The position numbers and the translations under genes are program-made. The notes beneath the pieces were generated by a model. The model ran no database searches. It was given only the letters and a program-made list of their open reading frames with translations, and was not told where the DNA came from. Shown here one piece after another: positions 1 to 37,853 of a stretch of 37,853 nucleotides of DNA. Every line of letters starts with the position of its first letter. Positions within the stretch are counted from its first letter, which is position 1. Source of the DNA: Chloroflexota bacterium (lineage in GTDB: Bacteria; Chloroflexota; UBA6077; FW602-bin22; JAMCYS01); the NCBI GenBank assembly GCA_023473795.1, contig JAMCYS010000018.1, forward strand, positions 1 through 37,853, given 5' to 3'.

Positions 1-624
1 CACCAGCAAGTAGGCCACGTCGCGCCGGGTTACGGCCATCAGCGCTCCCAGAAGCGTGGCCACGGCGAGCATGATCACGGTCCACTGGACCGGATCCAGG
101 CCCCAGGCGTCCCAGCATACTAGATAGAGAACGTCGGCGAAGTTGGCGATGGTCGCCACGGAGATCCAGCCCAGGTACACGCTAAACGGCAGCTGCACCA
201 GCCACCGCTCGGCCGGCGATATAGCGGTCCGGCCGATGCCCAGTCGCCAGTAGATCAGAATGAGCGCCAGCAGTAGCGTCAGCATGGCCGGCACAGTGAA
301 AAGGAAGAGACTGTAGTGCCAGAAGAAGAGCCAGACGATGTTGGCCAAACACGAGGCCAGGAATAGGTAGTCGATGCCGCGCAGGCGGCCGTTCTGGCGC
401 TGCTGGGGCAACGCCTGATAGACACCGTACGTGACCAAGCCGACGTAGATCAAACCCCAGATGGCGAAGACGTGGCCCGCGGGCACGAAATAGACCGCAA
501 ACCGGTCAGAAATGGCGCCCGTAGTCTGACCGTTCAGCGGCAGAGCATTGGCCAGCGCGTTGACCGCAATTACGGCCAGCACCGCCACCACGTTGAGTAA
601 CTGGCGCACCCCATATCTAGACAA
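1..624 (-). CDS. TspO/MBR-related tryptophan-rich membrane protein (3' end cut by window edge)
   Basis: An open frame of 208 codons runs off the left edge. Hydrophobic segments rich in Trp, Tyr and Phe alternate through the translation, including AIWGLIYVGL, LANIVWLFFWHYSLFLF and SVYLGWISVATIANF. These match what I know of the longer bacterial tryptophan-rich sensory proteins related to TspO, whose ligand and role are poorly defined. I chose the TTG at 622-624 because GGAGGGG lies 7 nt upstream; a GTG five codons later is the alternative. A possible -10 (TATGAT, 661-656) has no clear -35. The gene is transcribed divergently from the M56 operon. The C-terminus is missing because of the window edge, not a mutation. 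Confidence 0.8.
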   Translation of the reverse strand, partial: MSRYGVRQLLNVVAVLAVIAVNALANALPLNGQTTGAISDRFAVYFVPAGHVFAIWGLIYVGLVTYGVYQALPQQRQNGRLRGIDYLFLASCLANIVWLFFWHYSLFLFTVPAMLTLLLALILIYWRLGIGRTAISPAERWLVQLPFSVYLGWISVATIANFADVLYLVCWDAWGLDPVQWTVIMLAVATLLGALMAVTRRDVAYLLV

Positions 625-785
625 GGCGAGACCCCTCCACGGTCGTTGCGTCAGAATCATAGCCGATCGTGAAGCGCGGCTCCGGTTCACCTAGCCTGCA
701 AGCGCATTTACGGCGGGCTTAGTCCATTCGGCTTAGCGACCGAGGCCGCGAGCAAGCGGTATTGCCTAGGCGGAGGAGGCCCCAC

Positions 786-814
786 TTGACACAGTCTGGC
801 AGGCGACATATATT
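786..814 (+). promoter_or_regulatory. Sigma-70-type promoter of the 929-3004 operon
   Basis: TTGACA at 786-791 is separated by exactly 17 nt from TATATT at 809-814. Transcription would start near 821, giving a leader of about 108 nt before the first gene at 929. Confidence 0.75.
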
Positions 815-928
815 GGCATCAGCGGTCGGTCGGCAACTGACCCCCGCGTCGGGCAACGTGGCCCGCGCTTCTGTTTGCCGTCGCTGTGGTGTGGCAATAC
901 CGCGCCAAGGCGGGAAGGGGCTGGTAAG

Positions 929-1384
929 ATGAGTCTGTTGCGAGCTGGTCAGGCGGTGCGTCCCGGGCGGTACTACGACTTTGAATCCGGGCGTTGCGTC
1001 GAGGTCACGGAAGGAACCCTGCAGTTCGTGCCCGAGGGCTCGTCTTTCTGGCGACTCCCGGCACCAGCCGCCGCGAGCCTGGCCGCCGTAGCCGCGGGCG
1101 CCTTCCGGATGCTGCTCCCCGTGGCCCTGCTGGCCGGGGTCGCCTTCGCGCTCTCCGTGCAAGTCTACCGCTTTGCCGGCTATACTTGGGGGGCCGCACT
1201 GCGCTTTGTGAGGCTCTATCCTGAGCCGGGTCTATCGTATCTGACGCCGCGCGCCCGGCGACTTCGGCACAGCTGGCTGGACGAGCTGGAGAGCAGGGTA
1301 TTTGACAGCAGGGGCGGAGAATCCGGGGAGAGGCTGGCGGAGCTGGAGCGGGAGGTAGCCGCCCGCCGAGAGCGTGACCGCTGA
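929..1384 (+). CDS. Unrecognised single-pass membrane protein, 151 aa
   Basis: I do not recognise this family. The ATG at 929 has GAAGGGG 8 nt upstream and is preferred over an in-frame ATG at 875, which has no ribosome site. A polar N-terminal part of about 45 residues is followed by a long Ala/Leu/Val-rich hydrophobic stretch (about residues 46-80). The charged C-terminal tail of about 60 residues ends in a Glu/Arg-rich likely helix. It is first in a tight gene group with the M56-type peptidase and a DUF4367-like protein behind a strong promoter, so it may belong to a membrane stress or sensing module. That role is inferred from position only. Confidence 0.65.
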   Translation: MSLLRAGQAVRPGRYYDFESGRCVEVTEGTLQFVPEGSSFWRLPAPAAASLAAVAAGAFRMLLPVALLAGVAFALSVQVYRFAGYTWGAALRFVRLYPEPGLSYLTPRARRLRHSWLDELESRVFDSRGGESGERLAELEREVAARRERDR

Positions 1385-1445
1385 GGTCCCGCCTGGTCCG
1401 CGCCTTGCCGCTCGTGTGAAGGCCGGGCTCTAGGAAGGACTGCCA

Positions 1446-2444
1446 GTGCAAGTCCTGGCAGATTACGTCCGCCAATCTGTCGTCCATTCGCTTGTCATTC
1501 TTCTGATGGGCGAGGTTCTGCTGCGCCTTTGGGCATTGCGAGGAGCTCGCCAGCGCGTCGGCATTCGCCTTCTATCTTTGTTCTTGCCTCCTTTCGCCTA
1601 TCTTGGCTTTCTGTTCCTCGGCCCCCAGCGCTGGCAGAGCGCGTTCTCGCCGGAACTGGCTTTGTTGGACACGCGACCGTGGTTGGCAGCCGGTGAGGGC
1701 CCGACGGTCTGGCTGACGGGGGCCTTCCTCATTACCGTCATGCTTGCCACTGGCCTCTTCCTCGTGCAGTTGCTGCTGTTTGCCGGGCAGCGGCGGACGG
1801 TTCCGCACGGCGTGCCTTGGCGGGACGCGGCGCTGCCCCAACTCGAGCGAGCCATTAACAGCCTGGCAGCCGCAAGGGAGAAGGCGTTACCCCCAGTCTA
1901 TGTACTGGATTCTGCTGATCCGGTGCTGTACGCGGTCAATGGCCCGAAGAGGGGGATCGCCATTTCCCGAGGACTGGTGGCAGCCTTGGACGAAGAGGAG
2001 CTGGCGGCAGTACTGGCGCACGAGGTGGCACACGAGGACCAGGCTGTGCGGCGCCTCCGCTGGCTGACGTGGCTCGGACGCACGGTGATGTTCTACAATC
2101 CGGTCGCCGTTATAGTCTTGCGCCTCTGTCTCCACGAGGTCGAGGCCTACTGCGACGAGCAGGCAGGCAAGGTTACAGGAAAACCACTCGCTTGTGCCTC
2201 GGCACTCCTCAAGGTCTGCCGGCAAGCCAAGGCTACCAGCGCTCCCCTACGTTGGGCTACCCTGGCGCAGGCGCTGGCCACCCGAGCGGAGTCGCTGCAG
2301 GAACAGGGCGAACAGAGCGCTGTGAACGAACGGGTCGAGCGGTTGCTGGTTGGTCCCGCCAGCGAGCGCGAGAAGGATTGGCAGTGGCTGCGGTTGTCGT
2401 CGCTCGCCGTCGCCTCCGTTGGCTTGCTGTATCTACTGCTATGA
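1446..2444 (+). CDS. M56/M48-type membrane zinc metallopeptidase
   Basis: A 332-residue integral membrane protease. Two N-terminal hydrophobic segments and a third near residues 90-115 precede the catalytic part. The zinc motif HEVAH occupies residues 192-196, inside ALDEEELAAVLAHEVAHED, and a downstream HEVEAYCDEQAG supplies the likely third ligand and the E..xD signature of M56/BlaR1- and M48-like enzymes. A last hydrophobic segment ends the protein. In the M56 family such enzymes act as antibiotic or stress sensors that cleave a repressor, but no BlaI-like repressor lies nearby, so the substrate is unknown. The start is GTG at 1446 with AGGAAGG 7-8 nt upstream. The stop overlaps the next start (ATGA). 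Confidence 0.85.
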   Translation: MQVLADYVRQSVVHSLVILLMGEVLLRLWALRGARQRVGIRLLSLFLPPFAYLGFLFLGPQRWQSAFSPELALLDTRPWLAAGEGPTVWLTGAFLITVMLATGLFLVQLLLFAGQRRTVPHGVPWRDAALPQLERAINSLAAAREKALPPVYVLDSADPVLYAVNGPKRGIAISRGLVAALDEEELAAVLAHEVAHEDQAVRRLRWLTWLGRTVMFYNPVAVIVLRLCLHEVEAYCDEQAGKVTGKPLACASALLKVCRQAKATSAPLRWATLAQALATRAESLQEQGEQSAVNERVERLLVGPASEREKDWQWLRLSSLAVASVGLLYLLL

Positions 2445-3004
2445 GACAGTCCGATCTGAGGGTAATGGAGCCAAGCGGCGTCAGGGGAGCGCTATCGGCG
2501 CTGCTGCCGCCGCTGCTATTGGCCCTCGCCCTGGGCCTGCTGCTACGCGGTGTCCGTGTCGCCCCGGCGTTGCTGGCGTCACTGTTGGAGGGGTCGCGGG
2601 TTACCTCCGCCGCGGGCGTCGAGTATGAAAGCCTGCGCCAGGCCGAGCGGAGCCTGGGCCTAGAGGTGGTCTTGCCGACTCACGTGCCCGCCGAGCTAGT
2701 CTGGCCGCCGGTTGTCGTCCGCGGGGTGGAGGGTCCGCCGGCGAGCATCTCTTTTCTACTGCTCTCGGCCGACCAGAAGCAAGCACTCGTCATAACTGAG
2801 ACCCGACTGACGCCGAGCGAGACCTGGGCACCAGGCGGCACGCCTATCGCTCTCTCGAGCGGCATGGGCTACGGCGAGTTCGGCGGAGGTCCGGGAGCTG
2901 CAGAGGGCAGGTTGGTCTGGGGAACGAAAGATTTGATGATCGAAGTGCGTGGCTCTTACTCGATTGCCGAACTCGTACGCATCGCCGATTCCTTTCCCAA
3001 CTGA
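2441..3004 (+). CDS. Membrane-anchored DUF4367-like protein
   Basis: 187 residues. The ATG at 2441 overlaps the stop of the metallopeptidase gene (ATGA), so the two are translationally coupled; the frame is open further upstream but that part only shadows the peptidase gene. One hydrophobic anchor (about residues 17-45) is followed by an extracytoplasmic domain. The segment ESLRQAERSLGLEVVLPTHV resembles the start of DUF4367-type domains, which occur on anchored or lipoprotein stress proteins. The C-terminal half is beta-rich with Gly and Pro, and ends in a helix-like SIAELVRIADSF. It may be the partner or substrate of the metallopeptidase; this is inferred from coupling only. Confidence 0.65.
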   Translation: MRQSDLRVMEPSGVRGALSALLPPLLLALALGLLLRGVRVAPALLASLLEGSRVTSAAGVEYESLRQAERSLGLEVVLPTHVPAELVWPPVVVRGVEGPPASISFLLLSADQKQALVITETRLTPSETWAPGGTPIALSSGMGYGEFGGGPGAAEGRLVWGTKDLMIEVRGSYSIAELVRIADSFPN

Positions 3005-3218
3005 TCACGCTCCCTGGTGGCAGAGAGAATGAGGCCCAATTGCCCGAGGAGGGACTCGTGTGGGTCAAGGTCGACGTTCGACAAGTTGCTGCGCGAGTTC
3101 TTACCTATGCGCTAGACCGTTCCGGAAGCATTACGACGGGTGGTTGTTGACAGACACGGTGCCCCGGCCACCAGTCTGCCCGACTCAGTGTTAGGCGCGG
3201 ATGCCCTCAGCCGGGAGC

Positions 3219-3518
3219 CTAGGCCGCCTGGTTGCCCTCTTCAGGGCTAATCTTGCCGCTGAGCAGATAGTACAGGCGCCCTAGGTTCACGGTCCAGCCG
3301 ACCCCGAACATGGTTGGCATGAAGATGCGTGGGTCCTCGGGGTTCCATACGCGCGACATCAGCCGATCGACGGTGGGTACCCTGAACTCGTAGGGAAAGA
3401 AATCCATTACTTTGCCGTGCCAGGTCCGCTCCTCGGGCGGCTTCTGCAGTTCCTGATAGATAGCGACGCCTATCAGGACCATCCCCCCGTAGCGGACCAA
3501 CTCATTCAGCCTGCTCAT
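3219..3518 (-). CDS. Small DUF5808-like protein
   Basis: 99 residues. The N-terminus has a short hydrophobic stretch (YGGMVLIGVAIYQEL). The C-terminal part, with DPRIFMPTMFGVGWTVNLGR near residues 62-81, resembles the DUF5808 pattern DP-x-(L/F)-x-P-x-x-FG-x-GW-T-x-N, a domain of unknown function. The ATG at 3518 is preceded by GGAGAGGTGAG, a good ribosome site. It is divergent from miaB with about 140 nt between the starts. The 214-nt stretch at 3005-3218, between its end and the convergent operon, holds nothing I can name apart from an isolated TTGACA at 3147-3152 without a matching -10. Confidence 0.65.
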   Translation of the reverse strand: MSRLNELVRYGGMVLIGVAIYQELQKPPEERTWHGKVMDFFPYEFRVPTVDRLMSRVWNPEDPRIFMPTMFGVGWTVNLGRLYYLLSGKISPEEGNQAA

Positions 3519-3643
3519 TTCTCACCTCTCCGGCGGTGCCATCGCCTGCGGCCGCCTCGTCTAAGTCAATCCTAAACGAGTCGCAATCTACCCGCAAGCA
3601 ACCTAGCTATCGAGCGGCGCTGGCGTGCCTGCCCGCGTACGGC

Positions 3644-3649
3644 TATAAT
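3644..3649 (+). promoter_or_regulatory. -10 box (TATAAT) directly before miaB; suggests a leaderless mRNA
   Basis: A perfect TATAAT ends only 9 nt before the miaB ATG at 3659. A start point 6-8 nt after the -10 would fall within about 3 nt of the ATG, and no Shine-Dalgarno sequence lies between them. The -35 region is poor. Confidence 0.5.
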
Positions 3650-3658
3650 TGCGCCGCC

Positions 3659-4978
3659 ATGCACAGTTACTTCGTTTGGACCGTTGGCTGCCAAATGAAT
3701 AAGGCCGACTCCGACCGTTTGGCCGGGCAGTTGGAGGCGTTAGGGCTGGCGGCGGCGCCCAGCGCGGACGCGGCTGATCTGGTTGTGATCAACTCCTGCA
3801 GCGTCCGGCAGAGCGCGGAGCAACGCGTGTTGGGCAAGCTCGGCTACCTGAAGGGCCTCCGCAAGCGCAAGCCGGAGCTGCGCGTGGCGCTCACCGGTTG
3901 TATGGTTCCTCCCGACGACGCCGAACTGCGCCAACGCTTGCCGTTCGTGGACTACTTCCTGCCGCCTTTGCAGTGGGATGCCCTGCTACTGGCAGCCAGA
4001 GAGAGTCTGGGCCTGCCTGCCGCGCCGGCTTCCCTGGCCTGCCGGGCGGGAGAGTACGAGACGCCGTTGCCGGCAGGACGCGACGGCGTTAGCCGCTACG
4101 TACCCATCATCTACGGCTGCGACAACTTCTGCACCTACTGCATCGTCCCTTTCCGGCGCGGTCCAGAACGGAGCCGGGCCGTGGACGAGGTCGTAGCCGA
4201 GGTGGAGGCCCAGGTGGGGCAGGGAGCGCGTGAGGTGACGCTGCTGGGGCAGAACGTCGACTCCTATGGCCACGACCTGCCTGAGAAGTGCGATCTTGCC
4301 GCGCTCTTGCGGCAGGTCAGCGCGGTCGAGGGACTTTGGCGACTGCGGTTCCTGACGTCTCATCCCAAAGACATGAACGAGCGTCTGGTCGAGGCAGTGG
4401 CTGGGCTGCCGAAGGTCTGCGAGCACATCAATCTGCCGATCCAGGCGGGCGACGACCGCCTGCTCAAGGCCATGCACCGCAGCTACACCACGGCTCAGTA
4501 CCTGGATCTGATCGGGCGCATTCGGGCCAGGGTACCGGGCGTGGCCCTCTCCACCGACTTGATCGTCGGTTTTCCCGGCGAGAGCGCCGAAGAATTCCAG
4601 CGCAGTTACGACCTTCTGGAGCAAGTCCGTTTCGACGTCGTGCACGCGGCGATGTACTCGCCGCGCCCGGGAACAGTGGCCGCGCGGCTTACCGACGACG
4701 TGCCTGCCGAGACGAAACGGGAGCGCCTGGACCGTGTGGAGCACCTGCAGGAGGCCATCTCGCTTGCCAAGCACCGAGAACTGGTGGGCGGCGAGACCAC
4801 AGTTCTGGTCGTTGGTTGCGCGCGTGGCAAGTGGGAGGGGCGCACCCGCACCGACAAGCTGGTGTTCTTCACGGACCCCGGCGACTGGCGGGGCCGGCTG
4901 GCCCGCGTGACCCTCACGCGGGCCAGCGCCTGGTCGGTACAGGGCGAACTGCTGGGCGAGGCCGCGCCGCCGGCGTAG
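3659..4978 (+). CDS. miaB: tRNA-2-methylthio-N6-dimethylallyladenosine synthase MiaB
   Basis: A radical-SAM methylthiotransferase that converts i6A37 to ms2i6A37 in tRNAs reading UNN codons. The 439-residue protein has the full three-domain layout. The N-terminal UPF0004 domain carries cluster cysteines C11 (VGCQMNKADS), C47 (NSCSVR) and C81 (TGCM). The radical-SAM motif YGCDNFCTYC gives C154, C158 and C161. The C-terminal TRAM domain includes the TDKLVFF segment. I start at the ATG at 3659 because family alignment begins at this point. An in-frame extension to 3536 is open but has no homology and would run through the TATAAT box at 3644. Confidence 0.95.
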   Translation: MHSYFVWTVGCQMNKADSDRLAGQLEALGLAAAPSADAADLVVINSCSVRQSAEQRVLGKLGYLKGLRKRKPELRVALTGCMVPPDDAELRQRLPFVDYFLPPLQWDALLLAARESLGLPAAPASLACRAGEYETPLPAGRDGVSRYVPIIYGCDNFCTYCIVPFRRGPERSRAVDEVVAEVEAQVGQGAREVTLLGQNVDSYGHDLPEKCDLAALLRQVSAVEGLWRLRFLTSHPKDMNERLVEAVAGLPKVCEHINLPIQAGDDRLLKAMHRSYTTAQYLDLIGRIRARVPGVALSTDLIVGFPGESAEEFQRSYDLLEQVRFDVVHAAMYSPRPGTVAARLTDDVPAETKRERLDRVEHLQEAISLAKHRELVGGETTVLVVGCARGKWEGRTRTDKLVFFTDPGDWRGRLARVTLTRASAWSVQGELLGEAAPPA

Positions 4979-5098
4979 AGCAACAAAGGCGACGACTGTC
5001 TCAGGCCCACCACGATGGACTCAGGGTGCGGGCGATGCCGAATGGCTGCACGCGCGACGCAGGCATTCATTCTGGCAGGATACTCTCCGGCTCCACTG

Positions 5099-5120
5099 GC
5101 GACGCCTTGGGTGGCGTCGC
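5099..5120 (+). terminator. Hairpin after miaB
   Basis: GCGACGCC and GGCGTCGC form a perfect 8-bp stem with loop TTGGGT. It lies 120 nt past miaB and just before the rdgB promoter. No U-tract follows, so termination is plausible but not certain. Confidence 0.5.
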
Positions 5121-5126
5121 GGTGCG

Positions 5127-5156
5127 TTGACAGCCTTCTGGCGGGCGTGCTAGACT
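5127..5156 (+). promoter_or_regulatory. Sigma-70-type promoter of rdgB-dinG
   Basis: TTGACA at 5127-5132, an 18-nt spacer, and TAGACT at 5151-5156. The transcript would have a leader of about 90 nt before the proposed rdgB start. Confidence 0.7.
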
Positions 5157-5252
5157 GCTGCTCTGGCGGCCGCGTGTGCCGCTAGACGACGGCGGTCTCC
5201 CGGGAGCGATCCCGCGGCTCAACCTCTGCCGCTTCCTAGAAAGGTCCCGTCC

Positions 5253-5861
5253 ATCCGTCTGCTACTTATCGCCACCAACAACCGGGGCAAATTGCGCGAG
5301 TATCGAGAGATACTGGCCGGCCTACTGTTCACCCCCACTTCTCTGGCCGAGCAGGGCGTTGCCACGGAAGTGCCAGAGGAGGGAGACACGTTCCTTGCCA
5401 ATGCGGTGGCCAAGGCGCGCGCGTACGCCGACATGACCGGCCTGCTCGCCCTCGCGGACGATTCCGGCCTCGAGGTTGACGCCCTGCGGGGCGCGCCGGG
5501 GGTGCGCTCCGCTCGTTTCGCGGGCGAGGGAGCCAGCGATGCCGAACGCAACGCCTATTTGCTGCGGCTCTTGGAGGGCGTGCCACCGGACAGGCGCACT
5601 GCCAGGTTCGTTTGTGTGATCGCCATCGCCGAGCCCGAGGGCGAGCTCCAGACGGTACGTGGCACGGTGGAGGGTATGATTGCCCCGGCTCCCCGGGGCG
5701 GTGGTGGCTTTGGCTACGATCCGCTCTTCTACCTCCCCTGGCTGGGTCGTACTATGGCGGAGCTCTCGCCAGCGGAGAAGAACCGTCTCAGCCACCGGGC
5801 CAGGGCCGGTGCGGCGGCCAGGTCCGTTCTGGCAGGTCTGGCGGTAGAGGGGATGCTGTAA
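5253..5861 (+). CDS. rdgB: RdgB/HAM1-type dITP/XTP pyrophosphatase with a non-canonical start codon
   Basis: Hydrolyses dITP, XTP and related non-canonical nucleotides to monophosphates, keeping them out of DNA. The substrate-binding motif IATNNRGKLREYREIL lies at residues 6-21, LADDSGLEVDAL gives the acidic catalytic loop, and GGGGFGYDPLFYLP and AELSPAEKNRLSHRARA are the late family blocks. The first ATG/GTG/TTG in this frame is the TTG at 5292, which would delete the essential TNNRGK motif. The frame is open upstream to 5154 but has no standard start there. AGAAAGG (5238-5244) sits 8 nt before an ATC at 5253; a CTG at 5259 is the alternative. The stop overlaps the dinG start by one base (TAATG). 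About 202 residues, normal for the family. Confidence 0.85.
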   Translation: MRLLLIATNNRGKLREYREILAGLLFTPTSLAEQGVATEVPEEGDTFLANAVAKARAYADMTGLLALADDSGLEVDALRGAPGVRSARFAGEGASDAERNAYLLRLLEGVPPDRRTARFVCVIAIAEPEGELQTVRGTVEGMIAPAPRGGGGFGYDPLFYLPWLGRTMAELSPAEKNRLSHRARAGAAARSVLAGLAVEGML

Positions 5862-8758
5862 TGGCACGGCGCGAGTTCCCCGGCCAGCCCAGCCTCCGCC
5901 TGGACCAAACCTACGTGGCGTTGGACCTGGAAATGACCGGCCTCGACCCGGAGTCCGATGCCATCATCGAGGTGGCGGCGGTGAAGTTCCGCCCGGGCGA
6001 GGTCATTGCCACCTGGGGGTCGTTGGTCAACCCGCGCCGACCGCTGCCCCACAAAATCATCCGCCTTACGGGCATTCAGCAACAGGAGCTCTTGCGGGCG
6101 CCGACCCTGCCGGAGCTCGCCGGCCAGCTGATCGGTTTCGTGCGCGACTTCCCGCTCGTTGGTCACTCTGTTGCTCACGACGTGGAGTGCTTGTCGCGCC
6201 AGGGCATCGCGCTCTCCAACCCCACCATCGACACATTCGAGCTCAACAACGTGCTCCTGCCCCAGCTCTCCGGCCGCGGTCTGGAAGCCCTGGCGCAGGA
6301 GCTGGGGCTGGGCGGGGAGGGCCACCACCGCGCTGCCGCGGACGCCCACGTTAGTATGAAGCTCTTCTGCTACCTGCTGGAGCGGGCGTTGGCGCTCGAC
6401 CTTGGCGTGGTCCAGGAGGTGAACAGGGTGGCTTCCGCCGCGGACTGGCCGCTGAGGGACCTCTTCGCTGCCGTCGAGCGGGAGAAGGCACGCAGCGCTT
6501 TCACCGGCTCGTCTCTGCGCCAGGCCTGGGCTGCCAAGGGAGGGCTAGAAGAGGCCAGTCTGGATATGGTCCTCCTCTCCCGCGAGCCGGTCGAGGAGCT
6601 CACTCCGTCCGCCGTCCGGCACGATCTCCCGGTGGAGGAGACGGCGGCCTTGTTGGGACCTACCGGGCCGTTCGCTGAGCAGTTTCCTGGTTACGAGCAC
6701 CGCCCCCAGCAGCAGGAGGTACTGGCGGCCGTGGCCAAGGCCTTCAATCGGGGAGAAGTGCTGCTGGTCGAGGCGGGTACCGGCACGGGCAAGTCGCTGG
6801 CCTATCTGCTGCCGGCCGCCCGCTTTGCCGCGGAAAACGGCCAGCACGTGGTGATCTCCACCAAGACCATCAACCTCCAAGACCAGCTGTTCAACAAGGA
6901 TATTCCCGACCTGCAGCGGTTGGCCCCCTTCTCGTTCAAGGCCGCCCTTGTCAAAGGGCGCAGCAACTACCTCTGTTTGCGACGTTACGGAATCGAACGC
7001 CGGCGCCTGGAACTGAGCCGTGACGAAGCCGGAATGCTGATCAAGGCGCTGGTGTGGCTGCCGACCACCAGCAGCGGGGACTGGGCCGAGCTGTCCCTCA
7101 CGCCGGGCGAGAAGGCGGTCTGGCCGCGGCTCGCCGCCGACGCCGAGCACTGCCTGGGCTCCCACTGCCCCTTCTACCGCAAGCGAACTTGCTTCCTCTA
7201 CCGGGCACGCTGGCAGGCCGCGGGGGCGCACCTCATCGTCGTCAACCACGCGCTGCTGCTCTCCGAAATGAGCGCCGCGGGCTCGGTACTGCCGGAATAC
7301 AAGTACCTGATCGTCGACGAAGCGCACAATCTCGAGGATGTGGCTACGGATCAGCTTGGCTTCAGCATTGGCCGTAGGGAGATCGACGATATTCTGGACG
7401 ACCTGAGCCGCGACAGCGTGGCAGGCGGCCGGAGCGGTCTGCTTAACGACGTGCGGGCGGCGAGTCGCTCCGGGCCAATGCCGGCCACAGCGCAGCGGGA
7501 CCTGGAGCCGATCATCGAGACCGCGCACGCCCTGGTCGAGCTCGCCAGGGAAGCCGGCCGTGAGCTGCTAGAGCGACTGGGCGGGTTCCTGGAGTGCTTC
7601 GGGCCCGAGGGGCGGGAGTACAATCGCCGGCTTCGCCTGACGCCCTCCCTGCGCTCGCAGTCGGCCTGGGCACAGCTGGAGGACTCGTGGGAGGCGCTCC
7701 AGCTCCGCCTGACGGATGTCGAGCGGCGGCTGACGCAACTGTTCACCACTCTGGCCGCACTGGGCGCCGACGGGGGAGACGAGGCCGAGCGTCTCTTGCA
7801 GGATCTCGAGGCGACCGTTACCCGCTGCACGTCGCTGCGAGCGAACGGCGAGGCGATAATGGCCAAGCCTGACCCAGCCTACGTGTACTGGCTGGAGGAC
7901 GCGGGCGCCGGCAAGTCCCGCCTTGCTACCCTCAAGGCGGCACCCCTGTACGTGGGCGACATGTTGAATCGCGACCTTTTCGGCACCAAGGAGGCCACGG
8001 TACTCACCTCCGCCACGTTGAGCATCGCAGGCACGTTCGACTACGTGGCCGGACGCCTGGGGCTTAACGGGTCGCGGACCCTGCAGGTAGAGTCGCCGTT
8101 CGACTACAAGAGTTCGACGCTGCTTTTCATCCCGCAGGACGTGCCCGAGCCGGGTACGCCGGGGCACCAGCGCGCGGTCGAGCGTCTTCTGGTGGACCTC
8201 TGCCGGGCAACGGAAGGGCGGGCGCTGGTGCTATTTACCTCCCATAGCCAACTGGCCACCACATTTCACGCCATTCGCCGGCCCTTGCAGCAGGACGAGA
8301 TCCTGACCATCGCTCAGCGGGTAGAGGGTACGTCGCGCCGCCAGCTACTGCGCACCTTCCGCAGCAACCCCAGAACCGTTCTCCTGGGCAGTGCCAGCTT
8401 CTGGGAGGGGGTAGACGTGGTGGGCGAGGCTTTGAGCGTACTGGTCATTGCGAAACTGCCCTTCGCCGTGCCCACTGATCCGGTCTTCGCGGCGCGCAGC
8501 GAGACTTTCGAGGACCCGTTCAACCAGTACGGTCTGCCGCAGACCGTCCTCAAGTTCAAGCAAGGTTTCGGTCGCTTGATCCGCAGTCGCAGCGACCGCG
8601 GGGTAGTGGTCGTCCTGGATCGGCGAGTGCAGACCAAGTCCTACGGCCAGGCGTTCTTGCGTTCGCTACCCCAGTGCACCGTGCGCCGCTCCCCGAGCGC
8701 CGATCTGCCCGCCCTGGCGCGGCAGTGGTTGGCCTGGGGCGAGGCGGTGGCCCCCTGA
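5861..8758 (+). CDS. dinG: DnaQ-type exonuclease fused to DinG-family helicase
   Basis: A 965-residue bifunctional DNA repair protein. The N-terminal DEDDh exonuclease (about residues 20-190) has the ExoI motif ALDLEMTGLDPESD and the ExoIII H-x4-D core in HHRAAADAH. The XPD/DinG-like superfamily-2 helicase follows, with Walker A EAGTGTGKS near residue 304, the DEAH box near 485, and late motifs LTSATLS and GSASFWEGVDV. Four cysteines between motifs I and II (C372, C431, C436, C444) match the iron-sulfur cluster of XPD/DinG helicases, which many exonuclease-fused DinGs of Firmicutes lack. The start ATG at 5861 overlaps the rdgB stop; the open frame further upstream is a shadow of rdgB. Confidence 0.92.
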   Translation: MARREFPGQPSLRLDQTYVALDLEMTGLDPESDAIIEVAAVKFRPGEVIATWGSLVNPRRPLPHKIIRLTGIQQQELLRAPTLPELAGQLIGFVRDFPLVGHSVAHDVECLSRQGIALSNPTIDTFELNNVLLPQLSGRGLEALAQELGLGGEGHHRAAADAHVSMKLFCYLLERALALDLGVVQEVNRVASAADWPLRDLFAAVEREKARSAFTGSSLRQAWAAKGGLEEASLDMVLLSREPVEELTPSAVRHDLPVEETAALLGPTGPFAEQFPGYEHRPQQQEVLAAVAKAFNRGEVLLVEAGTGTGKSLAYLLPAARFAAENGQHVVISTKTINLQDQLFNKDIPDLQRLAPFSFKAALVKGRSNYLCLRRYGIERRRLELSRDEAGMLIKALVWLPTTSSGDWAELSLTPGEKAVWPRLAADAEHCLGSHCPFYRKRTCFLYRARWQAAGAHLIVVNHALLLSEMSAAGSVLPEYKYLIVDEAHNLEDVATDQLGFSIGRREIDDILDDLSRDSVAGGRSGLLNDVRAASRSGPMPATAQRDLEPIIETAHALVELAREAGRELLERLGGFLECFGPEGREYNRRLRLTPSLRSQSAWAQLEDSWEALQLRLTDVERRLTQLFTTLAALGADGGDEAERLLQDLEATVTRCTSLRANGEAIMAKPDPAYVYWLEDAGAGKSRLATLKAAPLYVGDMLNRDLFGTKEATVLTSATLSIAGTFDYVAGRLGLNGSRTLQVESPFDYKSSTLLFIPQDVPEPGTPGHQRAVERLLVDLCRATEGRALVLFTSHSQLATTFHAIRRPLQQDEILTIAQRVEGTSRRQLLRTFRSNPRTVLLGSASFWEGVDVVGEALSVLVIAKLPFAVPTDPVFAARSETFEDPFNQYGLPQTVLKFKQGFGRLIRSRSDRGVVVVLDRRVQTKSYGQAFLRSLPQCTVRRSPSADLPALARQWLAWGEAVAP

Positions 8759-8780
8759 GTGGTAGAGAGGCGCACTGCGA

Positions 8781-8809
8781 TTGACTTGGCCTGCTGCCTC
8801 CGCTAACAT
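8781..8809 (+). promoter_or_regulatory. Promoter of the aldehyde:ferredoxin oxidoreductase gene
   Basis: TTGACT at 8781-8786, a 17-nt spacer, and TAACAT at 8804-8809. The transcript would start near 8816, about 60 nt before the gene. Confidence 0.65.
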
Positions 8810-8877
8810 AGCCTCACTTTGGCTTGCCCTAGGGAAAATCAACGCGCCACTGCCAGCGTACTTCTAAGGAGGAAGGG

Positions 8878-10767
8878 ATGCCCAGCGGTTACCACGGCAA
8901 GGTCTTGCGGGTCGACCTGACCACGGGCAAGATCGACGTCGAAACGCCAGATGCGCAGTTTTTCCGCCGCTACCTGGGCGGCAGCGCCCTGGCCTCGTAC
9001 TACCTGTTGCGCGAGCTGGAGCCTGGGGTGGACCCCCTGGGTCCCGACAACGTGCTCGTTTTCGCCGGCGGCGTCATCACCGGCACGGCCGTAGCCGGCA
9101 GTTCCCGCTACACGGTGGCGGCCAAGTCGCCGCTGACCGGCGGTTTCGGCGAAGCTGAAGCCGGCGGCTGGTGGGGGCCGGAGTTCAAGATGGCCGGTTT
9201 CGACGCTATCGTCGTCAAAGGTCGGGCGCCCAAACCGGTTTACCTGTGGGTCAAGGATGGCCAAGCCGAGCTGCGCGACGCCTCCGCCATCTGGGGCCTG
9301 CCGCAGTCCGAGGCCCAGGACGCCATCCGTGCCGAGCTGGGAGAGCCGCGGGCGCGCGTCGCACAAATCGGACCTGCCGGAGAGCGGCTAGTGCGCTACG
9401 CTTGTGTTATCAACGAGCTGAAGCACGCGAACGGCCGCACCGGCATGGGCGCGGTGATGGGCGCCAAGAACTTGCGCGCCGTCGCCGTGCGAGGCACGGC
9501 CGGTGTGGAAGCCGTCGACAAGGACGCCGCGCGAGAGGTGGCGCGCTGGGTCAACCGCACTTACGTGCCAGATACGATGCGGACGATCGGTACTTCACGC
9601 GGCTTGCGTGGCCTGAACGCCGGCGGTATGTTGCCGACCCGCAATTTCAAGGACGGCTCCTTCGAGGGCGCCGAACAGATATGCGGCGAAGCGCAGCGCG
9701 ACACGATCCTGGTGGATGTCGGCACCTGCTTCGCCTGCCCGATCCGCTGCAAGCGCGAGGTCGAGGTCAAGGAGCCGTACCAGGTCGATCGTAAGTACGG
9801 CGGGCCGGAGTACGAAACCATCGGTGCGTTTGGGTCGCTCTGTGGGATAGATGACCTGAAGCCGATCGCCTACGCCAACCAGCTCTGCAACGCTTACGGT
9901 CTGGATACGATTTCGACCGGCAACTGCATTGCCTTCGCGATGGAGTGCTTCGATAACGGCATTCTGACCAAGGAAGACACCGACGGCCTGGACCTGCGCT
10001 TCGGCAACGCCGAGGCGATGCTCAAGATGGTCGAGATGATCATCGAACGCCGGGGTCTGGGCGATGTCCTGGCAGAGGGCGTGCAGCTCGCCGCTGCCCG
10101 CATCGGCAAGGGAGCGGAGAAGTACGCGATGCACGTCAAGGGGCAGGAGCTGCCGATGCACGAGCCGCGGGGCAAGCCCGCGGGGGCTGGGCTGGCCTAT
10201 GCCGTGTCGCCTACGGGCGCGGACCACATGGAGGCACAGCACGACCCGCTGTTCGAGCGAGAAGACATGCCCAACTACGTCAAGACGCGCGCCCTGGGCC
10301 TGCTGGAGCCCCTACCGCAGCTGGATCTGAGCCCTCGTAAGGCTCGGCAGTTCTTCTATTTGCAGACGCTCTGGGGGCTCTATAACTCCCTAACGATGTG
10401 TGCTTTCGTCGGTGCGCCTGCCGGGCCGTTCGCTCTGGGCAAGATCGTCGACTTCGTCAACGCGGTGACCGGCTGGGACACGAGCCTGTGGGAGCTGATG
10501 AAGGTAGGGGAGCGCAGCAACACCATGCAGCGCGTCTTCAACCTGCGCGAGGGGTTCACGGCCAAGGACGACAGCCTGCCCGAGCGCTTCTTCCAGGGGC
10601 TGGGCAACGGAGCGCTGCAGGGTCGCGGATTGGGCCGCGAGGAGTTCTCCCAGGCCCTGCACGCCTACTACGGCATGGCGGGCTGGGACGAGGAAACTGG
10701 CGTTCCCAGGCGGTGGAAGCTCGACGAGCTGAGCATCGGCTGGACCGCCGAATACCTGCCCGAGTAG
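8878..10767 (+). CDS. aor: Tungsten-containing aldehyde:ferredoxin oxidoreductase
   Basis: Oxidises aldehydes to carboxylic acids with ferredoxin as acceptor, using a tungsten bis-pyranopterin and one [4Fe-4S] cluster in the cytoplasm. The 629-residue protein begins with the family opening GYHGKVLRVDLTTGKIDVE and contains the pterin-contacting blocks SRYTVAAKSPLTGGFGEAEA and NGRTGMGAVMGAKNLRAVAV. Cluster ligands are C284, C287 and C291 (TCFACPIRC) plus C508 (TMCAF). Length is typical of the family (about 600-650). AAGGAGG lies 7 nt before the ATG. It stands alone; no ferredoxin or pterin synthesis gene is adjacent. The subfamily (AOR, FOR or GOR-like) cannot be assigned from this. Confidence 0.93.
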   Translation: MPSGYHGKVLRVDLTTGKIDVETPDAQFFRRYLGGSALASYYLLRELEPGVDPLGPDNVLVFAGGVITGTAVAGSSRYTVAAKSPLTGGFGEAEAGGWWGPEFKMAGFDAIVVKGRAPKPVYLWVKDGQAELRDASAIWGLPQSEAQDAIRAELGEPRARVAQIGPAGERLVRYACVINELKHANGRTGMGAVMGAKNLRAVAVRGTAGVEAVDKDAAREVARWVNRTYVPDTMRTIGTSRGLRGLNAGGMLPTRNFKDGSFEGAEQICGEAQRDTILVDVGTCFACPIRCKREVEVKEPYQVDRKYGGPEYETIGAFGSLCGIDDLKPIAYANQLCNAYGLDTISTGNCIAFAMECFDNGILTKEDTDGLDLRFGNAEAMLKMVEMIIERRGLGDVLAEGVQLAAARIGKGAEKYAMHVKGQELPMHEPRGKPAGAGLAYAVSPTGADHMEAQHDPLFEREDMPNYVKTRALGLLEPLPQLDLSPRKARQFFYLQTLWGLYNSLTMCAFVGAPAGPFALGKIVDFVNAVTGWDTSLWELMKVGERSNTMQRVFNLREGFTAKDDSLPERFFQGLGNGALQGRGLGREEFSQALHAYYGMAGWDEETGVPRRWKLDELSIGWTAEYLPE

Positions 10768-10852
10768 GCCCAGCAGCCCTGGTTAGCAAGAAGACCGGCA
10801 CCCATTCAGGGCGGCTCTTCGTGCTTCGCGGGAAAATCGCCGATTTGGTGGT

Positions 10853-10871
10853 GCCCGGCGTCTCGCCGGGC
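10853..10871. terminator. Hairpin between convergent genes
   Basis: GCCCGGCG and CGCCGGGC form a perfect 8-bp stem around TCT. It lies between the convergent AOR and cupredoxin genes. There is no clear U-tract, so it may instead be part of a dispersed palindromic repeat. Confidence 0.45.
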
Positions 10872-10930
10872 CCGCCAAGGTGCCGGCAGCCCTAGGTTCC
10901 ACAGTGGGGTCTGGCTGGATAGATACAACT

Positions 10931-10950
10931 CGCCGCCGTCGACCGCGGCG
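10931..10950. terminator. Second hairpin between convergent genes
   Basis: CGCCGC and GCGGCG pair around an 8-nt loop. Together with the hairpin at 10853 it fills the 241-nt space between the AOR and cupredoxin stops, where I see no gene. Confidence 0.35.
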
Positions 10951-11008
10951 GACGGAGTCGGGGAAGTTCTGTGTCATCCCGGGATGCGCCGACCCGCCAG
11001 CCAAACGC

Positions 11009-11383
11009 TCATTCGACGATCACCTTGCCACGCAGCATGTTCATCTGGCAATGGAAGTCGTACTCGCCGGGCTTCTCCGGCGTGAACTCTACCGGCACCG
11101 TCTGCCCCTCCGGCAGGAAGGCGCTCTTGCCGAAGTCGCTGAGTATCACCGTCTCCGAGCAGGCGGCGCTCTCCTGGCGCGTGAAATTCAGACGCACGGG
11201 CTTTCCCGCCTCCACCACGATCACGTCGGGGCTGTAGCCACCCTTGACGACGACGTCGACCTCCTGCATCCCACCCGCCGCCTGAGCCCGGGTCACCTCC
11301 CGGGGGGCGAACCAGAAGTACCAGGCAATGAAGGCGGAGAGGGCCACCCCGCCCACGGTAACCGCGACCTGGGCGATGTCCAC
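11009..11383 (-). CDS. Membrane-anchored cupredoxin-like protein, partner of CopA
   Basis: 124 residues: an N-terminal membrane anchor (about residues 5-27) and one plastocyanin-like beta-sandwich of the Cupredoxin_1 type, exposed outside the membrane. Possible metal ligands are the Cys in AACSETV, and His, Cys and Met in YDFHCQMNM near the C-terminus. The first His of a classical blue copper site is replaced by Cys. The GTG start at 11381-11383 shares one base with the CopA stop and has AAGGGG 9 nt upstream, so the two are translationally coupled. Coupling to a copper ATPase suggests it receives or buffers exported copper; that role is inferred. A paralogue lies at 26561-26992. Confidence 0.85.
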   Translation of the reverse strand: MDIAQVAVTVGGVALSAFIAWYFWFAPREVTRAQAAGGMQEVDVVVKGGYSPDVIVVEAGKPVRLNFTRQESAACSETVILSDFGKSAFLPEGQTVPVEFTPEKPGEYDFHCQMNMLRGKVIVE

Positions 11384-14139
11384 TATCTAATCCCCTTCGG
11401 CCGCCAACCCCGCAGGCGATTGGCGTTGCTGACCACCGTCACGGAGCTTGCCGCCATCGCCGCCCCGGCAATCATCGGGGAGAGCAGCAAACCGAAGAAG
11501 GGGTATAGGACCCCGGCGGCTATCGGCACCCCCAGCGTGTTGTAGACGAACGAGCCGAAAAGGTTCTGCCTGATATTGCGCATCGTGGCCCGGGAAATCT
11601 CGATGGCGACCACCACATCACGCAGACTGCCCTTGATGAGCGTGACATCCGAGGCCTCAATGGCGACGTCGGTCCCTGTGCCGATGGCGATGCCCACGTC
11701 CGCCTGAGCCAGGGCAGGAGCATCGTTGATGCCGTCACCTACCATCGCCACCTTCCGGCCCTCAGCCTGGAGCCTGCGCACCTGCAACGCTTTGTCCTCC
11801 GGTAGCACCTCTGCCAGCACGCGGTCGACTCCCACCTCACGGGCAATCGCCTCCGCCGTGCGTCGACTGTCGCCCGTCAGCATGACGACCTCCAGCCCTT
11901 GGGCGCGCAGCGTCCGGATGGCCTCCGCGGAGTCTGGCTTGACCGTGTCCGCGACGGCGATCACTCCCAGGGGTCTGCCGTCAGCCGCAGCGTACATCGG
12001 CGTCTTACCCTCGTCAGCCAGTCGACGAACGGCCTCCTCCAATCCATCGAGCGGAACGCCGCGCTCCCGCATCAGTTTCAGGTTGCCTAGAAGCACTTCA
12101 CGTCCTGCCACTCGCGCCTCGACCCCTCGTCCCGGCAGCGCCCGAAAGTCCTCTGCGTCCGGCACTGCGAGCCCCTGCCCTTCTGCCCCGCGCACGATCG
12201 CCTCACCGAGGGGGTGCTCTGAGCCTTTCTCCACCGCCGCCGCCAACCGCAGTACCTCGGTCTCCGATGCCTCGCCACTCTCGACCACCACGATGTTGGT
12301 CAACGCCGGCTTGCCGAAGGTGATGGTGCCCGTCTTGTCCATCACTACTGTGTCGATTGACTGCGCCGCCTGCAGAGCGGTCCCGTTGCGGATGAGTACC
12401 CCGTGCTCGGCCGCCTTGCCCACCCCCACCATCAGCGACATCGGCGTCGCCAGGCCCAGGGCGCAGGGGCAGGCGATGACGAGTATGGATACCGAGGTGA
12501 TCAGCGCGAAGATCAGACGCGGCTGCGGCCCGAAGTCGAACCAGGCGACGAACGTCAGCACGGCCACGATCATCATCGCCGGCACGAAGTAGCCGGAGAC
12601 GACGTCGGCGATCCGCTGGATGGGCGCCTTGGAGCCTTGCGCTTCCTGCACTAGGCGCACGATCTGCGCCAGCGCCGTGTCCTTGCCCACCTTAGTGGCG
12701 CGGAACCGAAAGGCACCCGTCTTGTTGATCGTCGCCCCGATCACCTCGTCGCCCGGGTGCTTCTCCACTGGCATGGGCTCGCCGGTGATCATTGCCTCGT
12801 CCACCGCCGAGGAGCCCTCCTCGACCACCCCGTCCACGGGCACCTTCTCGCCCGGCCGTACCAGCACCAGGTCGCCCACCAGCACCTCTTCCACGGGGAT
12901 GTCCTGCTCCGTCCCGTCGCGAACGACTCTCGCCGCGCGCGGCTGCAGCCCCATCAATTTCTTGATCGCCTCCGAGGTGCGGCCGCGGGCGCGTAGCTCC
13001 AGCGCCTGCCCCAGGACGACGAGGGCAATGACGACCGCGACCACGTCGAAGAAGGGCTCCGCCGTGCCGGCAGGGAAGACCCCTGGCACCGAGATGGCCA
13101 CCACCGAATAGAGCCAGGCCGCCCCCGTGCCGAGGGCGACGAGCGTGTTCATGTCGGCCGAGCGGTGCCGCAGCGCGCGCCAGCCGCCGACAAAGAAACG
13201 ACGCCCCGAGTAGACGAGCACGGGCAAGGTCAAAGCGGCATCCCCGAACCATATGGTACGCAGGGTCTCTCTAGGCAAGCCGCGCAGGCCGGGCACGAAA
13301 TCTGGGTAGGAGGTCAGTAGCACCGGCACCGCGACGACGGCAGCAAAGAGGAAGCGGTTGAAGAGCGTGCGATACTCGCGGTCGTGGGCCTCGCGCTCGG
13401 CGTCCTGCGACAGCGCTGTGGGAGCGGGGCCAACCTCGAAGCCCGTCTCGTCCTCGATCGTGCGCCGAATCAAGCCCAGGTCGGCCAGGCTGGGGACGTA
13501 CCGGACCCGCGCCTCTCCCGCGCCCAGACTTACCTCGGCCGAGAGCACCCCCGGCAGCCTCCTCAGCGCGTCCTCCAGACGCGGTACGCAGGAGGCTCAG
13601 GTCATGCCCCTGATGCCTAGTCGCTCCTCTGCGGAACCCACCGCATAGCCGACTTGACGCACGGCGTCGGCCATTTGCGGCAGGCCCACGCGGGTCCGGT
13701 CGTAGACGACCGTCGCTCTTCGCGAGTCGGCGTTGACGAAAGCGCCCTGCACGCCGGGAAGGGTGGCCAGCGCCTGCTGCACGCGCTTGGCGCACTCGGC
13801 GCAGTCCATCTGCTCGATAGGCAGTTCCACCCGCACAACCTGCGCCCCCTCGGGCACCCCGGTGGTGAGCGAGGGCACCGGCTTCTTCGCCGCCGGACCG
13901 ACCGCCAGGTATGCCACGCTCCCGTCGCCCGAGCTGGATTCCGTGTCGGCCTTCTGCGACGAGGCGTAAGCCTCCGGATCGGCCTTGAAGCGCTCCGCGC
14001 ACTCTGCCGAGCAGAAGTAGTACGTCCGCCCCCGGTACTCCGTGGACGCCGCTGCCTCCGCGGGCGATACCGGCATCCCGCATACCGGGTCCCTCTCCTG
14101 GGCCGACTCGGCTGAACCGGTCTTCCTCTCACTCCCCAT
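11383..14139 (-). CDS. copA: Copper-translocating P1B-type ATPase CopA with predicted selenocysteine at residue 181
   Basis: Exports Cu(I) across the cytoplasmic membrane at the cost of ATP. Domain order in the 918-residue product: YHS metal-binding domain (residues 16-58, DPVCGMP and FCSAEC), HMA1 with MDCAEC (111-116), HMA2 with GMT-TGA-ASC, then the ATPase core with [21 protein letters not shown] and [18 protein letters not shown]. The HMA2 motif is normally GMTCASC, so the in-frame TGA (13599-13597) stands for the first metal-binding Cys, and the frame continues seamlessly with HMA2 sequence. A SECIS-like hairpin follows directly. If TGA acted as a stop, the product would be a 180-residue YHS-HMA fragment; a GTG at 13548 could start an ATPase lacking both N-terminal HMA motifs. 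The start ATG at 14139 has AGGTGG upstream. The gene is coupled to the cupredoxin downstream. Confidence 0.9.
13557..13596 (-). other. Predicted bacterial SECIS element in copA
   Basis: Read on the minus strand from the base after TGA: GCCTCCT (13596-13590) pairs perfectly with AGGAGGC (13563-13557). Inside it CGCGTC pairs with GACGCG around the loop TGGAG. The apical loop begins 19 nt after TGA and has G in its second position. Placement and loop fit the bacterial SECIS pattern as I know it. Confidence 0.75.
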
Positions 14140-14208
14140 TCGAACGCCACCTTCTGTCTTCCTGGTGATAGGTGTCTCGTTACCGTGACGCACTGTCCCG
14201 CGTAGCAA

Positions 14209-14240
14209 GACATAGCAGATGGTGTGCCATCGCTGCGCAA
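14209..14240 (-). promoter_or_regulatory. Candidate MerR/CueR-type promoter of copA
   Basis: On the minus strand TTGCGC (14240-14235) and TATGTC (14214-14209) are 20 nt apart, too far for ordinary sigma-70 use. A dyad GATGG-TGTG-CCATC (14218-14231) is centred at 14224.5, exactly the middle of the spacer. This is the geometry of MerR-family metal-responsive promoters. A 17-nt-spaced reading with TGCTAT as -10 is also possible. The rest of the 440-nt divergent region 14140-14579 holds no gene. Confidence 0.4.
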
Positions 14241-14579
14241 ACCAGGCCCGATCCACAGCCGCCGGGCATCTATCACACTCGTTAGCTGGCGAGGACTTCC
14301 CTATGACGGAAGCCTTCGCTACAGCCCGCACACCACGTGCCGAGAGTGCCCGTCCAGCGTGAGACCAGAGTGCGACATGGGTGTTTTCTCAGTCAGCGCT
14401 AAGCCCAGCCTCAGCCGCAGCGCGGAGAATGGACCCGCTAGAGCCATCGGCCTGCATTGCAGTTGTACGTCTTGACCGGTCCAGGTGACGCACTGGCAGG
14501 TTGGGGTCGTATGACGCTTGTTGTCTCGTTTATCCGCGGAAGGTACCGTTCCTGCCGCCCGGGGCGTAGGGGAGGTCAG

Positions 14580-15698
14580 ATGATTGGGCTTGGCAAGTAC
14601 TCGTCGGCCATTGTTAGCGGTGTTCATCGAACGTTCTCGAACGAGGATAGTAACCAGGCGATGACCCTGAACCCGATCTGGCGGGCCGTGATTGCCGCCC
14701 TTCTGGTGCTGTCGCTGGCAGGGATACTGGCTCTGCACAGCCTGGTGCTCCACGCCCAGTTCAACATGCCACTGCTGTTCATCCTGCCGGTGCTGGTGGC
14801 GGCCTGGGTCTTCAGGCCCTGGGCGGCGACCGTCTTTGCCGTCCTGGCCGTTGGGGCGGTTAGCGCCCACTCGTGGCTGGAAGGGCTGAGCCCCCTGCGG
14901 TGGGGCGTCGACGCTGTCACCGTCATTCTGGTGGCAGCGCTGGGCGTCTGGGTAGCGGAAGAATCGCGCAGCCGGGCCCGCCTGGTCCAAGAGAACACCA
15001 AGCTCGCCGCAGAGCGAGAGCAGTTTCTGAGGATGGTGATTCACGAAATCAGAGGCGTTGTCACCGTCCTCTCAGGGTACAGCCAGCTGCTGGCCCGTCC
15101 TCAGGGGCTGCGGCCCGAGGTGCTGGACCGCATGGTGGCCGCCGTGCCGGACCAGACACAGCGGCTGACCAGGCTTGTCGACGATTTGCAGGACCTCTCC
15201 AGCATGGAGCGGGGCCGCTTCGAGATCAGGCGCGTCAGGTGCGACCTGCTAGCGCTGGCAAGGGGCGTCGTGGATGTGCAGCAGGGCAGGGCGGATCGCC
15301 ACCAAATCTTGCTAGATGCCGAAACCGGGAGTCTGGTCGGAGTATGGGACTGCGATCGGCTAGGCCAAGTGCTCAGCAACCTGATCCGCAATGCCGTCAA
15401 CTACTCGCCAGAAGGTGGCGAGATCAGGGTGAGTCTAGGCGCGACAGACAGCCGGGCCGCAGTGTCGGTAACTGACCAAGGGGTGGGAATCGCCGCCGAG
15501 GACCTGCCCCGGTTGTTCAGACCCTATTCCCGGCTGGAACGCACTCTGGCGGTGAAGGGCACCGGGTTGGGGCTCGTGATCGCCAAGGCGATAGTCGAAG
15601 CCCACGGGGGCAGTATCCAGGTCCGTAGCCAACTGGGGAAGGGCAGCACCTTCACGTTCACCCTGCCCCTGGGTGGCCAGCAGAGCGGAGAGCAGTAG
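14580..15698 (+). CDS. Membrane sensor histidine kinase (orphan)
   Basis: 372 residues. Three or four membrane segments lie between about residues 33 and 125 with little extracellular loop, then a short coiled linker ([20 protein letters not shown]). HisKA has the phospho-acceptor His at residue 155 in [10 protein letters not shown]. The HATPase_c domain has [16 protein letters not shown] (N box), VTDQGVGIA (G1) and [19 protein letters not shown] (G2). I chose ATG 14580 for the GGGGAGG site 5-10 nt upstream; the frame is open to 14457, and ATG 14661 is another option. No response regulator is adjacent; the nearest is at 22843. Divergence from copA hints at metal or redox sensing, but the signal is unknown. 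Confidence 0.85.
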
Positions 15699-15973
15699 AC
15701 AATTACTTCTCTCGCAACGGCAACTTGGGCTTTCCACCCCGTCTTCGCCGATTGTGTCCTCTGGGGGCCTCGTCGTGGCAGGAGACGTCTCGCCACGTCC
15801 CCACCCGCTCACCCACCTCTTCCTCGCAATCTTTGTCCCGACGATAGGAGCGACACGTTCCCCACCCCAGAGGGTACAAGAAACGTAGGTTGCCGGGACG
15901 GCATCGCGATCGCCAACCGCGACCTGGGACTCCGACAAGCAAGCCGACGTGCTTCCGCACATAAGCAGAGGGA

Positions 15974-15999
15974 CCGGGTCAGCGTTGTCGTTGACCCGG
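15974..15999. terminator. Hairpin between convergent histidine kinase and Met-rich repeat genes
   Basis: CCGGGTCA and TGACCCGG form an 8-bp stem with a 10-nt loop. It lies in the 362-nt non-coding stretch 15699-16060, which otherwise holds nothing I can identify. Confidence 0.45.
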
Positions 16000-16060
16000 C
16001 CGGGCGCTAGCATAGGCTGTTGTGGGGAAAGCACCACTGGTAGCGCCTACTCAGTGGAGA

Positions 16061-16861
16061 TTAACGCCGCCCCATCATCCCGCCAGACTTGCCGCTCTGG
16101 GTACCGGTCATCGTGCCAGTTGAGACGCCCCCCGTCATCCCGCCGGAGGAGGCGCTCATCATCCCTCCGGACGTGACGCTATTCTGGCCACCATTCATAC
16201 TGTTGCTCGGCGCGCCGGCCTGGCTGGAGCCGGTTGGCGCCGATGGCATGGCCGGCTGGCTGCTACTCATCACGCTGGCGGGCTGAGGGCTTTGGCTACC
16301 GCTCATCATGGTTCCTGACTGGCCGTTCTGCGTGCCGGCCGGCATCGCTCCCTGGTTGCCGCTGATCATCGAGCCCGGGTCGCCAGTCGGCGCGCCGTTG
16401 CCCATCGTACCGTTGAAGTCCGTGCCCATGTGCTGGCGCATCATCTCGTTGATGCTCTGGGCATCCCAGTTGCCGCCCACGTACCGGTTCATGATGTCGA
16501 CCATGCTCTGGGTATCCCAGTCCCCGCTCGTGTACTGGTTCATCAGCTCGATCATAGACTGGGCGTCCCAATTTTCGCCCCAGACCTGGTTCATCATGTC
16601 GGTCATGCTCTGCGCGTCCCAGTTGCCGCCGGTATACTGGTTCATCGCGTCTGTCATGCTCTGGACGTCCCAACTGCCACCCATCATGTCGGCACTGCCG
16701 GGCTGTGGGCCCTGCTCTGGGGGCGGGGAGCCCTGCTGTTGGCTTTGACCCTGGTCCTGATTCGATGGGGTCTGAGCCAGGACCGTGGCCGCCGCGCCTA
16801 GCGCGAGCACTAGAACAAGGGCCATGGCCCCAATGACCACCGCTAGTCGTTTGCGCTTCAC
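16061..16861 (-). CDS. Secreted Met/Gln-rich protein with five 17-residue repeats
   Basis: I do not recognise this 266-residue family. Residues 1-29 form a signal peptide (KRKR n-region, long hydrophobic core, ending TVLAQ). A Gln/Pro-rich linker (30-57) leads to five back-to-back 17-residue repeats (about 62-147) with Trp at exactly 64, 81, 98, 115 and 132; the consensus is NWDAQSMTDMMNQYTGG. The C-terminal third (150-266) is low-complexity Gly/Ser/Met, with many MM, GGMM and SGGM motifs and no Cys. Met-rich secreted segments of this kind bind Cu(I) in other proteins, and the neighbourhood is copper-related, so copper binding is a reasonable guess. The start GTG at 16861 has AAAGGAGG 9 nt upstream. 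Confidence 0.85.
   Translation of the reverse strand: MKRKRLAVVIGAMALVLVLALGAAATVLAQTPSNQDQGQSQQQGSPPPEQGPQPGSADMMGGSWDVQSMTDAMNQYTGGNWDAQSMTDMMNQVWGENWDAQSMIELMNQYTSGDWDTQSMVDIMNRYVGGNWDAQSINEMMRQHMGTDFNGTMGNGAPTGDPGSMISGNQGAMPAGTQNGQSGTMMSGSQSPQPASVMSSSQPAMPSAPTGSSQAGAPSNSMNGGQNSVTSGGMMSASSGGMTGGVSTGTMTGTQSGKSGGMMGRR
16418..16675 (-). repeat. Five tandem 51-bp coding repeats
   Basis: The Trp-Asp codons recur every 51 bp, encoding the 17-residue units of the Met-rich secreted protein. The copies are diverged at the DNA level, so the array is old and selected as protein rather than a recent expansion. Confidence 0.85.
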
Positions 16862-16928
16862 TGTCAGTCCTCCTTTGGCTTAATGCTCTGCCTTCCCTTT
16901 GGCGATACCCTAACAGTAAGGCCGAGAG

Positions 16929-16956
16929 TTCATGAATCAACAGCTGGTAAGGTCAA
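16929..16956 (-). promoter_or_regulatory. Weak candidate promoter of the Met-rich repeat gene
   Basis: On the minus strand TTGACC (16956-16951), a 16-nt spacer and CATGAA (16934-16929). The -10 is poor. Confidence 0.3.
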
Positions 16957-17001
16957 GATTTGATCAAGCATACGCTTCTTGGTGACTCTGGTGAGTTGGA
17001 T

Positions 17002-17388
17002 CTAGTGGCAGGCTGAGGACGGCACCTGCTTCTCGCTCTCAGCGCCCTTGGCGACGACCGGCCGTGTGCCGTCAAATCCCAGCACGCGCACACGGGCACC
17101 TACGCTCACCGGCCCCACGGCATGGGCGCTCCACAATTCGCCTTGGCAACGCACGAGGCAGTTGGCCAGGGCGCTACCCGGGTAGAGGACGGCGACCTCA
17201 CCTTCGGCGCCGACTAGAGACTCCATCCCGACCTGCACGGGCCGGCGCAGGGCCCGGGAGATGAGGTAGTAGGTGCCCAGCGCCGGCAGGTTCATGGCAA
17301 GGTAGGCGGGCAGGGCATACTCGATGGGTAGAAAGGCAAAGAAGGCAAGCCCGACTGCCGGTAGTGAAAGTAACAGGTGACACCACAT
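17002..17388 (-). CDS. NfeD-like short membrane protein with OB domain
   Basis: 128 residues: two hydrophobic segments (about 3-20 and 27-45), then a C-terminal OB-fold-like domain (about 50-125). Its pattern, starting MESLVGAEGEVAV and continuing VRCQGELWSAHAV and GARVRVLGFDGTRPVV, matches the NfeD-C domain. Short NfeD proteins usually accompany a stomatin/SPFH protein and organise membrane domains; no stomatin gene is next to this one. I start at ATG 17388 because the hydrophobic sequence begins there; a TTG at 17454 would add 22 polar residues with no ribosome site. The next gene downstream is the Met-rich repeat protein on the same strand. Confidence 0.75.
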   Translation of the reverse strand: MWCHLLLSLPAVGLAFFAFLPIEYALPAYLAMNLPALGTYYLISRALRRPVQVGMESLVGAEGEVAVLYPGSALANCLVRCQGELWSAHAVGPVSVGARVRVLGFDGTRPVVAKGAESEKQVPSSACH

Positions 17389-17479
17389 CGTGCTTGCACG
17401 ATAGCACCCCGACCTGAGACCGACGTGAGAAGAGGCTGAGGAAAAGGAGAGCAAATGCAGATCGCCGCGCAGACAAACC

Positions 17480-17533
17480 CTCAGTCTGCTCTCAGATTGC
17501 TCTCAGACCACTCAAAGATGGGGGAACTATCAT
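17480..17533 (+). promoter_or_regulatory. Three 11-bp direct repeats before a -10 box: OmpR/PhoB-type activator site
   Basis: CTCAG recurs at 17480, 17491 and 17502, an exact 11-bp period, with a weaker CTCAA at 17511. TATCAT at 17528-17533 can serve as -10, and no good -35 exists because the repeats occupy that place. OmpR/PhoB-family regulators bind direct repeats of this period at such promoters. The target is the DUF2933 gene at 17685. The remaining part of 17389-17684 holds no gene. Confidence 0.5.
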
Positions 17534-17684
17534 TGCGTTCGCCGGGAGAACCGCGGGGTTCGCGAGGAGGGGCGGGGCACGGCTCTGACATCCCCTGCGC
17601 CGGGGAGTGATGGGCACCTGGGAACCAGCCCGATTCCTCTCGACCGAGTTCAGGCCCGAGACAATCTGAGAGACGAGGTGGACG

Positions 17685-18008
17685 ATGGAGAACAAGCCAA
17701 CCCAATCCGGGCTAGGCCGGCACGCGCTACTGATGATCGCTTGCTGTGCCATTCCTTTGCTGTTACTCGCCGGGGCCAGCATCTTCGCCCTCAACCTTGA
17801 CGGTCCAGGCAACCTGCTCGTACTTCTGATGTGCCCGCTGATGATGTTCTTCATGATGCGCGGTATGGGGCACGACCACTCCGGTCACGACCAGGCGGCG
17901 CACCAGAGTTACCACGACAGCTCGCAGGTGGTTGAAAGAAAGGAGGAGCAGACCGTCGCCGTACCATCTGGCGAGAAGCTCGCTACATTGACCAGTCACG
18001 ACCATTAG
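17685..18008 (+). CDS. DUF2933 small membrane protein with His-rich tail
   Basis: 107 residues. Two adjacent hydrophobic segments (about 13-36 and 42-58) include the family signature LLMCPLMMFFMMRGMG, followed by HDHSGHDQAAHQSYHDS, a His-rich stretch that could bind metal. DUF2933 proteins often sit beside copper or other heavy-metal resistance genes; their function is unknown. The ATG at 17685 has GAGGTGG 4-9 nt upstream. It lies downstream of the 11-bp direct repeats at 17480, so a response regulator may control it. The protein ends with another His-containing motif, TSHDH. Confidence 0.8.
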   Translation: MENKPTQSGLGRHALLMIACCAIPLLLLAGASIFALNLDGPGNLLVLLMCPLMMFFMMRGMGHDHSGHDQAAHQSYHDSSQVVERKEEQTVAVPSGEKLATLTSHDH

Positions 18009-18017
18009 GAGGACTAG

Positions 18018-18245
18018 GTGGGCCCCATCGTCATCGACATCGACATCGATGCGATGATGTCTCCATGGGCAAACTCGCTGCCTGGACCTGGCGCACAGCC
18101 TGAAGGTTCTCCTGATGGTTGGCTCAGACTGGAATCGGGGGGTGGGCCGCTGTGCTGCCGATCCGGTCCGGATTCTTATACCTCTGTAACGAGTGGGCAC
18201 CGGCGGCTTGCGTCTCTCCTAGCCAAGGAAGCGCAAACGCCCTGA
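18018..18245 (+). CDS. Possible 75-aa ORF, unrecognised
   Basis: A GTG at 18018 has a strong ribosome site (AGGAGG) ending 6 nt upstream, just after the DUF2933 stop, which is the only support. The product starts GPIVIDIDIDAMMS and then becomes Gly/Pro/Ser-rich with no recognisable domain. Its stop lies inside the terminator hairpin at 18239. It may be a real coupled small gene or leftover sequence with a chance ribosome site. Apart from this ORF, 18009-18328 contains only the hairpin. Confidence 0.25.
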   Translation: MGPIVIDIDIDAMMSPWANSLPGPGAQPEGSPDGWLRLESGGGPLCCRSGPDSYTSVTSGHRRLASLLAKEAQTP

Positions 18246-18277
18246 GAGCGCTTCCTATCCCGCTCTCATCTCAGGGC
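18239..18277. terminator. Strong two-part hairpin between convergent genes
   Basis: GAGAGCG pairs with CGCTCTC around a 10-nt loop, and the outer GCCCT pairs with AGGGC across a 5-nt bulge on the right side. It lies between DUF2933 (plus) and the DUF1573-like gene (minus). Confidence 0.6.
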
Positions 18278-18328
18278 GCCTGGCTAGTAAGGAGGCCGCT
18301 CGTTGCCGCGACCGATGGACTGGCAGCG

Positions 18329-18868
18329 CTAGTTCACGATCGTACCCTTGAGCTCGAAGTCGAGTTGCTGAGCTCCAGAGGTCTTCAAGGTGACACCGCG
18401 GGTGATCGGGCCTACGCCGCTGAGCCCGTGGGCGGTGGGATCGATTTTCACTTCCACATACGCTGGCTGGCCTTCTACTAGGGTTATGCCTACAGGTTGG
18501 GATTGCCCATTGGCCATCGGCATGCCTAGCCACTGCGAGACCTGGCCCCCCTGCACGAGGCGGGCTTGGGTGCACATTCAGGTGGTGGTCAGACTTGTTA
18601 TCCGGACCTGGCCGTCGACCTGCAGGGCGAACCTGGTGGTCGCTTCGCCCCCGCTATAGGGGATATTTCCATAGTCGTAGCGGCTCTTCTCCGCGGTCAG
18701 GGTGCCGCTTGGCTGGCCCGAGGGCACCACTACCGAGGCGACGGCGATTGTCAGGACCAAGGCCACGGGCACCAGCAGCAATAGCGGCAGCCAGCGGCTC
18801 CGGAGACCGGTTCGGCGAACGCCGTTACTGGCTGGATACTTCATTCGTCGTGCGGCGGACTTGCTCAT
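18329..18868 (-). CDS. Membrane-anchored DUF1573-like protein with predicted selenocysteine at residue 97
   Basis: 179 residues. One membrane anchor (about 27-49) precedes an Ig-like extracytoplasmic domain that opens KSRYDYGNIPYSGGEATTRF, typical of DUF1573 proteins. DUF1573 domains carry a conserved (S/T)C-x-CT motif after a strand such as RITSLTT. Here the sequence is RITSLTTT-TGA-MCTQARL, so the TGA (18580-18578) replaces the first Cys of C-M-C-T. The frame continues for 82 more residues in good DUF1573 style to TAG. A SECIS-like hairpin follows. The ATG at 18868 has GGGAGC 6 nt upstream. If TGA stops translation, both halves are useless, although an ATG directly after TGA could restart. 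The likely role is copper or thiol chemistry outside the membrane; this is inferred. Confidence 0.8.
18545..18565 (-). other. Predicted bacterial SECIS element in the DUF1573-like gene
   Basis: On the minus strand GCCCGCCT (18565-18558) pairs with AGGGGGGC (18552-18545) with one G-G mismatch, around loop CGTGC (18557-18553). The loop begins 20 nt after TGA and has G in its second position. A competing pairing TGCAC/GTGCA is possible, so this is the weakest of the three hairpins. Confidence 0.6.
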
Positions 18869-19292
18869 CACAGCTCCCAATGATACTGGCGCTCCGCTGT
18901 CGGCCCGTGCCCCTGACACAGGGTAGACCTACGGCGAGAAGCCTGATTCTCGCTGCTTCTTATAGATGATGCGCCTTAGGGGCTCGTGAGCGCAGGCTTA
19001 ATCTTGGCTGATAGAGTGCCCTATTCCCGCTCTGGCGCCAGCCACTCCGCCACGGCCACCCTACTTCTTATCGCATTCTCAGACGGGGCTAACGAGCCAT
19101 TAAGCTGCGAATGGCATGCTGGCTCTAAGTCTGGAGGTCGCACGCAATGTGACAGGCTTGCCGGTCGCACTGTGCGGCTCTCCAACGGGCCGCGAGGCCC
19201 GCTTCTGCATGGACCGCGGTCGGCCGACGACGCCGATGAAGAGTCAGGCCGGACTTTCGCCATCGGTACTGTGCGTGTTAGGAGGGAGCGAG
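18869..19292. other. Divergent intergenic region, no gene seen
   Basis: This 424-nt region separates the divergent DUF1573-like and ccmE genes and must hold both promoters, but I see no convincing -35/-10 pair. One GNRA-capped hairpin, GGGCC-GCGA-GGCCC at 19187-19200, lies in the probable ccmE leader. An in-frame extension of ccmE to 19116 is open but shows no homology. Confidence 0.5.
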
Positions 19293-19754
19293 TTGTTAGG
19301 CGAGCGGAGCGAGACGCTGGTAGCACCCCCGGTCCGGCGCCCCCAGCGGCAGTCGTTCTTCAGGCGCTGGCGTTTCGTCATAGGCGGCCTGGTCGTGGCT
19401 CTGGCCATCGGCGTCCTCATCTATCAGGGCATCGCGAGCACTGGTATGTACTACCTGACGGTGAGCGAGTACAAGGCGATGCCCGCCACCACTGGAGCGC
19501 GAGAGCAGGTGCGGCTGGGCGGTAAGGTGCGCGAGGGATCGGTGCAGTGGCATTCGTCCAGCATGACCCTACGCTTCGACCTGGAGGACGAACAGGGCCA
19601 GACCCTCCCGGTTCTATACAAAGGCGTGCTGCCCGATGCCTTCAAACCAGGCGTCGAGGTCGTGCTGGAGGGAAGCCAGGTCGGCGGGGGTGTGTTCGAG
19701 GCTAGAACCCTGCTGACTAAGTGCGCCTCCAAGTACGTGCCGCTGGGCGGCTAG
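19293..19754 (+). CDS. ccmE: Cytochrome c maturation heme chaperone CcmE, Cys-type
   Basis: Binds heme covalently at the outer face of the membrane and passes it to CcmF. The 153-residue protein has one N-terminal anchor (about 26-45) and an OB-fold domain with MYYLTVSEYKAM, VRLGGKV and the late VLPDAFKPGVEVVLEG block. The heme-binding motif is CASKY (C144, Y148) instead of the usual H-x3-Y. Cys variants are known from deltaproteobacteria and archaea. The start TTG at 19293 has AGGAGGGAG upstream at ideal spacing; upstream sequence in the same frame has no homology. It heads the ccmE-ccmF-small gene-zinc ribbon operon. Confidence 0.9.
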   Translation: MLGERSETLVAPPVRRPQRQSFFRRWRFVIGGLVVALAIGVLIYQGIASTGMYYLTVSEYKAMPATTGAREQVRLGGKVREGSVQWHSSSMTLRFDLEDEQGQTLPVLYKGVLPDAFKPGVEVVLEGSQVGGGVFEARTLLTKCASKYVPLGG

Positions 19755-19799
19755 GGCAGGCGCGCTTACTTCTAGCGCGAACTCGCAACGGAGGCAACA

Positions 19800-21805
<2,006 letters not shown>

Positions 21806-21809
<4 letters not shown>

Positions 21810-22081
21810 TTGCCAATATCCTCGTCGTAGGGTTGGCGCTCGCGCTGCCGTTGCTTCCCCAGAAGGAGGGCTTCAACCCCACCGCCTACATCAGGCTCTT
21901 CGCCCTCATCGTCACGGGCGGCGGCCGAGACGCTGCCGCCGCCTTGGCCCGGGCGCGGCGCGGTCGGGCGGTGTCTCCGCCGTGTCTTTCTCCCACGCTT
22001 CCCGACGAAGAGCTGCGGCGCTGTGAAGACGAACTGGAGTACGGTCTGGCTGAGTACGATCGGGAGGAAACGCACGAATGA
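21806..22081 (+). CDS. Small protein between ccmF and the CcmI-like gene
   Basis: 91 residues, unrecognised. It starts inside the ccmF stop (ATGA) and its own stop overlaps the next start (ATGA), so it is translationally locked into the ccm operon and very likely real. A short hydrophobic N-terminus (about 2-18) is followed by a basic, Ala/Arg-rich helix and an acidic C-terminus rich in Glu and Asp. It has two Cys without a recognised motif. Position suggests an accessory role in cytochrome c maturation, in the place where other operons have ccmG/H or ccmI parts. No homology is claimed. Confidence 0.6.
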
Positions 22082-22686
22082 CGACGTTGATTATCGCGGC
22101 AATGGCGATCCTGGCGATCGTGGTCGTCGGACTGCCTCTGTACAGAGCCGGCGTCGCGGATCTCGGAGACGAGCCGGCGCCCGACGAGACTGGCGTGGAG
22201 GGGCAGAGCCTTGTCGAACTAGTTGCCCAACGCGACGCCACCTACCGCGCCATCAAAGAGATCGAGTTCGATTTCCAGGTCGGCAACCTATCGGAAACGG
22301 ACTTCGCCGACCTGCGGCAGCGGTACAAAGCCAAAGCGCTTGGCCTCATCCGCGCCATTCGCGAGTTCAAGGATGCCCAAGCCCCCGCGGCCGAGCTACC
22401 GGCGGCGGTTGTGGCTGCCGCCCCCCTGCGACCGGCTGAGACCGGTACCGATGACCGCATCGAGCGAGCGGTCGCCGGACGACGCCATCACCAGACGGTC
22501 GGTATCACCTGCCCCGCCTGCGGGCAGACGTGCAGCGGCGAGGCCCGGTTCTGTAGCCATTGCGGGCGGCCGTTGGCGCTATTCTGCCCCCAGTGCGGCC
22601 GGCCCTGCGGAGGGGACGAGAACTTCTGTGGCAAGTGCGGCACGCCGCTCCGCTCGACTTCCGACGTAGCGGCAACCATCGGCTGA
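22078..22686 (+). CDS. CcmI-like membrane protein with C-terminal double zinc ribbon
   Basis: 202 residues. An N-terminal anchor (about 3-22) is followed by a cytoplasmic helical part, LVAQRDATYRAIKEIEFDFQ and GNLSETDFADLRQRYKAKAL, which has the heptad-like style of the CcmI N-terminal region. Behind a Pro/Ala linker come two zinc ribbons made of eight Cys-type ligand positions: CPACGQTC, CSHCGRP, CPQCGRPC and CGKCGTP. Such proteins are found next to ccm genes in Chloroflexota-like genomes, as far as I recall, and may recruit apocytochromes or assemble the complex. The start overlaps the preceding stop (ATGA). It is the last gene of the ccmEF operon. Confidence 0.75.
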   Translation: MTTLIIAAMAILAIVVVGLPLYRAGVADLGDEPAPDETGVEGQSLVELVAQRDATYRAIKEIEFDFQVGNLSETDFADLRQRYKAKALGLIRAIREFKDAQAPAAELPAAVVAAAPLRPAETGTDDRIERAVAGRRHHQTVGITCPACGQTCSGEARFCSHCGRPLALFCPQCGRPCGGDENFCGKCGTPLRSTSDVAATIG

Positions 22687-22777
22687 TCCAATGCAATCGC
22701 CCGCCGGGACCGCTTCCGGGTGGATGATCCCAGCGCTCTCCTGGCGGGAGCGGTCGCTCTGGCGGCGCGCACTGGCG

Positions 22778-22806
22778 TTGACAGATGAGCCGAACCCACT
22801 TATAGT
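22778..22806 (+). promoter_or_regulatory. Strong sigma-70 promoter of the two-component operon
   Basis: TTGACA at 22778-22783, exactly 17 nt, then TATAGT at 22801-22806. Transcription would start near 22813, giving a leader of about 30 nt. Confidence 0.75.
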
Positions 22807-22842
22807 GTTTATTCACCAAGTTCAGGAAAGGCCCGGAATCCG

Positions 22843-23520
22843 GTGGCAAAGACACACGTACTGGTAGTCGACGACGACACGAATATCACCAAACTGCTCA
22901 GGCGCTCCCTGCTCTATGAGGGATATGAAGTGACCGTGGCCCAAGACGGCCGGGCAGGTCTGGCCGCGGTGCTGGCTCGCATCCCCAACGTCATCATCTT
23001 GGACGTCATGCTGCCCGCAGTAGACGGCATGGAGGTATGCCGTCGTCTGCGCGCCGAGGGCAGCGACGTGCCGATTCTGATGCTAACCGGCAGAGACGCC
23101 GTCTCCGATCGAGTCGCCGGCCTAGAGACCGGCGCCGACGATTACCTGGTCAAGCCGTTTGCCTTGGAAGAACTGCTGGCCCGGGTGAAGGCGCTCTTGC
23201 GCCGACGCCAACCGGCCGATTTGGAGATTCGGCGCTATTCTGACCTGACACTTGATACCGGCACCCGCTTCGCTAGCCGGGGCGACCGCCGCATAGAACT
23301 GACGACGACCGAGTACGAGCTGCTGCTCTGCTTCTTAGGCGCCCCGGAGCGAGTACTGACCCGCGACATCCTGATGGACCGGGTCTGGGGCTACGATTTC
23401 GAGGAGAACTCGAACGTGCTCGAGGTCTACGTCCGCTATTTGCGCAGCAAACTGGAGGCCGCGGGGGAGCCCCGCCTCATCCAGACCGTGCGGGGCGCCG
23501 GCTACGTGCTGCGGGAGTAG
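22843..23520 (+). CDS. OmpR-family response regulator
   Basis: 225 residues. The receiver domain has the acidic pocket DDD at 10-12, the phospho-acceptor D54 in VIILDVMLP, and the conserved Lys in DYLVKPF. The winged-helix DNA-binding domain covers about residues 125-225, with LTTTEYELLLCFL, TRDILMDRVWGYDF and the recognition and wing part VLEVYVRYLRSKLE and IQTVRGAGYVLRE. The start is GTG at 22843; AGGAAAGG lies about 10-12 nt upstream. The kinase gene begins 7 nt after its stop, so they form a pair. Its binding sites could be 11-bp direct repeats such as those at 17480; this is a guess. Confidence 0.93.
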   Translation: MAKTHVLVVDDDTNITKLLRRSLLYEGYEVTVAQDGRAGLAAVLARIPNVIILDVMLPAVDGMEVCRRLRAEGSDVPILMLTGRDAVSDRVAGLETGADDYLVKPFALEELLARVKALLRRRQPADLEIRRYSDLTLDTGTRFASRGDRRIELTTTEYELLLCFLGAPERVLTRDILMDRVWGYDFEENSNVLEVYVRYLRSKLEAAGEPRLIQTVRGAGYVLRE

Positions 23521-23527
23521 GCTGCCC

Positions 23528-24958
23528 TTGGCGATTTCAATTCGCGTTCGCCTTGCCCTCGTCTACGCCGCGGTCCTCTCCGTCATCGTGCTCATCTTTG
23601 GCGTGCTCCTCTACGTCGCCGTGCAGCAGTACCTCGTGAGGCAGACCGACGAGTCGGTGGCCAGGCTAGCGCGGCACGTTGCCGCCGCGCTGCCCGCGGG
23701 CGACCAGTTGAGCGCCGAGAGCATGAGCATGGTGGACATCGATCCATTCACCAGCCCTGGAATGCACGTGCAGATTCTCGATGGCACAGGCCAGCCGATC
23801 CTCCACTCCGCCGGCTTGAGCATTCGGACTCTGCCAGCCTCGGACGCAGATGTGCGTCTGGCCCTCCTCGGGGTGGCGACCTTCTACACCGCGGACGCGG
23901 GTGGGCAACGGATCAGGGTGTACAACCTGCCGCTGGAGCACGGCGGCAAGACCGTGGGCGTCGTGCAGGTGGGGAAATCCTACCTGGATTACGACCTGAC
24001 GCTGGCCCAGCTTAGCCAGGCCACCGCCTTGGGCGGCGGCCTGGCCATCGTCCTGGCCGGGCTGATAAGCTGGGCCGTGGCCGGCCGGGCCTTGCGACCG
24101 GTGGCCGACATCACCGCGACGGCCCGCGCCATAGCCCTTTCGCAAGGTTTCAGCCGTCGCCTGGTCGAGCGGCGGAACGGTGAGCGGGGCGACGAGGTCG
24201 ACCGGCTAGCGCTTGCCTTCAACGAGATGCTGGCCAGTCTTGAGTCGGCCTACAAGTCGCAGCGCCGCTTCGTCGCCGACGCCTCGCACGAACTGCGGGC
24301 GCCGCTGACGACCGTCGTCGGCAACCTTGAGTTCCTCCGCAAGGCCGACGGCCTCGCCCCTCAGGAGCGCGAAGAGGCCCTCGACGACGCCTTAGCAGAG
24401 GCCCGACGTATGGGTAGGCTGGTCGGCGATCTGCTGTCGCTGGCGCGGACCGACGCCAGCCAGAGGCTGAACATGGAGCCGGTGGCGCTCGGCCAGGTGG
24501 TTCGCGATTTGTGGGAGGAAACGCTTCTCCGGGCCGACGGCAGGCAGCTCGTGCTGACGTCCGCCGCCGAAGTCACCGTCTGGGGCGACCGCGACCAGCT
24601 CAAGCAAGTAGCGCTGGTTCTAATGGATAATGCTCTCAAGTACACTCCGGCCGGGGGGCGCGTCGAGCTCTCTGTGGGCTGGGCGGACGGCCGCGCCGTT
24701 CTGCGGGTGGCCGACACCGGCATCGGCATCGAGCCCGAGGACCTGCCTCATGTGTTCGAGCGCTTCTATCGCGCCGACAAGGCCCGGTCGCGGGACGACG
24801 GCGGCAGCGGCCTCGGTCTTTCCATCGCTAGGTCCATCGTCGAGCGCCATCACGGCACTATAGAGGTGCAAAGTACGTCGGGGAATGGCAGTGCCTTCAC
24901 CGTGCACCTGCCCGCGCTGGCGGCCGCCGTCCCGGAATCCACGGTCGCGACCCGCTGA
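23528..24958 (+). CDS. Membrane sensor histidine kinase, partner of the OmpR-type regulator
   Basis: 476 residues. A first membrane segment (about 7-33) and a second (about 160-183) enclose an extracytoplasmic sensor of roughly 130 residues. A HAMP linker follows (about 184-240). HisKA has the phospho-acceptor H254 in DASHELRAPLTTVVGNLEFL, and HATPase_c has VLMDNALKYTPAGG, VADTGIGI and GSGLGLSIARSIVERHHG. The layout is that of EnvZ/CpxA/BaeS-type kinases. The start TTG at 23528 lies 7 nt after the regulator stop. The signal is unknown; no metal-binding cluster stands out in the sensor. Confidence 0.92.
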   Translation: MAISIRVRLALVYAAVLSVIVLIFGVLLYVAVQQYLVRQTDESVARLARHVAAALPAGDQLSAESMSMVDIDPFTSPGMHVQILDGTGQPILHSAGLSIRTLPASDADVRLALLGVATFYTADAGGQRIRVYNLPLEHGGKTVGVVQVGKSYLDYDLTLAQLSQATALGGGLAIVLAGLISWAVAGRALRPVADITATARAIALSQGFSRRLVERRNGERGDEVDRLALAFNEMLASLESAYKSQRRFVADASHELRAPLTTVVGNLEFLRKADGLAPQEREEALDDALAEARRMGRLVGDLLSLARTDASQRLNMEPVALGQVVRDLWEETLLRADGRQLVLTSAAEVTVWGDRDQLKQVALVLMDNALKYTPAGGRVELSVGWADGRAVLRVADTGIGIEPEDLPHVFERFYRADKARSRDDGGSGLGLSIARSIVERHHGTIEVQSTSGNGSAFTVHLPALAAAVPESTVATR

Positions 24959-24982
24959 TCGCCGGAGGACACGCTTATCGCC

Positions 24983-25014
24983 GGTCGGCGCCGTTCAGGC
25001 GTCAGGCGCCGACC
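24983..25014. terminator. Perfect 10-bp hairpin between convergent genes
   Basis: GGTCGGCGCC (24983-24992) and GGCGCCGACC (25005-25014) enclose a 12-nt loop. It follows the histidine kinase stop and overlaps the frame-restored end of the lipoprotein gene. Confidence 0.6.
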
Positions 25015-25036
25015 TCCCAGCGCAGGACACGCTCAG

Positions 25037-25510
25037 TCACCCCGGCCAACCCCCGCACGACGAGAGTTCCACGTAGGCGACCCCTGGCTCGACCAGCGCC
25101 CGTCCAGAGACATCCTGGGAGGGGAAGACCAGGGTGCTGGAGCGGTGGTGGCCGCCCGCCGGCGCCTCCCAGAGTGTCGGCTTCACCTCCTGGCCGCGGC
25201 CGTTACGCAACATGGCCAGCTGGGAGAGGTTGTAACCGTCGAGACCCACCGAGTGGGTGTTCAGGCCGATGTCGAACTTGAGCGTTCCGTCGGTGTCAGT
25301 GGTTCGCACAGTGGCCGCCAGGTCGACCGCACCGCCGGAGTGGCTGCGCGTTTCGCCCGGTGTGAAGCGGCCAAGGCCGGCCGTCGTGCCCTGGCCGGCG
25401 CCTGCGCCGACGGAGGGATCGCCCGCGGGGGGCACGGGTAGGGGCGCGGCCGACGCCGCACAACCCGTCAGCAGGAGCAAAAGGAGCGGCAGGATTAAGG
25501 CTCGTCTCAT
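25037..25510 (-). CDS. Lipoprotein of unknown function, C-terminal frameshift
   Basis: 157 residues as read. A lipoprotein signal peptide ends in LLLLTGC (Cys 17), followed by a Gly/Ala/Pro linker and a beta-rich domain containing FDIGLNTHSVGLDGYNLSQL and APAGGHHRSSTLVFP. I recall this THSV...GGHH pattern from uncharacterised bacterial exported proteins, but I know no function. After YVEL the frame reads SSCGGWPG and stops at 25037. Skipping a two-base TC unit (plus strand 25062-25063) gives YVELVVRGLAGVTERVLRWE, a much more natural domain ending, with a stop at 25002. The gene is therefore probably frameshifted by a TC duplication or a sequencing error. The ATG at 25510 is preceded by a GAG-rich region. 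It is divergent from the methyltransferase. Confidence 0.7.
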   Translation of the reverse strand: MRRALILPLLLLLLTGCAASAAPLPVPPAGDPSVGAGAGQGTTAGLGRFTPGETRSHSGGAVDLAATVRTTDTDGTLKFDIGLNTHSVGLDGYNLSQLAMLRNGRGQEVKPTLWEAPAGGHHRSSTLVFPSQDVSGRALVEPGVAYVELSSCGGWPG

Positions 25511-25570
25511 CTCGCTACTGTAACCTCACCACCTGAATGGAACTGGGTGACATTCTGGCAGCTGTCGCTG

Positions 25571-25591
25571 AGCCGCGAATTAGCCGCGGCT
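25571..25591. other. Hairpin in the divergent lipoprotein/methyltransferase region
   Basis: AGCCGCG and CGCGGCT pair around AATTAGC. It could be an operator or a leader structure; no promoter is clear in 25511-25679. Confidence 0.3.
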
Positions 25592-25679
25592 GAAAGCAAC
25601 GTGAGAGTTGGCCCGGCGCCGGCCAGCCGGCCTGGCGTCTAAGGTGCAGCAGTTGCAGCTGAGTAAGGGAAAGGGGCCA

Positions 25680-26366
25680 ATGGGCCGGGAGAGTGAGCAC
25701 TTGAGCGACGAGAGTAGGCACAGGCAGCGGGATGACGGCGATCTGGCCAGGCGAACCAGGGCCACCAGGGGCCGCTATGACCGGATCGCCCGCTTCTACG
25801 ACCTCATGGAACGCGGTGCTGAGAGTGGGCGCCTGGCGGCCTGGCGCTCGCGGCTGTGGGCCCAGGTGAAAGGCTCCCGCCTGTTGGAGATAGGGGTCGG
25901 CACCGGCAAGAACATTCCCTACTACCCATCCGCTGTGGAAGTCACGGCAGTGGACGTCAGTTCTGGTATGCTGCAGCGCGCGCGCGCCCGGGCAAGAGCC
26001 CTGGGGAACGAAGTGGACCTGCGCCTCATGGATGCTCAGCACCTCGAGTTCGCCGACGACTCCTTCGACACCGTGGTCGCCACCTGTGTCTTCTGCTCGG
26101 TGCCGGACCCCGTCCTGGGTCTGCAGGAACTGCGGCGGGTCGCCAAGCCGGACGGCCAGATCCTCCTGCTCGAGCACGTCCGGCCGGAAGGAGCGCTGGG
26201 CACTCTGGCGGACCTCGCCAACCCCCTCGTCGTCCGCATGATGGGCGCCAACATCAACCGGCGCACGGTGGAGAACGTGCGCCAGGCGGGACTCGTGATC
26301 ACTGGCGTCGAGCCGCTTTGGCGCGACATCTTCAAACTGATCGTGGCCCGCCCCGGCAAAGCCTAA
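25680..26366 (+). CDS. Class I SAM-dependent methyltransferase, UbiE/PmtA-like
   Basis: 228 residues. An N-terminal basic and polar stretch leads into RYDRIARFYDLMERGAE, a helix typical of UbiE- and phospholipid N-methyltransferase-like enzymes. Motif I is LLEIGVGTGKNIPYY, the acidic ribose contact is in VTAVDVSSGML, motif II includes DAQHLEFADDSFDTVVATCVFCSV and motif III is PDGQILLLEHV. The substrate may be a membrane lipid head group or a quinone precursor; sequence alone cannot decide. The ATG at 25680 has AAGGGG 5-10 nt upstream; the frame is open to 25608 without homology. It is not part of a clear operon. Confidence 0.85.
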   Translation: MGRESEHLSDESRHRQRDDGDLARRTRATRGRYDRIARFYDLMERGAESGRLAAWRSRLWAQVKGSRLLEIGVGTGKNIPYYPSAVEVTAVDVSSGMLQRARARARALGNEVDLRLMDAQHLEFADDSFDTVVATCVFCSVPDPVLGLQELRRVAKPDGQILLLEHVRPEGALGTLADLANPLVVRMMGANINRRTVENVRQAGLVITGVEPLWRDIFKLIVARPGKA

Positions 26367-26403
26367 ACAAAGCGTCCTCAACTAATAGGCTGGTCTCAGA
26401 CGC

Positions 26404-26422
26404 GATTAAGGCGCCGTTAATC
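26404..26422. promoter_or_regulatory. Palindrome GATTAA-N7-TTAATC
   Basis: An AT-rich dyad in an otherwise G/C-rich intergenic region (26367-26560), about 140 nt before the second cupredoxin gene. It is a candidate operator. A second inverted repeat, GGAGGC-AGCA-GCCTCC (26495-26510), and a -10-like TAGTAT (26513-26518) lie closer to the gene. Confidence 0.35.
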
Positions 26423-26560
26423 TGTTGTCTGTAGCATCCCGGTGGAGCAGTCATTGGGTCTGTTGTGGCGCATTGGAACAGCCAGTGGCAGCTGGGAGGC
26501 AGCAGCCTCCATTAGTATTGCACCGAACGGGGCCAGGGAAGCCGAACGAGGGTTGATGCT

Positions 26561-26992
26561 GTGGCAGAACCGGCGATGGTCGTCTTGGTCGTAGCCCTAG
26601 TGCTTGGCATGGCCCTTATCGCCTGGTCACTCTCAGCCGAGAGCGGGACGGCGCATACGCGCTTGGTGGGTAGCAGGCAGGAGGCTTACGTTATTGTGCG
26701 GGGTCGCTATCGCCCGGGCTCGATCACGGCCTGGCGGGGTATACCACTGAGACTAACGTTCGTGCGCCAAGACGAAGACCCCTGCTCGGAGCGCGTGATC
26801 TTCTCAGGCTTGGGTGTCGACCGCTACCTGCCCGCCCACGCTGCCACGGAGGTAACGTTGCTGCCTCTGCGGACGGGCGAGTTCCTCTTCACCTGCCAAA
26901 TGGGTATGTACCAGGGCACGCTCGTGGTAAAGGAACCGCCCCGGGGGTTGCTGGTGGCGCGGCATGGCCAGGCCGCGGACAGGAGAGCCTAG
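26561..26992 (+). CDS. Second membrane-anchored cupredoxin-like protein
   Basis: 143 residues: a membrane anchor (about 5-25) and a cupredoxin domain clearly paralogous to the CopA-coupled protein at 11009. Shared blocks are L-R-L-x-F-x-RQ, a Cys-Ser-Glu motif (DPCSERVIF), and the C-terminal F-x-(H/T)-CQM-x-M (FTCQMGMYQG). Here the His before CQM is Thr, so the metal site is even less like a blue copper site; two Cys and two Met remain as possible soft ligands for Cu(I). The GTG start has GAGG about 9 nt upstream. It is convergent with the CuA-cytochrome c gene, which ends 29 nt away. Confidence 0.8.
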   Translation: MAEPAMVVLVVALVLGMALIAWSLSAESGTAHTRLVGSRQEAYVIVRGRYRPGSITAWRGIPLRLTFVRQDEDPCSERVIFSGLGVDRYLPAHAATEVTLLPLRTGEFLFTCQMGMYQGTLVVKEPPRGLLVARHGQAADRRA

Positions 26993-27021
26993 CCCCGGGG
27001 TGCCCTCAAGCAAGCATCCCG

Positions 27022-28026
27022 TCACTTGCGGCCGTAATCGAACGCGAACGAGCGCAGGTAACTGACGACCGCCTCCAGATCCTCTTGGCTGTAGAGCGAG
27101 CCCCACTCCGGCATACCTGTGCCCATGCCACCCCGGAAGGCTTTGCCCTGCAGCAGGGCATCGCTCGCGCTGAACAAGCGGGAAGCGTCCGTGAAGTCCA
27201 CCGGTCCGCGTTTCTCTCCCGGGTAGAGGGCAGCACGGCCGGGCAGGCTCCTGCCGGCTGGGCCGTCAGCTCTGCCGCTCTCGCCGTGGCAGGCCGCGCA
27301 ATCGCGTGCGTACAGTTCAGCGCCCCTGGCGATAGTGCTCGGGCCGGCAGCGTCAAGCCAAACGGCCGCCACCACGTCCCAGAGATCGTCATCGCTCAGA
27401 CCGGGCGTACTTGCCGACGATCGCAAGACCTCGAAGGCGTCCTGCGGGGAGTGCGTCCGCAGCCAGGAGCGGTCGGACAGCTCCTTGGGCAGCACAGGCG
27501 TGAGCGCGTTCCCGCGGGCGGCAGACGGCCGGCTGGAGGGCAGCGTGACCGGCGGACGCGGGGCGTCGAGGTCCAGTTTCAGTTGGCTGTAAGGCGGGTG
27601 CGCGGCCGGCGCCTGGGCCAAGGCGCCCGGGTTACTTGGGTCGACAACCTCTATCACGCCGCGCATTCGCCAGTGGTCGGCGCCGCACCAGCGCGTGCAG
27701 GCGAAGGCGAAGCGCCCCACCTTGTCGGCCGTGAACTCCACCTCCGCCACGTGACCGGGCAGAATCTCCTCCACCTCCAGGTCGAGGCCCGGCACGGCCA
27801 GGCCGTGGACGACGTCACTGGCGGCGATGCGCAGGCGGATGCGCTCACCCCTATATACGCGGATGCTGTCCGGCAGCCAGCCCCCCTGGGCGGGGGCGGA
27901 GCCTACGATCTGAACCACCCGCACCCCGGGCACGGCGACTCTGGCCGCCTGGTAGGCGAAGACCGCCCCCGGCAGGCCCAGGACGATAAGCAGCAACGCG
28001 GACGCGGTCAGCAGTTCACGTTTCAT
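27022..28026 (-). CDS. CuA-domain protein fused to cytochrome c
   Basis: 334 residues, exported by an N-terminal signal or anchor (about 5-24). The cupredoxin domain has the complete binuclear CuA ligand set of cytochrome oxidase subunit II and N2O reductase: H74 and C110, C114, H118, M121 in CTRWCGADHWRM. After a Pro/Ala linker, a cytochrome c domain carries CAACH (C243, C246, H247) and a late Met in GMGTGMPEW as likely sixth ligand. It would carry single electrons on the outer membrane face. Unlike CoxB it has no paired N-terminal transmembrane hairpin, and no oxidase subunit I gene is in the window. The ATG at 28026 follows the polyferredoxin stop by 2 nt. It is the last gene of the ccd/ccm operon. 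Confidence 0.88.
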   Translation of the reverse strand: MKRELLTASALLLIVLGLPGAVFAYQAARVAVPGVRVVQIVGSAPAQGGWLPDSIRVYRGERIRLRIAASDVVHGLAVPGLDLEVEEILPGHVAEVEFTADKVGRFAFACTRWCGADHWRMRGVIEVVDPSNPGALAQAPAAHPPYSQLKLDLDAPRPPVTLPSSRPSAARGNALTPVLPKELSDRSWLRTHSPQDAFEVLRSSASTPGLSDDDLWDVVAAVWLDAAGPSTIARGAELYARDCAACHGESGRADGPAGRSLPGRAALYPGEKRGPVDFTDASRLFSASDALLQGKAFRGGMGTGMPEWGSLYSQEDLEAVVSYLRSFAFDYGRK

Positions 28027-28028
28027 CG

Positions 28029-29873
28029 TCAACCCAGATAGACAATTATGAATGCGAGTGTGAAGGCGGAGCAGAAGACCACCGCGGGCGCCAGCGCTCG
28101 CCCGGGCAGTCTGAGTTCCCGCGCCATGCGGCCCAAGATGGCCAGGGCCCCCGCTAGGCCAGCTAGCAGCACCAGAGTCCGCGGCAATGGCAAGGCCCCC
28201 GACGCATAAGGCTGCCAGGCGAGGCCGGCCGTGCCGAATAGGTCCCAGCCCCAGCCCAAGGGATCTGATAGCACCGGCCAGGCGTACGAGCCGTTGGCGA
28301 GGGCGAAGGAAAGGCTGAACGCAGCCCAAGCGGCCAAACCGAGCGGGATCAAGGCCTGGGCCAGAACAGAGTACACCCGGCCGCCGTCCAGCGCTCGCCC
28401 GCCCAGGCGCCGTGCCCAGAGGGCGCAGGCGTAGAACAAGCCGGGGACGACAACCAGGTTAGTCGTGAGGAAGACTAGCGCGTAGCCCAGCCACGGCCAG
28501 GTGCCGATGCCTCGCGCAACGTCCTTCAGCTCCGCCCAGGGCCCGAGCAGGACCACCGAGTAGAGCAAGGCGCAGCTCAACATGATCAGCGCCTTGAAGG
28601 CCTCGTCCAGCCGCGGCTGCCGATCGGCGTGCAGGTCGGCAGCCGGAGCCTGGAGGAACAGTCCTACGTTGCCTCGGTCGCAGGTCTTCAGACACTCGGT
28701 GCAGAGGCCGCAATGGGCGTTGCGCGCCAGGGCGCCGGGGACGACCAGCCAGGGGCAGCCGAAGCCACGATCGCTGCCCTTGAGGCAAGGCTTCTCCGCA
28801 TGGGCAAGGCAGACGGCCCGGTCCCGCACGCGCACCGCCAGCGGCGCCACCTGGGCATAGAGGCCGACGAAGCCACCCACGGGGCAGAGATAACGGCAGA
28901 ACACCCTCCCCTCGAAGATGAGGCTGGTGACGATGGCCACGGCCGCCAGACCAACCAGGAGTCCGGCGGTGAGCAGGGGCCCGGTGATGATTACTATGGA
29001 GAAGAGGGCTACAGCGAGAAAGCCGCCGTTCTGGGTCCACATATTGCGCAGGCGCGCCGGCCAGCGCCGGCCGAGCGTACTTAGTCTGCCGCCTGCCCGA
29101 GGACGGATGAGCGATCTCCGTTGCAGCCACTCGCCCGGGGCCGGGAGCGGGCACATCGCGCACCAAAGCCGGCCACCCAGAGGCACTAGCAGTAGCATCA
29201 ACAGCGCCCACCAGACGATCCAGACGAAGACGATGGCGAAGTTGCGGCTGCCCACCGGAGTGCCCGCGAACCCAGCCAGCACCGCCAGCACGAAGAAGGG
29301 CAGGGTGGCCGAAATCAACGCCCACTGCAGCCAGCGACTGCCCAGGACGCGTCGCAGCGGCGGCCAGCGCGTCAGCTCGAAGCGTCGCGGTGCCTGGGCT
29401 GATCTCTGGTTGGCCGCGCCGGCCGGAGCGAGTGGGTAGAGTACCAGCGAACCGAACAAGACTATGAGGAGGGCGACAACCGCCCGTGCCAGGGGCAGGT
29501 TTGGTGTGACCTCCAACTCCCCGACCATGAAGGGATGCAGGGCGCCGCAGGCGATGGAGCAGCGGAAGACGAACTTCCCTTCTCGGTCGGCATGGAAGGT
29601 AACGCTCGTTCTGTGACCCGGCTCGGCCTTCAGGTTGACGTCATAGCCGTCCAGGGAGAGGCCGTGAATGGAGTCGAGGGCCTCGATGTCTAGAGTCACG
29701 ACATCGCCCCGCCCCACGCGCACGGCGCTGGGTGTGAAGGCAAACTGGCTGGCCGTGATCTGGACGTGCCGCAGCTCTCCCGCCTCGCTTCGCCAAGGCA
29801 GGGGCGCTACCAGGGCTGCGACCGCCAAGGTGAGCGTGACGAAAGGAATGGCTAGCCTGGCGCGAGCCTTCAC
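28029..29873 (-). CDS. CuA-type cupredoxin fused to a NosR/NapH-like membrane polyferredoxin
   Basis: About 614 residues. A signal or anchor segment (about 8-25) precedes a cupredoxin domain with a full CuA ligand set: H70, C105, C109, H113, M116 (CSIACGALHPFM). Several membrane segments follow, with two Cys-Pro motifs (WCAMCPLPAPGEW and FCRYLCPVGGFVGLYAQ) typical of NosR/NapH/CcoG-like proteins, and then Cys clusters including HCGLCTECLKTC, fit for [4Fe-4S]. More membrane segments close the protein. The architecture suggests electron transfer across the membrane between CuA outside and iron-sulfur clusters inside. The start is uncertain: I prefer GTG 29873, just after the selenoprotein stop; ATG 29918 is an alternative. 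Two bases separate it from the next gene. Confidence 0.8.
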   Translation of the reverse strand: MKARARLAIPFVTLTLAVAALVAPLPWRSEAGELRHVQITASQFAFTPSAVRVGRGDVVTLDIEALDSIHGLSLDGYDVNLKAEPGHRTSVTFHADREGKFVFRCSIACGALHPFMVGELEVTPNLPLARAVVALLIVLFGSLVLYPLAPAGAANQRSAQAPRRFELTRWPPLRRVLGSRWLQWALISATLPFFVLAVLAGFAGTPVGSRNFAIVFVWIVWWALLMLLLVPLGGRLWCAMCPLPAPGEWLQRRSLIRPRAGGRLSTLGRRWPARLRNMWTQNGGFLAVALFSIVIITGPLLTAGLLVGLAAVAIVTSLIFEGRVFCRYLCPVGGFVGLYAQVAPLAVRVRDRAVCLAHAEKPCLKGSDRGFGCPWLVVPGALARNAHCGLCTECLKTCDRGNVGLFLQAPAADLHADRQPRLDEAFKALIMLSCALLYSVVLLGPWAELKDVARGIGTWPWLGYALVFLTTNLVVVPGLFYACALWARRLGGRALDGGRVYSVLAQALIPLGLAAWAAFSLSFALANGSYAWPVLSDPLGWGWDLFGTAGLAWQPYASGALPLPRTLVLLAGLAGALAILGRMARELRLPGRALAPAVVFCSAFTLAFIIVYLG

Positions 29874-29880
29874 GCTCCCG

Positions 29881-30378
29881 TCACGGCCCAACGGGCTCGG
29901 CCGCGGTGGGCTCGCCATAGCGGCCGTAGGTGCTATCGATGTAGGCCCGGACCTCGGCAATAGGCCGGTTCTCTTTGAGCAAACGCATCGCGTCACGCGC
30001 GATGTCCACACAGAGGCTTCAGCCATAGCCCATCTGGTCCCAGTCTACCGAGCCGTCGGGCCTAACTTCCTTGACGAAGCAATCGTGCACGCTCTTATGG
30101 CCAACCGAGCCGCAGCCGCAGTAGCAGGGGATGTACTTCAGCGTGTCCGGGTTGGCCAGCGCGTACAGGTACGTTTCGCGAACGGTGGCCGGAGCGGTCC
30201 GCAAGAAGTCGGGCAGGGCCTGGGTTGATGCCGGCTTCGTCGCCCCACCCGCCGCACAGCCGCTGCTGGCCAGCAACAGCGCCACCGCCAAGGCGAGCAC
30301 GGGCCCGTAGCGCCGAAATAGACGGCCGCCCCAGCGGCCCCGCGGTCTTGCCGGAGGCTGATCTTGTCTTCTAGTCAT
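29881..30378 (-). CDS. PCYCGC-motif lipoprotein with predicted selenocysteine at residue 120
   Basis: 165 residues. The lipoprotein signal peptide ends in LLLASSGC (Cys 41). The family core YIPCYCGCGSVGHKSVHDCF follows at residues 82-101. PCYCGC-family proteins then have a segment like W-D-x-x-G-x-x-C-G-x-C-L-(E/D)-I-A; here it reads WDQMGYG-TGA-SLCVDIARDAMRLL, so the TGA (30021-30019) replaces the first Cys of that C-x-x-C. The frame continues 45 residues, including IAEVRAYIDSTYG, a standard family ending, to TGA 29881. A SECIS-like hairpin follows. The ATG at 30378 overlaps the ccmH stop by 8 nt with AGGATCTGG upstream. Its location between ccmH and the CuA proteins suggests thiol-redox or metal delivery to CuA or cytochromes; this is inferred. 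Confidence 0.88.
29986..30004 (-). other. Predicted bacterial SECIS element in the PCYCGC gene
   Basis: On the minus strand CATCGCG (30004-29998) pairs perfectly with CGCGATG (29992-29986) around loop CGTGA (29997-29993). The loop begins 21 nt after TGA and has G in its second position. Confidence 0.75.
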
Positions 30379-30853
30379 CCAGATCCTGCTCGAATTGCAG
30401 CTCGTAGGCTGCCAGATCCTCAGGCGTTGGCGGCAGACCGAGGGTAGCCTCGCCAGGCGGCCGCCTCCGCCAGCGCAGAAGGAACACCGCCAGCAGCGCC
30501 GCGCCGGCGGCAATACCGGCTGCCGGCAGCCACCACAGCACCTGATTGAAACCAACCCGCGGGGGCTCCCTAAGGATGGACTCCCCGTAGCGGTCGACAA
30601 AGTAGGCCAGAATCTGCTGGCGCGACTCGCCGTCCTCCAGCTTCTTGCGGATGAGGGCCCGCATCTGCTGAGCCAGCTGGCTGGACGACTCATCTACTGA
30701 TTGTCCGGCGCAGATGGGACACTGCAGCTCGCCGGCGATGGCGTGTACCTGCCCATCGATCGGATTGTCGGCCCGAGCAGTCTGAGGCAGGCTCAGCCAC
30801 AAGGTGGGCAGCAGAACTGCCAGCAGGCAGGCTCGCACCGGTATGAGCCTCAC
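30371..30853 (-). CDS. ccmH: Cytochrome c maturation protein CcmH
   Basis: Reduces or holds apocytochrome c cysteines for heme attachment. The 160-residue protein has a signal peptide (1-28), the CcmH motif LQCPICAGQSVDES (C45, C48) at the start of its helical bundle, MRALIRKKLEDGESRQQILAYF, and the YGE-x-IL-x-x-P block. A C-terminal membrane segment (about 107-126) and an acidic tail complete it. Length is normal. Its ATG overlaps the ccmG stop (ATGA) and its stop overlaps the PCYCGC start by 8 nt, so translation is coupled on both sides. Confidence 0.95.
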   Translation of the reverse strand: MRLIPVRACLLAVLLPTLWLSLPQTARADNPIDGQVHAIAGELQCPICAGQSVDESSSQLAQQMRALIRKKLEDGESRQQILAYFVDRYGESILREPPRVGFNQVLWWLPAAGIAAGAALLAVFLLRWRRRPPGEATLGLPPTPEDLAAYELQFEQDLDD

Positions 30854-31377
30854 CGCAGCGCTTCCTCAAGGAAGGCTGCGATCTGCTGGTCGTTCAGGGC
30901 GCCCACCCAGCGGCGCACCAATCTGCCCTCGCGACCGAGCACCCAGGTTTCCGGCACCCCGGTGAGGCCGTATTCGATGGCTACCTCGCCGCTGGAATCG
31001 ATCACGTTGGGGTAGGTGATCCCGTACTCCTCCATGAAGGCGCGGGCATCCGTCTGTGTATCCCAAACGTCCACGCCGACGAACACGACCGCTTGGTCCT
31101 GGTAGGCCTGCCAAGCTCGCTCCAGAACCGGCGCCTCCTCCTTGCAGGGGGGGCACCAGGAGGCCCAGAAATTGACGAGGACGACCTTGCCCCGCTGCTC
31201 GGCCAGATGGAAAGTGCCACCCGAGTAGAGTTCCAGCGTGAAGTCGGTCGCCATCCGACCCGAACGCAAGGCCGTCGGTTCGGCGGCCGCGACACCACGT
31301 CCGCCCAGAACGCCCCAGGCCAGTAGGGCTGTGCCGGCCAACACGACCAACGCGGCGCAGACTGCCACCTTCCTCAA
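30850..31377 (-). CDS. ccmG: Thiol:disulfide oxidoreductase CcmG/ResA-like
   Basis: 175 residues. An N-terminal anchor (about 5-32) exposes a thioredoxin fold outside the membrane. The active site is WCPPC (C75, C78) within VVLVNFWASWCPPCKEEAP, and the cis-Pro loop is GLTGVPETWVL. CcmG/ResA proteins take electrons from CcdA and keep apocytochrome heme-binding thiols or CcmH reduced. The gene starts 9 nt after ccdA and overlaps ccmH (ATGA). I cannot separate CcmG from ResA by sequence alone, but company with CcmH, CcmE and CcmF favours CcmG. Confidence 0.92.
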   Translation of the reverse strand: MRKVAVCAALVVLAGTALLAWGVLGGRGVAAAEPTALRSGRMATDFTLELYSGGTFHLAEQRGKVVLVNFWASWCPPCKEEAPVLERAWQAYQDQAVVFVGVDVWDTQTDARAFMEEYGITYPNVIDSSGEVAIEYGLTGVPETWVLGREGRLVRRWVGALNDQQIAAFLEEALR

Positions 31378-31386
31378 GATCTCACC

Positions 31387-32121
31387 TCAGCGCGCCAGGG
31401 TGTAGTACAGCCGCTGTGCGGCTATGCTCAAGTAGAAGAAACGGTCGCTGAGGAAGAGCAGGCCCACCGCCACGAGTAGACCGCCACCTACTCTGTTAAC
31501 CAACAGGTAGTGCTTCTTGAACCAACCGATGGCGCCGGCGAGCCGGGCGAAGCCCACGCCCGCGGCGATGAAAGGCAGGCCCAGCCCCAGCGAGTAGGCG
31601 AGCAGGAGGAGCGCCCCACGGCCGGCCGTCTCCGCCGTGCCGGCGTAGAAGAGGATAGAGGCCAGTACCGGCCCGATGCAGGGCGTCCAACCCACGCCGA
31701 AGGCCGCCCCCAGCAGCACGGTGCCGCCCGGCCCAAAGGGACGCCCGGCGGGGTGGAAGCGAAAGTCCCGATAGAGCCAGGGCAAGCGGAAGAAGCCGAG
31801 GATGAAGAGCCCCATTAAGATCATCACGATCCCCGCCAGGCGATTCAAGGGCCGCCGATACTCGTCCAGGAAACCGCCCAGCAGTCCCGCGGAGGCGCCC
31901 AAGAGGACGAAGACCGCCGAGAAACCGGTGACGAACAGGAGGCAGGCGCTGGCGACGCGCCAGGTCTGATCTCGGCTGGCCTGCCCCGATTCGTGGGCCG
32001 AGTAGCCCGATACGTACGAAAGGTAGCCGGGCACCAGAGGGGCGACGCAAGGCGACAGAAACGACAGAATGCCGGCGCCGAAGGCAAGAAACCAGCCGAC
32101 CTCTGGTATTACCTGATTCAC
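31387..32121 (-). CDS. ccdA: Cytochrome c biogenesis membrane protein CcdA
   Basis: Carries electrons from cytoplasmic thioredoxin across the membrane to CcmG. The 244-residue protein has six hydrophobic segments and the paired redox cysteines in LSPCVAPLVPGYLSYVSG (C25) and GVGWTPCIGPVLA (C148), the DsbD/CcdA signature. GTG at 32121 has GGGGAGG about 10 nt upstream. It is the first gene of the operon ccdA-ccmG-ccmH-PCYCGC-CuA/polyferredoxin-CuA/cytochrome c. I found no convincing promoter upstream. Confidence 0.95.
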   Translation of the reverse strand: MNQVIPEVGWFLAFGAGILSFLSPCVAPLVPGYLSYVSGYSAHESGQASRDQTWRVASACLLFVTGFSAVFVLLGASAGLLGGFLDEYRRPLNRLAGIVMILMGLFILGFFRLPWLYRDFRFHPAGRPFGPGGTVLLGAAFGVGWTPCIGPVLASILFYAGTAETAGRGALLLLAYSLGLGLPFIAAGVGFARLAGAIGWFKKHYLLVNRVGGGLLVAVGLLFLSDRFFYLSIAAQRLYYTLAR

Positions 32122-32769
32122 CTGGCACTTTCCTCCCCGAAGGCCGCGAGCAGTCCTCGAAGCAGATGCTAACCATTCCGGCTTAGATTCAGGTGAGTTT
32201 CCGCTGATACGAGCCTAAGAGATGGCAGCAAGCGGCCGTGCCGTGCGACCAGGGCGTCTCCCAAGGACATAGTCCGGCAGGTCTGGCCGGCCGCCGACCA
32301 CGAGCCCTTAGGCCTGGTCGTTGCCGCCTTCGCTCAGACTGCCTGGTGGATACAGTAACCGCCGATCCTTAGACCACGCTGAACGCGTCCTTTGAAGCGT
32401 CTGCGTGTGCGGCGGGGGGCTAGTATCTCGAAGAAGGGAAGAAGCGTCACGGTTCGTTCGGCGCCCTTCCCACAGTCACGCTGCCGCCGGCCCTGGGCTT
32501 GGATCGCCGCCCCTCCCCCCGCCGAGCGGTTGGACAGCACAGTAGATGAGACCTTTCAGCTCTGAACAGTTGATCTCACAGGTCGCGTGCGCCCTCCACC
32601 GGGGCCAGCACAGTATGGCAGACGATTCTCCTTCCTTTGGCAGGTTAGCGACACCCGCGGCGTAGAGGCGTCCGGTAATCCTCATTCTTGCCGTGGCGCA
32701 GCCCTGGACTCTGTTGCCGCGGGGCAGCAGCGATGGCGCGGCGCGATGCTGCAGTCGCTCGCCCTGTCC
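32122..32769. other. 648-nt region without a confident gene
   Basis: It lies between ccdA (start) and the thiF/moeB-like gene (end), both on the minus strand. It should contain the promoter of the ccdA operon and the terminator of the sulfur operon. I see no good -35/-10 pair, no tRNA and no strong terminator. The only ORF worth mention is at 32476-32685. Confidence 0.5.
32476..32685 (-). CDS. Doubtful 69-aa ORF, unrecognised
   Basis: An ATG-started frame 84 nt downstream of the thiF/moeB-like gene on the same strand. It contains four Cys (SAILCW, ATCEINC, IYC) and a low-complexity Gly/Pro tail. The ribosome site is weak. It could be a small Cys-rich protein ending the sulfur operon or plain non-coding sequence. 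Confidence 0.2.
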   Translation of the reverse strand: MRITGRLYAAGVANLPKEGESSAILCWPRWRAHATCEINCSELKGLIYCAVQPLGGGRGGDPSPGPAAA

Positions 32770-33807
32770 CTAGCCGCCCACGTAACGGGCGTAGAGGGTA
32801 CGTGCCACGCTTTCTTCAGTCGTGCCCTGGACGATGGTGCGACCGTTGGGGAAGACGACGAGCGTGTACCCTTCCACTTCCAGGCTGAGTAAGAAGCCGT
32901 TGTAGACAACTTGCCCCACCAGACGGAGGCGTCGGGCCAGCTCCGACAGGGGAAGGGTCTGCTCAACCGCGGGGACGATCTGCACGCTATTGCGCCCGCA
33001 GAGGACGGTCGTCCAGGAGGTGCGCTCGCCGGCGAGGAACTCGAACCGGCGCTCTCCGCAAGCGGGACAGTCATCCCGTCGCCGGAGCGCAATTTCCTGG
33101 AATGCGCCCTCCCAAACGTCCACGTACAGGACCCCTGCAGTCGCGGGCTGGCCGGTCAACAGCCGCAGCGCCTGGGCACACTGGAGGGAAGCCACCGTTC
33201 CCGACGCCGCCGCGAGCACGCCGGCCGTGTCGCAGGTCTCGCCCACACCCGGCGGCACAGGATTGGCAAGAAAGCAGCGTAAGCACGGCGTTTTCTTCGG
33301 GACGATGGCCATTGTACAGCCCCACGAGCCCACGGCGCCACCGTAAACCCAGGGGACGCCCGACTTGACGCACGCGTCGTTGACGAGGAAGCGAGTCTCC
33401 CAGTTGTCCGTGCCGTCGATGACCACGTCGGCCCCAGCCAGGAGCCCCTCCACGTTGCGCACGGTTACATCGGCGACGATGGGCTCGACTGCGACCTCGC
33501 TGTTGGCCGCTCGTAGCTTCGTCGCCGCGGCTACGGCTTTGGGCAACCGTTGGGCCGCATCCTCCTCGTCGTACAGTACCTGGCGCTGTAGGTTGGAGAC
33601 TTCGACGAAGTCGCGGTCCACGAGGCGCAGGTGCCCGACCCCTGCCCGAGCTAGCTGTCCTGCGCTGACCGTGCCGAGCGCCCCCAGACCCACTATCACT
33701 GCCCGGCTCCGCGCCAGTCTGACTTGCCCCTCCCGGCCGATGGGCGCGAAGAGCACCTGCTTGGCGTAGCGCGGCGAGAGCGCCTGCTGTGGGGATGTTT
33801 CGTTCAC
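32770..33807 (-). CDS. ThiF/MoeB/HesA-type adenylyltransferase
   Basis: An E1-like enzyme that adenylates the C-terminal Gly-Gly of a sulfur carrier (ThiS/MoaD/CysO type) for thiocarboxylate formation. The 345-residue protein has the nucleotide-binding GLGALGTVSAGQLARAGVG, the DRDFVEVSNLQRQVLY block with its conserved Arg, the DGTDNWETRFLVND loop, and zinc cysteines in PCLRCF and CPACG. The C-terminal region (about 265-345) is a small domain common to MoeB-like proteins of this kind, ending VVFPNGRTIVQGT. The GTG start overlaps the desulfurase stop by 4 nt (GTGA), with AGGAAGGGC upstream. The cognate carrier is not in the window. With the desulfurase it forms a sulfur-transfer pair. Confidence 0.9.
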   Translation of the reverse strand: MNETSPQQALSPRYAKQVLFAPIGREGQVRLARSRAVIVGLGALGTVSAGQLARAGVGHLRLVDRDFVEVSNLQRQVLYDEEDAAQRLPKAVAAATKLRAANSEVAVEPIVADVTVRNVEGLLAGADVVIDGTDNWETRFLVNDACVKSGVPWVYGGAVGSWGCTMAIVPKKTPCLRCFLANPVPPGVGETCDTAGVLAAASGTVASLQCAQALRLLTGQPATAGVLYVDVWEGAFQEIALRRRDDCPACGERRFEFLAGERTSWTTVLCGRNSVQIVPAVEQTLPLSELARRLRLVGQVVYNGFLLSLEVEGYTLVVFPNGRTIVQGTTEESVARTLYARYVGG

Positions 33808-34976
33808 TCTGCCCTTCCTGAGGGTGACCAAACTTGACGTAGAACTGCCACCACTTCGCTCAGTGCGGCGAGCGTGTAGTCGATGTCCTCCTGAGTGGTA
33901 GTGTGCCCCAGGGAGAAACGGAGCGAGCCTAGCGCCAGCACGGGCTCGAGGCCCATCGCCCGCAGCACGTGCGAGGGCTGGGTGGAGCCTGCCGCACAGG
34001 CCGAGCCCGTGGACACGGCCACTCCCTTCACGTCCAGTGCTAGGAGCAGCGATTCCCCTTCGACGCCGGCGAAGCTCACATTCAGAATGTTGGGTAGGCG
34101 CAACTCTGGATGGCCATTGGTCTCCACCCGGTCGATGCGCTCGCGGATGCCCACTTCCAGGCGGTCGCATAGGGCGGCCAGCCGAGGAACCTCAGTGCTC
34201 AATTCCTTCGCCGCCAGGTCGAGCGCCGTCGCCAGGGCGACGATTCCGGCCACGTTCTGCGTTCCGGGGCGCAGACCGCCCTCCTGCTCCCCGCCCCGCA
34301 GTAGCGGCGCGATGGGCGTGCCCCGGCGCACGTAGAGCGCCCCGCTGCCTTTGGGACCGCCGAACTTGTGGGCGGTGAGCGACAGGAGGTCGACGCCCAG
34401 CTCGTTCACGTCCACCGCCATCTTGCCTATCGCCTGGACGGCATCCGTATGGAAAAGCACGCCCCGCTCGTGGGCAAGGGCCGCCGCCTGGCGCACCGGC
34501 TGGACGGTGCCCACCTCGTTGTTGGCCAGCATCAGGCTAACCAGCAGGGTGTCCGGGCGGATGGCCTCGCGCAGCGCCGCCAGGTCGACGATGCCCTGGT
34601 GGTCGACCGGCAGATAGGTCACTTCGTAGCCCTGGCCCTCCAGCCACTGGCAGGTGTGGAGGATGGCGTGGTGCTCGATGCGCGAGGTGATGAGGTGGCG
34701 GCCCTTATCCTTGAGCGCCTGGGCGATGCCCAAGAGGGCCTGATTGTCTGACTCGGTGCCGCCGCTCGTGAAGAAGACTTCGCGCGGGTTGGCGCCGAGC
34801 GAGGCGGCCACGCGCTCGCGTGCCCCCTCCAAGGCGCGCTTCGCCTTCTGGCCGAACGTGTGCAGGCTCGAGGCGTTGCCCGCTACCTCGGCGAGGTAGG
34901 GCAGCATCGCCGCCACCACTTCGGGCCGCACGGGTGTGGTGGCGGAGTGATCCAGGTAGACCTGTCTGGTAACCAT
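33804..34976 (-). CDS. Cysteine desulfurase, NifS/IscS class
   Basis: A PLP enzyme that removes sulfur from cysteine as persulfide for Fe-S clusters, tRNA thiolation or sulfur carriers. The 390-residue protein starts YLDHSATTPVRPEV, has the SGGTESDNQAL block, HTDAVQAIGK, the PLP-binding K204 in SLTAHKFGGPKG, and the persulfide Cys C327 in STGSACAAGSTQPSH. The long active-site loop and this consensus place it in group I (NifS/IscS), not SufS. Selenocysteine lyase activity is common in such enzymes, which is relevant if the cell makes selenoproteins, but cannot be read from the sequence. It lies between larE and the thiF/moeB-like gene. Confidence 0.95.
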   Translation of the reverse strand: MVTRQVYLDHSATTPVRPEVVAAMLPYLAEVAGNASSLHTFGQKAKRALEGARERVAASLGANPREVFFTSGGTESDNQALLGIAQALKDKGRHLITSRIEHHAILHTCQWLEGQGYEVTYLPVDHQGIVDLAALREAIRPDTLLVSLMLANNEVGTVQPVRQAAALAHERGVLFHTDAVQAIGKMAVDVNELGVDLLSLTAHKFGGPKGSGALYVRRGTPIAPLLRGGEQEGGLRPGTQNVAGIVALATALDLAAKELSTEVPRLAALCDRLEVGIRERIDRVETNGHPELRLPNILNVSFAGVEGESLLLALDVKGVAVSTGSACAAGSTQPSHVLRAMGLEPVLALGSLRFSLGHTTTQEDIDYTLAALSEVVAVLRQVWSPSGRAE

Positions 34977-35001
34977 CTAGCTTGCCTCCGCGCCAGGCTG
35001 T

Positions 35002-35844
35002 CTATTCGGCCCGGGGCTCGTTGACGCCGGTCTTGGCCAGGGCGTCGTTCATACTGCCACTGCGGAAGCCAGCGAGATCGAGGGCTACGTAGGCGTAGCC
35101 AAGGTCCTTCAGCCAGGCCAGAACTTGCTCGCGCAGCGTCGCCTCCAGCAGGCGGGCGAACTCGGCCGGGGCCACTTCTAGGCGAGCTATCTCGCTGTGG
35201 TCACGCACTCGCACCTCGCGGAAGCCCAGCTCGTAACGCAGGAAGGCCTCGGCTTGCTCCACGCGCGTCAGCTTCTCCGGGGTGATCCGCGTGCCATAAG
35301 GAAAGCGGGAGGATAGACAGGCCATCGCCGGCTTGTCCCAGGTGCGCAGCCCCAGTCGCCGCGAGAGCTCGCGCACGTCCGCCTTGCTGAAGCCCGCCTC
35401 AAGCAGCGGGGCGACGGCCCCCGCCTCCCTGGCGGCGCGCATTCCCGGTCGGTAGTCGCCCAGGTCGGTCGCCGTGGCGCCGTAGGCCAGATGGCGGAAG
35501 CCGCGTTGCCCCGCCAGCGCCCGCATGCGCTCGAAAAGCTCACGCTTGCAGTAGTAGCAGCGGTCGGGCGGGTTATTGGCAAAATGATCGTCGGCCAGCT
35601 CCGCGGTGGCCACGGTGGCGAACTGCGCCCCCAGCTCCGCCGCCAGCGTCCTGGCCTCCTCCAACTCCTGGCGTGGCAGGGTGGGCGAGTCGGCGGTGAT
35701 CGCCAGAACGCGCTCTGCCCCCAGCGCCCGCAGGCTCATCGCCAGGAGGAGGGAGGAGTCGCTGCCGCCCGAGAAGGCCACGGCCACGTTCTCCAGTTCC
35801 TTCAGGTGCGCGCTCAGTGCTTCGATCTTGGCCTCGAGTTCCAA
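35002..35844 (-). CDS. larE: ATP-dependent sacrificial sulfur transferase LarE
   Basis: LarE-type enzymes activate a carboxylate with ATP and insert sulfur, in the model case from their own Cys, during nickel-pincer cofactor synthesis. The 280-residue protein has the PP-loop AVAFSGGSDSSLLL (SGGSDS, residues 25-30), DRCYYCKRELF and MACLSSRFPYGT, giving the Cys set seen in cluster-type or sacrificial LarE proteins. I start at the TTG at 35844 (GGAGAAG upstream, 7 nt) since the family begins here; the frame is open to 36063 but that part is not LarE-like. LarB, LarC and LarA are not in the window, so the sulfur acceptor may be different. Confidence 0.9.
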   Translation of the reverse strand: MELEAKIEALSAHLKELENVAVAFSGGSDSSLLLAMSLRALGAERVLAITADSPTLPRQELEEARTLAAELGAQFATVATAELADDHFANNPPDRCYYCKRELFERMRALAGQRGFRHLAYGATATDLGDYRPGMRAAREAGAVAPLLEAGFSKADVRELSRRLGLRTWDKPAMACLSSRFPYGTRITPEKLTRVEQAEAFLRYELGFREVRVRDHSEIARLEVAPAEFARLLEATLREQVLAWLKDLGYAYVALDLAGFRSGSMNDALAKTGVNEPRAE

Positions 35845-35956
35845 GGTGGCTTCTCCAGTTTCAGTTGTCGGCTGGCTGCTCGCTGGCCGTCGCGCCCCTC
35901 GGGCCAGGTGGAAGGGTGCGCCGACCCACGGCCGTGGCGTCAGCCGCCGCCAGGTG

Positions 35957-36154
35957 CTACCGAGCCGCTTCTCGGTCGCGGGCACGTTTCTTCCTGGCCC
36001 CGCGAAGAGCCGCTTCGATTTTGTCTTTGCAGCAGGCGCACACCCTGATAGCGCGGCCCGCAATGGCCGGGTGGGGGATGTCCAGCACCCGTCTGCCCTG
36101 CAGGGGGCACTGGTACCCCCCGCAGTGGTCGCGATAGGAGCTGGCGGCGCTCAC
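35957..36154 (-). CDS. Small Cys-rich, zinc-finger-like protein
   Basis: 65 residues, unrecognised. It starts 23 nt after cysK with GTG at 36154 and GGGAGG 9-14 nt upstream, so it is very likely translated. Cys residues sit in DHCGGYQC and VCACC, a layout that could bind zinc or an Fe-S cluster, and the C-terminus is a basic Arg/Lys-rich helix (about 44-65). Position between cysK and larE suggests a role in sulfur handling or its regulation. No homology is claimed. Confidence 0.6.
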   Translation of the reverse strand: MSAASSYRDHCGGYQCPLQGRRVLDIPHPAIAGRAIRVCACCKDKIEAALRGARKKRARDREAAR

Positions 36155-36177
36155 CTCTCGGATCCTCCCAGATAGGG

Positions 36178-37110
36178 CTAAGATTGCTGGAAGAGCGGGG
36201 TAGACAGGTAACGCTCGCCGGTGTCGGGCAGGAGGACGACGATCAGCTTGCCGGCATTCTCCGGGCGCCGGGCCACCTGGATGGCGGCGTGGGCGGCGGC
36301 CCCGCTGCTGATACCGGCGAGAATTCCCTCCTGGCGGGCCAACGCCCGGCCCATGGCAAAGGCCTCGTCGTTCGTCACCCTGAGAACCTCGTCGATCAGC
36401 TCGCGGTCGAGCACCTGGGGCACAAAGCCGGCGCCGATGCCTTGGATCTTGTGCGGGCCGGGCTGGCCGCCTGAGAGCACGGGCGAGTCCGTCGGCTCGA
36501 CGGCGATGGCCTTAAAGCCGGGCTTGCGTGCCTTCAGCACTTGGGCGACGCCGGTGATCGTGCCGCCGGTGCCTACGCCGCCGACGAAGATGTCCACTTG
36601 CCCGTCCGTGTCGGCCCAGATCTCCTCGGCCGTGGTCTCACGGTGGATCTTGGGGTTGGCCGGGTTCTTGAATTGCTGCGGCAGCAGCGCCCCAGGGTTT
36701 TCGGCCACCACCTGCTCCGCCCGACGGATGGCGCCGTTCATCCCCTCGCTGCCCGGGGTAAGAACGATCTCGGCCCCCAGGGCTTTGAGCAGCTGGCGGC
36801 GCTCGACGCTCATTGTCTCGGGCATGGTGAGGACCAGTCTGTAGCCCCGAGCGGCGGCGACGAAAGCCAGGGCAATGCCGGTGTTGCCGCTCGTGGGCTC
36901 GACGACCAGGCCACCGGGCCTGAGCGCACCGGCCTTCTCCGCCTCGTCGATCATGGAGACGCCGATGCGGTCCTTGACGCTGCTGAGGGGGTTGAAGCTC
37001 TCCATCTTCGCCACCACGCTGGCGTGGGCGCCCTCGGTCACGCGGTTAAGGCGCACTAGAGGGGTGCGGCCTATGGTTTCGGTAATATCGCCGTAGATCC
37101 TCGTAGACAA
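36178..37110 (-). CDS. cysK: Cysteine synthase (O-acetylserine sulfhydrylase)
   Basis: A PLP enzyme that makes cysteine from O-acetylserine and sulfide. The 310-residue protein has the PLP-binding K46 in [11 protein letters not shown], the substrate loop [12 protein letters not shown], the phosphate-binding [13 protein letters not shown] and the late [13 protein letters not shown] block. Length is typical of CysK. It follows the Rrf2 regulator by 56 nt on the same strand and is presumably under its control, as cysteine genes are under CymR in Gram-positive bacteria. Confidence 0.95.
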
Positions 37111-37166
37111 TTCAGTGCCTCCTCACTTGCCTAGTGCCGATATTGTGTTTGTCCCGCTCGGCCGGA

Positions 37167-37610
37167 CTATATAGCGTAGTCCAGGACCTTTGCCTGTTGT
37201 CGCTCTCGCGCCCGGTCGGCCAAGGCGGCCACGGTCGTCGCCTCCAGCTTGCTCATCGTCTGCTCGAAAAGCTCGCACCAAACCTCGCGGGCCACACAGT
37301 CCACGGCCCGGCGACACTCCTCGGGGTTGCCCACGCAGCTCACGAACGTTTCGTGGCTCTCAAAGACGTCGTACACGTCGCGTAGGGTGATCCGGCCAGC
37401 GGGCCGGGCCAGCCTATAGCCGCCCTGTGAGCCACGCGCACTCTGCACCAGGCCGGCGCCGCGCAGCGCGCTGAAGAGGGATTCCAGGTACTTGAGGGAG
37501 AGGTCCTGACTAGCAGCAATTTGCTGAAGACTGATGGCCCCCTCGCCCTCACGGAGGGCCAGCTCCAACAGCGCCCTGGTCGCGTAGCGGGTCCTGGTGT
37601 TGATACGCAC
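37167..37610 (-). CDS. Rrf2-family regulator, IscR-like, first gene of the sulfur operon
   Basis: 147 residues. The winged helix-turn-helix (about 5-75) includes RYATRALLELALREG, ISLQQIAASQDLSLKYLESL and a wing GSQGGYRLARP. Three Cys (C92, C99, C105) in CVGNPEECRRAVDC match the spacing of the [2Fe-2S]-binding Cys of IscR (C-x6-C-x5-C), so the protein may sense Fe-S or redox status. CymR-type regulators lack this set. The GTG at 37610 has AGGAG about 9 nt upstream. A dyad overlaps its own -10 box, suggesting autorepression. Confidence 0.92.
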   Translation of the reverse strand: MRINTRTRYATRALLELALREGEGAISLQQIAASQDLSLKYLESLFSALRGAGLVQSARGSQGGYRLARPAGRITLRDVYDVFESHETFVSCVGNPEECRRAVDCVAREVWCELFEQTMSKLEATTVAALADRARERQQAKVLDYAI

Positions 37611-37621
37611 GGATACATCTC

Positions 37622-37647
37622 CTACTAATCCTTAGGGGATAGTAGGC
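37622..37647 (-). promoter_or_regulatory. Candidate Rrf2 operator
   Basis: CCTACTA at 37622-37628 and TAGTAGG at 37641-37647 form 7-bp inverted arms with a 12-nt centre. The dyad covers the -10 and start-point region of the Rrf2 promoter, a position suited to autorepression. Confidence 0.55.
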
Positions 37648-37667
37648 ATATCTCGGCAGAATGTCAA
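37639..37667 (-). promoter_or_regulatory. Sigma-70 promoter of the Rrf2-cysK sulfur operon
   Basis: On the minus strand TTGACA (37667-37662), exactly 17 nt, then TACTAT (37644-37639). The transcript would start near 37632, about 22 nt before the GTG. Confidence 0.75.
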
Positions 37668-37697
37668 TAGGTAGCACTGGCATTCGTGCATAATCCC

Positions 37698-37838
37698 GTA
37701 GGGGCGGGCGTCTCTGCCCGCCCGCCGGCCATGTCCCCGAAGCGTAGCGAAGGGGGCGGCCGCGGCCGCCGTAGCGGCGTAGTTGCCAGCTCGGCGTGGG
37801 GATTAGACGGGCGGGCGGGTACGGAGCCCCGCCCCTAC
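37698..37838. repeat. 141-bp G/C-rich element with terminal inverted repeats
   Basis: GTAGGGGCGGG at 37698-37708 and its exact reverse complement at 37828-37838 bound a 141-bp segment with internal short GGGCGGGC/GCCCGCCC palindromes and no ORF of note. It looks like a non-autonomous dispersed repeat, of a type I recall from intergenic spaces in Chloroflexota and other GC-rich uncultured bacteria. Confidence 0.6.
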
Positions 37839-37853
37839 CGCCATACCTGCCAG

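Follow-up and report, generated by a model that had tools for sequence, protein, structure and literature searches.

A predicted selenocysteine-containing PCYCGC-family lipoprotein encoded next to CuA genes in a Chloroflexota bacterium

The window, a 37,853-nucleotide stretch of DNA from a Chloroflexota bacterium, carries on its minus strand a gene for a PCYCGC-family (PF13798) lipoprotein (29881..30378) with an in-frame TGA at 30019..30021. The locus raised two questions: whether this TGA is a stop or a selenocysteine (Sec) codon, and what the encoded protein would do between ccm genes and CuA genes. The start of the gene was read by eye as an ATG at 30378, within the last codons of ccmH, and a lipoprotein signal was read by eye in the product. 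The translation runs ...PCYCGCGSVGHKSVHDCFVKEVRPDGSVDWDQMGYG-TGA-SLCVDIARDAMRLLKENRPIAEVRAYIDSTYGRYGEPTAAEPVGP-TGA, with the first TGA at 30021..30019 and the second at 29883..29881 of the minus strand, and 45 further in-frame codons lie between them. When the internal UGA was read as U, a protein of 165 aa with Sec120 was obtained. The residues around the TGA are WDQMGYG-TGA-SLCVDIA, and the U-x-x-C motif is U-S-L-C.

The PF13798 profile gave 111.6 bits against a cut-off of 25, and the match spanned the TGA. The features that define this family, the PCYCGC motif together with the conserved His, Cys and C-x-x-C, were present in the lipoprotein. The PCYCGC motif was located at 30112..30129 (minus), and its three cysteines belong to the invariant set of alignment A2, which consists of C42, C44, C46, H51, C57, C/U77 and C80 when U is read as C. 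For the frame test, an HMM was built from the 84 Cys-containing homologues only. The part before the TGA scored 90.9 bits against this HMM, and the part after it by itself scored 38.3 bits. The two alternative frames after the TGA scored below 0 bits. The next gene starts with GTG at 29873. Its distance from the second TGA is 7 nt and from the first about 145 nt, and the shorter gap means that read-through fits the tightly packed gene row.

Relatives of the lipoprotein were collected to examine the Sec column. PF13798 was detected in 21 of 151 genomes of the group and then in 36 of 400. Querying the named genome collection with an alignment confirmed 357 stretches, of which the best 80 were kept. 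The column was occupied by TGA in 30 of 115 aligned loci, by TGC or TGT (Cys) in 84 and by CGA (Arg) in one. The TGA-bearing loci span Chloroflexota, Bacillota, Proteobacteria and Deltaproteobacteria and include isolate genomes. Named carriers in Chloroflexota include Caldilineae, Anaerolineales and Thermomicrobium, and those in Bacillota include Paludifilum halophilum DSM 102817 and one Alicyclobacillaceae MAG; one proteobacterial MAG and one deltaproteobacterial MAG were also named. On a tree of the PF13798 domain, computed without two trait columns, at least six interchanges between Sec and Cys were counted, and at least three when supported branches alone were considered. The column four residues before Sec (alignments A1/A2) held Met in 25 and His in 5 of the Sec loci, and Met in 1 and His in 83 of the Cys loci. 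This association gave a Fisher p of 2e-10 on de-duplicated loci with kinship ignored and was not significant after phylogenetic correction, which left three independent pairs only; it was kept as a lead. The locus with CGA belongs to a close relative (L032, G011:C131:6115-6450) in which the SECIS hairpin is fully intact. The Arg codon may stem from a recent T-to-C mutation or from a sequencing error, or it may be a living variant with Arg.

A putative bacterial SECIS hairpin, CATCGCG-CGTGA-CGCGATG, was found at 29986..30004 (minus). The 7-bp stem has 7 of 7 pairs, the loop CGTGA is at 29993-29997, and the distance from the TGA to the loop is 21 nt. Counted from the TGA, the two arms of the stem are positions 15-21 and 27-33, with the 5-nt loop between them. 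Published limits for bacterial SECIS elements are a loop of 3-9 nt, a stem of 4-16 bp, an MFE of −7.5 or below, a spacing of 16-37 nt and a G within the first two loop positions (PMC13188914). The window hairpin lies within all of them, with loop 5, stem 7, the G, spacing 21 and an MFE of about −10 to −11. Since some rows were one organism present in two collections, the hairpin statistics were computed on de-duplicated sets of 22 distinct Sec loci and 67 distinct Cys loci. At least 6 of the 7 pairs in the fixed register were kept in all 22 Sec loci (96% of cells). This level of pairing was reached in 10 of the 67 Cys loci (59% of cells in the Cys set), despite the similar protein. Compensatory changes were seen among the Sec loci, where the innermost pair is G-C, C-G or A-U, and two further stem pairs are C-G or A-U, and A-U, G-C or G-U. 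These swaps meant that third codon positions co-vary. In the pair count for the Sec loci, neither the covariation score nor the paired percentage was reached by any of 500 shuffles, and the pairing fell from 96% to at most 62% when the partner was slid by 1-3 columns. The folding energy of the window hairpin (TGA plus 39 nt) was no better than that of shuffles (z = 0.10) and was unremarkable against synonymous recoding (z = −0.18). Given its base composition, this one hairpin has an ordinary energy, so the SECIS claim rests on the comparison across loci, and it is the fixed position and the compensatory changes, not the energy, that make the hairpin convincing. The Rfam scan over the window gave no matches. 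Rfam SECIS_1 gave no match over the genome and likewise none in control genomes, so this result was uninformative.

The machinery for Sec was found in the genome, which encodes SelA (544 bits), SelB (363 bits) and a tRNA-Sec (71.9 bits, above the cut-off) with the anticodon UCA confirmed by ARAGORN. Among 36 sampled PF13798-carrying genomes in the phylum, SelA was present in 35 and tRNA-Sec in 33. Since nearly all of them have both, the machinery cannot separate Sec from Cys carriers within the phylum. These results were consistent with the initial annotation, which had predicted a selenoprotein from a PCYCGC lipoprotein with TGA at a conserved Cys, 45 family-like residues after it, and a perfect 7-bp hairpin with its loop 21 nt downstream. 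It had suggested a search of homologues for the same TGA and a covariance analysis of the hairpin, and both gave clearly positive results. It had also named two findings that would speak against the prediction, namely homologues that normally end at this point and a genome lacking Sec machinery. The other relatives instead carry Cys, once Arg, and read on, and the machinery is present.

Sec in the PF13798 family is already known. The 'CYCXC family (OS_HP4)' of PF13798 is listed as a U-x-x-C selenoprotein, from Zhang & Gladyshev 2007, in the reviews PMC9312934 and PMC13188914. As listed there, OS_HP4 (NCBIfam NF041379) resembles the window protein in its PF13798 domain, its Sec in U-x-x-C and its Cys-containing homologues. 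The window protein differs in that it reached 62.5 bits, below the equivalog cut-off of 90, and ten other relatives, with Sec or Cys, also stayed under this cut-off (best 78.1 bits). The Bacillales PCYCGC (lipo)proteins (PF13798) share the domain, the motif, the column and the lipoprotein nature. However, where the window protein has Sec they carry Cys, and four residues earlier they have His and not Met. The function of Bacillales PCYCGC motif-containing proteins has been described as unknown (PMC13068155). The pattern C-x-x-C is absent from the PCYCGC motif, and across the aligned family it occurs once, at the Sec column. The present comparison adds a wider distribution of Sec and a conserved row of CuA genes beside the PCYCGC genes, for which no description was found in the literature searched.

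The lipoprotein gene lies in a row on one strand (minus), with CcdA-, CcmG/TlpA- and CcmH-like genes upstream and two CuA genes downstream. The upstream genes encode a CcdA-like (DsbD transmembrane) protein at 31387..32121 (PF02683, 60.6 bits), a CcmG/ResA/TlpA-like thioredoxin-fold protein at 30850..31377 (PF00578/PF08534; ResA 113.6 bits, below the model cut-off of 170) and CcmH at 30371..30853 (PF03918, 101 bits). The first downstream gene, at 28029..29873, encodes a CuA (COX2-like) domain fused to a NapH-like 4Fe-4S membrane protein (PF00116, 28.4 bits; PF12801, 33.6 bits). The second, at 27022..28026, encodes a CuA domain-cytochrome c fusion (PF00116 and PF00034 in the scanned fragment from 28011), in which the motif CTRWCGADHWRM was read by eye. 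Both CuA domains keep C-x3-C-x3-H-x2-M, as read by eye. The ccm/CuA operon that had been described from the letters was thus recovered by Pfam matches for the CcdA, CcmG, CcmH and CuA genes, and its CuA part is conserved across Chloroflexota. The order PCYCGC, CuA, NapH-like, CuA-cytochrome c on one strand was found at 14 further Chloroflexota loci (15 with the window), for some of which the similarity search recovered part of the row only. These 14 comprise 3 Sec forms (L056, L057, G191) and 11 Cys forms, and since the row accompanies both alike, the exchange of Sec and Cys occurs within one gene setting. The CcdA-CcmG-CcmH block is not generally conserved around the homologues, where ccm genes are mostly absent. 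What is conserved beside the lipoprotein gene is CuA rather than ccm.

Other copper genes were found next to some carriers. In a plain tally, these adjoin P1B ATPases (L055), CopC/CopD with YcnI (L060, L067) and SCO1 (L067, G015); of these, YcnI is known to bind copper (PMC8424229). The carriers in Thermomicrobium, and many in Paenibacillus and Sporosarcina, had none of the tested CuA or copper genes nearby, and copper may therefore not be a universal role. The CuA/NapH-like/CuA-cytochrome c genes look like an electron-transfer module, from quinol or Fe-S to CuA and then to cytochrome c, and the row was matched to no known electron-transfer system. The CuA and NapH-like Fe-S proteins are encoded by one fused gene in the window (28029-29873) and by two genes in L057. 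Elsewhere in the window, a cupredoxin-like protein adjoins a P1B-type ATPase-like gene (11009-13548), and an additional cupredoxin at 26561-26992 adds to the copper genes. A row of MoeB/ThiF-, NifS-, LarE-, CysK- and Rrf2-like genes at 32770-37610 (names given by eye; the LarE-like gene was scanned) is perhaps a sulfur-mobilising cluster.

TlpA reduces ScoI and COX II before metallation and copper insertion (PMC6696091), and by analogy with this pathway we propose the lipoprotein as a supplier of copper or reducing equivalents to CuA sites. SelB would deliver Sec-tRNA to the UGA at codon 120, with the hairpin 21 nt further on as its guide. The product would be an exported lipoprotein of 165 residues carrying the PCYCGC cluster and the U-x-x-C pair, its export and anchoring being judged by eye. 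Its periplasmic partners may be the members of a thiol-reducing chain encoded in its own gene row, CcdA and then the CcmG/TlpA-like protein. Its presumed clients would be the products of the two following CuA genes, whose copper sites it would prepare or load. The Cys/Sec cluster might hold Cu(I) or reduce the CuA cysteines. From the gene context and this analogy, the chances that the lipoprotein acts in the periplasm on CuA sites, as a selenol/thiol metallochaperone or as a reductant, may be about even. TlpA, Sco and PCuAC, which are CuA assembly factors, resemble it in the proposed client (the CuA site) and in the compartment, but are unrelated to it in sequence. That Sec, with Met usually replacing the family His four residues earlier, would be a direct copper ligand in CuA-site metallochaperones is unlikely.

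A somewhat less likely alternative is that the selenoprotein has a general extracytoplasmic thiol/selenol redox role and not one in copper-site assembly, for example in cytochrome c maturation via CcmG/CcmH or in the handling of peroxide or disulfides. This role is favoured by U-x-x-C, which is common as a redox motif, by the position of ccdA, ccmG and ccmH immediately before the gene, and by the many carriers with no nearby copper gene among those tested. However, ccm genes are mostly missing near the homologues, whereas 15 loci have CuA genes on the same strand. In addition, the invariant set of C-x-C-x-C, His, Cys and C/U-x-x-C exceeds the ligand needs of a simple dithiol. The fold was also compared. 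The AlphaFold2 model of the lipoprotein, with Sec modelled as Cys, had a mean pLDDT of 92.7 and a pTM of 0.85, and a Foldseek search of all PDB entries with this model gave no significant match. The top two matches, which were non-significant, were both CcmH, a result in favour of the general redox role: 2kw0 (E 0.74, TM by target 0.57) and 2hl7 (E 1.9, TM by target 0.52). The search gave no thioredoxin-fold or cupredoxin match.

The possible relation to CcmH was considered from these and other comparisons. In hhalign, five Cys-rich CcmH variants gave E 8e-5 with a probability of 61%. The Pfam scan of the lipoprotein gave PF13798 and a sub-threshold SapB_1 only, without PF03918 (CcmH), and a SapB_1/saposin identity was rejected because that match was below threshold. 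A related helical hairpin at the C-terminus is weakly indicated for the lipoprotein and CcmH/NrfF (PF03918), but their Cys layouts differ. With non-significant fold matches, an hhalign probability of 61% and no Pfam match, homology to CcmH was not established, and any remote kinship of the PCYCGC proteins with CcmH is suggestive at best, a lead only. In CcmH-family proteins at L184:1501-1830 and L186:1501-1800 (minus), a PCYCGC-like pattern, CQCGC...CDC, replaces C-x-x-C.

The coding question was finally weighed with the homologue of Thermomicrobium roseum DSM 5159 (type strain), whose PCYCGC gene lies on the megaplasmid (NC_011961.1, L187:4878-5195). The PLSDB/RefSeq annotation stops its protein, WP_012642643.1, at the Sec-type TGA. 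This annotation and the CGA of one metagenome copy speak for a rival view, in which the TGA is an ordinary stop or the gene is decayed, with the downstream homology as a remnant, or in which the TGA is a sequencing error for TGC/TGT. The T. roseum frame past the TGA nevertheless reads GICIDITRDVMRLTAEG... and includes the hairpin CATCACG-CGTGA-CGTGATG. Because the frame and the SECIS hairpin run on past the TGA, WP_012642643.1 is probably annotated too short. A stop or a sequencing error also disagrees with the TGA that 30 aligned loci, isolates included, share at a single column together with a covarying hairpin, and with the Sec machinery of the genome. The downstream frame is conserved at the family level, and a remnant behind a genuine stop is improbable since such a downstream score would not be expected to persist in every lineage. 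We regard an ordinary stop or an error as highly improbable. Read-through with another residue, by a near-cognate suppressor or with UGA as Trp, is scarcely credible, because although an in-frame UGA by itself does not specify the residue, the homologues carry Cys and not Trp, tRNA-Sec (anticodon UCA), SelA and SelB are present, and the SECIS-like hairpin accompanies UGA and is mostly absent with Cys codons. The Sec coding, the SECIS, the Sec machinery, the family and the operon are strongly supported at the level of sequence comparison, and the probability that the window TGA is a selenocysteine codon and the gene a selenoprotein was estimated at about 0.95.

These results suggested that the use of Sec in the PCYCGC family is widespread, reaching Chloroflexota, Bacillota and proteobacterial groups with cultured strains among them. 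T. roseum is a cultured strain in which Sec incorporation is directly testable. The conserved gene row ties the PCYCGC family to CuA proteins. An involvement of selenium in copper delivery, if real, would be an unusual role for the element, and if Sec were itself a copper ligand, the lipoprotein would provide a natural selenolate copper-transfer site.
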